The position numbers were made by a program, and so were the translations under genes. Shown piece after piece: positions 1-64,000 of a stretch of 64,000 nt of DNA. Under the pieces are notes generated by a model. It did no database searches. It was given only the letters and a program-made list of their open reading frames with translations, and was not told where the DNA came from. Position 1 is the first letter of the stretch; every line of letters starts with the position of its first letter. This stretch comes from Denitromonas halophila (GTDB taxonomy: Bacteria > Pseudomonadota > Gammaproteobacteria > Burkholderiales > Rhodocyclaceae), in NCBI RefSeq assembly GCF_007625155.1, contig NZ_VMNK01000002.1, positions 181,518-245,517 on the forward strand, in the 5' to 3' direction.

Positions 1-2
1 TG

Positions 3-317
3 GCCGCCGATGGGGCGGAGGTCAAAGAGCTGCGCGTCGATGGCGGCATGACCCGCAATAACCTGCTCATGCAGTTGCAGGCCGACTTGCTCGGCGTGCC
101 GGTGCTGCGCCCGCAGCAGACCGAAACCACGGCCCTGGGCGCGGCCTTTCTGGCCGGCCGGGCGGTCGGTGTGTGGCCGGACGACGCGGCTCTTGCCGCG
201 CACTGGCAGCTTGACCGGGCGTTTGAGCCGAATGCCTCGGCTGACTGGCGCGAGGCCTTGATCGCGCGTTGGCACAAGGCTATCGAGCGCAACCGGGGCT
301 GGGCCGATGGCGCCTGA
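3..317 (+). CDS. glpK: glycerol kinase, C-terminal part (5' end outside window)
   Basis: The reading frame is open from base 3 and gives about 104 residues ending at TGA 315-317. The sequence DGGMTRNN near the start and [13 protein letters not shown] soon after are typical of the second FGGY-family domain of glycerol kinase, which phosphorylates glycerol to sn-glycerol-3-phosphate in the cytoplasm with ATP. The gene directly overlaps glpD, the next enzyme of the pathway, by 11 bases, which supports the assignment. The N-terminal domain and promoter are outside the window. Another FGGY sugar kinase is possible in principle, but the glpD neighbour makes glpK by far the best call. Confidence 0.9.
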
Positions 318-1830
318 CGACATCAAGCTGGCGCCGCCCGCGCTGGCGCGACCGGCCTTGCTGGCGGCGGCGCAGGCCGTCGCGCAGTGGGACGTTATCA
401 TCATCGGCGGCGGCGCCACCGGCCTGGGCGCGGCGGTGGATGCCGCCAGCCGGGGCTATCGCACGCTGCTGCTGGAGGCGTACGACTTTGCCAAGGGCAC
501 CAGCTCGCGCTCGACCAAGCTGATCCACGGCGGGGTGCGCTACCTTGGCCAGGGCCGGATCGCGCTGGTGCGCGAGGCGCTGGTCGAGCGCGCGCGTTTG
601 CTCAAGAATGCGCCGGCGCAGGTCACGCCGCTGCGCTTCGTGGTGCCGGTCTACCGCCGCTGGGACCAGTTCAAGCTGCGCGTCGGTCTCACCGCCTACG
701 AATGGTTGGCCGGGCGCTACAGCCTGGGGCGGGTGCGCGGTTTGTCGGTGGCCCAGACCCGCGCGGCGCTGCCCAACGCCCGGCCCGAGGGGCTGCTCGG
801 CGGGGTGGAATATTTCGATGGACAGTTTGACGATGCCGGCCTGGCCATCGCCCTGGCGCAGACCGTGTTCGACCACGGCGGCACGGCGCTCAACTATGCG
901 CCGGTGACCGACCTGATCGAGACGGATGGGCGCATCACCGGCGTGCGCGGGCACGATGAAATCACCGGTCAGGCTTTGGAATTCATGGGCCGTGTGGTGA
1001 TCAACGCCACCGGCGTGTGGGCCGACGACATCCGCCGCATGGCCATTCCCGATGCGCCGCCCATGCTCGCACCCAGCCAGGGCGTGCATGTGGTGGTCGA
1101 TGCCGACTGGTTGCCCGGCGACACCGCGCTGCTGGTGCCCGAGACCGACGATGGCCGGGTGCTGTTCATGATCCCGTGGCAGGGCAAGGTCTTGCTCGGC
1201 ACCACCGACACCCCGCGTGACGACATTCCGCTCGAACCGCAGGCGCAGGCCGCGGAGATCGACTTTATCCTCCGCACCGCCGCGCGCTATCTGCTACGCG
1301 CGCCCGGCCGTGCGGATATCAAGAGCGTGTTCGCCGGCCTGCGCCCGCTCATCGCCGCCGACCCCGACGCGCCGCGCAGCGAGCTGTCGCGCGAGCATGT
1401 GATCCGTGTCTCGCCGCAGGGGCTGATCACCATCGCAGGCGGCAAGTGGACGACGTATCGGCAGATGGCCGAAGAGGTGATCGACCGTGCGGCGCGTGAG
1501 GCCGGTTTGAGCGCACGCGTCTGCCGCACTGCCGATCTGCCGCTGCACGTCGACCTTGTGCTCGCGGCTGGCGAACGCCTGCATCCGCGTCTGGCGTTGA
1601 CCGAAGCGCAGGTGCGCCACGCGGCGAGCGCGCAGTTTGCGCTGGCCGTCGAGGACGTGCTCGCCCGGCGCAGCCGCGCACTCTTTCTCGATGCCGACGC
1701 CGCATGCGCCGTCGCCCCCGAGGTGGCGCGCATCCTGGCCGATGAACTCGGCCGCGATGCCGACTGGCTGGGCGCGCAGATCTCGGATTTCACGGTGCTG
1801 GCTGCTGCGTATCACGCTGCGCCGGATTGA
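307..1830 (+). CDS. glpD: aerobic glycerol-3-phosphate dehydrogenase (FAD)
   Basis: The 507-residue protein oxidises glycerol-3-phosphate to dihydroxyacetone phosphate at the inner membrane and passes electrons to quinone. The FAD-binding Rossmann motif [13 protein letters not shown] lies around residues 30-42, followed by the [17 protein letters not shown] stretch characteristic of the GlpD/GlpA family; [16 protein letters not shown] around residue 290 is also typical. The ATG at 307 lies inside the end of glpK, so the two genes are translationally coupled. Length matches the roughly 500 residues usual for GlpD. No obvious damage. It probably follows glpK in a glp operon whose promoter and regulator are upstream of the window. 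Confidence 0.95.
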
Positions 1831-1910
1831 TGTCGAAATGCTGAGCCGGCGCCATTCGCCGGCATTCTTGCGCGACATCAAGAATTTCGAAATTTAAGTC
1901 GCCACCCTCT

Positions 1911-1937
1911 TAAGAGACGGGCTGTCCGGAACGATAA
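1911..1937 (+). promoter_or_regulatory. candidate sigma-28 (FliA) promoter of the PAS/chemoreceptor pair
   Basis: TAAGAGAC at 1911-1918 and AACGATAA at 1930-1937 are separated by exactly 11 bases. The known flagellar sigma-28 consensus is TAAAGTTT, 11 bases, GCCGATAA; the downstream half matches at CGATAA and the upstream half only at TAA. It sits about 108 bases before the ATG at 2045, ahead of two chemotaxis genes, which is where such a promoter is expected. The match is partial, so this is a candidate only. Confidence 0.45.
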
Positions 1938-2044
1938 TCCCCCTGCAACCGGGGATTCGATGCGTGCCTGCGCGGATCCGCATTCGTGTTCGACGGGCGG
2001 TGTCGCTCGCCGTCATGCCGAGCCAGGCAAAACAGGATCGTCAT

Positions 2045-2581
2045 ATGAAATCAGGCATCGTCCCGACGCAGCAGGAGGTTCGCTTCGAAAACCACGAGCT
2101 GATCGTTTCCAAGACCGACACCGCCGGTCGCCTCACCTATGCCAATCGCGTCTTCATGCGCGTGGCCAACTTCCCCGAAGGTGCGTTGCTGGGCAAACAG
2201 CACAACGTGATCCGGCATCCCGACATGCCGCGCGGCGCCTTCCGCCTGCTGTGGGACACGCTGGCGGAGGGGCGCGAGTGGTTTGGTTTCGTCAAGAACA
2301 TGACCGCCGACGGTGGCTATTACTGGGTGTTCGCCAATGTGACGCCGGATCGCATGCAGGGTCGCGTCATCGGCTACTACTCGGTGCGTCGTCAGGCACC
2401 GAAGGGCGCGGTTGCGGAGATTGAGCCGATCTACCGGCAGATGTGCACGATCGAGGCCCAGGCGGGCAAGAAGAACGCGCCTGATGCGTCGATCGACTGG
2501 CTCGGTGCCCAGCTGGCCGAGCGCGGTGTGAGCTACGAGCAGTTCGTGCTCGATTGCTACAAGCGCCATCTGGCAGCATGA
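2045..2581 (+). CDS. stand-alone PAS-domain protein, Aer/CetB-like redox or oxygen sensor
   Basis: The 178-residue soluble protein has one PAS domain over residues 15-115 with [29 protein letters not shown] and [20 protein letters not shown]. These closely resemble the FAD-binding PAS domain of the aerotaxis receptor Aer (the NxxIRHPDMP helix and GxYYW strand). There is no transmembrane segment or signalling domain of its own. ATG 2045 was chosen over in-frame starts from 1964 because the PAS core begins soon after it and AGGA lies about 9 bases upstream. The stop overlaps the next gene, a methyl-accepting chemotaxis protein, so the two probably form a split receptor as in Campylobacter CetB/CetA. 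FAD binding is inferred. Confidence 0.85.
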
Positions 2582-2592
2582 GGATGACCCAC

Positions 2593-4101
2593 ATGAACCA
2601 CCAGCAGATTTTCGCCCGGACCAGCGGCCTGAGCCGTGGCAGTTTGTTCGCCTCGCAGCGCTTCGTGCTGATGTGCGCATTGTTCGTGGGCTCGGTTTGG
2701 GCGCTGGCCGTCTACGATGGGTGGCGCGACGGCCCGAGCCTCTTCAACACCATGCTGCCGCTGGGCGCCCTGGCCTATGCCACCTATGCCCTTCGCCACC
2801 ACCGCCGCACGCTCGATGCGGTGGCGCGGCTCAACAGCGCCATCGTCGCGGCGCGCAAGGGCGACACCCACCACCGCATCACCCATGTCAAGGGGCTGGG
2901 CGAGATCGGGCATGTGGCCTGGAACTTCAACGACCTGATGGATGTGGTCGAAACCTATTTCAAGGACGTCTCCAATTGCTTCGAGCGCGCCGCGCGGCGC
3001 GACTTCACCCGACCGGCGCTGTCGATGGGCATGCCGGGTGATTTCGGCAAGTCGGAAGACGAGATCAACCTGGCGCTCGACGCCATGCAGAAGGCCGACA
3101 CCTTCTCGCAGCGCAACCGCCTGTCGGCCGGCCTGCACGAGATGAACACCGGATCGCTGTTCGCCAATCTCAAGGTCAATCAACAGGATCTGACCGAGGT
3201 GACCGATGTGATGACCAACGTGCTGTCCATCGCCGAACGCAACCGCGCTGGCGCGCGCACCAGCCGCGATACCGTCGAGGTGCTGCGCCAGACCATGGAC
3301 TCGGTCAACGCGCGGATGCAGCGCTTGGGCGAGGCGGCCGGCGAGCTGGGCACCTCGAGCCAGGAGATCCACAAGACGGTGCGGATCATCGCCGAGATCA
3401 CCGAGCAGACCAACCTGCTGGCGCTCAATGCGGCCATCGAGGCGGCGCGTGCCGGCGAGGTGGGGCGGGGCTTCGCCGTGGTGGCCGACGAGGTGCGCAA
3501 GCTGGCCGAACGCACCCGGCAGGCCACGCAGGAGATCGGCGGCGTGGTGGATGGGCTGGGCGCCTGCGTCGACGAGATGGTCGGCCAGACCGGCGAGATG
3601 ACCGGGCAGACCGCCGAGGTGACCGAGCGCGTCAGCGACTTTGCCAATGAATTCGCCGGTGTGGCCCACTCGGCCGAGGAGACCATCACCTGGCTGAGCG
3701 CCGCGCGCGAGCAGATCTTCGGCACGCTGGTCAAGCTCGATCATGTCATCTTCATGCAAAACGGCTATGTGGCGGTCGAGCGCGGCGGCGACAACGATGA
3801 AGCGCGCATCGTCGCGGTGGGGCCGACCGAGTGCCGTCTCGGGCATTGGTATTACGAAGGCTCAGGGCGCGAAATGTTCGCGCATCTGCCGGCCTATCGC
3901 AGTCTCGAGCAGCCGCACAAGACCGTGCACCGCAGCGTGCAGCGCGCGATTGAGGCGTCGCGCGAAGACTGGCTGCGCGACGAGGTGGCTTTCGACCGCA
4001 TCCTGGACGAAATGCGCGCCGCTGAGCATGCCAGCCGCGACGTGATCCGCCTGATCGGCGAGATGGTGGCCCAGAAGCAAGTGGCCGCAACGCGTCAATA
4101 G
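2593..4101 (+). CDS. methyl-accepting chemotaxis protein with C-terminal CZB zinc-binding domain
   Basis: The predicted 502-residue receptor has two close membrane segments (about residues 25-43 and 53-68) with almost no periplasmic loop, a HAMP-like linker, and the MCP signalling hairpin with its tip near residue 275-290 ([20 protein letters not shown]). After it comes a CZB domain with [25 protein letters not shown] and HKTVH, whose His and Cys residues are the known zinc ligands of the family. Because a sensory ectodomain is missing, the signal probably comes from the upstream PAS protein or from the CZB domain itself. ATG 2593 has GAGGA 8-9 bases upstream; ATG 2578, which overlaps the preceding stop, and ATG 2584 are alternatives. 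Confidence 0.9.
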
Positions 4102-4117
4102 GCAGCCGCCGATCCCG

Positions 4118-4146
4118 GGATGCGTGGCCGCGAATGCCACGCATCC
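4118..4146 (+). terminator. hairpin after the chemoreceptor gene
   Basis: GGATGCGTGGC (4118-4128) can pair fully with GCCACGCATCC (4136-4146) around a 7-base loop, 17 bases after the stop codon. There is no following T-run, so it may be a 3' stabilising hairpin or a weak or Rho-assisted terminator. Confidence 0.4.
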
Positions 4147-4281
4147 GGCGCTTCTGGACAAGCGGCCAACGTCTGCCTAGGCTGAATCCTGATCCCTTGC
4201 ATGCCATCGATTGCCGGGCCATTGTTAGCCTCCGGCGCCTTGTGCTCCGCGCCGAGCGGCGTGCGCTCTGGAGGTGCGATC

Positions 4282-6018
4282 ATGGATGCCGAATACGATC
4301 TGTTGATTCGTGATGGGTGGGTGGTCAACGGCCGCGGCGGCGAGCCCGTCCAGGCCGACGTGGCGGTGAGCGGCGGGCGCATCCGCGCCGTTGGTAAGCT
4401 CACCGGTGCGGCGCGCGAGGTCATCGACGCCACCGACCATATCGTGGTGCCGGGCTTCGTCGACATCCACACCCACTACGACGGTCAGGTGAGCTGGGAG
4501 AACCGGCTGGTGCCCTCGTCCTCGCATGGTGTGACCACGGCGGTGATGGGCAACTGTGGCGTCGGCTTCGCGCCGTGCCGGCCCGAGCAGCACGAGCTGC
4601 TGATCCAGCTGATGGAAGGGGTCGAAGACATCCCGCATCCGGTGCTGGTCGACGGTCTGCCCTGGGCCTGGGAGAGCTATCCCGACTACCTCGATTTCCT
4701 CGCCGCGCGGCAGTACGACATGGACATCTGCGGTTACGTGCCGCATGCCCCGGTGCGGGTGTACGCCATGGGCCAGCGCGGCGCCGACCGCGAGCCGGCC
4801 ACGGCGGACGACCTGGCGGCGATGGCGCGCCTCGTGGCCGAGGCGGTGCGCGCCGGGGCGATGGGCTTTTCCACCTCGCGCACCTTCTTCCACCGCTCCA
4901 GCGACGGGCGCTCCACGCCCAGCTTCGAGGCCGCCGAGGCCGAACTGATGGCGCTCGGCGGCGCGCTGCGCCAGGAAGGGCGTGGCGCGATGCAGCTGAT
5001 CACCGATTTCGATGCGCCGGAGGCGACGCTCGATTTGCTGCTACGCCTGGTCAAAGCCGCCGGCCGGCCCTTGTCGGTGTCGTTGCTCGAAGGCACCTAC
5101 GGGCCGATGACCCTCGACTGGCGCACGGTGCTCGACCGCTTCGCGGCGGCCGGCGCCCAGGGCCTGCCGATCAAGGCCCAGGTGCTGAGCCGGGCCATCG
5201 GCGTGATGCTCGGCCACGAGCTGACGCTCAACACCTTCTACACCTGCGACTCCTACAAACCGCTTGCTGCGCTGCCCTTCGAGGAACGCATCCGTGCGCT
5301 GCGCCAGCCCGAGATGCGCGCGCGCCTCCTCGCCGAAGCGGCCGATCCCGATCCAACCATCGTGCTCGGGCGGCTGGCGCGCGAGTTCGACCACATGTTC
5401 CTGCTCGGCGACCCGCCCGACTACGAGCAACCGTTCGAGAACAGCATCGCCGCGCGCGCTGCGCGGCTCGGCGTGAGCCCCGAGGCGCTGGTCTACGACC
5501 TGATGCTCGAGCGCGACGGGCGCAACAACCTGTATGTGACCCTGTGCAACTACGAGCACGGCTCGCTCGAATCCTCGCGCGAGATGATGCAGCACCCCGG
5601 CGCCGTGCTCGGCCTCGGCGACGGTGGCGCGCACTGCGGCACCATTTGTGATGGCAGTTACCCCACCTTCATGCTGACGCACTGGGTGCGCGACCGGCAG
5701 CGCGGCGCGCGGCTGCCCTTGCAGGACGTGATCAAGTGGCTCAGCCACGACACCGCGCAGGCGGTCGGTCTGTGCGATCGGGGCGTGCTTGCCCCCGGCT
5801 ACAAGGCCGACATCAACGTCATCCACCCGGAGCGCCTGACCCTGCACGCGCCTGAAGTCGCCCACGACCTGCCCGGCGGCGGGCGGCGCCTGGTACAGCG
5901 CGCCGACGGCTATGCCGCCACTGTGGTTAGCGGCGCCGTGGTGTATCGCGACGGGCAGCCCACCGGTGCGCTGCCGGGCCGGCTGGTGCGCGGCGCGCAG
6001 GCGGCACCAGTGCACTGA
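4282..6018 (+). CDS. amidohydrolase of the N-acyl-D-amino-acid deacylase (D-aminoacylase) family
   Basis: The 578-residue cytoplasmic enzyme belongs to the amidohydrolase superfamily, subgroup of D-aminoacylases. [10 protein letters not shown] around residues 61-70 carries the HxH metal pair, GNCGVGFAP around residue 91 contains the Cys that ligates zinc in D-aminoacylase, and [11 protein letters not shown] near residue 448 holds the catalytic Asp region. Start 4282 has GGAGG 8 bases upstream; the longer in-frame start at 4201 is not supported. The substrate cannot be read from sequence: relatives hydrolyse N-acyl-D-amino acids, but many close homologues are uncharacterised. It appears to be a single-gene transcription unit. 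Confidence 0.85.
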
Positions 6019-6588
6019 TGCCGTTCGGCCGGTTTGCCGAAACGGGCTAGCGGCCTGCGCGGCGGCGTTTCTATAGTTGGTGCATGGAAAATGTTGTGTT
6101 CCGCGCCGGCGCTCAAGCCCGGCCATCCGGAAGCGTCGCCCGTCATCCTGAGCGGCAATTGCATCAACTGGGGGCGGTGTATTGATGTGTGCGACGAGGA
6201 TGTGTTTGCGTTCGGTCTGCGCGGCTCGCGTCGGATGCCCTCAGAACCAGCAGCAGGGCAGGTCGTGGGGATTCACAGGCTGTCGGCTACCGAGCGGGTC
6301 GGCGTCCGACAGAAAAGCTGAGTCGGCATGGCGCCCGCCAACGGGACCCTCCTGCACGGATCGCTGCGCTTGTCGCTCGACAAGTCGGTCACCTTGATTC
6401 GCTTGGTGTTTCGGTGCAGCTCCTGGCTGGTCTCGGCCAACTGCTGCCGCTCGCCAATTCGGCAGAGCTGTCACTCCAGCGGCCGCTCCGCTCGGGAACC
6501 TGCCCGAGGCACTACGGAAGCGACTCGGCCTTTGCCGACAGTTGATACTCAGGGTACGAACGGCCGCTGATAATTTGACTGCTGCCGG
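6019..6588. other. 570-base stretch without intact gene, left border of accessory island
   Basis: No convincing complete gene is seen on either strand. The left part holds the decayed iron-sulfur motif described separately (6142-6216). From about 6300 to 6580 the sequence has short open frames with poor codon usage and reads like decayed intergenic DNA. The end of the large minus-strand STAND gene follows at 6589. No terminator with a T-run was found for either flanking gene. Confidence 0.5.
6142..6216 (+). pseudogene. remnant of a NapH-type 4Fe-4S ferredoxin motif
   Basis: One frame reads SGNCINWGRCIDVCDEDVF at 6151-6207. This is the CxxCxxCxxxC ferredoxin motif with the second Cys replaced by Trp (TGG 6169-6171, one base from TGC). 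The form CINCGRCIDVC followed by acidic residues resembles the C-terminal iron-sulfur part of NapH-type quinol dehydrogenases and related membrane ferredoxins. No membrane domain precedes it and the frame soon loses sense on both sides, so this looks like a gene end left after deletion. The family label is a tentative recollection. Confidence 0.4.
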
Positions 6589-9500
6589 TTACACCCCGTC
6601 GCTATCGAGACTAGCCTCTTCGGAGGCGGCAAGTTCAATCAGAGAAATTCGTGCCGCCAGAACTTCTAGCGTCAAGTCGTTCAGCGAGCCACCCACGGTG
6701 CCTTCCATCAGCTCGGCCGCCAAAGTATGGCTGTCAGCGCCGCTGAATTCAGCGTCAACGCGTTCAAACAATTGAGCCAACTGGCTCGCGGCTTGAGCGA
6801 GCACTTCGTTAGGTTCATCGTTTAGCTGCGCACTGAAAGTTTGGAAACCGAGGCTAGCCCGCTCGGCTACTAAGTCGAAGTACCCTCGCTCACTAGCGTT
6901 AAGTTCGCGGCCGCAATGAGCGACTACTGTCGACATCGTTACGATTGCGTCGAGCGTCCTATCGAAATTTCTAAGCCCGTCGTCGTCGATTGGAGGATAC
7001 GGAAGACTGGCGGCCCATTCGTCCGCGAAATCGGGGTATGGATGCAGCGATTGGAGGAAGGACATGCCCATGGGGGCGATACGATCTCCTAGTACTGCTC
7101 CGTATGCAATTCTGTGAAAGCCTTCCAGGCTAGTTGCAGCCGATGCAAAAGAATCGCCAGTCGCCATCCAATCTACGAGCGTTTCTACCCTGAGTAGAAC
7201 GGCAAACTCGACACAAGGCCACTCGTATCCACCGTCTTCTGGCAAGCGCCGCGAAAACACCTCAACATCTAATCCAATCGCGCCCATCGCTTGTCGAATG
7301 GTATTTCGGCGAATTTCTACAGCGTTTTCCGCCCTGCGGCATGCTTCTTCCGCAGCACGGTGCAAGATCGCGTGGTGTCGGCTAGTCGATCTAAATCGTG
7401 CGGCTAGGCGGCGACGACGCGTCGAATCGGCCACCACATCTCCAAGCACCGCGCGCAAATTTCTGAGAACCGCGCGAGTTCGGGTTATCGCCTCGATGGG
7501 AGGCTCGCTGGTCATACGCCACAGTTCAGGGAGAAGCAGCGAATCCGCGTCATTGATGAGGCCTGCAGTTCGTACTACAAGAAGATCAGGCCTCTTCACG
7601 TCATCTTCTGTCAGGTCAGCTATTAGCTGCTGCAATCCCATGACGAAGTCGTACGGTTTGTCGGAGTTTTTGAGTTTGCCCTTGTCAAGAGGCCCCGAGA
7701 CAACTTCGTCCGCAGTCGGTGGTTGAACGAAGTCAGTAAGCAGGCCACGCACCTTGAGGGATAGTTTCCATTTCGGTCCCGGAGCCTCCATGCGGCAGAA
7801 ATAGTCGCCCGCCTCACGAAGGCGACTTTCGAGCTCCACAATTGCGTTTGCGAGAGAGGTAGTTCGTCCCGTTTCTACAGGGGCTGCTACAAGGCGTTGA
7901 ATTGCGCGGATTTGCGCTCGGTTCCACGCAACGCGTGCGGGGGCGGGCAGCGCCGAGCGGCTAAGGTGTTTCGAATGGAGCGCTTCTCCACCGAGCCCGA
8001 AAGAGCTCCCATCCGCCGTGAGAACATCAGAGACGAGAAGCTCGGCCTCTGGCACAACGGCCGCCATTGCCTCGCAAAGGCGTACAACCTCGTCGTTGAG
8101 GTCAGGCTGAATTTCCGGGTGGATGAAGCGGACGTAGCTGCTGACGCAGCACAAGCCATCTTTCGATGCGAGGGCGGGGCGCGTAACCCAGTCCATCTCC
8201 TGGAACATGCGTTCGAGAAGCGCCTCCGTCCCCCCTAGCAATTCCACCAGTTTTCGGGCCGCCTCCACTCCCGTTTCCCGCACAGTTGTCAAGAAGGTAA
8301 TCAGCTCTTTAATAGGCGCTTCGGCCAAATCATCCGGCTTTGGTAGAGGGCGAATCGTCGGCCGTGACTTGCAACCTGCTATCGGCAAGAGAGCGGCTGC
8401 CAACTCATTCGCTCCGTCTAGATCTAACTCAGGCTTTTGGACGCTATCTGCCATTCGGTCGATGAGTGACTTCCGAAGATCAGTCACGTCCACATCGGCA
8501 AATTCTCTCCGAGCCTTTGACACGACCTCAAACCCTTTGATGCCAGTAAATTCTCGGTTGCCAAGGGCAAGCATGAACATGAAACTGCTCAAACGATCGT
8601 CAATGCCTGCTGCGCGTGAGATCTCAAGCCACTTGTCAGCAACTCGATCTGCTGTGGCAAGGCCCAGCCCGTGAAAGATGGAAGTCCAGCACGCAGTTTC
8701 ATGTGGCTTCAAACGTAAAGCTAGGCCTTCAATAAGTGCATTCTCTTCAGTGGGCCACTTCTGCAATACCCGCACGATAAAGCCTGCAAAAGCATCTGGC
8801 ACTAGCGCCTCGACTGCGGCTAAAAGTGCTGTTCGTCTTGGCTCCATCAGGAATTCCTGGATGGCCTCATCAAGATACGTGGAACGGATTTCGTGCAGCC
8901 CCGTGAGGGCTCCGTCGGGTCTTAATCGCACCGCATGTTCATCTACCAATCGCTGAAGTGCTTTAGCGAACCTCGTCTCGTCGAGGCGGCTCTGAAACCG
9001 GAGAAGAATCGGATCCACGGCCGCAGCCTGGGCGGACGCAAACGAAACCGTTCGAAGGAGTATCAACTCGTCACCCCGGTTCTCGACAAGACGCCTACGA
9101 ACCTGCTCTCGAATAGTCTCTTCGAGACGTTTTCCTGCTGAGAGCAGATGTGTGAACTCGAGAAGGAGACCGTGACTGAGCTCAAATGGCTCTCGCCAGT
9201 GGCTGAATGCTACTGAGCCTGACTCTTGCAAGGCCGACCAGATACGAAAAGCAAGTTCTTCATCCAGAGCAGGTCGAACCGTAGGCGTACGGGTGGCAGT
9301 TGCGAGAAGGAATATGTCTTCTTCTCGAACTGTACCGATGGCGAGGATGCTGTCTTCGGCCTCGATTTCTCGCACGAGAGCATCCCACCCGGCAGTCTCT
9401 TGCCGCCCGACGTCGTCGATCACGAATCCGACTGGCCGCTGCGGCCTTGCTTCCAGTAGCCGTGCCAGTTGTAGCAGCCGCGCGACGCCCGAGGGCGGAA

Positions 9501-10479
9501 GCTCACGGACGCGATACCACCTTACGGCATGACGGGTACGATGCGCCGCCAGCCACGCAAGCCCAGATTTGCCAGCGCCAGACGGTCCGGCAACCAAGGT
9601 GAACCGCTTGGCTTCAAGTCCGGCAAGTACGTCAGTCATTAGATTTGGCCGATTGAATACTAAGCCCGCTCCTACGTGCCCGGGCACGACATTGACGCCT
9701 CGGTAGAAACCTTCGGTCGGCACTGCCGCGCCAAAATCTGCCAATTCAGCAAGGCCGGCCGTCAGTTCGACATATCCAAGTGGGTCGATGACGCTTGTAA
9801 CCCTGTCGATACGCATCTGCACATCGGTTTGGTCCAGCGTTACAGGGGCTGTAGCCGACGCAGTGTAGTTCGCGTCTGCAATACTCCCGGCTTGCTCTCG
9901 AAGTTGTTGGAATGCCAACCTTGCAGCTGCAGGTGGCAATCGCGAAGTACGCAGGGCTGAGCAACCACGCTCGATCGGCTCGGCTTCGACAATCAAGTGC
10001 GCGCGCGCCAGAAACGCTTCCGTCGAAACAGTGCTGTTCTCACCAATCAACACCGAAAGATAGTGCGTAAGCTCATTCAACGACTGTCCACTATCTGAAA
10101 GAGAAGTGGACCAGCCGGTAGGTAGCAGTCCCTCGACGGGTCTCTCCAGAACTAGAGCAAGTTTAAACCGCGAGTCTTCATCCCAGCCGTAGGGCAGGTT
10201 CTCCGCGCTCTTTGCTAAGTATTTGGCTGCTTCAGCTTGGGTAAAGGTACCTTGAGGATCATGCCTGGATTTAATTTGAACCCGGAGTTCGAAATCTGCA
10301 CCGTGCAATGTAACGTCATCTAAGCCCTCCGGAACAACGACTTTCCAGCTGGCTTCCCCGTTCCAAGTCAGCGTGGCAAGCCACGCCGTGACCGCATCTT
10401 GGTATCGAAATCCGCGGCCCGCACGTGCGCCAGCTCTGGTTCGTTTCCATAGCTCTGGGTCGATCAATACCATTTGCAT
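6589..10479 (-). CDS. Avs-like defence protein: Cap4/DUF4297-like nuclease domain + STAND P-loop NTPase + long helical C-terminus
   Basis: The 1296-residue protein begins with GRGFRYQDAVTAWLA, then PEGLDDVTL and VQIKSRH around residues 48-70. This E...D...QxK pattern is that of the Cap4 (DUF4297) double-strand DNA endonuclease of the PD-(D/E)xK fold. A P-loop NTPase follows: Walker A GPSGAGKS near residue 297, Walker B VGFVIDDVG near 350, a sensor-like GTVREED near 380, and a winged-helix-like stretch LTGLHEIRS near 525. About 750 mostly helical residues of unknown family follow, as in STAND antiviral (Avs) sensors. ATG 10479 with GGGAA upstream was preferred to ATG 10554. Base composition is visibly AT-richer than in neighbours, consistent with transfer. 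Function in phage defence is inferred; no target can be named. Confidence 0.75.
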   Translation of the reverse strand: MQMVLIDPELWKRTRAGARAGRGFRYQDAVTAWLATLTWNGEASWKVVVPEGLDDVTLHGADFELRVQIKSRHDPQGTFTQAEAAKYLAKSAENLPYGWDEDSRFKLALVLERPVEGLLPTGWSTSLSDSGQSLNELTHYLSVLIGENSTVSTEAFLARAHLIVEAEPIERGCSALRTSRLPPAAARLAFQQLREQAGSIADANYTASATAPVTLDQTDVQMRIDRVTSVIDPLGYVELTAGLAELADFGAAVPTEGFYRGVNVVPGHVGAGLVFNRPNLMTDVLAGLEAKRFTLVAGPSGAGKSGLAWLAAHRTRHAVRWYRVRELPPSGVARLLQLARLLEARPQRPVGFVIDDVGRQETAGWDALVREIEAEDSILAIGTVREEDIFLLATATRTPTVRPALDEELAFRIWSALQESGSVAFSHWREPFELSHGLLLEFTHLLSAGKRLEETIREQVRRRLVENRGDELILLRTVSFASAQAAAVDPILLRFQSRLDETRFAKALQRLVDEHAVRLRPDGALTGLHEIRSTYLDEAIQEFLMEPRRTALLAAVEALVPDAFAGFIVRVLQKWPTEENALIEGLALRLKPHETACWTSIFHGLGLATADRVADKWLEISRAAGIDDRLSSFMFMLALGNREFTGIKGFEVVSKARREFADVDVTDLRKSLIDRMADSVQKPELDLDGANELAAALLPIAGCKSRPTIRPLPKPDDLAEAPIKELITFLTTVRETGVEAARKLVELLGGTEALLERMFQEMDWVTRPALASKDGLCCVSSYVRFIHPEIQPDLNDEVVRLCEAMAAVVPEAELLVSDVLTADGSSFGLGGEALHSKHLSRSALPAPARVAWNRAQIRAIQRLVAAPVETGRTTSLANAIVELESRLREAGDYFCRMEAPGPKWKLSLKVRGLLTDFVQPPTADEVVSGPLDKGKLKNSDKPYDFVMGLQQLIADLTEDDVKRPDLLVVRTAGLINDADSLLLPELWRMTSEPPIEAITRTRAVLRNLRAVLGDVVADSTRRRRLAARFRSTSRHHAILHRAAEEACRRAENAVEIRRNTIRQAMGAIGLDVEVFSRRLPEDGGYEWPCVEFAVLLRVETLVDWMATGDSFASAATSLEGFHRIAYGAVLGDRIAPMGMSFLQSLHPYPDFADEWAASLPYPPIDDDGLRNFDRTLDAIVTMSTVVAHCGRELNASERGYFDLVAERASLGFQTFSAQLNDEPNEVLAQAASQLAQLFERVDAEFSGADSHTLAAELMEGTVGGSLNDLTLEVLAARISLIELAASEEASLDSDGV

Positions 10480-10905
10480 CGAGCATTCCCGCTTACTATC
10501 GGCTGGTGTCGTTACGGCTCGAATGCCCACGAATCGCGCTAGCGTAAAAACCACTAATCATACAGAGCAATCGCCCAGAGGAGCAAAGCTCCCATGAGAA
10601 ACGGATAACAGTCAATAGCTAGTATGCAACACGCTTTCGCCAGATTCGGTGCGGAAATTGAACGGCCGGCGTGGCCGAACTCGCGACGCTGGGCTCCGAT
10701 CTGCGTCCGATGACCGCTTTTCGGATGACTCATACCGGAACAATCGGCGACGAGTAGCCAAGGCGGAGAGTCACAGCGGCGGCACATCATCCGGCCGCTA
10801 ATGCACATTGTAATCATGCTATCTGGGCCCTCAAGAGCTACTGTGCCATGATGTACGCATCTGAACAGGTCAGAATGTGCGTCACAACCAAACTACGGAG
10901 GCGAT
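10480..10905. other. divergent intergenic region between the two defence modules
   Basis: These 426 bases separate the minus-strand STAND gene from the plus-strand nucleotidyltransferase gene and should hold both promoters. No clear sigma-70 pair, operator palindrome or small gene could be identified. The middle (about 10620-10800) contains short decayed-looking open frames only. Confidence 0.5.
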
Positions 10906-11658
10906 GTGTCGGCAGAGGAATACCTGCGCGGTCTGCTTCGGAAGTACGCCGTCAATACAAAGGGGGCTGAGGCGGCCGGGAACAAAATCTATCCAGTGCT
11001 CGAAAAGTGGAGTAATGGTTTCCTGAACAAGGCCGAATTCTCAGGTTCGCTTGCGAAGGGCACCGGCATCTCGCTCTCAACTGATGCCGACATTTTCTTG
11101 TCGTTAAGTTCGACAACTCCGGGCACTCTCTCGGATATGTATGAGACGCTCAGCAAGGCTGTGTCGATCGCTGGTTATCCGGTTCGGAAGCAAGACGTCT
11201 CAGTGGGAACGACTGTCGATGGCTACTCGATTGACCTAGTGCCAGGTCGGCGTCAGTCTCAGTACGGCAACGAACACAGCCTTTACCGAAACCGAACTGG
11301 TAGTTGGACGAAGACAGACGTCCAGACGCACATCACACTCGTTTCCGGAAGCGGGCGAACTGAAGAGATTCGGATACTCAAGATTTGGCGAACTCTTCGC
11401 AACCTGCGCTTCCCTTCGTTTTACCTTGAGCTCGCGGTCCTAGCCGCGTTGCGCTACGCGCGCCAAGGCGACATCGCCGCAAACGTTTGGCGGACGCTTC
11501 AGTATCTTCACGACAACATCAAGACCGCCCGATTCATCGACCCTGCGAACACGAACAACGTAGTATCAGACGATTGCTCGGCATCGGAAAAGGCGGCGAT
11601 TTGTTTGCAAGCCGGCGCCTCTATCGGGAAAAAGACGTGGGACGAGATTGTCTGGTGA
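10906..11658 (+). CDS. CD-NTase/OAS-like nucleotidyltransferase
   Basis: The 250-residue protein has the polymerase-beta-type nucleotidyltransferase core: G47-S48 in FSGSLAKGTGIS, the metal-binding pair D60-A-D62, and the third acidic residue D110 in YSIDLVP. The C-terminal half has the helical partner domain, with ILKIWRTLRNLRFPSFYLEL and IDPANTNNVVSDD, the latter like the OAS1_C signature. All catalytic residues are present, so the enzyme should be active; CD-NTases make cyclic oligonucleotide alarms in CBASS, but a protein- or tRNA-modifying role is also possible. The GTG start at 10906 has GGAGG 4 bases upstream, and no in-frame ATG is near. It is followed after one base by the DUF6602 gene, its probable partner. 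Confidence 0.8.
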   Translation: MSAEEYLRGLLRKYAVNTKGAEAAGNKIYPVLEKWSNGFLNKAEFSGSLAKGTGISLSTDADIFLSLSSTTPGTLSDMYETLSKAVSIAGYPVRKQDVSVGTTVDGYSIDLVPGRRQSQYGNEHSLYRNRTGSWTKTDVQTHITLVSGSGRTEEIRILKIWRTLRNLRFPSFYLELAVLAALRYARQGDIAANVWRTLQYLHDNIKTARFIDPANTNNVVSDDCSASEKAAICLQAGASIGKKTWDEIVW

Positions 11659-11659
11659 C

Positions 11660-12418
11660 ATGAACAAAGCCAAGAAAGCATCAGCCATTGATGGCAAGCA
11701 TTTCCTTCGTGAAGCCTTCGCCGCAGAGCAAGAAGTCCTTCGCCTAAAATTGGAACTGTCGAGCAAGTCAATTACTCACAACGGTGTGATGGGTGAGGTG
11801 AACGAACATCATTTCATCGAAGTTCTGCGGAAGTACCTGCCGAATCGATACGCCGTTGCTCAAGGCATTGTTGTTGACTCAAACGGCGCAACAAGCGATC
11901 AGATTGACATCATCATCTTTGATCCGCAGTACACCCCGACGCTCCTAGATCAGCAGTCACACAGGTTTGTCCCCGCCGAGGCCGTCTACGGGGTTCTTGA
12001 AGCCAAGCCGACAATTAGCAAACAGTATCTGGAATATGCGGCCGACAAAGCTGCATCTGTTCGTCGACTGGAACGAACAAGCGTTCCAATCAGACATGCG
12101 GGCGGCGAATTTCCGCCGAAGACCCTGTTTCCAATTCTTGCTGGAATAGTCGCCCCCTGCGTCGACTGGGCAGATGGATGCAAGAGTTCGAGCTTCGCTG
12201 AAGTGATTGGCAGTCTTACGGACGAGCGAAGCCTAGATTGCGGCATTGCGCTCTCCGATCGTGCGTTTCAAGTCTCCAACGGGTCGATCGCTCTGAGCGA
12301 TTGCCACGGATCTCTCGCCGTCTTCCTCTTCGGACTATTGGATCGCTTGCAGAACCTCGGTACCGTGCCGGCAGTTGACTGGAACAGGTACGGCTCCGTG
12401 TTCAGCGGTGACCTTTGA
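11660..12418 (+). CDS. DUF6602-type protein with PD-(D/E)xK nuclease-like motif
   Basis: The 252-residue protein has an N-terminal charged helix (residues 15-45), then GVMGEVNEHHFIEVLRKYLP, and the core SDQIDIIIFD with D83 followed by E114-A-K116 in YGVLEAKP. This D...ExK spacing is that of restriction-endonuclease-fold nucleases, and the overall pattern fits the family I know as DUF6602. ATG 11660 lies one base after the stop of the nucleotidyltransferase gene; a TTG at 11648 is in frame but less likely. The tight coupling suggests an enzyme/effector pair. Nuclease activity is inferred from three residues only. Composition is AT-richer than the host genes around it. Confidence 0.7.
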   Translation: MNKAKKASAIDGKHFLREAFAAEQEVLRLKLELSSKSITHNGVMGEVNEHHFIEVLRKYLPNRYAVAQGIVVDSNGATSDQIDIIIFDPQYTPTLLDQQSHRFVPAEAVYGVLEAKPTISKQYLEYAADKAASVRRLERTSVPIRHAGGEFPPKTLFPILAGIVAPCVDWADGCKSSSFAEVIGSLTDERSLDCGIALSDRAFQVSNGSIALSDCHGSLAVFLFGLLDRLQNLGTVPAVDWNRYGSVFSGDL

Positions 12419-12865
12419 CTTGGACGTTGAGCATCAGCAACGGGGCGCACGTTCGCAGTCACCAGATCGGAAGCCGTCGTTCGCAGACATTCAAATTTGA
12501 CGGGCAGGTAACCATCTCATTGCGGCCCGATCGGTCGTGATACCCAGCCGACCGCTTTGGCCGAGGTCTTGCCAGTAAGGGGGCATGTGGAACGGCAGCT
12601 GTACTTCGTCACTTGCCGTTCGGAAGCCTGCCGGCTGACGGGCAGCTCCGGGTCGTTCACTGCCCCTGCGCAATGGCGCACTAAACGTCTGGCATGGCTG
12701 ATGACGCTTTTCGTTGGCCACGACGGAATCAATTCATCGATTTGGTGTTCGTCTGTGGCTCTTCGATACCCGCTCGCACCGCCCGCAAAAGGCGGGCGTG
12801 GGGGCGGTACAAATCGGGTGGGTATGCGAGTACGGTAGTCGAGGTGCCAACCCGGAGCGCTTTCG
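12419..12865. other. 447-base stretch without gene, right border of accessory island
   Basis: No gene is seen on either strand. Around 12783-12797 CCCGC-AAAA-GGCGGG forms a small hairpin without a T-run. The rest consists of short open frames with no recognisable protein, and lies between the DUF6602 gene and a decayed thioesterase gene. Confidence 0.5.
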
Positions 12866-13300
12866 ATGAACAAGGATGCTCACTTCAGTACGCTTTAGCG
12901 CATGTATCTGGCTGCGCCGATCAATGCCTTTTACGGCCCCGATATCGCGGTGAGCGAGGGCGCGGCGCGGGTTGGGATGACGGTGTTGCCGACGATGTTC
13001 CATGGCGCTGGGGCGGCGCATGGTTCGGTGGTGTTTAAAATGCTGGACGATGCGGCGTTTTTTCCGCCGCTTTGCTTGAGCGGACGTCTTTCGTGGTGAC
13101 CACGACATTCACGACCTACCTCACCCGGCCGGTGTCGTCGGGGCGCATTGTGTCGGTGGGGCGTGTGGTCAATCGCAATCGTACGCAGTTCATTGCCGAA
13201 GCCGTGTACCGATGCGCGCGGGCGGGAGATCGGTCGCGGCAGTGGTGTTTTTGCGCGCAGTGCGGCCTTGCTGACCGATACGGTGGGCTACGCGAGTTGA
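12866..13300 (+). pseudogene. PaaI-family hotdog thioesterase, inactivated by a stop and two frameshifts
   Basis: Reading from ATG 12866 (CGGAG 8 bases upstream) gives MNKDAHFSTL then TAG at 12896-12898, then RMYLAAPINAFYGP, GAGAAHGSVVFKMLDDAAFF. This is a PaaI-type thioesterase with its hotdog helix. At the six-T run 13058-13063 the frame shifts by one base, as if one T were lost, and continues as LLERTSFVVTTTF, TRPVSSGRIVSVGRVVNR and RTQFIAEA. Near 13208 one extra base returns it to a frame reading GRGSGVFARSAAL up to TGA 13298-13300. Every part is recognisable, so inactivation is recent. Programmed recoding at three sites is very unlikely. Confidence 0.85.
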
Positions 13301-13303
13301 GCG

Positions 13304-13330
13304 GCGCCGGGGCCTTGGTGGCCCCGGCGC
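13304..13330 (-). terminator. GC-rich hairpin between thioesterase remnant and pyc
   Basis: GCGCCGGGGCC (13304-13314) pairs perfectly with GGCCCCGGCGC (13320-13330) around a 5-base loop, 7 bases beyond the pyc stop. It lacks a T-run, so termination may be incomplete or Rho-assisted; it could serve both converging units. Confidence 0.5.
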
Positions 13331-13337
13331 GTGCGTG

Positions 13338-16300
13338 TCAGGCCTTGAATTCGATCAGTAGATCCTTGGCGTTGACCTGGGTGCCGGGCTTCACGTGCAC
13401 GGCGGCGATGGTGCCATCGCGTTCGGCCTTGATGGCCAGTTCCATTTTCATGGCTTCGAGTGTCATCAGGGTGTCGCCACGATTCACATGCTGGCCGTCG
13501 CGGGCGCCGACGCTGCCGATCACGCCGGGCATGGGCGCACCGATCTGGTCGGGGTTGCCGTCCTGCGCCTTGGGCTTGTCGCTGGTGTTGACCACGCCGG
13601 CACGCGGGACCTTGATCAGGCGCGGCTGGCCGTTGAGTTCGAAGAACAGCTTCATCTGACCGTCTTCTGACTCGGCGCGGCCGAGCAGGCGGATGACCAG
13701 GGTTTTGCCGCGATCGATGTCGACCACCACTTCTTCACCGTCGGCCAGACCGTAGAAGAAGGCCGGGGTGGGCAGCACGGAGACGTCGCCGTATTTGGCT
13801 TCGTGTGCGACATAGTCGGCGAAGACCTTGGGGTACATCAGCGACGAGGCCAGCTCGGTGTCGGTGGCGTCGCGCTCCAGCGTCTTGCTCAGTTCGGCGC
13901 GCGTGGCGTCGAGATCGACAGCCGGCAGGTGGTCGCCGGCGCGGCCGACCATGGGTTTTTCGCCGCCCAGTACCTTGGCTTGCAGCGCTTCGGGGAAGCC
14001 GTCGGCCGGGTAGCCGAGTTCGCCGCGCATCAGTTGCACGACGGATTCAGGGAAGGCGATTTCGCGCGCCGGGTCCATCACGTCGGCGGGGGTCAGTCCG
14101 TTGGTGACCATGAACAGCGCCATGTCGCCCACCACCTTGGAGGTCGGCGTGACCTTGACGATGTCGCCGAACAGCAGGTTGACCTGGGCGTAGGCCTGGG
14201 CGACTTCCGGCCAGTGATGGTCGATGCCGACCGCACGGGCCTGCTCGCGCAGGTTGGTGTATTGGCCGCCGGGCATTTCGTGCAGATAGACATCGGAGGT
14301 GCCCGAGCGGATGTCGGCTTCAAACGGCGCGTACTGGCGGCGCACGCCTTCCCAGTAGCGCGAGAGCTTTTGCAGGTTGGCGAGGTCCACGCCCGGGTCG
14401 CGGTCGTGGCCTTGCAGCGCGGCGACGATGGAGCCGAGGTTGGGCTGGGCGGTGAGGCCGGACAGCGCATCGAGTGCGCCGTCGACCGCATCCACACCGG
14501 CCTCGACGGCGGCCAGCACGCTGGCCGCGGCGATGCCGCTGGTGTCATGGGTGTGGAAGTGGATGGGCAGGCCGACTTCGTCGCGCAGCGCCTTGACCAG
14601 CGCGCTGGCGGCACGCGGGCGGCACACGCCGGCCATGTCCTTGATGGCGAGGATCTGCGCGCCGGCCTTTTCCAGGTCCTTGGCCATCTTTACGTAGTAC
14701 TGCAGGTTGTACTTGGGGCGCGCGGTGTCGAACAGGTCGCCGGTGTAGCAGATGGCCGCCTCGCACAGCGCGCCGGTGTCGCGCACCGCGTCGATGGCCA
14801 CGCGCATGTTGTCCACCCAGTTGAGCGAGTCGAACACGCGGAAGAGGTCGATGCCGCCTTCGCCATCGCGGCCGGCGGCGGCCTGTTTGACGAACTGGCG
14901 CACCACGTTGTCGGGGTAGTTGGTGTAGCCCACGGCGTTGGAGGCGCGCAACAGCATTTGCAGCAGCAGGTTAGGCATGGCTTCGCGCAGCTCGGCCAGG
15001 CGGGTCCACGGGTCTTCCTTGAGGAAGCGCAGCGCTACGTCGAAGGTCGCGCCGCCCCAGCATTCCATGGAGAACAGCTCGGACCCGAGGCGGGCGTAGT
15101 GCGGTGCCACGGCGACCATGTCGCGGGTGCGCATGCGAGTGGCAAACAGCGACTGGTGGGCGTCGCGCATGCTGGTGTCGGTCAGCAGCACTTGCGGAGT
15201 GTCGCGCATCCATTGGGCGAAGGCGTCGGCGCCCAGGGCTTTGAGGCGGTCGCGCGAACCGGCCGGGGGCGGCTCGGTGAGGTCGACCTTGGGCAGGATC
15301 GGCGCGGCCAGCGGGCCAACCGGCGCGGTGCGGCCTTTCATCTCGGGGCTGCCGTTGACGGTCACTTCGCCGATGAAGCTGAGGAGGCGGGTAGCGCGGT
15401 CGCGACGCGGGGTGAATTCGAACAGCGCGGGCGTGTCGTCGATAAAGCGGGTGATGCATTCGCCCGACAGAAACTGCGGATGGGCGATGACGTTTTCGAG
15501 GAAGGCGAGGTTGGTGGTGACCCCGCGGATGCGGAACTCGCGCAGCGCGCGATCCATGCGGCTGGCGGCCTCAACCGCGGTGTTGCCCCAAGCGGTGACC
15601 TTGACCAGCAGCGAGTCGTAATAGGGGGTGATGACCGCACCGGCGTAGGCCGTGCCGCCGTCCAGACGCACGCCCATGCCCGAGGCGCTGCGGTAGGCGG
15701 TGAGCTTGCCGTAGTCGGGCGCGAAGCCGTTTTCCGGGTCTTCGGTGGTGACGCGGCATTGCAGGGCGTGGCCGTTGAGACGGATCTTGTCTTGCGTGGG
15801 GATGCTGCTGTCTTCGTCGCCGATGCGCACGCCTTCGGTGACGCGGATCTGTGCCTTGACGATGTCGACGCCGGTGACCTGCTCGGTGACCGTGTGCTCG
15901 ACCTGAATACGCGGGTTCACTTCGATGAAGTAATAGGCGCCGGTGTCGGCGTCCATGAGGAACTCGACCGTGCCGGCGTGGCTGTAGCCGACTTCGCGGG
16001 CCAGGCGCAGTGCGGCGGCGCACAGATCGGTACGGGTTTTTTCGTCGAGGTAGGGCGCCGGGGCGCGCTCGACCACCTTCTGGTTGCGGCGCTGTACCGA
16101 GCAGTCGCGCTCGAACAGGTGGATGAGGTTGCCATGGGTGTCGCCCAGTACCTGCACTTCCACATGGCGGGCGCGGCGCACCAGTTTTTCGAGATACACC
16201 TCGTCGTTGCCAAAGGCGCTGCCGGCCTCGCGGCGGGCCACTTCCATGGCCGGGCCGAGATCGGCTTCGGTTTCGACCACGCGCATGCCGCGGCCACCGC

Positions 16301-16796
16301 CACCCCAGCTGGCCTTGAGCATCATCGGGTAGCCGACTTTGGCTGCGGCTGCCTTGGCACCGGCCAGGTCATAGGGCAGGGCATCGGTGGCGGGCACCAC
16401 CGGCACGCCGGCGCTTTCGGCCAGGTGCCGCGCGGTGACCTTGTTGCCGAGCCGGCGCATGGCGTCTGGGCTGGGGCCGATGAAGCGGATGCCGGCCTTG
16501 GCGCAGGCTTCGGCAAAGTCCGGGTTCTCGGAGAGCAGGCCGTAACCGGGGTGAATCGCATCCACATGCGCCTCTTTGGCCACCCGGATGATGTCGTCGA
16601 TATCGAGGTAGGCCGCGATCGGGCCTTTGCCTTCGCCCACCAGATAGGCTTCGTCGGCCTTGAAGCGATGCAGTGAGAGGCGGTCTTCCTTGGAGTAGAT
16701 CGCCACGGTGCGGATGTTCATCTCGCTGGCAGCGCGGAACACGCGGATGGCGATTTCGGATCGGTTGGCGACGAGGATGCTCTTGATCGGATTCAT
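13338..16796 (-). CDS. pyc: pyruvate carboxylase, single-chain
   Basis: The 1152-residue biotin enzyme carboxylates pyruvate to oxaloacetate with ATP and bicarbonate, refilling the TCA cycle. Residues 1-450 are the biotin carboxylase part (ILVANRSEIAIRVFRAA; ATP-grasp loop KASWGGGGRGMRVVE; FIEVNPRIQVEHTVTE). Residues about 530-1000 are the carboxyltransferase domain (LLTDTSMRDAHQSLFATRMR and KDMAGVC). The C-terminal biotin carrier domain has LEAMKME with biotinyl Lys 1117. Full length for the family. It is the only gene of its unit; a hairpin follows at 13304-13330. With aceA in the same window it suggests growth on both C2 and C3 compounds. Confidence 0.97.
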   Translation of the reverse strand: MNPIKSILVANRSEIAIRVFRAASEMNIRTVAIYSKEDRLSLHRFKADEAYLVGEGKGPIAAYLDIDDIIRVAKEAHVDAIHPGYGLLSENPDFAEACAKAGIRFIGPSPDAMRRLGNKVTARHLAESAGVPVVPATDALPYDLAGAKAAAAKVGYPMMLKASWGGGGRGMRVVETEADLGPAMEVARREAGSAFGNDEVYLEKLVRRARHVEVQVLGDTHGNLIHLFERDCSVQRRNQKVVERAPAPYLDEKTRTDLCAAALRLAREVGYSHAGTVEFLMDADTGAYYFIEVNPRIQVEHTVTEQVTGVDIVKAQIRVTEGVRIGDEDSSIPTQDKIRLNGHALQCRVTTEDPENGFAPDYGKLTAYRSASGMGVRLDGGTAYAGAVITPYYDSLLVKVTAWGNTAVEAASRMDRALREFRIRGVTTNLAFLENVIAHPQFLSGECITRFIDDTPALFEFTPRRDRATRLLSFIGEVTVNGSPEMKGRTAPVGPLAAPILPKVDLTEPPPAGSRDRLKALGADAFAQWMRDTPQVLLTDTSMRDAHQSLFATRMRTRDMVAVAPHYARLGSELFSMECWGGATFDVALRFLKEDPWTRLAELREAMPNLLLQMLLRASNAVGYTNYPDNVVRQFVKQAAAGRDGEGGIDLFRVFDSLNWVDNMRVAIDAVRDTGALCEAAICYTGDLFDTARPKYNLQYYVKMAKDLEKAGAQILAIKDMAGVCRPRAASALVKALRDEVGLPIHFHTHDTSGIAAASVLAAVEAGVDAVDGALDALSGLTAQPNLGSIVAALQGHDRDPGVDLANLQKLSRYWEGVRRQYAPFEADIRSGTSDVYLHEMPGGQYTNLREQARAVGIDHHWPEVAQAYAQVNLLFGDIVKVTPTSKVVGDMALFMVTNGLTPADVMDPAREIAFPESVVQLMRGELGYPADGFPEALQAKVLGGEKPMVGRAGDHLPAVDLDATRAELSKTLERDATDTELASSLMYPKVFADYVAHEAKYGDVSVLPTPAFFYGLADGEEVVVDIDRGKTLVIRLLGRAESEDGQMKLFFELNGQPRLIKVPRAGVVNTSDKPKAQDGNPDQIGAPMPGVIGSVGARDGQHVNRGDTLMTLEAMKMELAIKAERDGTIAAVHVKPGTQVNAKDLLIEFKA

Positions 16797-17052
16797 GGGG
16801 TTGCGTCCTGATTAAGCGGTTGAAGCCGGGCGGCTGCGTCTTGCGCTGATTGCCTATTGTTGTAGATCGCCGATCTAGCCGTTAAATGGCGTCGTTTTTG
16901 GCGAAATTTGGCGTTTATGACGGCCGATGTTGTGCTCATGATCGGGTTTTGCACCTGCTTTGCCTAGTCGGGTGAACCCGACAATGTTGCGGCGCAATGA
17001 GATGAGATCGGGCGGTGGTCGCGGTATGCTTTCAAGCCCGAACCGGAGCGAG

Positions 17053-17919
17053 ATGAAGAACGTGCAGGCCTTGTTGAATGAAGATCAGTGGTTGCCACGA
17101 TTGGCAATCACCCTCGTACTGGTGGTGGTGTTTTTGATTGGCCGCCGACTGGCGACCAAAGCCATCCGCGGGGGTGCCGACGTGCTCGACGCCTCACGTC
17201 GGCGTCGGGTGTTTTACGCGCGCAGCGCCTTCAACCTTGGCCTGGCGGTGGCCATGCTGCTGCTCTGGCTGGGGCATTTGCAAAACATCGTGCTCTCGCT
17301 GACTGCTGTCATCGTGGCGGTGGTGCTGGCGACCAAGGAAATCATCATGTGCGTGAGCGGCTTCATGCTGCGCACCGGCACCGGGCTGTATTCGGTGGGC
17401 GACTGGATCGAAGTCAATGGGGTGCGCGGCGAAGTCAGCGACTACAACGTGCTGACGACCACCTTGCTCGAACTCGCGCCGCCCAAGCGCGGGCATGGCT
17501 ATACCGGCAACCTGATCGTCATCCCGAACAGCCTGTTTCTGACCCATACGGTGCGCAACGAACGGCTCGGTCGCCACTATGTGCTGCATCCCTTCGTGGT
17601 CACGGTTGAACCCGGCTTGAACGTGGGTGAGGCGCTGGCGTGGTGGACTGCCCAAGCGGCGGCCGCCTGTGCCGATTTTGCCGAAGAGGCCGAGCGGGTG
17701 AGTGCGGCGGCTGACCGCGCCTTGTCGGCCGATGTGCAAGGGCCGGTGCCGTTGGTGCATGTCGGTACGACGGACGCGGGCAATGTGAGCTTTGAGCTCC
17801 AACTGTTTTGCCCCGCCGCGCGTGCACATGCGCTGGAGGTGACGCTCACCAGCGCATTTTTGAGCGCGGTGGCGGCCGGGCAGTTTAGCCCGGCAATGCC
17901 TGAAAAAGACGCCGGCTGA
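17053..17919 (+). CDS. mechanosensitive ion channel family protein (MscS-like)
   Basis: The 288-residue protein has three predicted membrane helices (about residues 14-32, 55-75 and 78-105, the last being VLSLTAVIVAVVLATKEII, the pore-lining type). A cytoplasmic beta domain with YSVGDWIEVNGVRGEVSDYN follows, diagnostic of the MscS family. Such channels open on osmotic downshock or, in some members, serve more specific solutes. ATG 17053 has GGAG 4 bases upstream; longer in-frame starts from 16960 lack support. The C-terminal 100 residues are less typical. It converges with the next gene, the two stop codons being adjacent. Confidence 0.85.
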   Translation: MKNVQALLNEDQWLPRLAITLVLVVVFLIGRRLATKAIRGGADVLDASRRRRVFYARSAFNLGLAVAMLLLWLGHLQNIVLSLTAVIVAVVLATKEIIMCVSGFMLRTGTGLYSVGDWIEVNGVRGEVSDYNVLTTTLLELAPPKRGHGYTGNLIVIPNSLFLTHTVRNERLGRHYVLHPFVVTVEPGLNVGEALAWWTAQAAAACADFAEEAERVSAAADRALSADVQGPVPLVHVGTTDAGNVSFELQLFCPAARAHALEVTLTSAFLSAVAAGQFSPAMPEKDAG

Positions 17920-18384
17920 TTACTCGCACTGCGCAACGCAGGGGCCATCGGCCGGGCAGGTGCCCTCGGCCGGCACGACACACTTGGCGCGCGAGCGCTG
18001 CACAAAATACGTGCCGTTGGAGTAGTCACAACGCAGCATGGTGAGGCCTTTTTTCTGGCTCACGCTGATCTTTACCGGCTTGGCTTTGGCCATCTCGTCC
18101 TTGGGCATGTCGCAGGACTGGTAGTTGGCAAACTGGCCATCGGCCGACTCCCACAGCGCCACGTCCTTCAGCTTGCGATAGTTTTCAAAGCTCTCGCAGG
18201 TGGTGTCCAGCGGGCTATAGAGCCGGGCGTTGCTGCCGCAGAAGCCGTCAAAGGTGTACTTAAGTTCTTCGGTCGTCGGGCAGGCATTGACTTGTTTGAC
18301 GGTGGCCGCATCCGGACAGGCCACCGGCTCGGCAATGGCGCTCAGGGGGATGGCAAGGGCGAGGGCAGCGAACAGCAAACGCAT
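17920..18384 (-). CDS. secreted cysteine-rich protein of unknown function
   Basis: The 154-residue product starts with a clear Sec signal peptide (MRLLFAALALAIPLSAIAEP) likely cut after AIA. The mature part of about 136 residues contains about ten Cys residues, including CPDAATVKQVNACPT near its start and CPADGPCVAQCE at its end, suggesting several disulfides in the periplasm or outside. ATG 18384 has GGAG 7-8 bases upstream. I do not recognise the family with certainty. The stop abuts that of the mechanosensitive channel gene on the other strand. Confidence 0.7.
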   Translation of the reverse strand: MRLLFAALALAIPLSAIAEPVACPDAATVKQVNACPTTEELKYTFDGFCGSNARLYSPLDTTCESFENYRKLKDVALWESADGQFANYQSCDMPKDEMAKAKPVKISVSQKKGLTMLRCDYSNGTYFVQRSRAKCVVPAEGTCPADGPCVAQCE

Positions 18385-18517
18385 GAAAGTCTCCGAGTCG
18401 GTGAAAAACAGAGCGCAGTGTGCCAACCCACGGCGGGCGCTGCTCTGATCCAGCGCAGGAAAACCGCGTATCGCGAGGTGCCGCGGCGCATGTAGGCGGC
18501 AGTTTCAGGCCGTTGTT

Positions 18518-19393
18518 CTACCCGATCGGGGGTGTGCGTACCTCAAGCTGCAACCAGCGCACAAAATCGCGAATCCACGCCTGATTGGCGGCCGCCGGTG
18601 GCAGTACGGCGTAAAAGCCCAGGCCCGGCACAGCCACGTCGAAGGGTGCCACCAGCGCGCCAGAGACCAGATAGCTGCGCGCCAATAGGCCGACGCTCAG
18701 TGCGACGCCGCTGCCGGCCGCCGCTGCTTCGAGCATCATCATCGCGTCATCGAATTCCGGCCCGCTCTCCGGCGCCGGCCAGTCCAGCCCCGCGGCGGCA
18801 AACCAGGGTTGCCAGGGCAGCAGTGGATGGCGCAGCAGGCGCACGCGGGCGAGATCGGCTGGCGTTTTCAGTGTCGCCGCCAGCGCCGGCGTGCACAGCG
18901 GTGTCACCGTCTCGTCGCTCAATTTGAAGGCGGAGAGCCCGGGCCACGGCGGTCGGCCATAGCGCAGGCCGAGGTCGGCCGTGCCGTCGAGCATCGGATC
19001 CAGCCGGGTCGAGGCCGACAGCGCAAACTCCAGCGTCGGATGCGCCTGCTGATACCCCGCCAGCCGCCCCACCAACCACTTCGCCCCGAAAGCCGGCGCC
19101 ACGCTGATACGCAGCGTCTGCCCCGCCTGCCCCCGCAACTGCCGCGACGCCGCCTCGATGCGCGCCAGCGCCGGCCGAACCTCCGCCAGATACGCCGCCC
19201 CCGCCGCAGTCAGCTCAATCTTCCGGTTGATCCGTAAAAACAGCGCTTGCCCCAGCCAGTCTTCCAGCGTTTTGATGCGATGACTTACCGCGGACGGTGT
19301 GATGCACAGCTCCTCGCCCGCGCGCTGAAAGCTGCCGTGGCGGGCGGCAGCTTCGAAGGCGATCAGGGTGTGGGGTGGGGGGAGGGTGAGCAT
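18518..19393 (-). CDS. LysR-family regulator, GcvA-like
   Basis: The 291-residue protein has the N-terminal winged helix-turn-helix with LIAFEAAARHGSFQRAGEEL and ITPSAVSHRIKTLEDWLG, followed by a periplasmic-binding-protein-like effector domain (SVAPAFGAKWLVGRL). This wording of the DNA-binding domain is typical of the GcvA/AmpR subgroup. The target genes are unknown; neither neighbour is an obvious partner, and no divergent gene starts next to it. It is one of three GcvA-like regulators within 7 kb. Confidence 0.88.
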   Translation of the reverse strand: MLTLPPPHTLIAFEAAARHGSFQRAGEELCITPSAVSHRIKTLEDWLGQALFLRINRKIELTAAGAAYLAEVRPALARIEAASRQLRGQAGQTLRISVAPAFGAKWLVGRLAGYQQAHPTLEFALSASTRLDPMLDGTADLGLRYGRPPWPGLSAFKLSDETVTPLCTPALAATLKTPADLARVRLLRHPLLPWQPWFAAAGLDWPAPESGPEFDDAMMMLEAAAAGSGVALSVGLLARSYLVSGALVAPFDVAVPGLGFYAVLPPAAANQAWIRDFVRWLQLEVRTPPIG

Positions 19394-19453
19394 GGTTTGT
19401 GTAGGAGGGGGAGGCGCTGAACGGCCTGCGTTCTTCAGGTCCCAAGTAGGTAT

Positions 19454-20020
19454 TTAGCAACACGGCCGAGGGAGTGGGGGAGGCTCAATCACTGTATAAC
19501 CCGCTGTCCAGAACTCAACACTTTTTCCGTTCGGATCGAATGTTGAAAAGCAGTGAGACTCCCAGTGCTCCTGGCGAGTGTTGAGCTGTGATGACAGCCA
19601 ATCAATCTGTTGTTTCATTAGCCCTGGCGGATTGGAGGAGAAAAGCAGCATTATTTTCAATTTTGCGGTTGCCGCTGGGAGTTTGGTGCCGAGGTCTTTG
19701 CGAATCCCTCCGAGTTCCTGCTTGCCGGATGCGCTCATCCACCGTTTCATTTCGATGACCACAATGCGCTCTTTTGTGACAGGGTCTTCAAGGACGAGAT
19801 CGTGTCCATCGACTTCGATTTTTACCTTATACGGCATCGAAGACATGAGAGCCCTGGCGACAACAAACTGGTAGTAGCGCTCGTTGTTGATGCGCAGAAT
19901 GCCGCCGCTCTCACCGTCGTAGGCAATTCGATTTGCGGTGACTGCGCCAAGCAAATACCGATCTTCAAACTCAAGCGCGGTGCCAGAGGCATCAACGATT
20001 CTCTTTGTGAGGGTACACAT
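19454..20020 (-). CDS. unknown protein with PD-(D/E)xK nuclease-like residues
   Basis: The 188-residue product contains an N-terminal helix with NNERYYQFVVARAL, then DGHDLVLED and VVIEMKRW. The order E, D, ExK (IEMK) is that of restriction-endonuclease-fold domains. A further conserved-looking stretch is LKIMLLFSSNPPGLMKQQIDW. The start is uncertain: ATG 20020 was chosen because sequence upstream in the longer frame (from 20080) looks non-coding, but no good ribosome site is visible. The gene is AT-richer than its neighbours and stands alone between a LysR gene and a DUF2917 gene, so acquisition by transfer is likely. No function can be assigned. Confidence 0.6.
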   Translation of the reverse strand: MCTLTKRIVDASGTALEFEDRYLLGAVTANRIAYDGESGGILRINNERYYQFVVARALMSSMPYKVKIEVDGHDLVLEDPVTKERIVVIEMKRWMSASGKQELGGIRKDLGTKLPAATAKLKIMLLFSSNPPGLMKQQIDWLSSQLNTRQEHWESHCFSTFDPNGKSVEFWTAGYTVIEPPPLPRPCC

Positions 20021-20104
20021 GTGGGCACGAGACGTAGGGCATGTGGATTGGATTAGACGCGACCTAGATCCCGCCGACAAGCTCGATCCTATGAGTGCGC
20101 TCGT

Positions 20105-20443
20105 CTAACACACCCCGTCACACTTCGGTCCGATCACCCCCGCCGCCGGTCGTTGCCGTTGGAGGCGCTGCCACAGGTGTTGCAGCGAGACGGTCAGTGG
20201 CTGCCGTTGCGGCGGGGTGATGAGTGACAGTGTGCTGTCCGCGTCGGCCTGGATGACGAGTTTGCCGGGGTCGGGGAGGGTGAGGCGCATGCCGGGCGTG
20301 AGCCAGACATCCTGGGCGTGGCCTTCGGCGGTGATCCACAGGCGGCCACGCAGGCGGTGCACGGTGCCGCCCTGGAAATCGTCGATCGAGCGTACTGCGT
20401 TGGCGGCGAGATCCTCGGGGTGCTGTGTTAGTGTGGCTTTCAT
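20105..20443 (-). CDS. DUF2917 family protein
   Basis: A 112-residue frame starts at ATG 20443 with GGAG 7 bases upstream. Residues 25-85 (GGTVHRLRGRLWITAEG, DVWLTPGMRLTLPD, LVIQADADSTLSL) form the small cupin-like beta domain known as DUF2917, common in betaproteobacteria and of unknown function. The tail is Gln/Arg-rich. It is divergently placed to the LysR gene at 20555, a frequent arrangement for this family, and may be controlled by that regulator. Confidence 0.75.
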   Translation of the reverse strand: MKATLTQHPEDLAANAVRSIDDFQGGTVHRLRGRLWITAEGHAQDVWLTPGMRLTLPDPGKLVIQADADSTLSLITPPQRQPLTVSLQHLWQRLQRQRPAAGVIGPKCDGVC

Positions 20444-20554
20444 TAGTGTTCTCCGGCAGAGCGGGCAAAATGTCCTGCATGGGTTTAAGCATGGACTTCT
20501 CGCTGCTTTTCCGGAAACGATCCTTTCTTGCCATTCTGTGAACAAAACTCTCGT

Positions 20555-21541
20555 ATGGAAGCGCCTGGAAAACTTCCCCCCTTGCCGGCCTTGCGCACGT
20601 TCGAAGCGGCGGCTCGCCACCTGAGCTTTACGCGTGCGGCGGAGGAACTGCATGTGACGCACAGCGCGGTGAGCCATCAGATTCGCGCGCTGGAGGCGTG
20701 GCTTGCGTTCCCGCTGTTTTCGCGTCAGGGGCGGGCGGTGGTGCTGACACGTGCGGGCGAAGAGTTGCTGGCGGTGAGCAACGAGGCGCTGCGTCAGGTG
20801 TCGGACACGGTGAGCGTGCTGCGCCGACGGATCAATGTGAATCGGCTGTCGATCAGCGTGATGCCGTCTTTTGCGGGGCGCTGGCTGGCGCCGCGGATTG
20901 CGGGCTTTATCGAGGCGAATCCGGGTTGCGAGGTGAATGTGGTGTCCACTACCGAGCGGTCCGATTTTGTGCGCGATGGCGTGGATGTGGCGATCCGTTG
21001 GGGCTTTGGCGGCTACACCGGGGTGCGCAGCGAACTGCTGATGGCCGATGTGCTGTTTCCGGTGGTCGGTAGGCGCTTTGCCGATCACCTGCCGCGTACG
21101 CCGGCGGAGCTTGCCGGGTTGCCGCTGCTGCGTTCGGACGGTGAGGACTGGGTGCCATGGTTTCGCGCGGTCGGGCTGGATTGGCCGGAACCGAGCGCCG
21201 GCCTGATGCACAACGACTCGGGCCTGGTGGTGCAGGCGGCGATTGAAGGGCAGGGCGTGGCGTTGGCGCGCGGATCGCTGGCCGCGCTGGCCTTGCGCAA
21301 CGGCCAGCTCACGCGACTGTTCGATGTCGAGGTGCCGGTGATGTACCGCGAGGGACAGGATGTGTCGGCCGAGCACGGCTTTGATGCGGATGGCCAGCCG
21401 CGGCGCTGGGCTTACTGGCTGGTGTTGCCGCAGCGTGGCGGCGAAACCCCGCTGCGCCAGGCCTTTGTCGATTGGCTGCGCGCTGAAATGGTGGCCGATG
21501 CGGCAGCGGGCTTTGGCCCGGCGTGCGCGGCGCCTGCGTGA
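20555..21541 (+). CDS. LysR-family regulator, GcvA-like
   Basis: The 328-residue protein opens with LPPLPALRTFEAAARHLSF and VTHSAVSHQIRALEAWL, the GcvA-type helix-turn-helix, and continues with an effector-binding domain (SVMPSFAGRWLAPRIAGF, GVDVAIRWGFG). Start ATG 20555 is nearest to the conserved domain; an in-frame start at 20528 is possible. The 111-base space to the divergent DUF2917 gene probably contains its operator. The C-terminus is about 20 residues longer than usual, with a GLDWPEPSAG segment typical of the group. Confidence 0.88.
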   Translation: MEAPGKLPPLPALRTFEAAARHLSFTRAAEELHVTHSAVSHQIRALEAWLAFPLFSRQGRAVVLTRAGEELLAVSNEALRQVSDTVSVLRRRINVNRLSISVMPSFAGRWLAPRIAGFIEANPGCEVNVVSTTERSDFVRDGVDVAIRWGFGGYTGVRSELLMADVLFPVVGRRFADHLPRTPAELAGLPLLRSDGEDWVPWFRAVGLDWPEPSAGLMHNDSGLVVQAAIEGQGVALARGSLAALALRNGQLTRLFDVEVPVMYREGQDVSAEHGFDADGQPRRWAYWLVLPQRGGETPLRQAFVDWLRAEMVADAAAGFGPACAAPA

Positions 21542-21632
21542 ATGAAACTCGTGTTGCAGTGAAAAAGACGCGTTTGTGGTGTTTGCGTGCTCGGGTCATG
21601 ATGTGGCGACGCCGACTCACGAGAACTGCCCA

Positions 21633-22121
21633 ATGACCACGCCCGACATGCAATTGGCGCAACTGAACGTTGCTCGCCTGCTCGCCCCCATCGATTCGCC
21701 GCAACTGGCCGACTTTGTGGCACGGCTGGACGAGATCAATGCGCTGGCCGAGCGCAGCCCCGGCTTTGTGTGGCGCTTTGAAGGCGATGCGCGCGAGGGC
21801 AGCACCTCGGCGCCAGGCGATGCCGATCTGATCATCAACCTGTCGGTGTGGGCGAGCAGCGAGGCCTTGTTCGACTATGTGTATCGCTCGGCGCACAAGT
21901 CGGTGATGACGCGCCGGCGTGAGTGGTTTGCCAAGGCGGCCGACATGCACATGGTGTTGTGGTGGGTGCCGGCCGGGCACCGGCCCGGCATGGCCGAGGC
22001 CATGGCGCGGTTGGCCGAGCTGAACGCCAATGGGGCGTCACCCGCGGCCTTCAGTTTTCGCGAGGCCTTCGATGCCGAGGGGCAGCCGCTCGGGCGCAGG
22101 GTGCTGACAACGACCGAATGA
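21633..22121 (+). CDS. DUF3291 family protein
   Basis: The 162-residue protein matches the DUF3291 pattern: LAQLNVARLLAPIDSPQLAD at the start, a central GFVWRFEGDA and NLSVWASSEALFDYVY, then RREWFAKAADMHMVLWWVP. The fold is a ferredoxin-like dimeric alpha-beta barrel related to antibiotic biosynthesis monooxygenase domains; no reaction is known. ATG 21633 was chosen because homologous sequence starts right after it. It lies downstream of a LysR gene in the same direction, but 91 bases apart. Confidence 0.8.
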   Translation: MTTPDMQLAQLNVARLLAPIDSPQLADFVARLDEINALAERSPGFVWRFEGDAREGSTSAPGDADLIINLSVWASSEALFDYVYRSAHKSVMTRRREWFAKAADMHMVLWWVPAGHRPGMAEAMARLAELNANGASPAAFSFREAFDAEGQPLGRRVLTTTE

Positions 22122-22233
22122 GGTGGTGGTGCTGGCCCGGTCTGGTTCGGCCGGATTGTCTCTTTGAGAAATGGCGCGCGACGCGCAGGGTAAGCTTTTT
22201 CCGATTGCCGCCATCGCGGTTGAGAGCGCCCTC

Positions 22234-23607
22234 ATGTCGAAACTCTCCGATATTTTGTCCAACGACCTCGCCCAGACCGACGCGCTGTTGCGCGAAGTGT
22301 GTGCACAGGCGAAACAGATTCTGGCCCAGCTCCCGACCCTGCCGGTGGGTGGCGGCTCGCCACCCGCTGCGCCGATCGCGCACAGTGGCGGTGCCCGCGC
22401 CGCACTGAACGAATACCTGACCCGCTTCTCGCCCGGTCTGGCTGCCAGCGCCGGGCCGCGCTATTTCGGTTTTGTCACCGGCGGGGCCACCCCGGCGGCG
22501 CTGGTGGGTGACTGGTTGGCCAGTGTCATCGACCAGAACGCCACCGGCTCGGCCGACTCCAACGCGGGCGCGCTGGAGCTCGAAACCCTCGCGCTGTTTC
22601 GCGACATGCTCGGCTTGCCCGACGCCTTCAATGGCGCTTTCGTGTCGGGCGCGACGATGGCCAATTTTGTCGGGCTGGCGACCGGCAGGCAGTGGCTGGG
22701 CGTGCAGGCCGGCGTGGATGTGGCCGAGGCCGGGCTGGCTGCGCTGGGGCCGGTGCGGGTCTTGAGTGCCGGTGCGCATTCGAGCACCGTCAAGAGTCTG
22801 GCGATGCTCGGCCTGGGGCGGCAGAGCCTGCACCGGGTGGCGGCGTTACCGGGGCGCGAGGCGGCCGATGTGGTGGCGCTGGCCGAGGCATTGGCGGCCG
22901 CGCCGGGGCCGTGCATCGTGGTGGCCAATGCGGGGACGGTGAATACCTGTGATTTCGATGATCTGGCAGCCATCGCTGCGCTGAAAGATCGCTTCGATTT
23001 CTGGCTGCATGTGGATGCCGCCTTTGCCGGCATCGCCGCCGCCAGTGATCGTTACCGCCCCCGGCTGGCCGGTTGGGAGATGGCCGATTCGATCACCGTC
23101 GATTGCCACAAATGGCTCAACGTACCTTATGACTCCGCGGTGGCGCTGACCCGGCATTTGCCGCTGCAGGCCGAGGTATTTCGCAATCACGCGGCCTACC
23201 TGCGCGGCGAGGTCGAGCCGGGGAATTTTCTGCAACTGACGCCCGAAAACTCCCGCCGGTTTCGGGCGCTGCCGGCCTGGTTCACGCTGCGCGCCTACGG
23301 GCAGGCGGGCTACGCCGGCATTGTCGAGCGCAATTGCGATCAGGCACGCTGGCTGGGTGAGCAGATCGCCGCCGAACCGCGCCTGCGCCTGCTGGCGCCA
23401 GTGATGCTGAACGGTTTTTGCTTTGCGCCCGTCGAGGGCGACGCGGCCGCGCTGCTCGACCGGATCAACGCCACCGGCGAGGTGTTCATGACGCCGACCG
23501 TGCTTTTCGGGCAAAGCGCGATTCGCGGCGCAATCAGTCATTGGGCGACCACGCAGGCGGACATGGAGCGGGTGTGGGCGGCGATTCAATCCGTCTTGCC
23601 GGACTGA
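22234..23607 (+). CDS. pyridoxal-phosphate-dependent decarboxylase family protein
   Basis: The 457-residue enzyme belongs to the group II decarboxylases (fold type I), as shown by VTGGATPAALVGDWL, NAGTVNTCDFDD, LHVDAAFAG and the cofactor-binding DCHKWLNVPYDS with Lys 293. Relatives decarboxylate glutamate, aromatic L-amino acids or related substrates, and many proteobacterial members of this subgroup are uncharacterised, so no substrate is named. ATG 22234 has GAGAG upstream and precedes the conserved start; the frame is open from 22171. The following gene (23653) lies 45 bases downstream and may be cotranscribed. Confidence 0.85.
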   Translation: MSKLSDILSNDLAQTDALLREVCAQAKQILAQLPTLPVGGGSPPAAPIAHSGGARAALNEYLTRFSPGLAASAGPRYFGFVTGGATPAALVGDWLASVIDQNATGSADSNAGALELETLALFRDMLGLPDAFNGAFVSGATMANFVGLATGRQWLGVQAGVDVAEAGLAALGPVRVLSAGAHSSTVKSLAMLGLGRQSLHRVAALPGREAADVVALAEALAAAPGPCIVVANAGTVNTCDFDDLAAIAALKDRFDFWLHVDAAFAGIAAASDRYRPRLAGWEMADSITVDCHKWLNVPYDSAVALTRHLPLQAEVFRNHAAYLRGEVEPGNFLQLTPENSRRFRALPAWFTLRAYGQAGYAGIVERNCDQARWLGEQIAAEPRLRLLAPVMLNGFCFAPVEGDAAALLDRINATGEVFMTPTVLFGQSAIRGAISHWATTQADMERVWAAIQSVLPD

Positions 23608-23652
23608 GCCGTTTCAGCGCAGGATCGACGCATCTCGACACGGAGAGTTCTC

Positions 23653-24258
23653 ATGCTGTTCACACACCTCGGCCATGCGCCCACCATCGACCCCGACGCC
23701 TGGGTGGCGCCGACTGCCACCGTGTGCGGCAATGTGCACATCGGCCCCGGTTGCCGGGTGATGCATGGCGCGCAGATCATCGCCGAGGGCAGTCGTATCG
23801 ACCTCGGTGAGTGCGTGATCGTGCTCGAGAACGCGGTGCTGCGCAGCACGGCCGACCATGCGCTGACGATCGGCAAACACTGCCTGGTCGGGCCGGGCGC
23901 GCATGTGGTCGGTTGTACGGTGGCGGATGATGTGTTCATCGCCACCGGCGCGTCGGTGTTTCATGGGGCGCGGCTGGGACAGGGCTGCGAGGTGCGTATC
24001 AATGCGGTGGTGCATTTGCGCACCTCGCTGCCGCCGGGCGAGACGGTGCCGATCGGCTGGGTGGCGGTGGGCGATCCGTTGCGCATCTTGCCGCCCGACC
24101 AGCACGATGCCATCTGGGCCGCGCAGGCGCCGCTGGATTTCCCCAAGTTTGTGTATGGCTTTGAGCGGGCCGAGGTGAGCATGGCAAAGATCACCCGCAA
24201 GCTCTCGGCCAGCCTCGGCAGCCACCGCGACGACGCGCCGGTCAGCCCGCCCGAGTGA
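23653..24258 (+). CDS. gamma-carbonic-anhydrase-like hexapeptide-repeat protein (PaaY-like)
   Basis: The 201-residue protein has a left-handed beta-helix of hexapeptide repeats (IDPDAWVAPTATVCGNVHIG onward through about residue 125), then WVAVGDPLRILPP and a C-terminal helix, the outline of gamma-carbonic anhydrases and PaaY-type thioesterases. Expected metal-binding His residues appear in ADHALTIGKHCLVG and GAHVVG. Substrate is uncertain. ATG 23653 has GGAGAG upstream. No other paa genes are adjacent, although a decayed PaaI-type thioesterase lies 10 kb away. Confidence 0.8.
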   Translation: MLFTHLGHAPTIDPDAWVAPTATVCGNVHIGPGCRVMHGAQIIAEGSRIDLGECVIVLENAVLRSTADHALTIGKHCLVGPGAHVVGCTVADDVFIATGASVFHGARLGQGCEVRINAVVHLRTSLPPGETVPIGWVAVGDPLRILPPDQHDAIWAAQAPLDFPKFVYGFERAEVSMAKITRKLSASLGSHRDDAPVSPPE

Positions 24259-24469
24259 GGGTGAGTTGTGGCCGCAGACCGCCACCGTCAGCGTTGGTTG
24301 GTACCGCCTTGCCGCGCTGTGCGCGCGGCAGATTTCGGGTGATTGGCATGCCCTGGCCGGTGCCGCGGATATCGATCCGCCCGCCGGCATCGGTTTCGGT
24401 GGTGGTGCTCCGTTCGCGATATGTCACACCGTTGTCGATCGGGTTCCGCAGTGCGTGGCGCTGCGCTCA
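24242..24469 (-). pseudogene. possible remnant of a histidine-kinase ATPase domain
   Basis: On the minus strand a frame reads RHALRNPIDNGVTYRE and then, about 20 residues on, GRIDIRGTGQGMP. These resemble the N-box (LRNLIDNAxxYT) and G-box (DTGxGIP) of histidine kinases with several substitutions. Nothing upstream continues the kinase, since the next LysR gene ends here. The similarity is from memory and short, so the call is tentative; it would explain the gene-free strip between the carbonic-anhydrase-like gene and the LysR gene. Confidence 0.35.
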
Positions 24470-25384
24470 GTCGTCGGACGCTGCCCCGTCGGTGGTGCCC
24501 GAGATATTGGCCAAGTAAGCGCCGATCTCGGCGTCCAGCCACCGGCTGAAGTGGTCAACCCGGGCCCGTCCGGCGCTGCGGACGGGCCATACCAGCCAGT
24601 AGGGGTTGTGGTAGGGCACGCTGACGTCGGTGAGCTGCACCAGCAGCCCGTCCTGCAGCATGCCGTGCACCAGCGACAGTCGCGACAGCGCCACGCCCTG
24701 GCCGCGGCGGGCCGCTTCAATCACAAGATTGGAATCATTGAAGTGGATGCCTTGCAGCGCGTCGGCGGGCAGTCCGGCGGCGTCCTGCCAGGGGCGCCAG
24801 TTTTCGATCGACAGCAGCAAGGGCGCGGCCACCACTTCGGCTGGCGTGCGCGGCAGGCGCCCGCCCCGGAAGTGCGGCGCAGCGATGGCGACCAGCCGGT
24901 CGGCGAACAGCTCGCGCTGTTGCACCTTGTCCCAGCCGCCGTGGCCCATGCGGATCGCCACATCGATGCCTTCTGCGTCGAGGTCGGCCACCTGCAGCCC
25001 GGCGCGCAGCGTGATCTTGAGTTCGGGGTGGGCGGAGGTGAAGTGCGGCAGGCGCGGGATGAGCCAGTGCGCGCCAAAGGACGGAATGGTGCCGATCACC
25101 AGTTCGTCGTCGCGCGGTTGCGCCACCACCGTGCCGGTGGCGCGTGACAGGTCGGACAGCGCATGGCGCACTTGCATGGCATAGACCCGGCCGTTTTCAT
25201 TTACCGACAGGCGTTTGCCCTGGCGGTCAAACAGACGCAGGCCGAGCATGTCTTCGAGCGCGCGCAGTTGATGGCTGATGGCGCTGTGGGTGAGGTGTAG
25301 CTCACTCGCCGCCTTGACCACGCTGCCAAGCCGGGCGACAGCTTCGAAGGCGCGCAATGCTGATAGAGGTGGAATGCGCTGCAT
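24467..25384 (-). CDS. LysR-family regulator, GcvA-like
   Basis: The 305-residue protein starts MQRIPPLSALRAFEAVARLG with LTHSAISHQLRALEDMLG as recognition helix, then an effector domain (TIPSFGAHWLIPRLPHF, GIDVAIRMGHGGW). ATG 25384 is preferred (GAAAGA upstream); ATG 25399 is the alternative. It is divergent from the alpha/beta-hydrolase and glutathione-transferase genes (25502-26755), which are plausible targets. The 117-base gap contains no obvious T-N11-A box that could be singled out. Confidence 0.88.
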   Translation of the reverse strand: MQRIPPLSALRAFEAVARLGSVVKAASELHLTHSAISHQLRALEDMLGLRLFDRQGKRLSVNENGRVYAMQVRHALSDLSRATGTVVAQPRDDELVIGTIPSFGAHWLIPRLPHFTSAHPELKITLRAGLQVADLDAEGIDVAIRMGHGGWDKVQQRELFADRLVAIAAPHFRGGRLPRTPAEVVAAPLLLSIENWRPWQDAAGLPADALQGIHFNDSNLVIEAARRGQGVALSRLSLVHGMLQDGLLVQLTDVSVPYHNPYWLVWPVRSAGRARVDHFSRWLDAEIGAYLANISGTTDGAASDD

Positions 25385-25501
25385 GTGAATTTCTTTCACG
25401 TTAATGTCGAATCCTTATCGATATACGCCCGTGGATCGGTGCGATACAGTGAGTCGACGCGTTTTGAATGAAACGGTAATCACATTGTAGCGGAGAGCGA
25501 T

Positions 25502-26065
25502 ATGTCAATCTGGTTGGCAATTCCGGGCCTGGGCGGCTCCGGGCCGGCGCACTGGCAAAGCCATTGGTCGCGCGCCTTGCCGCAGGTGCGTCGGGTGGTG
25601 CAGCGGGACTGGGATGCGCCGAGCCGACGCGACTGGGTCAGCACGCTGGATGCAGCGGTGCGCGGCAGCCATGGCGAGGTGGTCCTGATTGCGCATAGCC
25701 TGGGTTGCGCGCTGGTGGCGCATTGGGCGCGGCAGCATACGGGTCGGGTGCGTGGCGCCTTGCTGGTAGCGCCGGCCGATGTGGACTCGGCCGCGCACAC
25801 GCCGGAGGTAGTGCGCGGCTTCGCGCCGATGCCCCTGCAGGCGCTCCCCTTCCCGTCCATCGTGGTGGCGAGCGAGGACGATCCCTATGTGTCGATGGCG
25901 CGGGCGCGGCAATTTGCCGAGGCCTGGGGTAGCCGCTTTGCAAGCATCGGCGCGGCCGGTCATATCAACGCCGATTCGGGGCTGGGTAACTGGCCGGACG
26001 GACTGGCGCTGCTGGAATCGCTGCGCGCACCGACCCATGACGAAGGTGTAGTAAACACACTTTGA
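25502..26065 (+). CDS. RBBP9/YdeN-type alpha/beta hydrolase
   Basis: The 187-residue protein has WLAIPGLGGSGPAHWQSHW at its start and the nucleophile elbow LIAHSLGCALVAHW around residues 63-76 (Ser in AHSLG). ENDYPV-like Asp and the final GHIN His complete the triad (ASEDDPY; AAGHINADSG). These are marks of the small RBBP9/YdeN serine hydrolase family. The substrate is unknown. ATG 25502 has GGAGA 6 bases upstream. The gene is followed after 18 bases by a glutathione transferase, probably in one operon. Confidence 0.85.
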   Translation: MSIWLAIPGLGGSGPAHWQSHWSRALPQVRRVVQRDWDAPSRRDWVSTLDAAVRGSHGEVVLIAHSLGCALVAHWARQHTGRVRGALLVAPADVDSAAHTPEVVRGFAPMPLQALPFPSIVVASEDDPYVSMARARQFAEAWGSRFASIGAAGHINADSGLGNWPDGLALLESLRAPTHDEGVVNTL

Positions 26066-26083
26066 CCCCCCAAGGAGACTTCG

Positions 26084-26755
26084 ATGTACACGCTCTATTT
26101 TGGCAACAAGAACTACTCGTCATGGTCGCTGCGGCCGTGGGTGCTGATGAAGCATTTCGGCATCCCGTTTGAAGCGCATCAGGTGGAAGTCAGCGGCAAG
26201 GGCGCACACGCCGGGCACCGTGCCTATTCGGCCAATGGATTGGTGCCATGCCTGCATGTGGATGGCTTCCAGGTGTGGGATACGCTGGCCATTGCGGAGT
26301 TTTTAGCCGAGCGTCATCCTGGCCTGTGGCCGGCCGATCCGCTGGCGCGTGCCCGTGCGCGCAGTGTGGCCTGCGAGATGCACTCGGGCTTTGGCGCGGT
26401 GCGTAGCGCGATGCCGATGAACATCAAGCTGCTGTTGAAGGGCAAGACGCCCAGTGTCGAGGTGCAGGCGGATATTGACCGCATTGCCGAGATCTGGACG
26501 CAGGCGCGCAGCGAGTTTGCGGACGATGCCGGGCCGTATCTGTTTGGTGCGTTTTCGGTGGCTGACGCGATGTTTGCGCCGGTGGTGATGCGCTTTGTGA
26601 CCTACAACGTAAGCTTGCCCCCGGCGGCCGCGGCGTATCGCGATGCGATGCTGGCGCATCCGGCGATGGTGGAATGGGCGGACGCGGCGCGGGCGGAGAC
26701 GGTGGCCTTGCCGGCTTACGACGCGGTGGCCGAGGCCTATGGGGGCGTTCGTTAG
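26084..26755 (+). CDS. glutathione S-transferase family protein
   Basis: The 223-residue protein has the thioredoxin-like N-domain (LYFGNKNYSSWSLRPWVLM, with the SSW catalytic-site Ser) and an all-helical C-domain (SVADAMFAPVVMRF). The NYSSWSLRPW wording is typical of a proteobacterial GST subgroup of unknown substrate, probably involved in detoxification. ATG 26084 has AAGGAGA 6 bases upstream. It likely forms a two-gene operon with the hydrolase before it. Confidence 0.88.
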   Translation: MYTLYFGNKNYSSWSLRPWVLMKHFGIPFEAHQVEVSGKGAHAGHRAYSANGLVPCLHVDGFQVWDTLAIAEFLAERHPGLWPADPLARARARSVACEMHSGFGAVRSAMPMNIKLLLKGKTPSVEVQADIDRIAEIWTQARSEFADDAGPYLFGAFSVADAMFAPVVMRFVTYNVSLPPAAAAYRDAMLAHPAMVEWADAARAETVALPAYDAVAEAYGGVR

Positions 26756-26776
26756 TGTGGGCCTGCGCGGTGGCGT

Positions 26777-29700
26777 CTATTTCGTGGGCTTTTTCGCCGC
26801 CGCGCGGTATCGCTGCCGCAGTATTTCGGCACTTAAGGGGCGGTCGAACAGATAGCCCTGGCCGTGTGCGCAACCATGTTCGAGCAGGAAGCGGCGGTGC
26901 GCTTCGAGTTCGACGCCTTCGGCGATGACGTCCAGTCCGAGGTCGCCGGCCAGTGCTATGACGGAGCGCACGATGGCTTCGTCATTGGTGTCGGTGGTCA
27001 GGTCGGCGACGAAGCTCTTGTCGATCTTGAGCGTTCGGATCGGCAGTTTTTTGAGATAGCTGAGCGACGAATAGCCGGTGCCGAAGTCGTCGACGGAGAT
27101 GGGCACACCGAGTGCGGCGAGCCGGTGGATGGCGGCGACGCCGTCGTGGTCGGCAATGGCGGACTCGGTGATTTCCAGTTCCAGCCGCGCCGCGGGCAGG
27201 CGGGCACGGTTGAGCGCGTTCTGCACTTGATTGGGCAGGTCGGGCTGGCGCAGTTGGCGCACCGAGACATTGACCGCCATGCGCGGTGGTGACCAGCCTT
27301 GGGCGTCCCAGTCGCTCAGTTGCTGGCAGGCGGTATTGAGCACCCAGGCGCCAATCTCGTCGATCAGGCCGGATTCTTCGGCGATCGGAATGAAAACGTC
27401 GGGCGGGATCGCGCCCATCTCCGGGTGTGTCCAGCGCAGCAGGGCTTCGACGCCGATCAGCGCGCCGGTTTCCAGATCGACCTGTGGTTGATAGGCCAGC
27501 GTGAGCTGCTGATGCAGGGCCGCTTCGCGCAGCGCGGATTCGATGCGCAGGCGTTTGAGCGCACCATCGGTGAGGGACTGGGTGTAGAAGCGGAAACGGT
27601 TTTTGCCCAGTTGCTTGGCGTCGTACATGGCCGAGTCGGCATGCTGGATGAGTGTGCCGGCGTCGGTGCCGTCTTGCGGAAAGAGGCTGATGCCGACGCT
27701 GCCGCTCAGATACAACTGGTGGCCGGCGATATTGCGCGGCTCGCGCAGGACGCCGAGCAGTTTGTTGACGATGTGTTCGACGCTGGCGGGGGTGTCGATG
27801 GTGTCGACGAGCAGCACGAATTCGTCGCCACCGATGCGCGACAAGGTGTCTTCACGGCGGATATGGCGAAGCAGTTCGGTGGCGATGGCCTTGAGCAGTT
27901 CGTCGCCTACATGGTGGCCGAGACTGTCGTTCACATGTTTGAAGTTGTCGAGGTCGAGAAAGCACACCGCCAGGCTGTGTTGATGGCGCCGCGCGCGCTC
28001 GATGCTGTGGCCGAGCCGGTCGTGCAGCAGCATGCGGTTGGGCAGGCCGGTGAGTGCGTCGTGGTGGGCCAGGTGCGCCAGGCGGGCTTCGGAGCGCTTG
28101 ATGTCGCTGATGTCGGAGAACACGCCGGCGAAATGGGTGAGGGTGCCGGTGGGGTCGCGAACGGCGTTGATGGTCAGCCATTGCGGGTAGACCTCGCCAT
28201 TCTTGCGGCGATTCCAGATCTCGCCCTGCCAGCGATCGTCCGCTGTGACGGTAGCGCGCAGCGTGTCGTAGAAGGCCGCGTCGTGGCGGCCTGAGCTGAG
28301 CAGGCGCGGTGTCTGGCCGATCGCCTCGTGGTCGGCGTAGCCCGTGATTTCGCTGAATGCGCGGTTGACCGCAATGATCCGGTGCTGGGGGTCGGTGATC
28401 ATCACCCCTTCGCTGGAGCATTCGAAGACCTTGGCCCACAGGCGTAGCTGGGCTTCCATCTCGTGTTGCGCAGTGGTGTCGCGGCTATAGGCGAGGAGGC
28501 CATTGATCTGGCCGTGGGCGTCGCGCAGCGGGCGTTTGTAAGTGTCGAGAATCCGCTCACGCCCGGCCTTGTCGCGAACATGCTCGGTGCGCAGGTGAAT
28601 GCTTTTGCCGGTCAGGACCTTGCCGTCGCTGTTGTCGTCACGGTGCTGCGCTGTGGCGAGGCCGGGATCTGGCGCCGCTTGGCCGATCATGTCTTTGGGG
28701 GATTGCCCCAGTGCGCTGGCCATGGCCTGATTGACCAGGATGTAGCGTTGTTCGCGGTCCTTGGCGCAGATCCAGTCGGGTGAGGTGTCGATGATGGTGT
28801 GGAGCAGGTCGTGTGCGCTGCGCACTGCCGCTTCGGCCGCACGGGCGTCGGTCACGTCGAGACCGGAAGCCAGAATGCCGGTGATGCGTCCGTCCGGGTC
28901 GCGCAGCAAGGTGTTGGCCCAGGTGATGGCGCGCTCCTGGCCATTGGCGGTGAGGATGGGGTTCTCGTAGCGGCTGACTTCATTGCGGCCACCACTGACG
29001 AGTCTCCCAAATGCGGCTTGAACGTCAGCATGCAGGCGCGGGGGGAGGCAAAGTTCGAACCAGTTTCCGCCAACCAGATCCGCCTCGCTGCGGCCGACAA
29101 TTTCGCAGCCGATGCGGTTGATGAGCTGGATCCGGCCGGCTGGGCTGAGGACCAGCATGATCGCCCCTGCAACATCCAGATAGCGCTGGAGGGTGGCTTT
29201 CTCGCGGGCGAGTTCTTCGGTGCGTTGGTCCACTTCGATTTCAAGCCGCTGGCGGCGGGAGTCGACCTGTGCCGCCATGTGGTTGAAGCTGCGCGCCAGA
29301 CGGGCGAGTTCTTCGGTGTGTTCCGTCATGGATGGCGGCATGCGCACCGATGCTTCGCCAGCGGCGATGCGCTCCGAGGTGTCGATCAGTGCGCGCAAGG
29401 GGCGGGTGAGCTGTCGCGCGAAAAGACGGACGAGCACGATGGACAGGGCAGCAACCATGAGACTGAGCAGGAGCACGCGATTGCGGCGATCGACGATGTA
29501 TTCGAAGGCTTCGTCCTTGTCGCGGCGGACCACCAGCGTCCAGCCATCGTCGGCGCCGACCTGGAGGTAGCGGTAGGTGGCAATGTCGGTGCTGCCGTCA
29601 GGGCGGGGTTCGAGAAAGCTGCCTTCGATGCCTCGGCTTTTCACCGACGGTGGTGGGGGTGTGGAACTTCGCGTGGCGTTCCTGGGGGTTTGATGAGCCA

Positions 29701-30394
29701 GTTGCGTACCAGCGCCATCGATCAGATCGATGCGCCCGCTGGGCCCCAGCAGGACTTCGTCTGCCTGTGCGAGGGGTGCCAGCAGGTCGCCGGGCGGCAT
29801 GCGCAGCACCAGCGTGCCGAGCGTCTCGCCGGTGGGCGAGCGTATCTGGCGGGCCAGGATCAGCAAAAGGACATTCGTTGCCGCCTCGCGCTTGAGCATC
29901 ACGGTTTCGCTGGCCCCCGGGGTCAGGACCTTGTCCAGCCGGTGTGCGTTGGCCGGCGGGCGCGGGACGGTCGCGGCGGGTGCGGTGAGAAGGCTTCGGC
30001 CATCGGCGCTGATCAGCACCAGGCTGGCGTAGCGATCAGGATAGGCCCAGGCGAGATGTGCAAAGGCGTTCTCCAGCGCCTGTTGAAGCGACGCCCGGTC
30101 GAGTGGCTGCGCGCCGAGCAGGGCGCCGAACGCCGGTGTGCTGGCGAGAACCTGGAGATTGCCGCGACGTTCGCGTAAGTCGTTTGCGAGCTGGCGGATG
30201 CGGGCGTCGGCCTGGATGGACTGCGTGGCGATGATGTCGCTGATGCGTTGATCCCGGGCGCCTTTGAGGCTCAGCGGCGCGAACCCGTAATACCAGATGG
30301 CCACCATCGTCACGATGACGACGAGGATGCTCCCGCCGAAGACCAGACTGATCTTGGTGCTGAGGTTGGAGATGGCAAAAAGACGCGACCGCAT
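26777..30394 (-). CDS. membrane multi-PAS GGDEF-EAL cyclic-di-GMP enzyme
   Basis: The 1205-residue protein has an N-terminal membrane helix (about 15-38), a periplasmic Cache-like sensor (40-300), a second helix (LLLSLMVAALSIVLVRLFA), a HAMP linker, several PAS domains (about 400-780; VGRSEADLVGGNWFELC, FAGVFSDISDIKRSEARL), then GGDEF and EAL domains. The active-site GGDEF loop (RIGGDEFV, near residue 853) and the EAL motif (GVEALLRW, near 977; DDFGTGYSS) are both intact, so it may make or break cyclic-di-GMP. Its start lies 7 bases after the end of a broken solute-binding-protein gene, with which it formed an operon. Confidence 0.92.
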   Translation of the reverse strand: MRSRLFAISNLSTKISLVFGGSILVVIVTMVAIWYYGFAPLSLKGARDQRISDIIATQSIQADARIRQLANDLRERRGNLQVLASTPAFGALLGAQPLDRASLQQALENAFAHLAWAYPDRYASLVLISADGRSLLTAPAATVPRPPANAHRLDKVLTPGASETVMLKREAATNVLLLILARQIRSPTGETLGTLVLRMPPGDLLAPLAQADEVLLGPSGRIDLIDGAGTQLAHQTPRNATRSSTPPPPSVKSRGIEGSFLEPRPDGSTDIATYRYLQVGADDGWTLVVRRDKDEAFEYIVDRRNRVLLLSLMVAALSIVLVRLFARQLTRPLRALIDTSERIAAGEASVRMPPSMTEHTEELARLARSFNHMAAQVDSRRQRLEIEVDQRTEELAREKATLQRYLDVAGAIMLVLSPAGRIQLINRIGCEIVGRSEADLVGGNWFELCLPPRLHADVQAAFGRLVSGGRNEVSRYENPILTANGQERAITWANTLLRDPDGRITGILASGLDVTDARAAEAAVRSAHDLLHTIIDTSPDWICAKDREQRYILVNQAMASALGQSPKDMIGQAAPDPGLATAQHRDDNSDGKVLTGKSIHLRTEHVRDKAGRERILDTYKRPLRDAHGQINGLLAYSRDTTAQHEMEAQLRLWAKVFECSSEGVMITDPQHRIIAVNRAFSEITGYADHEAIGQTPRLLSSGRHDAAFYDTLRATVTADDRWQGEIWNRRKNGEVYPQWLTINAVRDPTGTLTHFAGVFSDISDIKRSEARLAHLAHHDALTGLPNRMLLHDRLGHSIERARRHQHSLAVCFLDLDNFKHVNDSLGHHVGDELLKAIATELLRHIRREDTLSRIGGDEFVLLVDTIDTPASVEHIVNKLLGVLREPRNIAGHQLYLSGSVGISLFPQDGTDAGTLIQHADSAMYDAKQLGKNRFRFYTQSLTDGALKRLRIESALREAALHQQLTLAYQPQVDLETGALIGVEALLRWTHPEMGAIPPDVFIPIAEESGLIDEIGAWVLNTACQQLSDWDAQGWSPPRMAVNVSVRQLRQPDLPNQVQNALNRARLPAARLELEITESAIADHDGVAAIHRLAALGVPISVDDFGTGYSSLSYLKKLPIRTLKIDKSFVADLTTDTNDEAIVRSVIALAGDLGLDVIAEGVELEAHRRFLLEHGCAHGQGYLFDRPLSAEILRQRYRAAAKKPTK

Positions 30395-30401
30395 AGCGCG
30401 G

Positions 30402-31167
30402 TTAACGGTCGTAATCGAAATTGTTTAAGCGGTATTTGGCTGGATCGGTCAGCACGTCGTGGAGACCGGTGTAAGAAAACGCGCGCTCGATCTGATCGCT
30501 GTTGATGGTGTTGGGTACTTTGCCAAGCCGCTGCAGCAAGGTGAGTTTTCCGCGCAGTCCGTGCATGCCGTGTGCCGAGGCGGGGATCATCGGGATCGCG
30601 GGCACGTCCAGCAATTCTGCACGCGTAATGTCGACCGCTTGCGCAACCGATGCCCGGGTGGGGCGTCCGGTCAGCTTTGCGCCGTCGGCCATGGCCCATC
30701 GGGCCGCTGTTTCAATGTTGGTACGACTGAGCTGCATCCAGCGGATCGCGCGCACCAGCGCCGCGATCACCTGACGTGCGGCTTGCGGATGGGCGGCGTC
30801 AAATGCGCGCGAGAGGAGCAGGTAATCGGTGCTGCGCCCGCGGAATACGATCCGGTGGCTGGCATGCTGCGATAGTGCGATGCTCGGCGCGGGCTCCCAG
30901 GCGTTCGACGATGTCGGGTCCGCGCCGGAACGCAAAGGTGTTCAGGTCATGGCCCAAGGGGTTGAGTGCGCGACGCAAAATGCGGTCTCGCCCCATGGCG
31001 GCGCCCACCAGTCCGGTCGGATAGCCCAAGGGCTGGACGCCGATATCGACGCCTTGGTCGCGCGGCGCCAGATCGTATCCATCGTAGACCACGTCCTCGT
31101 GACCGGCGGCCACGCCGGCGAAGCACACCAGGACAAGTGCGCACAGCAGGGCAGACATCTGTGTCAT
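30402..31167 (-). pseudogene. NMT1/SsuA-type periplasmic solute-binding protein with large internal deletion
   Basis: ATG 31167 (GGAGG upstream) gives a signal peptide, then VDIGVQPLGYPTGLVGAAMG and FAFRRGPDIVERLG. At about 30900 the homologous reading jumps to another frame with NAWEPAPSIALSQHASHRIV and runs to TAA 30402-30404 (YRLNNFDYDR end). In intact relatives roughly 110 residues lie between these parts, including the ligand-binding lobe, so both a deletion and a frame change occurred. A downstream PAS-GGDEF-EAL gene 7 bases on suggests the protein once fed a periplasmic ligand signal to cyclic-di-GMP turnover. The alignment is from memory of the family. Confidence 0.8.
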
Positions 31168-31306
31168 GCAGACCCTCCGCAAGCGGCGTTCATGCGCATG
31201 GTAGCCCAAGACAGCGCTCAGGCGTGGCGCCGCGCCAAGCTCAATGTTTGTCGCCGAATGCCGATAAGAAAACAAAATACAAATCAGCTCTGGAGACAAT
31301 ACGCCG

Positions 31307-32305
31307 ATGACTCAGCGCACACCTCGGCCGGGCGAAGTGGATGCGGCTGTGGCCGACCAGAGCTTTGCGATTGCCTTGATGCAGCATCTGGTGGTGCCAA
31401 CCTTCGTGCTCGACGCGGACGGAAAGGTGTCAATCTGGAACCGCGCCTGCGAACGACTGACGGGGGTGCCGGCGAGCGAGGTGCTCGGGACGCACGACCA
31501 TGGGTTTGCCTTCTACGACGACCCCCGGCCCTGCCTGGCAGATCTGATCGCGCAGGGGCGGACCGCCGAAATCGAAGGCTTTTACGCGGCCTATGACATC
31601 GACTCCAGCAGTCAGCTTGGCTTTCATGTCGAGAACTGGTGCCGCATGCCTCGTGCCGGGACCCGGCTTTACCTGGCGGTGGATGCCGGCCCGATCTATG
31701 ACGAAGCGGGCCACCTGGTAGCCGTTGTCGAGACGCTGCGTGACATGACCGTGCAAAAAGAGGCACAGATTCAGCTCGAGCAGCTGGCCTCGAAAGATTC
31801 CCTGACCGGCCTGGCCAATCGCCGCGCCTTTGATGAGCGATTGGCGGCCGAGTGGCGGCGTTGCCAGCGGGGTGGGCAGATGCTGTCCATCATCATGATG
31901 GATGTCGATCACTTCAAGGCTTACAACGATACCTATGGGCACCCGCAGGGCGATGCCTGTCTGCGCAGTGTGGCTTCGGTGCTCGCCGGTGTGGCGGCGC
32001 GGACCGGCGACCTGGCAGCGCGCTATGGCGGAGAAGAGTTCGTGGTGGTGCTGCCCGGCACCAATGCGGCCGGCGCGCGGGTGGTGGCCGAACGGATACG
32101 TACCGCGATTTCGGCGCTGAACATTCCGCATGTGAGGTCATCGGTGGCAGAGCATGTGACGGTGAGCTTGGGCACCGCGAGTGCAGACCCCTCGAAACTG
32201 GCCGCCAATGCTCTGCTGATGGCGGCTGACCAGGCCTTGTATTCGGCCAAGAGCGCCGGGAGAAATCGCGTCAAGACAGCGTCCGACTTGGTCAGCGGCG
32301 CCTGA
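31307..32305 (+). CDS. PAS-GGDEF diguanylate cyclase
   Basis: The 332-residue protein has one PAS domain (residues 20-160; FVLDADGKVSIWNRACERL, EVLGTHDHGF) and a GGDEF domain (165-325; DSLTGLANRRAF, MDVDHFKAYNDTYGH, YGGEEFVVVLP near 241). The GGEEF active site is intact. No signal peptide or membrane segment is evident, so it should be cytosolic and synthesise cyclic-di-GMP. It is divergent from the broken solute-binding gene and 26777-30394 enzyme, giving two cyclic-di-GMP genes side by side. A strong two-way terminator follows. Confidence 0.92.
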   Translation: MTQRTPRPGEVDAAVADQSFAIALMQHLVVPTFVLDADGKVSIWNRACERLTGVPASEVLGTHDHGFAFYDDPRPCLADLIAQGRTAEIEGFYAAYDIDSSSQLGFHVENWCRMPRAGTRLYLAVDAGPIYDEAGHLVAVVETLRDMTVQKEAQIQLEQLASKDSLTGLANRRAFDERLAAEWRRCQRGGQMLSIIMMDVDHFKAYNDTYGHPQGDACLRSVASVLAGVAARTGDLAARYGGEEFVVVLPGTNAAGARVVAERIRTAISALNIPHVRSSVAEHVTVSLGTASADPSKLAANALLMAADQALYSAKSAGRNRVKTASDLVSGA

Positions 32306-32326
32306 CACGGCAGGGTGTTGCAATAC

Positions 32327-32362
32327 AAAAGGGGCCGCTCGCATTCGCGAACGGCCCCTTTT
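32327..32362. terminator. bidirectional intrinsic terminator between diguanylate cyclase and aceA
   Basis: AAAAGGGGCCG (32327-32337) pairs perfectly with CGGCCCCTTTT (32352-32362). The T-run on each strand makes it work for both converging genes. Confidence 0.85.
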
Positions 32363-32406
32363 GCGTGATGCACTGAGCCTTTCGGATCAGTGCAGACACC
32401 AACAGC

Positions 32407-33720
32407 TTAGTGGAACTGCTCTTCTTCGGTCGAGCCGGTCAGCGCCTTGACGCTGGACGAGCCACCCTGGATCACGGTGGTGACATCGTCGAAGTAGCCA
32501 GCACCGACTTCCTGCTGGTGCGACACGAAGGTGTAACCCTTGTCGCGCGCGGCAAATTCCTGCTCCTGCACCATCTCGGTGTAGTGCTTCATGCCTTCGC
32601 CCTGTGCGTAGGCGTGGGCAAACTGGAAGGTGTTGTACCAGTTGATGTGGATACCGGCCAACGTGATGAACTGGTACTTGTAGCCCATGGCTGCGAGCTC
32701 GTCCTGGAACTTGGCGATGGTCGCGTCATCCAGGTTCTTCTTCCAGTTGAAGGACGGCGAGCAGTTGTAGGACAGCAGCTTGCCCGGGCAGGCGGCATGC
32801 ACGGCTTGCGCGAATTCGCGGGCAAAGCCCAGATCCGGCGTGCCAGTCTCGCACCACACGAGGTCAGCGTACGGGGCGTAAGCCACGCCACGGCTGATGG
32901 CCTGCTCGAGACCGTTCTTGACGCGGTAGAAGCCTTCCTGGGTGCGCTCACCGGTGAGGAAGGGCTTGTCGTTGGCGTCGTAGTCGCTGGTGATCAGGTT
33001 GGCGGCTTCGGCATCGGTACGGGCCAGGATCAGGGTCGGCACGTTCATCACGTCGGCAGCGAAACGGGCAGCGGTCAGCTTCTCGACGGCTTCGCGGGTC
33101 GGCACGAGCACCTTGCCACCCATGTGGCCGCATTTCTTCACGGCAGCCAGCTGGTCTTCGAAGTGAACACCGGCGGCACCGGCGGAGATCATGTTCTTCA
33201 TTAGTTCGAAGGCGTTCAGCACTCCACCGAAACCGGCTTCCGCGTCAGCGACGATCGGCAGGAAGTAGTCGACGAAGTCCTTGTCGCCCGGGTTGATGTC
33301 ACGCGACCACTGGATTTCGTCAGCGCGCTTGAAGGTGTTGTTGATACGACGCACCATGGTCGGCACGGAGTCGTAGGCGTACAGCGACTGGTCCGGGTAC
33401 ATGGTTTCAGAGGTGTTGCCGTCGGCAGCAACCTGCCAGCCGGACAGATACACGGCTTCCAGGCCGGCCTTGGCTTGCTGCATGGCCTGGCCGGCGGTGA
33501 TGGCGCCGAAGGCATTGACGTAGCCTTTCTTGGCGCCGCCGTTGACCTTGTCCCACAGCTTCTCGGCACCACGCTGAGCCAGCGTGTACTCGGGCTGCAG
33601 GCTACCGCGCAGACGCACGACGTCTTCTGCGCTGTAACCGCGCTTGACGCTCTTCCAGCGGGGGTTTTCTGCCCAGTCTTTTTTCAGGGCGGCGATTTGC
33701 TGTTCACGGGATTGGGTCAT
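32407..33720 (-). CDS. aceA: isocitrate lyase
   Basis: The 437-residue enzyme cleaves isocitrate to glyoxylate and succinate, first step of the glyoxylate shunt for growth on acetate or fatty acids. The signature KKCGHMGGK with the catalytic Cys is near residues 191-199, and [10 protein letters not shown] and [10 protein letters not shown] are typical of ICL. AAGGAAA lies 6 bases before ATG 33720. The gene is alone, between a bidirectional terminator and a promoter region with a perfect palindrome (see 33838-33882). No malate synthase is in the window. Confidence 0.97.
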
Positions 33721-33837
33721 GATGGTTTCCTTGTGTTGCGATGAAAACAGGGAGGGAGCCTGTCATTGAGCTTGCTATCTCGCAGCGCGCTGTATCGGCT
33801 TTGACCTCAACAATACAGCGCATCCGGCAGTGAGAAA

Positions 33838-33866
33838 ATTATAGGCGTCTTTTTGCACAGCAGCAA
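33838..33866 (-). promoter_or_regulatory. candidate sigma-70 promoter of aceA
   Basis: On the minus strand TTGCTG (33861-33866) is followed after 17 bases by a perfect TATAAT (33838-33843). It lies about 118 bases upstream of the aceA start codon. Confidence 0.6.
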
Positions 33867-33870
33867 TATG

Positions 33871-33882
33871 TCTTATATAAGA
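33871..33882. promoter_or_regulatory. palindromic operator candidate upstream of aceA
   Basis: TCTTATATAAGA is a perfect 12-base palindrome, followed by the half-similar GATATAAG. It lies just upstream of the -35 element of the aceA promoter candidate, a place suited to a regulator of the glyoxylate shunt. AT-rich palindromes of this shape are typical for GntR-type repressors, but no regulator is identified. Confidence 0.45.
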
Positions 33883-34000
33883 TATAAGAAAAACATTGTT
33901 GTTATTTATCAGTGGCTTGGCGATTGTTTCTCATATTGCGGAAAGCGTTTCAGCTTTATGAAAAAAATTTTGGTGCTGGCGCACCTGGTGCTGCGGTTGT

Positions 34001-34480
34001 TTAAATCAGCGCGCGGCTCGCTACGAGTACGCCGTCTTCGTCGGCATACAGCATTTCGCCTGGTGTAAAGGTGACGCCGCCGAAGGTCACCGGGATGTCC
34101 ACATCGCCTGCACCCTTCTTGACGCTCTTGCGTGGATGCGTGCCCAGCGCAAACACCCCGACCGGCATGCTTGAAATCGCTTTGGCGTCGCGAATGCAGC
34201 CATAGACCACGATCCCTGCCCAGCCGTTGTTGACCGCCAGCACGGCGAGCTGGTCACCAACCATCGCGCAGCGCATCGAGCCGCCGCCATCAATGACGAG
34301 TACTCGCCCGTTGCCGGCGCCTTCGAGCGCAGTGCGAACCAGACTGTTGTCCTCGAAAACCTTGAGTGTGGTGACCGGACCTGAAAATGCGGGCTTGCCG
34401 CCAAAGCTATGGAACATCGGCGCGACGACACGGACTTCGGCGTCGAACTGGTCGCACAAATCGGCATTTTGAAAACTCAT
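34001..34480 (-). CDS. rraA: RraA-family protein (regulator of RNase E or 4-hydroxy-4-methyl-2-oxoglutarate aldolase)
   Basis: The 159-residue protein carries the RraA fold throughout: LCDQFDAEVRVV, FGGKPAFSGPVTTLK, VLVIDGGGSMRCAMVGDQLAV and NGWAGIVVYGCIRD. In the family this either binds RNase E and inhibits it or, with G-x20-R-D (present here: GD and RD), acts as a metal-dependent aldolase/decarboxylase. Both roles are possible. ATG 34480 has GAGGAGA 8 bases upstream. It is about 100 bases from the end of clpA with a terminator between, so probably its own unit. Confidence 0.88.
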   Translation of the reverse strand: MSFQNADLCDQFDAEVRVVAPMFHSFGGKPAFSGPVTTLKVFEDNSLVRTALEGAGNGRVLVIDGGGSMRCAMVGDQLAVLAVNNGWAGIVVYGCIRDAKAISSMPVGVFALGTHPRKSVKKGAGDVDIPVTFGGVTFTPGEMLYADEDGVLVASRALI

Positions 34481-34531
34481 GGTGACATCTCCTCGGCGAG
34501 TGAAGTGGCCGGCAGTGTAGCAATCGCGGGC

Positions 34532-34559
34532 AAAAAAAGGGCGGCTCAGCGAGCCGCCC
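34532..34559 (-). terminator. intrinsic terminator of the clpS-clpA unit
   Basis: On the minus strand GGGCGGCT pairs with AGCCGCCC (34539-34546 with 34552-34559) and is followed by seven Ts (34532-34538), 20 bases after the clpA stop. Confidence 0.85.
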
Positions 34560-34579
34560 GATACCGTGTGACACGGAGT

Positions 34580-36856
34580 TCAGTGGGTTGGGGCCAAGGC
34601 TTCATCCAGTGACAGCACCACTTTTTCTTCATCGTCCAGATCAATGGTCACCCGGCCGCCATTGGCCAGTCGGCCAAACAGCAACTCGTCGGCCAGGGCC
34701 GAGCGGATGGTGTCCTGGATCAGACGCGCCATGGGCCGTGCGCCCATCAGCGGATCGAAGCCCTCGGCCGCCAGCCAGGTGCGCAGTTTGTCAGTGAATG
34801 TGGCTTCGACTTTTTTCTCGTGCAACTGCGCTTCGAGCTGGGTGAGGAACTTGTCGACCACCCGCAGGATGACGGTGTTGTCCAGCGCCCGGAACGAGAT
34901 GGATGCATCCAGGCGATTGCGGAACTCCGGCGAGAACATGCGCTTGATGTCTGCCATTTCGTCGCCCGATTCTCGTTTGGCGGCAAAGCCCATGACGGTC
35001 TTTTGCATCGCCTCGGCGCCCGCGTTGGTGGTCATGATGATGATCACGTTGCGGAAGTCGGTCTGGCGGCCATTGTTGTCGGTGAGCGTGCCGTGGTCCA
35101 TTACCTGCAGCAGGATATTGAAGATGTCCGGATGCGCCTTTTCGATCTCGTCGAGCAACAGCACGCAGTGCGGCTTCTTGGTGATGGCTTCGGTGAGCAA
35201 GCCGCCCTGATCGAAGCCGACATAGCCCGGGGGCGCGCCAATGAGCCGGCTGACCGCATGGCGCTCCATGTACTCGGACATGTCGAAGCGCTCGAGTTCG
35301 ATGCCCAGCGTGTAGGCCAGTTGGCGCGCCACTTCGGTCTTGCCGACGCCGGTCGGGCCGCTGAACAGGAAGCTGCCAATCGGCCGGCCCGGGCTGCCAA
35401 GCCCCGAGCGTGACATCTTGATGGCTTTTGCCAGGGCGTCGATCGCCGGATCCTGGCCGAAAACGACGTTTTTCAGGTCGCGATCGAGCGTCTTGAGCGC
35501 GGTCTTGTCGTCGTTGGACACGGTGCGCGGCGGGATGCGGGCGATCTTCGCCACGATCTCTTCAACTTCGCCCTTGCCGATGGTCTTGCGCTGCTTGGAC
35601 TTGGGCAGGATGCGTTGCGCGGCGCCGGCTTCGTCGATCACGTCGATGGCTTTGTCGGGCAGATGGCGGTCGTTGATGTACTTGGCCGACAGCTCGGCCG
35701 CCGAGGCCAGCGCGGCTGCCGAGTAGCGCACTTTGTGATGCTCTTCAAAGCGGCTCTTGAGCCCTTTGAGAATCTCGACGGTTTCTGCAATCGACGGCTC
35801 GGGCACATCGATCTTCTGGAAGCGCCGCGACAGCGCATGGTCCTTCTCGAAAATCTGGCGGAACTCACTGTAGGTGGTCGCGCCGATGCACTTGAGCTGG
35901 CCGCTGGAGAGCGCCGGCTTGAGCAGGTTCGACGCGTCGAGCGTGCCGCCCGAGGCCGCACCGGCACCGATCAAGGTGTGGATCTCGTCGATGAACAGAA
36001 TTGAGTGCTCGTTTTCGAGCAGCTGCTTGAGAACGGCCTTCAGGCGTTGCTCGAAGTCGCCGCGATACTTGGTGCCAGCGAGCAGGGCGCCCATGTCGAG
36101 TGCGTAGACCTGGGCGTCGATCAGCACGTCCGGAATCCGCCCCTCGACCACGCGACGTGCGAGGCCCTCGGCGATGGCCGTTTTGCCGACGCCGGCCTCA
36201 CCGACCAGCAGCGGATTGTTCTTGCGGCGGCGGCAGAGTGTCTGGATGACGCGCTCGACTTCCTTGTCGCGGCCGATCAAGGGGTCGATCTTGCCCATCA
36301 GCGCTTGCTGGTTGAGGTTCTGGGTAAAGCTCTCAAGCGCGCCGCCAGGCTGGGCGCTTTCGCCCTCGGGCGATTCTGGCTCTGCATCATGGCCCTTGGG
36401 TGCCTCGGGCGCATTGCCGTGGCCGCCCTTGGCAATACCGTGCGAAATGAAGTTCACCACGTCCAGTCGCGATACCTCCTGGCGCTGCAGGAAATACACC
36501 GCATGCGATTCCTTCTCGCCGAAGATGGCTACGAGCACATTCGCGCCAGTGACCTCCTTCTTGCCCGATGACTGGACGTGCAGGATGGCGCGCTGGATGA
36601 CACGCTGAAAACCCAGCGTTGGCTGGGTGTCGATGTCCTCGTCGCCCTCCACGGTGGGCGTGTGCTCACTGATGAAATCGGTGAGTTCGCGCCGCAGGGT
36701 CTCGATGTTGGCCGAGCAGGCCCGGAGCACCTCAGCGGCTGATGGGTTGTCGAGCAAGGCGAGGAGCAGGTGCTCCACGGTAATGAATTCGTGCCGTTTC
36801 TGGCGCGCCTCGACGAAGGCCATGTGAAGGCTGACTTCCAGTTCTTGCGCAATCAT
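34580..36856 (-). CDS. clpA: ATP-dependent Clp protease ATP-binding subunit ClpA
   Basis: The 758-residue AAA+ unfoldase delivers substrates to ClpP. An N-domain (1-145) that binds ClpS is followed by two ATPase modules with Walker A GEAGVGKT (near 217) and GPTGVGKT (near 498), and SVLFIDE-type Walker B motifs ([27 protein letters not shown]). The linker between N-domain and first module is rich in Glu, Pro and Gly (about 145-170). It follows clpS by 2 bases, the usual operon. No clpP is in the window. Confidence 0.97.
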
Positions 36857-36858
36857 TC

Positions 36859-37167
36859 TCAGTTCTCCTCCATCACACAGGCCAACGGATGTTGGTGTTG
36901 CCGGGCATGAGCGATGACTTGCTCAACCTTGGTTGCGGCGATGTCTTTCGGAAACGTTCCGCATACGCCACGCCCCTCCGTATGTACTTGGAGCATGACA
37001 CGAGTCGCGCGTTCGCGGTCTAGCGCAAAAAAACGTTGCAACACACTGACGACGAAATCCATGGGGGTGAAGTCGTCGTTAAGCAAAAGCACTTTGTACA
37101 TGCGCGGCGGACCGACTCGCGTCTTTTCCGCCTCTAGCAAAGAATCGTCTTGTTTCTTGACTGCCAT
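36859..37167 (-). CDS. clpS: ATP-dependent Clp protease adaptor ClpS
   Basis: The 102-residue adaptor recognises N-degron substrates and hands them to Clp[24 protein letters not shown] is the diagnostic region, with NDD for N-terminal amino group binding; [16 protein letters not shown] and [10 protein letters not shown] complete it. ATG 37167 gives the usual length; a start at 37176 is nearly equal, and neither has a strong ribosome site. Cotranscribed with clpA. Confidence 0.95.
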
Positions 37168-37539
37168 GAGAGCCATTCTAATGGAGCGTTGGGGGATGGC
37201 AAGCCGGCGTGATGCCGGGCCGTGATGTATGTTTTGTCGCAAAAATAACGCATTTTTTTTGCTGCGGCGCAAATTTGCTGTGCCGAATGATTTTGTTGTT
37301 ATAAAACAGATGGTAATGTGTTTTTTTGACGCTTTCTGATCGGTCGTTGAGTTGATATTGCCGTGTTGCGCAAAAAATGTCCGCAGGAAGTTCTTGACGG
37401 CAAAAGCCTATGCCGGTAAAAGCTGAGGCGTACCTTTCGCGTCGATTGGCGGTTTCAGAACACCGACCCTTCGATTGACCAGAGGGATCGGCTCGATTCT
37501 CGGGCGTATCATTGATGTAATCGCGAGGAAATAGGCAAC
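37168..37539. other. divergent clpS/cold-shock intergenic region
   Basis: This 372-base AT-rich stretch should contain the clpSA promoter and the promoter plus long 5' leader of the cold-shock gene. A weak sigma-70 pair reads plus: TTGACG (37394-37399), 17 bases, TAAAAG (37417-37422), leaving a leader of about 110 bases, which fits cold-shock mRNAs whose leaders act as thermosensors. No gene is seen in it. Confidence 0.4.
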
Positions 37540-37743
37540 ATGGCAACTGGTACTGTTAAGTGGTTCAACGACGCCAAAGGTTTTGGTTTTATTACTCCTG
37601 ATGACGGCAGCGAAGATCTGTTCGCGCACTTCTCCGCCATCAACATGAACGGTTTCAAATCGCTCAAAGAAGGTGACAAAGTCACTTTCGAAGTGACGCA
37701 GGGTCCGAAGGGCAAGCAAGCCTCGAACATCCAGCGTGGCTAA
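37540..37743 (+). CDS. cold-shock family protein (CspA-like)
   Basis: The 67-residue protein is a single cold-shock domain with both RNA-binding motifs, KGFGFIT (RNP1) and DLFAHFS (RNP2), and the usual start TGTVKWFND. It binds single-stranded RNA and DNA and acts as an RNA chaperone. Complete length for the family. A strong intrinsic terminator follows 25 bases after the stop. Whether it is cold-induced cannot be said. Confidence 0.96.
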
Positions 37744-37767
37744 TTCTGCTTAGGCAGAATGCGTTAG

Positions 37768-37797
37768 AAAAAGCTGCCTTCGGGCAGCTTTTTTTTT
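37768..37797 (+). terminator. intrinsic terminator of the cold-shock gene
   Basis: AGCTGCC (37772-37778) and GGCAGCT (37783-37789) enclose a TTCG tetraloop and are followed by a run of nine Ts. Confidence 0.92.
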
Positions 37798-37892
37798 CGC
37801 CCGCTCACTACGTCCTACCCGCCCGCTACGCCTGTTTCCGCGCTTTTCTTGTGCGATGCTCGCTGAGCAACAAAGGCAGGGTCGTAAAAGCA

Positions 37893-37915
37893 AAGGCCCG
37901 CTATGAGCGGGCCTT
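37893..37915 (-). terminator. hairpin after rpmG
   Basis: AAGGCCCGC (37893-37901) pairs with GCGGGCCTT (37907-37915) 40 bases after the rpmG stop. The T-run on the minus strand is poor, so it is a moderate candidate for the end of the rpmB-rpmG transcript. Confidence 0.6.
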
Positions 37916-37954
37916 CGATCGAAACCGGCTGGGCGAACCCGGCAGCTGAAATAA

Positions 37955-38122
37955 TTACTTCAGCTTGGTTTCCTTGTACATCACGTGCTTGCGAACCACC
38001 GGATCGAATTTCTTCAGTTCCAGCTTTTCGGGCATCGTGCGCTTGTTCTTGTTGGTGGTGTAAAAGTGTCCCGTGCCAGCACTGGACTCGAGCTTGATTT
38101 TTTCGCGACCGCCTTTGGCCAT
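37955..38122 (-). CDS. rpmG: 50S ribosomal protein L33
   Basis: A 55-residue frame from ATG 38122 to TAA reads [14 protein letters not shown], then [20 protein letters not shown] and ends [11 protein letters not shown]. This is bacterial L33 of the Cys-less type. It follows rpmB with 24 bases between, the conserved order rpmB-rpmG. Confidence 0.97.
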
Positions 38123-38146
38123 GTCAGTCTCCGTCTAGTGAGGGGG

Positions 38147-38383
38147 TTAGATTTTTGCGCCAGCGGCGCGCAGATCGGCCACGACCACATCGACGCCTTT
38201 CTTGTCGATAGTGCGCAGGCCGGCGCTCGAAACGCGCATGCGAATCCAGCGGTTTTCAGCTTCGCTCCAGAACTTGCGGTACTGCAAGTTCGGCAGAAAA
38301 CGACGCTTGGACTTGTTTTGGGCGTGGGAAACATTGTTACCCACCATCGGTGCCTTACCGGTCACTTGGCAAACGCGAGCCAT
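38147..38383 (-). CDS. rpmB: 50S ribosomal protein L28
   Basis: The 78-residue protein starts [20 protein letters not shown] and contains [10 protein letters not shown] and [15 protein letters not shown], all diagnostic for L28. ATG 38383 is chosen over the longer frame from 38434. The gene lies between radC and rpmG, as in many proteobacteria. Confidence 0.98.
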
Positions 38384-38476
38384 GGTTGTGCTCCAGGGAA
38401 ATCGGTTTTCGAAAAGCCGCCGAGTGTACAACACTCAGGGCTGAGAATTCAAGGACTTGTTTTCAAAAAGAGAAAA

Positions 38477-39151
38477 CTACAGCAGTCCGCTTTCAGCAAA
38501 CGACGTGATCTGTGCTTGTGTGACGACAAAATGATCGAGCACACGGACGTCGATCAAAGCCAGTGCACTGCGCAAGTCGCGTGTCAGCGACTGGTCTGCG
38601 GCACTGGGCATGGCATTGCCGGAGGGGTGGTTGTGGGCCAGGATTACCGCCGCGGCATTGTGCGTCAGCGCGAATTTTACGACTTCTCGCGGATACACGC
38701 TTGTTTGTGTGAGTGTGCCGCGGAAAAGTGTCTCGGAAAGGATGAGTCGGTTCTGCGCGTCGAGCAGTAAAACCATGAAAACTTCATGGGGCAGGGCGCC
38801 GAGGTGGAGGCGCAGCCAGCGTTTGACGGCCTCGGGGGCGCCCAGAATGTCGCCTTCGCCGATGTCCTCGGCCAGCGCGCGCCGGGCGATCTCCATGATG
38901 GCCTGAAGCTGGGCGTATTTGGCCAGGCCCATGCCGGGGAAGGCGGCGAAGGCGTCACGCGTGGCGTGGCACAGCCCTGAGAGGGTGCCGAAATGGGCGA
39001 TCAGGTCGCGTGCAAGGTCGACCGCGCTTTTGCCTCGCACGCCAACGCGCAGGAAAATGGCCAGGAGTTCGGCGTCTGACAGGGCCGCCGGGCCGCGCTC
39101 GATGAGCTTTTCCCGCGGGCGCTCGCCGGCGGGCCAATCGGTGATGGCCAT
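38477..39151 (-). CDS. radC: RadC family JAB/MPN-domain protein
   Basis: The 224-residue protein has an N-terminal helix-hairpin-helix-like region ([22 protein letters not shown]) and a C-terminal JAB metalloprotease-like domain with the motif [15 protein letters not shown]. Despite its name, a role in DNA repair is not established; the fold suggests a metal-dependent hydrolase. Start ATG 39151 ([16 protein letters not shown]) was chosen over 39160. It is divergent from coaBC with about 50 bases between. Confidence 0.93.
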
Positions 39152-39203
39152 GCAGTACAATCCTTGATCAGGCTGAAATCAGCGCTCAGTATATGTGAAT
39201 GTC

Positions 39204-40394
39204 ATGATCGAACTGAAGGGTAGGAAAATTATTCTCGGCGTAACCGGCGGCGTGGCGGCCTACAAGGCGGCCGAATTGACGCGTTTGATGGTCAAGGCCG
39301 GCGCCAGCGTGCACGTGGTGCTCAGCGAAGGCGGGGCGCATTTTGTGACGCCGGTGACCTTTCAGGCGCTCAGCGGGCATCCGGTGTGGACGGATCTGTG
39401 GGATCCGCGCATGGGTAACAACATGGCGCATATTGATCTGACGCGCGACGCCGACGGCATCATCGTGGCACCAGCGACGGCTGATTTCATGGCCCGACTG
39501 GCGCAGGGGCGCTGTGATGACTTGCTGACCACTCTGTGTCTGGCGCGGGATTGCGACCTGATGGTGGCGCCGGCGATGAACCGCCAGATGTGGCAACACC
39601 CGGCTACGCAGCGCAACGCCAGGCAGTTGCTCGACGACGGTGTGGTAGTGCTGGGGCCGGACGAGGGCGAGCAGGCCTGCGGTGAAACCGGTCTGGGCCG
39701 CATGCTGGAGCCTGAGGTGTTGTGCGAAGCGGTGATCAGCCATTTCGAAGCCAAGCGACTGGCGGGGCGCAAAGTGGTGCTGACCGCGGGCCCGACCTTC
39801 GAAGCCATCGATCCGGTACGCGGTATTACCAATAGCAGCTCGGGCAAGATGGGGTACGCCTTGGCACGCGCCTGCGCCCATGCCGGCGCCGAGGTGGTGC
39901 TGGTGAGTGGGCCGGTCGCCTTGCCGGTGCCTTATGGTGTGACGCGGGTCAGCGTGCAGTCTGCGCTGGCGATGCGTGAGGCGGTGGCGGCGGCGATTGA
40001 TGATGCCGACGTGTTCATTGGTGTGGCGGCGGTGGCAGATTACCGGCCGGCAACGCCTGCGGAACACAAGATCAAGAAGTCCGGCGAGGCCATGAGTATC
40101 GCGCTGACGCCCAACCCCGATATCTTGGCCGAGGTGGCCGCGCGGCCGAATCCGCCGTTCTGCGTCGGCTTTGCCGCCGAGAGCCGTGATCTGGACACCT
40201 ACGCCGAAGGCAAGCGACGCAATAAGCGGCTGCCGATGGTGGTGGGCAATCTGGTGCAGGACGGGCTCGGCCAGGACGACAACCAGGTGGTGATCTATGA
40301 CGAGGCGGGCCGCCACCCGGTGCCGCGCGCCGCCAAGGACAATCTCGCCCGCAGCATCGTCAAGCATCTGGCTGACCTGCTGGCGGCACGCTGA
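39204..40394 (+). CDS. coaBC: bifunctional phosphopantothenoylcysteine decarboxylase/phosphopantothenate-cysteine ligase
   Basis: The 396-residue enzyme performs two steps of coenzyme A synthesis. The flavin-binding CoaC part is residues 1-185 ([33 protein letters not shown] with the catalytic-type N and M residues). The CoaB part follows ([36 protein letters not shown]). ATG 39204 is nearest to the conserved start; GTG 39195 is in frame. Next gene dut follows after 17 bases, a frequent arrangement. Confidence 0.96.
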
Positions 40395-40411
40395 CATTTT
40401 AAGGAAGGACC

Positions 40412-40861
40412 ATGCACCCGATCGACGTCATCCTGCTCGATGAGCGCCTCAAGACCCATCCGCCGGCCTACGCCACGCCGGGCGCGGCCGGGCTGGATCT
40501 GCGCGCCTGTCTCGACGCACCCTTGAACTTGTTGCCGGGCGATACCGTGCTGGTACCCACCGGCGTGGCGATTCATCTGGACGATCCGGGGCTGGCCGCG
40601 ATGATTCTGCCGCGTTCGGGGTTGGGTCACAAACATGGCATCGTGCTGGGCAACCTCGTCGGGCTGATCGATTCGGACTACCAGGGGCAGATCTTCGTGT
40701 CGGTCTGGAACCGCGGCAAGGTCGCGTTCAAGATCGAACCGATGGAGCGGATCGCGCAACTGGTGGTGGTGCCGGTGGTGCAGGCGACCTTCAATGTGGT
40801 GGACCAGTTCGAGGCGTCGACGCGCGGCGCGGGCGGCTTCGGCAGCACCGGTTCGAAATGA
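40412..40861 (+). CDS. dut: deoxyuridine triphosphatase
   Basis: The 149-residue enzyme hydrolyses dUTP to dUMP. The five motifs are present: [28 protein letters not shown] with the catalytic Asp, [10 protein letters not shown] and [10 protein letters not shown] at the flexible C-terminus. AAGGAAGGA lies before ATG 40412. Overlaps the next (Nudix) gene by 4 bases, so coaBC-dut-nudix form an operon concerned with cofactor and nucleotide care. Confidence 0.97.
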
Positions 40862-41346
40862 CTGTCGCGATCGCGGGTATCCCTACTGGGGTGCATGTGA
40901 TCCTGCCGCAAACCGGCTCGGTGTTGCTGATGCGTCGGGCCAATACGGGCTTTTTCGATGGCTTGTTCAGCTTGCCGGGTGGGCATGTGGAAGCGGGCGA
41001 GTCGATTCGTATGGCCGCGATCCGAGAGATGGCCGAAGAACTGGATGTGTGTCTGACGGCGCCCGACCTGGATCTGGTTGGCGTGGTGCACCGACTCTCG
41101 GACACCAATCGTATCGATTTCTTTTTGCGCGCTCGCCACTGGCAGGGCGAGCCACGCCGGGCCGAGCCCGACAAGTGCGACGCGCTGGGCTGGTATTCGC
41201 CCGCCGCCTTGCCTGCGAACACCGTCGCCTATATTCGTGAGGCACTCGGCTGCACGTGCGCGGAGCCGTGGGTGATGGAGCTGGGCTGGCCTGCGCCGCC
41301 GGCGGATGAAACCGTGCGTCCAGCGGCGTCTGCCCAAATCCCCTAA
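40858..41346 (+). CDS. Nudix hydrolase
   Basis: The 162-residue protein has a full Nudix box, [20 protein letters not shown] followed by ELDV (residues about 41-64). It hydrolyses a nucleoside diphosphate linked to some other group; the substrate is unknown, but the location after dut suggests a damaged or unwanted nucleotide. ATG 40858 overlaps the dut stop. The last 4 bases overlap the converging flavocytochrome gene. Confidence 0.9.
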
Positions 41347-42602
41347 CGCAGCATATCGGCCCAGATGTTGTGCGCCCAGGCCTGCGCCGCCGTGGCTTCG
41401 GCGGGGCTGGCGACGGCCGACAGACCACCGGCACCTTCGACGGGTAGGAAAGTGTGTTCCGCCGTGTCGAAGCGATGCACCGAGGCCACATGCATGGCGC
41501 TGTCGCCACCGACATAGCTGTAGCAGGTGTTCATCACCACCGGCGAGGCGTTGGGCGGCAGATCGGCGAGCAGGTGCAAGATGGCCGCCGCCGCGACCTT
41601 GGCTTGCTGGTTGGCCATGGTGCCGGATTTGGGCATGCGCGGCGCCGACAGGGTCGCGTCACCGATGACGTGGACATTGGGTACGTCGCTCACTTCGGTG
41701 CTCAGCCAATTCACCGACACCCAGCGATCATTGACCAGCCGACTGCCAATGAGCTCGACGACCTTGCCCGCGCGCTGCGGCGGAATCACGTTGAGCACGT
41801 CGGCTTTGATGTCATCGAACTCCAGCTTCGCGGTGCGCGATCGGGCATCGACGCCGAGCAGCTGATTGTTCGGCCGGTATTCGATCAAGCCTCGGTAACG
41901 GTCGCCCCAGGCCGCCAGGAACAGCCCTTTCTTGGACTGGATATCGGCGTTGGCGTCGAGCACCAGCACCTTGGCGCGCGGCTTGTGGCGACGGCAGTAG
42001 TCAGCCACCAGGCTGGCGCGCTCGTAGGGTCCGGGCGGGCAGCGGAAGGGCGCCTTGGGAATGTGAATGGCAAACACGCCACCGTCGGGCATGGCGGCGA
42101 GTTGGCGCTGCAAAAGGGTGGTTTGCGGGCCGGCCTTCCAGGCGTGTGGAATCTCGTCTTCGTGTCCGGCCAGGCCTTCGATGCGCTCGGGCATGAAGTC
42201 GATCCCGGGCGAGAGCAGCAGGCGGTCGTAGTGCAGGCGCTCACCACTGGCCAGTCGCAGTTCCCGCGTGGCCGGGTCGATGGCGGTGACGGTGTCCTGG
42301 ACCACGCGCACGCCGTGATGATCGCGCAGGCCGGCGTAATCGTGAGTGATCTGCGCCATGGTCTCCATGCCACCGATGACAAGGTTCGACATCGGGCAGG
42401 AGACGAACTGGGCGTTGCGCTCGATGAGCGTGACCCTGACCTGACCGTTGCTCCACAAGCGCAGATACTTGGCTGCGGTGGCACCGCCGAAGCCGCCACC
42501 GACCACCACCACATGGGCGCTGCGGGCGGACTTGCCGATCTGTGCGCATCCGGCCAGGGCGGCAGCGCCGACGGCAGCGAGGAAATGGCGTCGATTGGTC
42601 AT
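41343..42602 (-). CDS. fccB: sulfide dehydrogenase flavoprotein subunit (flavocytochrome c type)
   Basis: The 419-residue protein has a Tat signal (NRRHFLAAVGAAALAGC), then the FAD motif VVVVGGGFGGATAAKYLR, the active-site Cys in FVSCPMSNLVIGGM, and the C-terminal FCSD domain with MNTCYSYVG. It oxidises sulfide to sulfur in the periplasm and gives electrons to cytochrome c. The cytochrome subunit gene precedes it by 4 bases. ATG 42602 fits the signal peptide; the frame is open from 42638. The SoxF name is used for relatives in Sox clusters. Confidence 0.9.
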   Translation of the reverse strand: MTNRRHFLAAVGAAALAGCAQIGKSARSAHVVVVGGGFGGATAAKYLRLWSNGQVRVTLIERNAQFVSCPMSNLVIGGMETMAQITHDYAGLRDHHGVRVVQDTVTAIDPATRELRLASGERLHYDRLLLSPGIDFMPERIEGLAGHEDEIPHAWKAGPQTTLLQRQLAAMPDGGVFAIHIPKAPFRCPPGPYERASLVADYCRRHKPRAKVLVLDANADIQSKKGLFLAAWGDRYRGLIEYRPNNQLLGVDARSRTAKLEFDDIKADVLNVIPPQRAGKVVELIGSRLVNDRWVSVNWLSTEVSDVPNVHVIGDATLSAPRMPKSGTMANQQAKVAAAAILHLLADLPPNASPVVMNTCYSYVGGDSAMHVASVHRFDTAEHTFLPVEGAGGLSAVASPAEATAAQAWAHNIWADMLR

Positions 42603-42606
42603 GGCG

Positions 42607-42927
42607 TCAGTGTCCTGTGCGGGCGCGTTGGGCGGCAAAATGCTCGGCGATCAGCGTCAATTGTTCTGGCGTGTAGCCCTTGGTGATCTGATGCATGATG
42701 GTGGCGGGCTTTTCGCCGCGGCTGAAGGCGGACAGCTTGCGCAGCAACGTGTCGCGCGGGACGCCGGCGAGGCTTTCCGTGCCGCCGACGCTGTGTCCGT
42801 CTGTACCGTGGCAATTGGCGCAGGTGGCGGCGAGTGTGCGACCGGCATCGATGGCCATGCCGCCGGCGTGAATGGCTGGTGCCATGGCGCCCAGCCAAAG
42901 GAAAATCAGTGGCCGTATCAGCTTCAA
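42607..42927 (-). CDS. periplasmic c-type cytochrome, likely FCSD haem subunit
   Basis: The 106-residue protein has a Sec signal peptide (residues 1-21) and one haem motif CANCH (C36, C39, H40). PATIMHQITKGYTPEQLTLIAEHFA holds a candidate distal Met. It is a monohaem class I cytochrome, about half the size of the dihaem FccA of Allochromatium, and fits the monohaem cytochrome partners found with FCSD flavoproteins. Cotranscribed with the flavoprotein; divergent from soxYZ with 114 bases between. Confidence 0.88.
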   Translation of the reverse strand: MKLIRPLIFLWLGAMAPAIHAGGMAIDAGRTLAATCANCHGTDGHSVGGTESLAGVPRDTLLRKLSAFSRGEKPATIMHQITKGYTPEQLTLIAEHFAAQRARTGH

Positions 42928-43041
42928 GTCGGTCTCCCGTGTCAGGAACGAATGGCCGTCATGATACCGGTTGACGCTGCGGCGACGCGGGCTATGGCAC
43001 GATATGCGGTGAATGGACAGAAATTTTGCTCAGGAGAAGGT

Positions 43042-43488
43042 ATGGATCGGTCACGGCGGTTGGCCCTGAAAACAGGTGCGCGCGCGGGCGTGCTCGCCTG
43101 GCTGGTTGCGGCCGGCGTGCTGCCGGTGTCGGCGGCATCCGTGTTTTCGATTCATGGTGTCGACGCAGTGATGGAGGCGCTGGGTGCAGCCGGGGCGCGT
43201 GAGAGCGACGCGATCGAGATCGTCGCGGCCGAGATCGTCGAGAACGGTGCGATGGTGTCAGTCGAGGTGATCTCCCGCCTGGCGGGCACGCGGCAAATGG
43301 CGCTGCTCGTCGATCAGAATCCGACCACCTTGGCGGCGGTATTTGCGTTGCCTGACGGGACCTTGCCCCGTCTGCAGACCCGAATCAAGATGGCGCAAAC
43401 GAGTCACGTGATTGCAGTTATTGAAGCTGATGGCGGTTTTTCGCTGGCGCGGCGCGAGATCAAGATTGTGCAGGGCGGTTGCGGCTGA
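43042..43488 (+). CDS. soxY: thiosulfate oxidation carrier protein SoxY
   Basis: The 148-residue protein has a Tat-type signal (RSRRLALKTG...) and ends VQGGCG, where Cys 147 in the flexible tail is the covalent sulfur carrier of SoxY. AGGAGAAGG lies just before ATG 43042. It acts in the periplasm as a heterodimer with SoxZ, which is encoded 19 bases downstream. No soxXA, soxB or soxCD is in the window, so the local partner is likely the divergent sulfide dehydrogenase. Confidence 0.9.
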   Translation: MDRSRRLALKTGARAGVLAWLVAAGVLPVSAASVFSIHGVDAVMEALGAAGARESDAIEIVAAEIVENGAMVSVEVISRLAGTRQMALLVDQNPTTLAAVFALPDGTLPRLQTRIKMAQTSHVIAVIEADGGFSLARREIKIVQGGCG

Positions 43489-43507
43489 GCGCAATGAGGA
43501 CAGAACA

Positions 43508-43819
43508 ATGAGCGATCCCGTACGGATCCGGGCGACGGTGGCAGAGGGCGTGACGCAAGTGCGTCTGATGGCGGCGCACCCGATGGAAACCGGGCGGCGG
43601 CGCCTGGCCGAGGGCGCGCTGGTGGCGGCGCATTACATCACTGACCTGACGGTGTTGCACGAGGCCCGTGTGGTCTTGCAGGCGCGCTTCGGGCCGTCGG
43701 TGTCGCGCGACCCGTATCTGGTGTTTTCGTTTGCCGGAGGCGCGCCGGGCGAGACGGTGAGCGTGTCATGGCGCGACAACCGGGGCGATAGCCGTAGCGA
43801 CACAGTCACGATTCGCTGA
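43508..43819 (+). CDS. soxZ: thiosulfate oxidation carrier complex protein SoxZ
   Basis: The 103-residue protein has the SoxZ immunoglobulin-like fold with AHPMETGRRRL, ALVAAHYITDLTV and GETVSVSWRDNRGDSRSD. It lacks its own signal peptide and is co-exported with SoxY. ATG 43508 was chosen after GAGGACAG. Together with soxY it forms a two-gene unit. Confidence 0.93.
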   Translation: MSDPVRIRATVAEGVTQVRLMAAHPMETGRRRLAEGALVAAHYITDLTVLHEARVVLQARFGPSVSRDPYLVFSFAGGAPGETVSVSWRDNRGDSRSDTVTIR

Positions 43820-44077
43820 GCGAAGTGGGCCGAAGTTCGGTGTCGATCCGCACGGCAAACGCCGCTTCATTTTGGTGCATGGGTGGCAGAAAATGCCCCC
43901 AGTGATAACCGGCGGTCAGTCATCTATATGATTGCCAGCGAGACGTAAGGATCCGGCATTATAATTACGCCTTCGCCTTGACTTGCCTGAATGCGAATAC
44001 GGAGCGCTTAGGGCAAACTAGGCTGGTTGCGGTATCCGGTTGGCTTTGCGCCACGATATAAAACAAGGGAGAAATGC
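43820..44077 (+). promoter_or_regulatory. soxZ-icd intergenic region with likely icd promoter
   Basis: A perfect -10 box TATAAT lies at 43960-43965, about 113 bases before the icd start, but no -35 hexamer at the right spacing is clear (TTGCCA at 43932 is 22 bases away). No gene is seen. Confidence 0.35.
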
Positions 44078-46315
44078 ATGACTACGAAGCGTCCGACGAT
44101 CATCTACACCCTCACCGATGAGGCGCCCTTGTTGGCGACGTGCTCCCTGCTGCCGATTATCCGGACGTTCGCCGCGCCGGCTGGCATCGACGTGACGACG
44201 AGCGATATCTCGGTGGCAGCGCGGGTGCTGGCTGAATTCTCCGAATTCCTGACCGACGAGCAGAAGGTGCCGGATACGCTCGCCGAGCTGGGCCGTCTGA
44301 CCCAGGAGCCGGACACCAACATCATCAAATTGCCGAACATCAGCGCCTCGGTGTCGCAGCTGATGGCCTGCGTCAAGGAATTGCAGTCCAAGGGCTACGC
44401 GATTCCCGACTACCCGGAAGCGCCAAAAACCGACGAAGACAAAGCGATCAAGGTCCGCTACGGCAAGTGCCTGGGCTCCGCCGTCAACCCGGTGCTGCGC
44501 GAAGGCAACTCCGACCGCCGCGCGCCGGCTGCCGTCAAGAACTACGCCAAGAAACACCCGCACTCGATGGGCAAGTGGAGCCAGGCCTCGCGTACCCATG
44601 TCTCGCATATGAAGCATGGCGACTTCTACCACGGCGAAAAGTCGATGACGCTCGACCGTGCGCGCAAGGTCAAGATGGAGCTGATCACCAAGGAAGGCGA
44701 AGCCATCGTGCTCAAGCCCGAAGTTGCGTTGCTTGACGGCGAGATCATCGATTCGATGTTCATGAGCAAAAAAGCGCTGTGCGACTTCTACGAAGAGCAG
44801 ATTGAAGACGCGCGCCAGTCCGGCGTGATGTTCTCGCTGCACGTGAAGGCGACGATGATGAAGGTGTCGCACCCCATCGTCTTCGGCCACTGCGTCCGGA
44901 TCTTCTACAAGGACGCCTTCAAGAAGCACGCCGCGCTGTTCCGTGAGCTGGGTGTCAACGTCAACAACGGCATGGTCAATCTGTACGACAAGATCGCCAA
45001 TCTGCCGCGCTCGCAGCGCGAGGAGATCATCGAAGATCTGCACGCCTGCCACGAGCACCGCCCCGAGCTGGCGATGGTCGATTCGGCCAAGGGCATCACC
45101 AACTTCCACTCGCCCAACGACATCATCGTTGACGCTTCCATGCCGGCGATGATCCGCTCAGGCGGCAAGATGTGGGGGGCCGATGGTCGCCAGAAAGACG
45201 CCAAGGCAGTGATGCCGGAGTCGACCTTTGCCCGTATCTACCAGGAGATGATCAACTTCTGCAAAACCAACGGCAACTTCGATCCGAAGACCATGGGCAC
45301 CGTGCCCAACGTCGGTCTGATGGCGCAGAAAGCCGAAGAGTATGGCTCGCACGACAAGACCTTCGAGATCCCGAAGGCCGGCGTCGCCAACATCACCGAT
45401 CTGGACACCGGCGAAGTGCTGCTATCGCAGAACGTCGAAGAGGGCGACATCTGGCGCATGTGCCAGGTCAAGGACGCCCCGATCCGCGACTGGGTCAAAC
45501 TCGCCGTCACCCGCGCGCGCAACTCCGGCATGCCGGCCGTGTTCTGGCTCGACCCCTACCGTCCGCACGAGAACGAGCTGATCAAGAAGGTCGAGCTCTA
45601 CCTGAAGGATCACGACACCACCGGTCTCGACATCCAGCACATGTCGCAAGTGCGCGCCATGCGTTACACCCTGGAGCGCGTGGTTCGCGGCCAGGACACC
45701 ATTTCGGTCACCGGCAACATCCTGCGCGACTATCTGACCGACCTGTTCCCGATCATGGAACTGGGCACCTCGGCCAAGATGCTGTCCATCGTTCCGCTGA
45801 TGGCTGGCGGTGGCATGTACGAAACCGGTGCCGGCGGCTCCGCGCCCAAGCACGTGCAGCAGCTGGTTGAAGAAAACCACCTGCGTTGGGACTCGCTCGG
45901 CGAGTTCCTCGCGCTGGCCGTGTCGCTTGAAGACCTCGGCATCAAGGAAGGCAACGCCAAGGCCAAGCTGCTCGCCAAGACGCTGGACGAAGCCACGGGC
46001 AAGCTGCTCGACAACGACAAATCGCCATCGCGCAAGACCGGCGAGCTCGACAACCGCGGCAGCCACTTCTACCTGGCCATGTACTGGGCGCAGGCCCTGG
46101 CGGCACAGGACGAAGACGCCGAGTTGAAAGCGTACTTCACCCCGCTGGCCAAGTCGCTGGCCGACAACGAGGCGAAGATTCTTGCCGAACTCAGCGCCGT
46201 GCAGGGCAAGCCGGTCGATATCGGTGGCTATTACATGGCCGACGCCGAGAAGACCAAGACGGTAATGCGCCCGAGCACGACGCTGAACGCTGCGCTTGCT
46301 GCCACGCGCGGCTGA
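44078..46315 (+). CDS. icd: isocitrate dehydrogenase (NADP), monomeric type
   Basis: The 745-residue enzyme is of the monomeric class (about 740 residues, unrelated in length to the dimeric 415-residue form): [54 protein letters not shown] and [25 protein letters not shown] stretches. It converts isocitrate to 2-oxoglutarate, making NADPH. ATG 44078 has AAGGGAG 7 bases upstream. It is a single-gene unit ended by a perfect 38-base palindrome. Confidence 0.97.
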
Positions 46316-46355
46316 ACCGCCCGCTGACGCGAACCAGCGGGTTCGCGTCTGTTGT

Positions 46356-46393
46356 AAAACAAATGCCAGAGACGCGTCTCTGGCATTTGTTTT
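46356..46393. terminator. bidirectional terminator, perfect 38-base palindrome
   Basis: Bases 46356-46374 are exactly complementary to 46375-46393, with AAAA at the left edge and TTTT at the right edge. The stem CAAATGCCAGAGAC is unusually long. It lies 40 bases after the icd stop. Confidence 0.88.
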
Positions 46394-46593
46394 TCTGCGC
46401 ACGGGCGGGGCGGCGCTCTTTCGCTGATCGTTGGCATAGCGATAAATTACTGTTTGTCATATGGAAATGACATTTGTTGGCGTGTATGATGCGAGCCCAG
46501 CTGGAGTATTCCAGGAGGCGCTGGCCGTGGGCTGTTGAATCCCCGGTGTCGCAAGCGCGGACCCCTATATTCACTCGTCACGAGGTTCTTTCC

Positions 46594-47139
46594 ATGAAGT
46601 CGTCCTTGATCGCCATTGCGCTGAGCGCATGTTTGTTGTCCGCTTGCGCAACCGCCCCCCAGTCGTCCGGAGAGCCGGCAGCACCGGCTGCCGCACCGCG
46701 GGCTGAGCCCGGAAAGACGCCCATGCAGTTGTTGTCGGCGGAGGCGGACGGGCTGAAAGATGTCGGACTTGGCGTCGAAGCATTGGGTGATGGCTTGCGC
46801 GTGACGCTGCCCGGTGCGATGAGCTTCAAGTCGGGGCGCAGCGAATTGAATGCCGACGCTGCCGATGCGCTTGATCGTCTCGCCGGCGTACTCAATACGG
46901 TGCCGCAGGTGCATGCGCGGGTGGTCGGGCATACCGACAGCGCCGGGGATGGCGCCTACAATCAGACGCTGTCCGAGGCGCGCGCCGCCGCGGTGGCGCG
47001 TGCTTTGATCGAGCGGGGTGTCGCCGAGGAGCGCCTGTCTTCAGAAGGGCGTGGCGAAGATGAGCCGGTGGCTGACAACGGCTCGCGGGAAGGCCGTGCA
47101 AGCAATCGTCGAGTCGAGCTCGTGATCGGCGCGAAGTGA
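46594..47139 (+). CDS. OmpA-family outer-membrane lipoprotein
   Basis: The 181-residue protein has a lipoprotein signal with lipobox LLSAC (Cys 18), an Ala/Pro-rich linker and a C-terminal OmpA peptidoglycan-binding domain (MSFKSGRSELNADA, GHTDSAGD, LSEARAAAVARALIERG, NRRVELVI). Such proteins anchor the outer membrane to the cell wall. Start ATG 46594 fits the signal; GAGG lies 10 bases upstream. Between icd and this gene no other gene is seen. Confidence 0.9.
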   Translation: MKSSLIAIALSACLLSACATAPQSSGEPAAPAAAPRAEPGKTPMQLLSAEADGLKDVGLGVEALGDGLRVTLPGAMSFKSGRSELNADAADALDRLAGVLNTVPQVHARVVGHTDSAGDGAYNQTLSEARAAAVARALIERGVAEERLSSEGRGEDEPVADNGSREGRASNRRVELVIGAK

Positions 47140-47151
47140 GTCTGTCATTCA

Positions 47152-47187
47152 AAACAACAACGCCGGCATATGCCGGCGTTGTTGTTT
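47152..47187. terminator. bidirectional terminator, perfect 36-base palindrome
   Basis: Bases 47152-47169 are exactly complementary to 47170-47187 (stem AAACAACAACGCCGGCA), between the converging lipoprotein and moeA genes. Confidence 0.88.
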
Positions 47188-47201
47188 GATCGCTCGGCGG
47201 A

Positions 47202-48446
47202 TCAGGTCAGGCCGTCGAACAACTGAACGTCGACCGCGTCACCTGCGGCCACATCGGCACGGGACTCGGGCAGCACGATGAAGCAGTTGGCATCTGACAT
47301 CGAGCGCAACACGCCGGAGCCCTGGGCACCGGTGGGCGACACCTCCCAGCCATCGGCGCTCGCGCGGACGATGGCCCGGACGAATTCCCGTCGGCCGGGG
47401 CGCTTGCGGATCTCGATGGTGCAGCGCGCGGCCAGCGTGGGCCGCGTCGGCAGGGGGCTGACGCCCATCAGCGCCAGCAGGGCGTCCTGCACAAACTGGT
47501 AGAAGGTGACCATCACCGCGACCGGGTTGCCCGGCAGGCCGAACAGCCAAGTGGTATCGAGCTTGCCAAAGGCCATCGGCCGGCCCGGTTTGATGTTGAT
47601 CTTCCAGAAGGCGACTTCGCCTAGTCGATTGACCATTTCCTTGATGAAATCCGCCTCGCCGACCGACACACCGCCGGAGGTGAGGATCACGTCGGCGGCG
47701 GTGGCCGCATCGTGAAAGGCCGCTTCGAGCGCTTCGGGACGGTCGGGAATGACCCCCATGTCGAGGATGTCGCAGCCGAGCCGGGTCAGTACGCCATAGA
47801 GCGTGTAGCGGTTGCTGTCGTAGATCTGGCCGGGGGCGAGCGGTTTGCCGATCGAGGCGACTTCATCGCCGGTCGAGAAAAACGCGACGCGCAGCCGGCG
47901 ATAGACGGTAACTTCGGCAATGCCCAGCGAGGCGATCAGGCCGAGTTCGGCCGGGCCGATACGCTTGCCGGCAGACAGGGCCGGCTCGCCCAGGGCGAGG
48001 TCTTCGCCGGCGCGGCGGACATTCTGGCCGGGTTTGCGGCCGGCCGGAATCTGAACCTTGGTCTTGTCGGCCTGAACGTCTTCTTGTGGCACGATACAGT
48101 CGGCGCCGCGCGGCATCATCGCGCCGGTCATGATGCGCACCGCCTGACCCGGTCCGACGATGCCGGAGAAGGCGTTTCCCGCGAAGGCGGTACCGACGAT
48201 GTTTAGCGACGCGCCGGCGTGGCAGTCGTCGGTACGAATGGCGTAGCCGTCCATGGCGGAGTTGTCATGAGCGGGGACATTGTGCGGCGCAATAACGTCT
48301 TGGGCGAGGACGCGGCCGAGGGCATCGCGAATGGCGACCTGTTCCCAGCCCTGGACCGGCGTCAGAGAGGCGTGAATGAGTGCGCGTGCTTCCTCAACAT
48401 CAAGCGCGGTTCGCGCAGCGGCTGGGGCGTCGGTCGGGCGTGTCAT
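47202..48446 (-). CDS. moeA: molybdopterin molybdenumtransferase MoeA
   Basis: The 414-residue enzyme inserts metal into molybdopterin. ALGRVLAQDV, PAHDNSAMDGYA, VRIMTGAMMPRGAD, STGDEV, TSGGVSVGEADF and LFGLPGNPVAVMV are the family motifs. ATG 48446 was chosen over the long open frame from 48647 for family length. It is divergent from the tungsten enzyme operon aorABC, and this placement suggests a MoeA working with tungsten for that enzyme, although general molybdenum use cannot be excluded. Confidence 0.92.
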   Translation of the reverse strand: MTRPTDAPAAARTALDVEEARALIHASLTPVQGWEQVAIRDALGRVLAQDVIAPHNVPAHDNSAMDGYAIRTDDCHAGASLNIVGTAFAGNAFSGIVGPGQAVRIMTGAMMPRGADCIVPQEDVQADKTKVQIPAGRKPGQNVRRAGEDLALGEPALSAGKRIGPAELGLIASLGIAEVTVYRRLRVAFFSTGDEVASIGKPLAPGQIYDSNRYTLYGVLTRLGCDILDMGVIPDRPEALEAAFHDAATAADVILTSGGVSVGEADFIKEMVNRLGEVAFWKINIKPGRPMAFGKLDTTWLFGLPGNPVAVMVTFYQFVQDALLALMGVSPLPTRPTLAARCTIEIRKRPGRREFVRAIVRASADGWEVSPTGAQGSGVLRSMSDANCFIVLPESRADVAAGDAVDVQLFDGLT

Positions 48447-48560
48447 GGTCGGGTCTCTTGTTTTGGAACGTGAACTGCATCGGAAAACGTGTTGCACTGC
48501 GTCCAGATGAATAGTAGGCAATCCCGCCTGAAAGCGCCATCCGGCGCGGCTTTCGGTGCG

Positions 48561-48588
48561 TTGACAATCAAGTCCGTGGGCGTATGCT
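48561..48588 (+). promoter_or_regulatory. candidate sigma-70 promoter of the aor operon
   Basis: A perfect -35 TTGACA (48561-48566) is followed after 16 bases by TATGCT (48583-48588), 156 bases before the aorA start. The 298-base moeA-aorA gap contains no gene. A leader long enough for RNA control would result, but no molybdenum/tungsten-cofactor riboswitch could be recognised. Confidence 0.5.
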
Positions 48589-48744
48589 GAAGACTCGATC
48601 GCGTCGTGCTGAGCAGGCGCGTGAGGGAGAATAATAAACGGGCGCATGCAGGAATTGTCCCGCAGCTGACTGCACTGCGAGGACTATTGTTCGGTCCGCC
48701 AGAGACCACCCGCCCGATTTCAACCTGTCAGGAGGAGTCGGCCG

Positions 48745-49221
48745 ATGTTGAAGTCTCTTCACATTGACCCCGCCAAATGCACGGGCTGTCTGCAATGCGA
48801 GATGGCCTGTTCGTATGAGCATCATGGGGTCTTCAATCCGTCCAAGTCACGGATCAAAGTATTCAATTTTGAAGCCGAGGGCAAAAAGGTGCCCTATACC
48901 TGCACCCAGTGCGCCGAAGCCTGGTGCATGAACGCCTGTCCGGTCGATGCTATCCGGCTTGATGCGGCGACGGGCGCCAAGGTCGTTCACGAGGATATCT
49001 GCGTCGGGTGCAAGGTGTGCACCATCGCCTGTCCCTTCGGCACCATCAACTACGAGCAGGATTCGGGCAAGGTCCAGAAATGTGACCTGTGCGATGACAA
49101 CCCGGCCTGTGCTGCGGCCTGTCCGACCGGCGCGATTACCTATATCGACGCCGACTGGACGGGGCTCGACAAGATGCGACAGTGGGCGGCCAAGGCCAAC
49201 ACTGCCACGCCGGCAACTTGA
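48745..49221 (+). CDS. aorA: aldehyde oxidoreductase, iron-sulfur subunit
   Basis: The 158-residue ferredoxin-like protein has 16 Cys arranged for four 4Fe-4S clusters (CTGCLQCEMAC, CTQCAEAWCMNAC, CVGCKVCTIAC, CDLCDDNPACAAAC). It carries electrons between the tungsten subunit AorB and the FAD subunit AorC, as in Aromatoleum aromaticum AorABC. AGGAGG lies 10 bases before ATG 48745. First gene of the operon behind the TTGACA promoter. Confidence 0.92.
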   Translation: MLKSLHIDPAKCTGCLQCEMACSYEHHGVFNPSKSRIKVFNFEAEGKKVPYTCTQCAEAWCMNACPVDAIRLDAATGAKVVHEDICVGCKVCTIACPFGTINYEQDSGKVQKCDLCDDNPACAAACPTGAITYIDADWTGLDKMRQWAAKANTATPAT

Positions 49222-49234
49222 GGAGGACGGAACC

Positions 49235-51082
49235 ATGGGCTGGGCTAGAAAAATCCTGCGCGTGAACCTCACTCAGGGCACGTGCACCCCTGAGCCGCTG
49301 AACATGCAGTGGGCCGACGAATATCTCGGCTCACGCGGGTTGGCGAGCAAATATCTCATCAGCGAAATCGATCCGAAGGTCGATCCTTTATCGCCGGACA
49401 ACAAGATGATCATGTCCACCGGTCCCCTGACCGGCACCATGGCATCGACCGGCGGGCGGTACACCATTGTGACCAAGGGGCCGCTCACTGGCGCCATTGC
49501 CTGTTCGAACTCCGGTGGCTTCTTTGGCGCCGAAATGAAGTTCGCCGGCTGGGACATGATCATCTTTGAGGGCAAGTCGCCAAAACCGGTGTATTTGTAC
49601 GTCGAAAATGACCGGGCCGAGCTGCGCGATGCCAGCGGTTTGTGGGGCAAGTCCTGCTGGGAAACCGAAGAGACCATCAAGAAGCAGCATCAGGACCCGC
49701 AGATCCGGGTGTCCTCGATTGGCCGGGCGGGCGAAAATCAAGTGCTGTACGCCTGTGTGGTCAATGATCTGCACCGGGCCGCCGGCCGCTCCGGCGTGGG
49801 CGCGGTGATGGGCTCCAAGAACCTGAAAGCCGTGGCGTTGCGCGGCACGAAGGGCGTTGGCGGCATCAAGGACTTCAAGGGCTTCATGGCCGCAACCACT
49901 GCCGCCAAGAAAGTGCTGGCCGACAACGCGGTGACGGGTGAGGGGCTGCCGAAGTATGGCACCCAGGTGTTGATGAACGTGATCAACGAGATGGGTTCGC
50001 TGCCGACGCGCAACCACAAGGATGTGCAGTTTGAGGATGCGTCCAAGATTTCGGCCGAGGCCATGCACGAGAAGCGCGCCTCGGATGGCAAGTCGCAACT
50101 GGTGACCAATGCCGCCTGTTTCGGGTGCACCATCGCCTGCGGGCGGATATCCGAGATCGATAAGGGCCATTTCACTGTCGTCAACAAGCCCGAATACTGG
50201 GGCGCGTCGGGCGGTCTGGAGTACGAAGCCGCCTGGGCGCTGGGTGCCGCCAATGGTGTGGGCGACATTGAAGCCCTGCAGTACGCCAACCTGCTGTGCA
50301 ACGAGCAGGGCATGGACCCGATCTCCTTCGGCGCCACCGTCGGCGCGGTGATGGAACTCTACGAGATGGGCGTGCTGACGAGCGAGCAGATCGGTGTTGA
50401 TGCGCCTTTCGGTTCAGCCGAAGCGCTGGCGCGCTTCACCGAGATGACCGCACTGGGCGAAGGCTTTGGCGTGGAAATCGGCCAAGGGTCGAAGCGCCTG
50501 TGCGCCAAGTATGGTCACCCCGAGTTGTCGATGACGGTCAAGGGGCAGGAGTTTCCGGCCTATGACGCACGCGGCATCCAGGGCATGGGCCTGACTTATG
50601 CCACCTCCAACCGCGGCGCCTGCCATTTGCGCAGCTATACCGTGGCCTCCGAGGTGCTGGGCATCCCGGTCAAGACTGATCCGCTGGTCACCGAGGGCAA
50701 GCCGGAGTTGGTCAAGGCCTTCCAGGATGCGACGGCGATTTTCGACTCGGCGGGCATCTGCGTGTTCACGTCCTTTGCCTGGACGCTGGCCGATGTGCAG
50801 CCGCAGTTGCAGGCGGCTTGTGACGGTGATTGGTCCATGGAGAAACTCAACCTGGTGGGCGAGCGCATCTGGAACATGGAACGGCAGTTCAACACGGCCG
50901 CAGGCTTTACCCGCAAGGATGACGACCTGCCACCGCGCTTGAAGACCGAACCTGCCCAGACGGGTCCGGCCAAGGGGCTGGTGAGCGGTATCGACAAGAT
51001 GATTCCGGAGTACTACCAGATACGTGGCTGGACGCCGGAAGGCGTTGTCACCGAGGAAACAGTCGCCCGGCTCGGGCTCTGA
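49235..51082 (+). CDS. aorB: tungsten-containing aldehyde oxidoreductase, catalytic subunit
   Basis: The 615-residue protein belongs to the aldehyde ferredoxin oxidoreductase family. GRYTIVTKGPLTGAIACSNSGG near residue 70-90, the cluster ligands CFGCTIAC near 296 with the fourth Cys in SAGICVFTSFAW near 509, and GRSGVGAVMGSKNLKA are the family marks for the bis-tungstopterin and 4Fe-4S cluster. It oxidises aldehydes to acids (in Aromatoleum, aromatic and aliphatic aldehydes such as phenylacetaldehyde) and can reduce acids in reverse. AGGAGG lies 9 bases before ATG 49235; gap to aorA 13 bases. Confidence 0.94.
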   Translation: MGWARKILRVNLTQGTCTPEPLNMQWADEYLGSRGLASKYLISEIDPKVDPLSPDNKMIMSTGPLTGTMASTGGRYTIVTKGPLTGAIACSNSGGFFGAEMKFAGWDMIIFEGKSPKPVYLYVENDRAELRDASGLWGKSCWETEETIKKQHQDPQIRVSSIGRAGENQVLYACVVNDLHRAAGRSGVGAVMGSKNLKAVALRGTKGVGGIKDFKGFMAATTAAKKVLADNAVTGEGLPKYGTQVLMNVINEMGSLPTRNHKDVQFEDASKISAEAMHEKRASDGKSQLVTNAACFGCTIACGRISEIDKGHFTVVNKPEYWGASGGLEYEAAWALGAANGVGDIEALQYANLLCNEQGMDPISFGATVGAVMELYEMGVLTSEQIGVDAPFGSAEALARFTEMTALGEGFGVEIGQGSKRLCAKYGHPELSMTVKGQEFPAYDARGIQGMGLTYATSNRGACHLRSYTVASEVLGIPVKTDPLVTEGKPELVKAFQDATAIFDSAGICVFTSFAWTLADVQPQLQAACDGDWSMEKLNLVGERIWNMERQFNTAAGFTRKDDDLPPRLKTEPAQTGPAKGLVSGIDKMIPEYYQIRGWTPEGVVTEETVARLGL

Positions 51083-51197
51083 TTCTAGCCTTGGGCTGAG
51101 TGCTGGTCGCGGTGAAGGCCGCGGCCGGTTCCGCTTGCTGTCGGCTCGTCCTTGCCTTCTGGGCGGGCGGGCCGATCCTGCGTATGAGGAGTTCTCC

Positions 51198-52466
51198 ATG
51201 AAGTATCTGATTCTGGGCAATGGACCCACCGGGGTGATTGCCGCCGAAACCCTGCGCCAGGCCGATCCGGCCGGCCAGGTCGTGATGGCTGGCAGTGAAG
51301 ACGCGCCGCCGTATTCGCGCATGGCCATCCCGTATCTGCTCGAAGGCAACATCAACGAGTCCGGCACCTACCTGCGCAAACGCGCCGGGCATTTCGAATC
51401 GCTGGGCATTCGCTTGAAGCCGGGCCGTGCGGTGTCGGTCGACCGTGAGCAACAGCGCGTGTTGTTTCACGACGGCAGCCACGAAGACTACGATCGCCTG
51501 CTGATCGCCACCGGATCGCACCCCGTGCGTCCGCCCATCCCCGGCATTGACCGCCCGCAAACCCAGACTTGCTGGACGCTTGAAGACGCGCGCGCCATTG
51601 CAGCGCTGACCAAGCCCGGCAGCAGGGTGCTGCAGCTCGGCGCGGGTTTCATCGGCTGCATCATTATGGAAGCGTTGGCCAAACGGGGGGTGGAGCTGAC
51701 CGTGGTCGAGATGGGGGACCGCATGGTGCCGCGCATGATGACCCCGACCGCTGGCGGCATGATCAAGCGCTGGGTGGAGTCCAAGGGCATTGCCGTGCGC
51801 ACCTCGGCGGGCGTTGAGCGTATCGACACCGGCACGGGCGATGCGCCGCTGAATGTGCAGTTGTCCACCGGCGAGCATTTTCCCTGCGATGTGGTGATTG
51901 TTGCCGCTGGCGTGGCGCCGAATGTCGGCTTTCTGGAAGCGACCGGGGTGCACGTGGCCAAGGGCGTGATCGTCGATTCGCGCATGGAAACCTCGGTGCC
52001 GGGCATCTACGCGGCCGGGGACGTGGCCGAGGCGCCGGATCTGTTCACCGGTGCGCACCTGGTGTCAGCCATTCAGCCCAATGCGGCCGATCAGGCGCGT
52101 ATTGCCGCCATCAACATGGCGGGCGGACAGGCTCAGTTGCCGGGGGTTCTGGCGATCAACGTGCTCGACACGCTCGGTCTGATCTCGACTTCATTTGGTC
52201 AATGGTGGGGCGACAAGGACGGGCAAAGCGTCGAGCAATGCGACGAGGCGGGGTATCGCTACATCAGCCTGCAGTTCAAGGACGATGTGCTGATCGGCGC
52301 AACCGCCATCGGGCTCACCGATCACGTGGGTGCGTTGCGCGGCTTGATCCAGGGACAGTTGCGTCTCGGGCCCTGGAAAGACCGCCTGCTTCACAACCCG
52401 CACGCGTTCTTTGAGGCCTACGTGGCGGTGACGCAATCCACCGCCTTGAATCGAGCGGTGGCATGA
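51198..52466 (+). CDS. aorC: aldehyde oxidoreductase, FAD/NAD-linked subunit
   Basis: The 422-residue protein is a pyridine nucleotide-disulfide oxidoreductase-type flavoprotein: FAD motif LILGNGPTGVIAAETL at the start, NAD-binding VLQLGAGFIGCIIMEAL near residue 150, and VPGIYAAGDVAEAP near 265. It would link the AOR complex to NAD. AGGAG before ATG 51198 decides the start, as the frame is open from 51024. Together with AorA and AorB it forms the AOR complex known from Aromatoleum. Confidence 0.9.
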   Translation: MKYLILGNGPTGVIAAETLRQADPAGQVVMAGSEDAPPYSRMAIPYLLEGNINESGTYLRKRAGHFESLGIRLKPGRAVSVDREQQRVLFHDGSHEDYDRLLIATGSHPVRPPIPGIDRPQTQTCWTLEDARAIAALTKPGSRVLQLGAGFIGCIIMEALAKRGVELTVVEMGDRMVPRMMTPTAGGMIKRWVESKGIAVRTSAGVERIDTGTGDAPLNVQLSTGEHFPCDVVIVAAGVAPNVGFLEATGVHVAKGVIVDSRMETSVPGIYAAGDVAEAPDLFTGAHLVSAIQPNAADQARIAAINMAGGQAQLPGVLAINVLDTLGLISTSFGQWWGDKDGQSVEQCDEAGYRYISLQFKDDVLIGATAIGLTDHVGALRGLIQGQLRLGPWKDRLLHNPHAFFEAYVAVTQSTALNRAVA

Positions 52467-52714
52467 AGCTGAAGTTCAAGTTGTTTGCGTCATTGACCGA
52501 TTACCTGCCGGCCGATCGAAAAGGCAATATCGTTGATCTGGATCTGCCGGCAGGCACCACGATTCAGACGGTCATTGATCAGTACCGGGTGCCTGAAAAA
52601 AGCGCGCATCTGGTGCTGGTCAATGGGCGTTTCATTCCACCGGCCGCGCGGGCGAGCCATGTGCTGGAAGAAAACGATGAACTGGCCATCTGGCCGCCAG
52701 TGGCCGGAGGCTGA
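52463..52714 (+). CDS. MoaD/ThiS-like sulfur carrier
   Basis: The 83-residue beta-grasp protein ends VAGG, the C-terminal Gly-Gly that is thiocarboxylated in MoaD. LTDYLPADR and AIWPPVAGG are typical. Its ATG overlaps the aorC stop (ATGA), so it is made with the AOR subunits and probably gives sulfur for their tungstopterin. A general MoaD is expected elsewhere. Called aorD in the Aromatoleum operon, as far as I recall. Confidence 0.88.
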   Translation: MKLKFKLFASLTDYLPADRKGNIVDLDLPAGTTIQTVIDQYRVPEKSAHLVLVNGRFIPPAARASHVLEENDELAIWPPVAGG

Positions 52715-52716
52715 TC

Positions 52717-53022
52717 TTGGCGTTTACCCCCCCGTCACTGGAGACGTTTTCGCGCGAAGTGGGCGCCAGCGCGCAGGAGTTTGAGCGGAGTCTGCATGCG
52801 GCATTGCCCGGCGGCGTCGAGTCGCTGGGAGCGGGGCGGTTTCGCGTGAGCGCGGGCGAGGTGCGCCTGGAGATCACCGCGGTACCGCAGTCGGCACGGC
52901 GGATCGGTCTGTTTGCGTTGCCGGTGCTGGCGACCCGATTTGAGTTTTTGGCGGGCGAATTGCCGGCGCGCGCGGCCCTGATCGCGCGGCTGGATCGCGC
53001 CATGCAACGCGGCGGAGGCTGA
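52717..53022 (+). CDS. small protein of unknown function in the aor operon
   Basis: The 101-residue protein (TTG start 52717, GGAGG 6 bases upstream) has no membrane segment or Cys. Recognisable parts are EVGASAQEFERSLHAALPG and GRFRVSAGEVRLEITAVPQSARRIGLFALPVL, a compact alpha/beta pattern. It lies 2 bases after the MoaD-like gene and 6 before tupB. A gene at this place is also present in the Aromatoleum aor operon, so a role in AOR maturation is suggested. I do not know its family. Confidence 0.75.
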   Translation: MAFTPPSLETFSREVGASAQEFERSLHAALPGGVESLGAGRFRVSAGEVRLEITAVPQSARRIGLFALPVLATRFEFLAGELPARAALIARLDRAMQRGGG

Positions 53023-53028
53023 GGCACT

Positions 53029-53733
53029 TTGGGCGGATTTTCACAGGCGTTTGCCGACGCGTTTTCGCTGTTGTGGGACTTCGACGCGCGCGTATTCGAG
53101 ATCGTCCTGCTCTCACTTCAGGTGAGCGGCCTGGCCGTCTTGATCGGCACGTTTATCGGACTGCCGCTGGGCGCGTGCCTGGCCGTTGGGAGCTTCCCCG
53201 GCAAGCAGACGGCGGCCGTCATCGTTAACGGCTTCATGGGGCTGCCCTCGGTGGTCGTGGGGGTGGTGGTCTATCTCGTGTTGTCGCGCTCCGGGCCAAT
53301 GGGCGACTTCGGCCTGTTGTATACGCCATCGGCCATGGTGATTGCTCAGGTGGTGCTGGTGGTGCCGCTGATGGCGGCGATCGCCCGGCAAGTGGTCGAA
53401 GATACTTGGCGGCAGTACCGTGAAGAGCTGGCCGCGCTGCGCTTTGGCTGGCGCGACACAGTGCGGGTGCTGCTGCACGATTGCCGGTTTTCGCTATCGG
53501 TGGCGGTGCTGGCCGGTCTGGGCCGCGCGATGTCGGAAGTGGGGGCGGTGATGATCGTCGGCGGCAATATCGACCGCAGTACCCGCGTCATGACCACCGC
53601 CATTGCGCTCGAAACCAGCAAGGGGGATCTCCCGCTGGCGATTGCGCTGGGCATGGTTTTGCTGGCGCTGATCCTGTTTCTCAACGCCGGGGCCTTCGCC
53701 TTGCGCACCTCGGTGATGCGTCGATTCGAATGA
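53029..53733 (+). CDS. tupB: tungstate ABC transporter, permease
   Basis: The 234-residue membrane protein has five or six helices and the ABC permease signature (REELAALRFGWRDTVRVLLHD, LGRAMSEVGAVMIVGGNI). The TupB-type permease is typical for tungstate import with TupA and TupC, which follow. TTG 53029 is the likely start with GAGG upstream. It overlaps tupC by 4 bases. Confidence 0.9.
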   Translation: MGGFSQAFADAFSLLWDFDARVFEIVLLSLQVSGLAVLIGTFIGLPLGACLAVGSFPGKQTAAVIVNGFMGLPSVVVGVVVYLVLSRSGPMGDFGLLYTPSAMVIAQVVLVVPLMAAIARQVVEDTWRQYREELAALRFGWRDTVRVLLHDCRFSLSVAVLAGLGRAMSEVGAVMIVGGNIDRSTRVMTTAIALETSKGDLPLAIALGMVLLALILFLNAGAFALRTSVMRRFE

Positions 53734-54449
53734 GCCTGTTCCCGTTGCAGCTTCGTGATGTGGTGTTTCGACCCAATGGTCGGGCTGTCCTCGATGGGGT
53801 GGATCTGACCCTGTCGGGCGAGGGTATCACCGTGGTGCTCGGGCCCAATGGTGCGGGCAAGAGCGTGCTGCTGCGGACCATCTGCGGTCTGTTGCCGTCC
53901 ACGGGAGGGGTGATCGATTGGGGCGGCGGCAGCTTTGATCCGCTGGCGGTCGGCATGGTCTTCCAGCATCCGGTCATGCTGCGCAGCTCGGTGATCGACA
54001 ACATCGCCTTGGGGCTGGTGCCGCGCGGGGTCGGCGCACGCGAGCGACGCATGGCGGCAATGGCCATGCTCGAGCAGATCGGGCTGGCTGATCGGGCCAA
54101 CGATAACGCCAGGCAATTGTCGGGCGGTGAGCAGCAACGTCTGGCGCTGGGTCGGGTGTGGCTGACCCGGCCGCGCCTGCTTTTGCTGGATGAGCCGACC
54201 TCCAGTCTCGACCCCTCGGCGGTCGAAGCGGTGGAGCGCATCGTGCGGCAGATCCGCACGGAAGGTACAAAAATATTAATGACAACGCATAATCTCGGTC
54301 AGGCGACGCGTCTGGCCGATGACATCGTGTTTCTGGCCGGCGGCCGGGTACGTGAACATGTGTCGGTGCGTCGCTTCTTTTCCCAGCCGTCCTCGGTGGA
54401 GGCGCGGCAGTTCATTCAAGGAGAACTCCCATGGCATCTGGCTTTTTGA
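53730..54449 (+). CDS. tupC: tungstate ABC transporter, ATP-binding protein
   Basis: The 239-residue ATPase has Walker A GPNGAGKS near residue 40, the ABC signature LSGGEQQRLALGR near 130 and Walker B LLLLDEPTSSLDP near 150, followed by the switch His in MTTHNLGQA. ATG 53730 overlaps the tupB stop. The gene overlaps tupA by 19 bases. Confidence 0.92.
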   Translation: MSLFPLQLRDVVFRPNGRAVLDGVDLTLSGEGITVVLGPNGAGKSVLLRTICGLLPSTGGVIDWGGGSFDPLAVGMVFQHPVMLRSSVIDNIALGLVPRGVGARERRMAAMAMLEQIGLADRANDNARQLSGGEQQRLALGRVWLTRPRLLLLDEPTSSLDPSAVEAVERIVRQIRTEGTKILMTTHNLGQATRLADDIVFLAGGRVREHVSVRRFFSQPSSVEARQFIQGELPWHLAF

Positions 54450-55246
54450 AACGTCTGCTTCCAGCGCTGATTCTGAGTGCAACGGCAATGTCGGTGCAGG
54501 CCGGTGAATCCATTACGTTGGCTTCGACGACGTCCACTGAAAACTCGGGCTTGTTCGGCTATATTCTGCCGATCTTCGAGAAGGCCACCGGCATTCAGGT
54601 AAAGGTCGTTGCGCTGGGCACCGGTCAGGCGCTCGATGTCGGCAAGCGCGGCGACGCAGACGCGCTGCTGGTGCATGACCGCGCCAAAGAAGAAGCCTTT
54701 GTCGCCGAGGGCTTCGGGGCGTATCGCAAGGACGTGATGTACAACGACTTCGTCGTGGTTGGTCCGGCGGCCGATCCTGCGGGCATTGCTGCCGCAAAGA
54801 GTACTGACGAGGCGTTTGGCAAGATCGCTGACAGCGGCAATGCCTTCGCTTCGCGCGCTGACCGCAGTGGCACCCACTCGGCGGAAATGCGTTTCTGGAA
54901 AGCGGCGGGCAAGAATCCGGAAGGACAGGCCTGGTACAAGGCGTCGGGGTCCGGCATGGGGGCGACGCTGAACATGGCGGCGGGTGTCGGTGCATATACC
55001 CTGAGTGATCGCGGTTCGTGGGCCAACTTCAAGAACCGGCAGGATCTGAAGATTTTGTTCCAGGGTGACCCGGCACTCTACAACCCCTACGGCGTGATTC
55101 TGATCAACCCGGTGAAGCATCCGCATGTCAAAAAGGCCGCGGCGGAGTCTTTCATTAACTGGATCACGTCCGAGGCCGGACATCAGGCTATCGCTGATTA
55201 CAAGTTGCACGGCGAACAGCTGTTTTTCCCGCTCAAGGCGAAGTAA
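54431..55246 (+). CDS. tupA: tungstate-binding periplasmic protein
   Basis: The 271-residue protein has a signal peptide (residues 1-24, ...MSVQAG) and the oxyanion-binding TTSTENSGLFG motif of TupA right after it; GTGQALDVGKRGDAD and RSGTHSAE also fit. It captures tungstate with high selectivity. AAGGAG precedes ATG 54431. The tup genes at the end of the aor operon tie metal supply to enzyme synthesis. A terminator follows at 55273. Confidence 0.94.
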   Translation: MASGFLKRLLPALILSATAMSVQAGESITLASTTSTENSGLFGYILPIFEKATGIQVKVVALGTGQALDVGKRGDADALLVHDRAKEEAFVAEGFGAYRKDVMYNDFVVVGPAADPAGIAAAKSTDEAFGKIADSGNAFASRADRSGTHSAEMRFWKAAGKNPEGQAWYKASGSGMGATLNMAAGVGAYTLSDRGSWANFKNRQDLKILFQGDPALYNPYGVILINPVKHPHVKKAAAESFINWITSEAGHQAIADYKLHGEQLFFPLKAK

Positions 55247-55272
55247 AGCCCGGTTCTGCTGTAGCGCTTTGG

Positions 55273-55298
55273 ACGCCCGGCCAGTGCCGGGCGTTTTT
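55273..55298 (+). terminator. intrinsic terminator of the aor-tup operon
   Basis: ACGCCCGG (55273-55280) pairs with CCGGGCGT (55287-55294), followed by TTTT, about 27 bases after the tupA stop. Confidence 0.85.
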
Positions 55299-55421
55299 CG
55301 TTGTCGGACGCTTCAACACACAGCCGCGTGGCCGGTGCTGGATGCGTCTGATGGTCGGGTTGGTTGCCACGCAAACACGACGGCTGATGGTCGGAGGGCT
55401 TCAGTGCCAGATTGTCGGCGC

Positions 55422-55456
55422 AAAAAAACAAACCCCCGCCGAGGCAGGGGTTTGTT
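55422..55456 (-). terminator. intrinsic terminator of the TRAP operon
   Basis: AACAAACCCC (55427-55436) pairs with GGGGTTTGTT (55447-55456); on the minus strand a seven-T run follows (55422-55428). It lies 19 bases after the dctM stop. Confidence 0.85.
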
Positions 55457-55474
55457 CTGTTCGCGTGCTCAGGC

Positions 55475-56836
55475 TTACTGGATGATGACTTCCGGGCCCA
55501 TCATCAGCGTCGGCAGCCAGGTCGAGACCCAGGGCACGTAGGTGACGATGATCAGGAAGAGCATCATGATCGCGACCCAGGGCAGGGCCGCCTTGACCAC
55601 GTTCATCACCGACATCTGGGCGACGCCCGCCGTGACGAACAAGTTCAGGCCAACAGGTGGTGTGATCATGCCGATTTCCATGTTCACCACCATGATGATG
55701 CCCAGGTGGATCGGGTCGATGCCCAACTGGATGGCGATCGGGAAGACCAGCGGTGCCACAATGATCAGCAGGCCCGACGGTTCCATGAACTGACCGCCGA
55801 TGAGCAGGATGATGTTGACCACGATGAGGAAGGCAATCGGGCCAAAGCCGGCTGAGAGCATGGCCTCGGTGATGGCCTGCGGGATGCGCTCCTCGGTCAG
55901 CACATGCTTCAGGATGATCGCGTTGGCGATCACGAACATCAGCATGATGGTCAGCTTGCCCGCTTCGAACAGGGTCTTCTTGGTGTCCTGGTGCCAGAAC
56001 ACTTCCAGCACTTTGAACAGCGGATTGCGATGGTTGTTTTCATCAGCAAACGGCCCCATGTCGCGGTAGACATAGTTGGCGATCAAGAAGGCGTAGACCG
56101 CGGCCACCGCAGCCGCTTCGGTCGGCGTGAAGATGCCGCCGTAGATACCGCCAAGAATGATCACGATCAGGAACAGGCCCCAACCGGCGTCGCGCGCTGC
56201 TGTAAACACCTCGCCCCAGCCGGGGAAGGGCTGTTTGGGCAGGTTCTTGACGCGCGCCGCAATGTAGATCGCGATGATCAGCATGAAGCCGGCGAGCAAG
56301 CCCGGAACGACGCCCGCGAGGAACATCCGGCCAACCGACACGTCGGTGGCGGCGGAATAGACCACCATCACGATCGACGGCGGAATCAGAATGCCCAGCG
56401 TGCCCGCGTTACAGATCAAACCTGCGGCAAACTCCTTTTTGTAGCCCGCCTGCACCATGCCTGCGATGACGATGGAGCCGATAGCCACCACGGTGGCAGG
56501 CGAGGAGCCCGACAGCGCGGCGAACATCATGCAAGCGACCACCGATGCGATACCCAGGCCGCCACGAATCGAGCCGACCATGGCGATGGCGAAGCGGATG
56601 ATGCGGTTTGCCACCCCACCCGTCGACATGAAGCTCGAGGCGAGGATGAAGAACGGGATCGCCAGCAGCGTGTAGTGACCGTCAAACGTGGTGAAGAGCG
56701 TTTGTGCCACCGAACCGAGCGAGGCGTCCGAGTGAAACATCAGGAACAGAATGCTCGACAGACCGAGCGAGATGGCGATGGGCACGCCGATCAGCATGAA
56801 GCCGATGACCATGCCGAAGAGAATTGCGAGATCCAT
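55475..56836 (-). CDS. dctM: TRAP transporter large permease (DctM family)
   Basis: The 453-residue membrane protein has about 12 helices and the DctM patterns GSIVIAGMVQAGYKKEFAAG and LGILIPPSIVMVVYS. It forms the sodium-driven transport channel with the small permease. An extra hydrophilic stretch around residues 255-290 (RDMGPFADENNHRN) is a little unusual. It follows dctQ by 3 bases. The substrate, likely an organic acid, is unknown. Confidence 0.94.
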   Translation of the reverse strand: MDLAILFGMVIGFMLIGVPIAISLGLSSILFLMFHSDASLGSVAQTLFTTFDGHYTLLAIPFFILASSFMSTGGVANRIIRFAIAMVGSIRGGLGIASVVACMMFAALSGSSPATVVAIGSIVIAGMVQAGYKKEFAAGLICNAGTLGILIPPSIVMVVYSAATDVSVGRMFLAGVVPGLLAGFMLIIAIYIAARVKNLPKQPFPGWGEVFTAARDAGWGLFLIVIILGGIYGGIFTPTEAAAVAAVYAFLIANYVYRDMGPFADENNHRNPLFKVLEVFWHQDTKKTLFEAGKLTIMLMFVIANAIILKHVLTEERIPQAITEAMLSAGFGPIAFLIVVNIILLIGGQFMEPSGLLIIVAPLVFPIAIQLGIDPIHLGIIMVVNMEIGMITPPVGLNLFVTAGVAQMSVMNVVKAALPWVAIMMLFLIIVTYVPWVSTWLPTLMMGPEVIIQ

Positions 56837-56839
56837 CGG

Positions 56840-57529
56840 TCAGTGCTCCTTTTTGTTGGTCTGAGCGCCCGCATTCATCTTGGCGATGGCGCGGTCCGAG
56901 TTGTGATGGTGACCGTCGGCGTGGGCATCAACCGCGTCTTCGATCATGTCTTCAACTTCGTGCGCGGCAATGATCGAGTCACGCTGATTGGTCAGTACGT
57001 GATAGCCCGCCTGCAGCAAACGCAGCACCAACAGGGCCATGCCCAGCGGCAGTGCGAAGTAGGGCACGAAACGCGGCATCTTCTCGTAAGCTTCGCCTTC
57101 GTTGATGATCGGGCCAATCCATGCCAGGAAACCCGGCATCGGGATGTCGTCGGTTTCCATCCAGATACGGTCGGAGGCAAACGGATACCAGTATTCCCAA
57201 GCGCCTTTGAGCAGCAGTACGGCGAAGAGCAGGCTCGCGCCGACGGCCAGCAAGGCAAACACCTTTTTCACCGGCGGAGGCAGCAGGTTGATGATGACAT
57301 CCACGCCGATGTGGAATGTGCGTTTGACGCCGTAGGCGGCGCCGACGAGCACCAACCAGGCGAACAGGACGACCGTGACTTCCAGCCCCCACAAAATATT
57401 GCTGTTGAAGACATAGCGCGCAACCACGTTGGCGAACGTGATCAGCGTCATGAATCCCAGTGTGACCGCGATGAATGTTTCTTCAGCGCTTTCCACTGCC
57501 TGGGAAAATCGGCTCGGTTCTCCAGTCAT
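56840..57529 (-). CDS. dctQ: TRAP transporter small permease (DctQ family)
   Basis: The 229-residue protein has four membrane helices (MTLITFANVVARYVF, WGLEVTVVLFAWLVLVGAAY as typical DctQ regions). A His/Asp-rich C-terminal tail (HADGHHHNSDRA) extends it beyond the usual 160-190 residues. It precedes dctM. Upstream lies an attenuator-like hairpin after dctP (57560-57595). Confidence 0.9.
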   Translation of the reverse strand: MTGEPSRFSQAVESAEETFIAVTLGFMTLITFANVVARYVFNSNILWGLEVTVVLFAWLVLVGAAYGVKRTFHIGVDVIINLLPPPVKKVFALLAVGASLLFAVLLLKGAWEYWYPFASDRIWMETDDIPMPGFLAWIGPIINEGEAYEKMPRFVPYFALPLGMALLVLRLLQAGYHVLTNQRDSIIAAHEVEDMIEDAVDAHADGHHHNSDRAIAKMNAGAQTNKKEH

Positions 57530-57559
57530 CTCCCTCTCCGTTTTATCAAAGGTTGGGCC

Positions 57560-57595
57560 AAAAATATGCGCGGGGAGCCAGGCTCGCCGCGCATA
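57560..57595 (-). terminator. attenuator-like terminator between dctP and dctQM
   Basis: On the minus strand TATGCGCGG (57587-57595) pairs with CCGCGCATA (57565-57573) around a 13-base loop and is followed by TTTTT (57560-57564). The position after dctP and before the other operon genes suggests partial termination that gives more binding protein than permease. Confidence 0.7.
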
Positions 57596-57633
57596 CGGAT
57601 GGCGCAGATGGGACGCCCTCGCGCCCCACGGGC

Positions 57634-58641
57634 TTAGCCCTTGTTAGCCTTCTGAGCGGCTTCCATCAGGTCAGCCCCGATGTCGCCCTCAAACTTCTTC
57701 CACACCGGCTTCATCGCCTCGACCCACGCCTGGCGCTGCTCAGCCGTCAGCGTACGCACGGTCGAACCGGCTTCGATGACTTTCTGGCGGTTGTCTTCGT
57801 CGACTTTCTTGACGGCGGCGTTACGCTCGGTGGTGACTTCGCCGAGGATCTTCAGGAACTGGTCACGCACTTCCGGCTTCTGGCTCTTGAGCCATTCGGT
57901 CGAGGTGACAACCAGGTAGTCCAGCACGCCGTGGTTGGTTTCGGTAATGCCGTCCTGAACTTCGAAGAACTTCTGGCCGTAGATGTTGGACCAGGGGTTT
58001 TCGCAGCCATCGATGGTCTTGGTCTGCAGCGCGCCGTACACTTCGCTGAAGGCCATTTTCTGCGGGTTGGCACCGAGTTGCTCGAACTGAGCGACCAGCA
58101 CGTCAGAGGCTTGCACGCGGAACTTCAAACCCTTGGCATCTTCCGGCTTGATCAGCGGCTTGTTGGCCGACAGCTGCTTCATGCCGTTGTGCCAGAAGGA
58201 CAGGCCCGTCAGACCACGGCGGCTCATCGATTCCTTCAGCTTCTGGCCGTCGGCCGAGTTCTGGAAGCGATCAACCGCATCAATGTCGGTGAACAGGAAG
58301 GGCAGATCGAAGAGACGGAATTTCTTGGTGAATTTCTCGAACTTCGACAGCGACGGAGCAGCCAGCTGCACGTCGCCGCTGAGCATCGCCTCGAGCACTT
58401 TGTCGTCGTTGTACAGGCTGGAGTTCGGATACACCTGCATGCAGGCCTTGCCGTTCATTTCTTCGTTGACCCGCTTGGCCAGCAACTCCGCAGCAATTCC
58501 TTTCGGGTGCTTGTCGGTGTTGGTCACGTGGGCGAACTTGATGACTACCTCACCGTCATCGCACGCGCCTTCGGCTTGAGCGACACCGATTTGGCCTGCC
58601 AGGACTGCAGCTGCTGCGATCGCGATTACATGTTTGCGCAT
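57634..58641 (-). CDS. dctP: TRAP transporter solute-binding protein (DctP family)
   Basis: The 335-residue periplasmic protein has a signal peptide (residues 1-23) and the DctP fold, with IKFAHVTNTDKHPKGIAAE at the start, GLKFRVQASDVLV around residue 165 with the carboxylate-binding Arg, and TIDGCENPWSNIYGQKF. Such proteins bind organic acids, for example C4-dicarboxylates. GGAGGAG lies 6 bases before ATG 58641. First gene of the dctPQM operon; no two-component regulator is adjacent. Confidence 0.93.
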   Translation of the reverse strand: MRKHVIAIAAAAVLAGQIGVAQAEGACDDGEVVIKFAHVTNTDKHPKGIAAELLAKRVNEEMNGKACMQVYPNSSLYNDDKVLEAMLSGDVQLAAPSLSKFEKFTKKFRLFDLPFLFTDIDAVDRFQNSADGQKLKESMSRRGLTGLSFWHNGMKQLSANKPLIKPEDAKGLKFRVQASDVLVAQFEQLGANPQKMAFSEVYGALQTKTIDGCENPWSNIYGQKFFEVQDGITETNHGVLDYLVVTSTEWLKSQKPEVRDQFLKILGEVTTERNAAVKKVDEDNRQKVIEAGSTVRTLTAEQRQAWVEAMKPVWKKFEGDIGADLMEAAQKANKG

Positions 58642-59268
58642 TTGGACTCCTCCACAACGTTATATAGGTCATGCCCGAATCGTTTTGTCCGGACCTGCCA
58701 CTGTAGGCTCGCAACCTTCTCTGGTTACTTTGAGCCCGCTTTGAAGCATTGGGCACAAGCATAGTGTCTCAAAGCGTTCAGTAACGGAATACGTAATGTC
58801 ACTTATCCAGTCTGTGGGCGGGGTGCTTCTGGTCGGGAGTCGTTGTGTCAGTGCTTCTGGCCGCCTTGATTCAGGTTAGGTCAGCTTGTCGGTTTTTTCG
58901 AATGATGCAGTCGCGCATCACTTGAAGCCGGTTGGCCAGCCGACGATGACTAAGGCGCAGAACATCATTTAGGCATCTTGCCGAAGCCCGCCATGCCGCG
59001 CTCGGCCAGACCACGGTCAAGGTAGTGCATCGGACCGCCGGAAACCACGCAGGAAGGCAGCACGGTGCGGTATCTACCGCCTGGCTGTGATCTCTCTGTA
59101 GGTTGTTCATTCGGGACGTGCCGGTCAGATCGGATGTGCCCACCAAACCAGTCTTTCGAGTTTCCCGAATGAACACACATGAAAATGCCCGATTAACGGT
59201 CCATGGTCGAGTGCTTCTTGTGAGGCGCGTCGTTGAACATGATCTGCGCGCGGAAGAGACGGCACAGG
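58642..59268. other. stretch without intact gene; holds dctP promoter region and a gene-end remnant
   Basis: Bases 58642-58800 should hold the dctP promoter; no sigma-54 or strong sigma-70 pair was found. On the minus strand 58965-59060 reads CVVSGGPMHYLDRGLAERG and then MAGFGKMPK before a stop, which looks like the end of a real protein but I cannot name it. The rest looks decayed. Confidence 0.45.
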
Positions 59269-59412
59269 CTGCACACCACCAGTGGCACGTGGGACCTGAT
59301 TGCCGAAATCCAGACTGTCAGCCTGTCCGAGTTTGACCGCGTGCTGCGCGAGGTGCGCATGATTGATGGCGTGCTCAACAGTGAGACGAGTCTGTTGCTC
59401 AGTTCGGTTTGA
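59269..59412 (+). pseudogene. C-terminal remnant of an Lrp/AsnC-family regulator
   Basis: The 47 codons read LHTTSGTWDLIAEIQTVSL and EFDRVLREVRMIDGVLNSE then TSLLLSSV and TGA. This is the end of the RAM ligand-binding domain of Lrp/AsnC regulators (xxTGxxDL; IDGVxxxxT). No DNA-binding part precedes it in any frame, so the gene was truncated from its 5' side. It lies 95 bases before the end of the methionine gamma-lyase gene on the other strand. Confidence 0.75.
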
Positions 59413-59506
59413 GCGCGACGGCGTCGTTGCGATCTGGCAAACACGACCGACGCGCTGGCGCGCCTCGCCCTGAATCGTTTGCGGGTTTTGGATCCGATAA
59501 TAGTCC

Positions 59507-60718
59507 TCAGGCCGCCGCGCGCAGCTGCGAGGCGGCCAGCGCGCGTTCGATGTCGGCGATCAGATCCTCGATATCCTCCAGCCCGGCAGACAGCCGTACC
59601 AGCCCCTCGGGGATGCCCGCCGCCGCGCGCTCTTCGGGCGTGTAGGTCGAGTGCGTCATGCTGGCGGGGTGCTGGGCGAGGGATTCGGCGTCGCCCAGGC
59701 TGACCGCACGGGTGATCAGGCTCAGATGGTTCATGAAGGTCCGGCCGGCGTCCAGGCCGCCCTTGAGTTCGAAGGCGATCATGCCGCCAAAGCGCTTCAT
59801 CTGGCGGCTGGCGAGGGCGTGATATGGATCGCTTTCAAGGCCGGGGAAGTACACCCGCGCGACGGCCGGATGCGAGGCCAGCGTGCGGGCAATCGCTTCG
59901 GCGTTTTTGCAGTGGCGGTCCATGCGCAGCGCCAGCGTTTTGAGGCCGCGCATGATGAGGTGCGCGTCGTTGGGCGAGAGCACGGCGCCGGTCATGTCCT
60001 TGAGGCCTTCGAGGCGCACGCGCATGGCCAGTTCGGCGTTGCAGGCGACGATGCCGGCGGTGACATCGCCGTGGCCGTTGAGGTATTTGGTGGCCGAATG
60101 CACCACCACGTCGGCGCCCAGCGAGAGCGGTTGTTGCAGATAGGGGGTGCAATAGGTGTTGTCGACCACCACCAGCGCACCGTGGCGGTGGGCGATGGCG
60201 CTGCAGGCGGCGATGTCGACAAGGCGCATGTTGGGGTTGGCCGGGGTCTCGAAATACACCAGACGGGTCGTGCTGGAGATGGCATCGGCCAGCGCCTGCG
60301 GATCGGTCATGTCGATGCGGGTGACCTTGACACCAAAGCGCTGCAGGCCGTGCATGAAGAACGAATGGGTGCAGCCATACAGCGTGGTGTCGGTGATCAG
60401 TTCATCGCCCGGTTGCAGCAGCGTCCAGCAGGTGGCGGTGATCGCGCCCATGCCCGAGCCGAAGGCTACGGCCGCCTCGGCGCCCTCCAGCGCTGCCATG
60501 CGTTGCTCAAGCAGGGCCAACGTGGGATTAGAGATGCGGGTGTAGAAATGGCCTTTTTCCTCGCCCGAAAAACAGGCGGCGCCGTACTCGGCACTGTCGA
60601 AGGCGAAGGTGGAGGTCTGGAAGATCGGGGGGACCAGCGCGCCCTGATGGTCGAGCGGATCGTAGCCATGGTGGATGGCGCGGGTGGCAAAACCTTGAGG
60701 GCTGGACGCGTGTGACAT
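59507..60718 (-). CDS. megL: methionine gamma-lyase
   Basis: The 403-residue pyridoxal-phosphate enzyme splits methionine into methanethiol, ammonia and 2-oxobutyrate. The Cys in TLYGCTHSFF (near residue 114), which sets MGL apart from cystathionine lyases, is present, and SATKYLNGHGD holds the cofactor Lys (near 210). YTRISNPT and MTHSTYTPEER are also MGL-like. AAGGAAG precedes ATG 60718. It is divergent from an Lrp-type regulator, as is common for this gene. Confidence 0.92.
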   Translation of the reverse strand: MSHASSPQGFATRAIHHGYDPLDHQGALVPPIFQTSTFAFDSAEYGAACFSGEEKGHFYTRISNPTLALLEQRMAALEGAEAAVAFGSGMGAITATCWTLLQPGDELITDTTLYGCTHSFFMHGLQRFGVKVTRIDMTDPQALADAISSTTRLVYFETPANPNMRLVDIAACSAIAHRHGALVVVDNTYCTPYLQQPLSLGADVVVHSATKYLNGHGDVTAGIVACNAELAMRVRLEGLKDMTGAVLSPNDAHLIMRGLKTLALRMDRHCKNAEAIARTLASHPAVARVYFPGLESDPYHALASRQMKRFGGMIAFELKGGLDAGRTFMNHLSLITRAVSLGDAESLAQHPASMTHSTYTPEERAAAGIPEGLVRLSAGLEDIEDLIADIERALAASQLRAAA

Positions 60719-60801
60719 GGGGGCTTCCTTGTTGGGTGGGAAGGCCTGCTGGCCAATGCATCCACTTTAGCGATCCATGGCTTTCGATAATTGCCGAAAT
60801 C

Positions 60802-60828
60802 ATGCGCGATATGCTTTCATTGGCGCAT
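60802..60828. promoter_or_regulatory. inverted repeat in the megL/lrp intergenic region
   Basis: ATGCGC (60802-60807) and GCGCAT (60823-60828) face each other across 15 bases in the 150-base gap between the divergent genes. The size suits binding by an Lrp-type dimer, but the repeat is short. Confidence 0.35.
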
Positions 60829-60868
60829 GAAAGGCAAAGAATATGGCTTTGTTTTAGGAAAATTTGCT

Positions 60869-61324
60869 ATGGACGAGATCGACAAGAAGATTCTGACGAG
60901 TTTGCAGAACGATGCGCGGGTCACCGTCGCTCATCTGTCGGAGCAAGTGTCGCTGACGTCGTCGCCCTGCTGGCGGCGGGTCAAGGCGCTTGAAGAGTCT
61001 GGTGTGATCCGTGGTTACCATGCCGAACTCGACCCGCGCCGCCTCGGCTATGACGTGACCGCTTTCGTGAGCGTGATGCTGGAGAACCACCGCATCGATG
61101 TGGGTGACTCTTTCGAGGTCGCGGTGCAGGGCATTCCGCAGGTGGTGGCCTGCCACAACGTATCGGGGCGTTACGACTTCATGCTCGAAGTGGTGGCCAC
61201 CGATCTCGAAGCCTTCGGCGAGTTCGCTCGCAACGTGTTGCGCACACTGCCGGGCGTGAAGGAGATCTATTCCAGCTTCTCGCTCAAATCGATCAAGCAT
61301 CAGCGGCGGCTACCACTGCCTTGA
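60869..61324 (+). CDS. Lrp/AsnC-family regulator, probable regulator of megL
   Basis: The 151-residue protein starts MDEIDKKILTSLQNDARVTV and has the helix-turn-helix with SSPCWRRVKALEESGVI, then the RAM effector domain (VSGRYDFMLEVVATDLEAF, LPGVKEIYSSFSLKSIK). ATG 60869 has AGGAAAA 7 bases upstream; longer in-frame starts from 60791 are not supported. The divergent megL gene suggests control of methionine breakdown in response to an amino acid. Confidence 0.9.
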   Translation: MDEIDKKILTSLQNDARVTVAHLSEQVSLTSSPCWRRVKALEESGVIRGYHAELDPRRLGYDVTAFVSVMLENHRIDVGDSFEVAVQGIPQVVACHNVSGRYDFMLEVVATDLEAFGEFARNVLRTLPGVKEIYSSFSLKSIKHQRRLPLP

Positions 61325-61334
61325 GCTGACGGCG

Positions 61335-61366
61335 CAAAAACGGCGACCCGTGGGCCGCCGTTTTTG
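61335..61366. terminator. bidirectional terminator between lrp and the next gene
   Basis: CAAAAACGGCG (61335-61345) pairs with CGCCGTTTTTG (61356-61366); A- and T-runs allow it to act on both strands. Confidence 0.88.
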
Positions 61367-61382
61367 TCAGGCAGGGGTGCGC

Positions 61383-62798
61383 TTACTCGGTATCGAAGCC
61401 CAGCAAGCGTCCGTCCATGATGCGTTGCGCGACCGATTCGGGCACATCTTCTTCCCAGTCGCCCCGACCGCTGCGCAGTCCGGCGAGCACCTCGGTCACG
61501 TCGATGTGCAGATGGCTTTCGTCGTGGGGTTCGATCGCCAGCAGCTTGTCGTTTTCTTTCAAGTAGGCGAGCAGGTGGCGCAGATTGGCCGGCACCTCGA
61601 CATTGTCGAGCGTTACCAGGTCGGTCGCCTCTCCGCCGCGCGGGCGCGAGGGGTAGACATACACATGCGTGTTGTCGGGGAAGAGCTTGCCGAAAGCCTC
61701 CAGAATGCCGCCCTCCATGCCCTCGTAGTATTTTTCGTCGAACAGGAAACTGAAATCGCGCACCGACAGCACGATACCGATCGGCTTCTGCGTGTAGCGG
61801 CGCAGGTAGGCGCGCAGACGGAAGAAGCGCAGATAGTCGGAGATCATTACCGTGTAGCCCTGCGAGGCCAGCAGATCGATGCGGGCGAGGAAGTCTGCGC
61901 CGTCCACGTTGTCGCCCGAGGCCAGCGAGTTCATGGTGATCTCGGCCAGCGACACCACCTCTTTCTCATCGACCGCCGCCAGCTGGCTGAACTGCTTCTG
62001 GCCGGCGAGCATCATGTCCACATTCACCAGCGTCAAAGGCTTGAAGCTGCCGCGCATCACCATCACCGGCTTGCGGTACAGCAGCTCGCCCGGCACCACC
62101 ACCTCTCCGGCCGGGTTGAACACCACCGCGCGGGTCAGCCAGCTGCGAATCAGGTGCAGGTTCATGAGGCGGTTTTCGACCTCCTCGAAATAGGGGCCGG
62201 AGAAGTGGATGACGTCCACCTCGATGCGCTCCGAGCCCAGTCCGTCGCCCAGCGCCTCGACCACCCACTCGGGGTTCTGATAGTGGTTGAAGGCGCCGTG
62301 GATCAGGTTCACGCCCAGAATGCCGAGCGCCTCGGCCTGCAGCGCGTTGTCGTCGTCGAGCATGCGCACATGCATGATCACATCGCTCGGCTCGGCGCCC
62401 GGATGCAACTGCAAACGCACGCCCACCCAGCCGTGGCACTCGTTCGCCTGCTTGAAGCTGCGCGCCGTCACCGTTGCCGCGTAGGCAAAAAAGGTGGTGT
62501 TCTTCGCCCGCACATGCGCCAGCCGCGCCACCACCTGGCTGAACTCCTTGTCCAGCATCTGCAGCAGACGTGCCCGGCTCACATAGCGATCCACATGCCC
62601 GTAGATGTCATCGCTCACCGCCATGTCGTAGGCCGACATGGTCTTGGCAATCGTCCCCGCCGCCGCGCCCACCGAGAAAAACCGCCGCGCCACCTCCTGA
62701 CCTGCCCCGATCTCCACGATGGAACCGTACTTCAGCTTGTCGAGGTTGATGGCGAGGGCTTTCTGGTCGGTAGAGAGCGTGGTGTCGCGTTTGCGCAT
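61383..62798 (-). CDS. conserved protein of unknown function, about 470 residues
   Basis: The 471-residue soluble protein begins MRKRDTTLSTDQKALAINLD and has well-formed regions such as KYGSIVEIGAGQEVARRFF, VRMLDDDNALQAEALGILG and HVYVYPSRPRGG. I recall this family as widespread, sometimes with misleading 'TonB-dependent receptor' names; it has no signal peptide or beta-barrel pattern here, so that name would be wrong. A nucleotide-handling role is possible but unproven. ATG 62798 is preferred to 62876 because the conserved part starts after it. Ends at a bidirectional terminator. Confidence 0.75.
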   Translation of the reverse strand: MRKRDTTLSTDQKALAINLDKLKYGSIVEIGAGQEVARRFFSVGAAAGTIAKTMSAYDMAVSDDIYGHVDRYVSRARLLQMLDKEFSQVVARLAHVRAKNTTFFAYAATVTARSFKQANECHGWVGVRLQLHPGAEPSDVIMHVRMLDDDNALQAEALGILGVNLIHGAFNHYQNPEWVVEALGDGLGSERIEVDVIHFSGPYFEEVENRLMNLHLIRSWLTRAVVFNPAGEVVVPGELLYRKPVMVMRGSFKPLTLVNVDMMLAGQKQFSQLAAVDEKEVVSLAEITMNSLASGDNVDGADFLARIDLLASQGYTVMISDYLRFFRLRAYLRRYTQKPIGIVLSVRDFSFLFDEKYYEGMEGGILEAFGKLFPDNTHVYVYPSRPRGGEATDLVTLDNVEVPANLRHLLAYLKENDKLLAIEPHDESHLHIDVTEVLAGLRSGRGDWEEDVPESVAQRIMDGRLLGFDTE

Positions 62799-63014
62799 GT
62801 CGGGAGTCTCGGCAGTGTCGGGCGAAGCCCCGAGTTTACACCGACGGCCGTGCAGGGCGGATAAGCGCAGCGTCATCCGCCGTCATCTTAGCCGCAGCTC
62901 AGAGCTTGCGCGGCAAAGTCCGGTAGCCGGCGGTAGTGGATCGTTCGATGCATTGCATGCGGTGGAAGGCGCTGCGTTTTTCCGACCTACGCGAGCTGAT
63001 ATTTCGGGGGCGGT

Positions 63015-63191
63015 TCAGTCGGATTGCTTGGAGCGCAGCCTTTTTCGCAGCCGGAAGTTGTCAATTGCAAGATAGATGAGTGCGGCCAGCATGATCGCAT
63101 CAAAGCCATTGGGGCCAGCAAGAAACCAGAAGGCCCACGCAATCGTTGCGGCAACAAGCGCGGTGAGGAGGAGGGCGATGGAGTCTTTCAT
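63015..63191 (-). CDS. small membrane protein of unknown function
   Basis: A 58-residue frame from ATG 63191 to TGA encodes two hydrophobic segments (ALLLTALVAATIAWAFWFLA and AIMLAALIYLAI) and a basic tail (RLRKRLRSK). Its ATG overlaps the stop of the 140-residue gene before it (ATGA), so the two are coupled. The positive-inside tail suggests both ends in the cytoplasm. No family recognised. Confidence 0.65.
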   Translation of the reverse strand: MKDSIALLLTALVAATIAWAFWFLAGPNGFDAIMLAALIYLAIDNFRLRKRLRSKQSD

Positions 63192-63610
63192 GCGAGCGCC
63201 GCGTGAAACCGATAGGCGCTTTTATTCGCCACATTGGCCTTATAGATGCCTGGGTACCGCTGCAACGTTTCGGTGAGCCATGGCCTGTAAAGTCCATTCT
63301 GGTTGGCGCTGAGCAAGACATCTGCGATTGATGTGCCCCCAGAGAGCGTGCGGCCCGTCGCGACGGCGATGCTCCCGATGACCGCGCCGACATAAAATGC
63401 AGCAGTGCATGCCGCAGCGACGCCCAGGCCCTCCAGTTTTGTCGCTGCGCCGAGTTCGCCGAGGGTCACGCGCGTTCCGAATTTGTCTATCTGGGTCATC
63501 AATACTGTGGCATTTGCCAAGGTGAGCTGTAGCGTTCCAAACAGCGACTCGGGCGCCGGCAGACCCAGGCTGTTCATGTTTTCTTTGAAGTATTTGTAGA
63601 AATTAGACAT
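63188..63610 (-). CDS. unknown protein with one membrane segment
   Basis: The 140-residue protein starts MSNFYKYFKENMNSLGLPAP and has a central hydrophobic segment (AAACTAAFYVGAVIGSIAVA, residues 65-84), then GRTLSGGTSIADVLLSANQNG and a polar tail. No catalytic motif is seen. It is the first gene of a pair with the 58-residue membrane protein. The pair could be a small secreted effector and its membrane partner, but this is conjecture. Confidence 0.65.
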   Translation of the reverse strand: MSNFYKYFKENMNSLGLPAPESLFGTLQLTLANATVLMTQIDKFGTRVTLGELGAATKLEGLGVAAACTAAFYVGAVIGSIAVATGRTLSGGTSIADVLLSANQNGLYRPWLTETLQRYPGIYKANVANKSAYRFHAALA

Positions 63611-63708
63611 GGTCTGGGTGTTCTTGAGGTAATGACGAATGACTATATACGATCGTCCTCATGGCGTTCAAGTGCCGTGACTTCCATCTGGCGAAAAGCT
63701 GTCTGATG

Positions 63709-63746
63709 AAAGAGAAACGGCGACCCGCAGGCCGCCGTTTCTCTTT
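63709..63746 (-). terminator. intrinsic terminator of lpdA
   Basis: AAAGAGAAACGGCG (63709-63722) pairs with CGCCGTTTCTCTTT (63733-63746), 34 bases after the lpdA stop on the minus strand. A/T edges are moderate. Confidence 0.75.
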
Positions 63747-63780
63747 GGTGCCGCCCCGGTAGAGGCGGCGCCGTTGTTGC

Positions 63781-64000
63781 TTACTTCTTCTTGCGTGCCG
63801 GCGGCACATCCGTACAACTGCCGTGGGCAATCTCCGCGGCCATGCCGATGCTCTCGCCGAGGGTCGGGTGGGGGTGGATGGTCTTGCCGATATCGACGGC
63901 ATCTGCACCCATCTCGATGGCCAGGCAGACCTCGCCGATCATGTCGCCCGCGGATGGGCCGACGATGGTGCCACCGATCACCCGATGCGTCTCCGCATCA
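63781..64000 (-). CDS. lpdA: dihydrolipoyl dehydrogenase, C-terminal part (5' end outside window)
   Basis: The last 72 residues are visible, ending ARKKK at TTA 63781-63783. GGTIVGPSAGDMIGEVCLAI and the active-site HPHPTLGES (His-Pro-x-Pro-Thr-x-x-Glu with the proton-relay His/Glu) are the interface domain of dihydrolipoamide dehydrogenase, the E3 of pyruvate and 2-oxoglutarate dehydrogenase complexes. The basic tail is slightly long. It probably ends a dehydrogenase-complex operon outside the window. Confidence 0.92.
   Translation of the reverse strand, partial: DAETHRVIGGTIVGPSAGDMIGEVCLAIEMGADAVDIGKTIHPHPTLGESIGMAAEIAHGSCTDVPPARKKK

Follow-up and report, generated by a model that had tools for sequence, protein, structure and literature searches.

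The window, by which we mean the whole stretch of 64,000 nucleotides from Denitromonas halophila that was analysed, carries two closely spaced genes on the forward strand. The first gene (10906..11658) begins with a GTG codon downstream of a GGAGG and encodes a predicted CD-NTase, i.e. a CBASS cyclase, of 250 amino acids. The second gene (11660..12418) starts with ATG and encodes a predicted NucC endonuclease effector of 252 amino acids. According to the ORFs of the window a single base separates the stop codon of the cyclase from the ATG of NucC. Both genes are open from end to end and their invariant catalytic residues are intact.

In an initial annotation the pair had been described as a CD-NTase-like gene with a DUF6602 partner. 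These labels are fair, since gene 2 matches Pfam DUF6602 with 109 bits (cut-off 27) and gene 1 gives a sub-threshold match to SMODS (22.3 bits, cut-off 26.5). The active-site residues named there were recovered at the claimed places, namely G47-S48, D60, D62 and D110 in gene 1 and D83 and E114-A-K116 in gene 2. Since the former are identical in all 30 aligned short cyclases (window included) and D83, E114 and K116 in all 38 aligned NucC sequences, they do not occur there by chance. The cyclase alignment comprises the window and loci L004–L030, L034 and L067. The NucC alignment comprises the window, L002, L031–L035, L066, L067, L068, L070, L071, two PDB chains and 24 of the 25 NucC genes that follow a cyclase (all except L029, which has internal stops). 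Duplicates of a place already included and matches of up to about 200 residues were left out.

Identity of the two proteins

Comparison of gene 2 with solved structures (phmmer) returned five matches, four of which are named NucC. The closest solved relative is NucC of Serratia (7zgv, 277 bits, residues 2–244 of the window protein); E. coli MS115-1 NucC (6p7o with 169 bits over residues 16–246, 6p7p with 167 bits) and Vibrio metoecus NucC (6uxf, 134 bits) were also recovered. The fifth match, 6q1h “Bacterial protein ORF C62” (155 bits), appears by eye to be closely related to the E. coli chain. In PADLOC the gene matched PDLC00745 “Endonuclease (NucC)” with 293 bits and PDLC01051 “NucC nuclease” with 235 bits. 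Judged by this homology, which extends over the whole protein, the “DUF6602” partner is NucC. A new effector class was rejected on the strength of the PADLOC and structure matches.

The D-(E)-x-K nuclease core of E. coli NucC, which we take to be D73/E104/K106, is conserved: positions 73, 104 and 106 of the E. coli protein (plasmid copy) align with D83, E114 and K116 of the window. The pocket of E. coli NucC for cAAA (cyclic tri-AMP) is presumably formed by R53, Y81 and T226, and its counterparts in the window are R63, Y91 and T235. They agree in 37, 35 and 35 of the 38 NucC sequences, respectively; the Arg is absent in one sequence, Phe replaces Tyr in three and the Thr is absent in another three cases. 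Passages in PMC10419184 and PMC10002423 describe NucC as an effector of CBASS and type III CRISPR whose trimer itself provides the binding pocket for cAAA, and passages in PMC8682760 and PMC10419184 name cAAA as its activator. The earlier proposal that the effector senses a nucleotide in a new way is at odds with this known binding mode, which solved structures also display. A Pfam scan agreed with the remark that the partner contains no SAVED, CARF or membrane family.

A DUF6602 match alone was rejected as proof of NucC, as most genomes with such a match show only a partial one. DUF6602 matches were present in 17 of 398 genomes of a phylum sample and 12 of 369 of a class sample, with a full-length NucC match in only 6 and 2 of these; in the others the cover was partial and mostly limited to the core around residues 30–140. 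Together with the 2 full-length matches in 101 near relatives (own genome counted in all three samples) this makes NucC a rare protein among the relatives. Where window-type NucC proteins are named at all they are annotated as DUF6602 or hypothetical, whereas more distant relatives are named NucC. The term DUF6602 did not occur in the literature searched.

The window cyclase is assigned to the PADLOC cyclase family PDLC00803 (280 bits), a short CdnC/CdnD-like family, and combines a Pol-beta-like fold with the GS motif and the three catalytic Asp residues D60/D62/D110. When its model was compared with known structures P. aeruginosa CdnD was the best match, followed by CdnB and CdnC. The XGSX motif reads S46-G-S-L, and the lid residues are T137 (lid 1) and H142 (lid 2); the CdnC from E. 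coli in L033 shows the same set. According to PMC13424991 SGSL with a lid Thr and a lid His is the residue set of cAAA makers, and given these shared specificity residues cAAA is the predicted product of the window cyclase. The rule is carried over from known cyclases: we infer the messenger rather than read it off, since E. coli CdnC is 71 residues longer and shares 21% identity with the window cyclase in the structure alignment. Ser46 is conserved in 26, Thr137 in 28 and His142 in 26 of the 30 short cyclases, four of which have Gln at lid 2 and four no Ser at the first XGSX position. Among the 120 database matches listed of 742 (window’s own included), 117 carry the S/T/H set; lid-2 Gln occurs in P0076 and P0119, and P0096 differs at the first position.

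A different combination was observed in L024 (3216–4645), the Holosporales locus L028 (1948–3389) and L029 (4559–6092), where the cyclase has both a lid-2 Gln and an Ala in the XGSX motif. In the NucC of L024 and L028 Phe replaces the pocket Tyr. A joint messenger switch is a possible explanation of these residue changes.

Pairing of the two genes and their genomic setting

We scanned genome contigs with a search seeded by the cyclase alignment and obtained 27 loci. In 25 of these NucC is the next gene downstream of the cyclase, i.e. the two genes are co-conserved in other genomes that were found by the cyclase alone. All but one of the 25 NucC genes lack stops in the matched stretch. Damaged copies are L029 (about 190 bases between the genes, and stops within NucC), L007 (cyclase with a stop) and L005 (NucC match ending at residue 210). 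In the ten loci L004–L013, in which the NucC match starts from residue 1, cyclase and NucC are one to four bases apart or share four bases. Distances between cyclases agree with those between the NucC proteins (Mantel r 0.92, none of 5000 permutations as high; 27 pairs from the window, 24 genome loci, L034 and L067). The hosts of the pair belong to the Pseudomonadota, Bacillota, Acidobacteriota, Elusimicrobiota, Fidelibacterota and Candidatus Altimarinota. No third conserved gene was seen when the 235 ORFs around the 27 loci were clustered: 28 cyclases and 24 NucC were followed by clusters of 4, 3, 2 and 2 members, judged by size and family counts to be mainly type I restriction-modification subunits.

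The two loci without NucC behind the cyclase are L023 and L030. In L023 (4432–6479) from WOR-3 the cyclase (231 bits) overlaps by 4 bases with an ORF of 180 amino acids that gives a weak Vsr-endonuclease match, possibly a different effector in the place of NucC. In L030 (1645–9266), from a Saprospiraceae MAG, a PDLC00803 cyclase (195 bits, lid-2 Gln) is located beside a radical SAM gene. The surroundings resemble a type III-A CRISPR locus with three RAMP genes, one containing a Csm4 domain, and a Card1-type CARF nuclease; a NucC match was not found in this locus.

In the congener locus L087 the matches to window positions 1–1802 and 13338–16796 are only 145 bp apart, whereas 11.5 kb lie between them in the window. 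The module is thus located in an accessory stretch (1803–13337). At the same junction other DNA is present in L086 (about 1.7 kb) and L088 (about 8.5 kb). Within the accessory stretch, and divergent from the cyclase, a gene on the reverse strand (6589–10554) encodes a protein of 1321 amino acids with a Cap4-nuclease-like N-terminus (21.5 bits) and a STAND-type NTPase, both sub-threshold Pfam matches. By these matches it is likely another defence gene.

We also scanned the flanks of the related loci, covering 123 of 124 ORFs of at least 120 amino acids (at most three a side; one ORF at the contig end of L012 left out). Restriction-modification leads the flanking families among the best 25 of 190 in PADLOC and the best 25 of 144 in Pfam, with type I methyltransferase in 5 and type I restriction enzyme in 3 members of the listed PADLOC families, and N6_Mtase in 4 and HSDR_N in 3 of the listed Pfam families. 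The three RAMP members among the flanking ORFs all derive from L030. Since these are raw counts without a background rate, the signal for a defence-gene neighbourhood is weak. Among 50,697 phage records two gave matches, both partial. Viral contigs contained three cyclase relatives. One of them, L090 (5944–8473), is a two-gene cyclase-NucC pair with a NucC 52% identical to that of E. coli and an integrase-like ORF, recognised by eye, at its end. The other two are of the CdnC-HORMA-TRIP13 type: L091 includes NucC, and L092 comprises the first part and ends before NucC. Both layouts can therefore ride on mobile elements.

HORMA, TRIP13 and Cas10 genes and the phylogeny of NucC

HORMA genes were searched for with two models. 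Between them they found HORMA in the controls, all six NucC systems being hit (bacHORMA_2 in L032; bacHORMA_1 in L033, L035, G311, G568 and G443), and neither model had a match in any of the 26 two-gene genomes, i.e. the window’s own genome and those of 25 loci including the three damaged copies. Since bacHORMA_2 found one control and bacHORMA_1 the other five, the search would overlook any third type of HORMA that diverges from these two. Single absences among the 25 other genomes, whose completeness is unstated and many of which are MAGs, could be due to gaps. The flanks of L004–L030 contained no match at E 1e-3 to the HORMA and TRIP13 queries from E. coli, Thauera and Polaromonas; the E. 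coli and Thauera queries recovered their counterparts in L066, L068, L070 and L091. In the window’s own genome a Cap7 query, used without a positive control, found no match, and the E. coli TRIP13 (Cap6) query gave one match of 21 bits (E 2e-4) to a frame of 793 amino acids on another contig. One Cap2-/Cap3-like pair from Desulfosarcina had no match at E 1e-3 in the flanks of L004–L030 and none, as the sole query, in the 1.5 kb around the window pair (L001). With the one Cmr2/Cas10 model tried no Cas10 above the cut-off of 79 bits was detected in the own genome; the best match (19 bits) is an open frame of 858 amino acids on another contig.

In the midpoint-rooted NucC tree of the 38 sequences the window belongs to a supported set of six two-gene members (98/96) within a clade of 14 (100/97). 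This clade also holds the Serratia NucC 7zgv, which we take to be associated with type III CRISPR, as well as L071, which lies at a contig end and shows no cyclase within 9 kb, and L031, in which NucC is located beside a Cap2/Cap3-type CBASS on the strand opposite to its cyclase. Further outward branch L032, whose locus contains an AAA ATPase besides two HORMA-like ORFs, and L066, which has the CdnC-HORMA-TRIP13 layout. Ten other sequences form another clade (100/99), which contains four E. coli-type CBASS members, L002, the Vibrio CRISPR NucC and four two-gene members, three of them alphaproteobacterial and the fourth L067. The flank of L002 is short; its cyclase and a single HORMA placed this locus with L032. 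The two-gene label changes six times on the tree, and at least four of these changes are forced by well-supported branches. Related NucC proteins are thus shared by CBASS loci of types I, II and III and by type III CRISPR.

Locus L031 (3490–8762) is situated on a plasmid of Desulfosarcina ovata. Its Mov34, ThiF and nucleotidyltransferase genes share one strand, and a WYL regulator and NucC, 59% identical to that of the window, are on the other. The cyclase carries QGSY and a lid-2 Gln, which would predict cAAG and not cAAA.

Assignment to a CBASS type and alternative readings

Passages in PMC9122588 and PMC10419184 define type I CBASS as consisting of a cyclase and an effector only. Since the window has exactly two such genes next to each other, one base apart and with the same order in 25 of 27 relatives, and neither a HORMA nor a TRIP13 match at the locus, it is by this definition, as far as tested, a two-gene CBASS of type I whose effector is NucC. 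The combination of a cyclase with HORMA (Cap7/Cap8) and TRIP13 (Cap6) genes that marks type III CBASS was not found. The E. coli-type CdnC-Cap7(HORMA)-Cap6(TRIP13)-NucC systems used for comparison (L033, L035, L066, L068 and L070) share the effector family (NucC 37–49% identical to that of the window), and their CD-NTases agree with that of the window in fold and in the residues predicted to specify cAAA. However, their cyclases comprise 320–321 residues instead of 250, and the window has no HORMA or TRIP13 gene between or beside its adjacent cyclase and NucC. A passage of PMC10002423 links type I to membrane holes, whereas the effector here is NucC. In PMC9122588 NucC is listed as an effector for CapW-linked systems, which range from type I to type III, without the type being specified, and no description of a type I locus with NucC was found in the literature passages searched. 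PADLOC already has entries for the two genes, named “Cyclase” and “Effector: Endonuclease (NucC)”, and its models suggest that type I NucC systems have been counted before. Both proteins belong to known families and the only surprise is that the usual HORMA helper is missing. The initial annotation was therefore right to see a signal maker paired with a nuclease, as the CD-NTase triad, the nuclease-family core and the co-conservation agree with it; an undescribed defence system, as it proposed, is not what PADLOC and the identity of the partner indicate. Its further idea that the enzyme modifies RNA or the partner itself found no support in this analysis.

We consider it most probable (about 0.86) that the pair acts as a type I CBASS in which the CD-NTase would make cAAA upon infection, switch on the NucC DNase and thereby kill the infected cell. 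Because no HORMA regulator is present, we propose that a phage cue would activate the cyclase directly. The enzyme would join ATP into 3’,3’,3’-cAAA, which would occupy the three-fold pocket of the NucC trimer (R63, Y91, T235). Two trimers would then form a hexamer, whose D83/E114/K116 sites would cut double-stranded DNA without sequence specificity, and the cell would die before phage release (abortive infection). Directly supported are the family of both proteins, the conserved catalytic and specificity residues, the tight pairing across distant bacteria and the lack of a HORMA match.

An improbable variant, yet the most credible of the alternatives, is that the same two-gene CBASS uses another messenger, e.g. 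cAAG or a mixed-linkage ring, to which the NucC pocket is adapted. The lid-2 Gln and XGSX Ala of L024, L028 and L029 point in this direction, and as the pocket Phe accompanies them in L024 and L028, messenger switches may exist in the family. However, the NucC of L032 also has Phe while lid 2 of its cyclase is His, so that lid and pocket changes are not tightly linked. The window itself shows the SGSL/T/H set of cAAA makers (PMC13424991) and has kept R63, Y91 and T235. A decaying or selfish, addiction-like module without an anti-phage role is very unlikely: the pair does lie within the 11.5-kb stretch missing at the same junction in the congener, and relatives have broken copies (L007, L029 and the shortened L005 match), but both window genes are full-length and catalytically intact and open pairs occur across several phyla.

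Even less likely is that NucC is driven in trans by Cas10 or another cyclase and the neighbouring CD-NTase is incidental. The closest solved relative, Serratia 7zgv, presumably a CRISPR-associated protein, would fit such an arrangement. In passages of PMC8682760 the cA3 for the Vibrio metoecus NucC (6uxf) is supplied by the Cas10 of type III CRISPR. In contrast, the window NucC has an adjacent CD-NTase, a pairing that recurs in 25 of 27 loci, and a Cas10 accompanying nucC was not found with the one model tried, whose sole match stayed far below the cut-off. Panoptes consists of two genes, and a Panoptes-like, inverse logic, with a cyclase that is always on and a product that holds the effector off until phage depletes it, could be imagined here. 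Systems with inhibitory or decoy signals have been published (PMC12657218 and PMC12657230). The inverse logic is the most far-fetched of the readings, as cA3 turns the Vibrio metoecus NucC on and not off (passages of PMC8682760).

Returning to type I CBASS, a more far-reaching version is tentative and falls somewhat short of even odds. The 250-residue cyclase would be a self-contained infection sensor that makes cAAA for NucC without HORMA/TRIP13, and its trigger would be new since the HORMA/TRIP13 checkpoint on which CdnC, the studied cyclase of NucC-linked CBASS, depends is missing. The unit would have exchanged NucC with type II and III CBASS and type III CRISPR, and in one branch of the Holosporales cyclase and NucC may have shifted messenger together.

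The identification of NucC closes an annotation gap. One effector family across three CBASS layouts and type III CRISPR would fit cAAA as a shared currency. Since HORMA/TRIP13 accompany this effector and its predicted messenger in some systems and are missing in others, the pair would offer a natural system of minimal size in which to study how a cyclase of CBASS can detect infection on its own.
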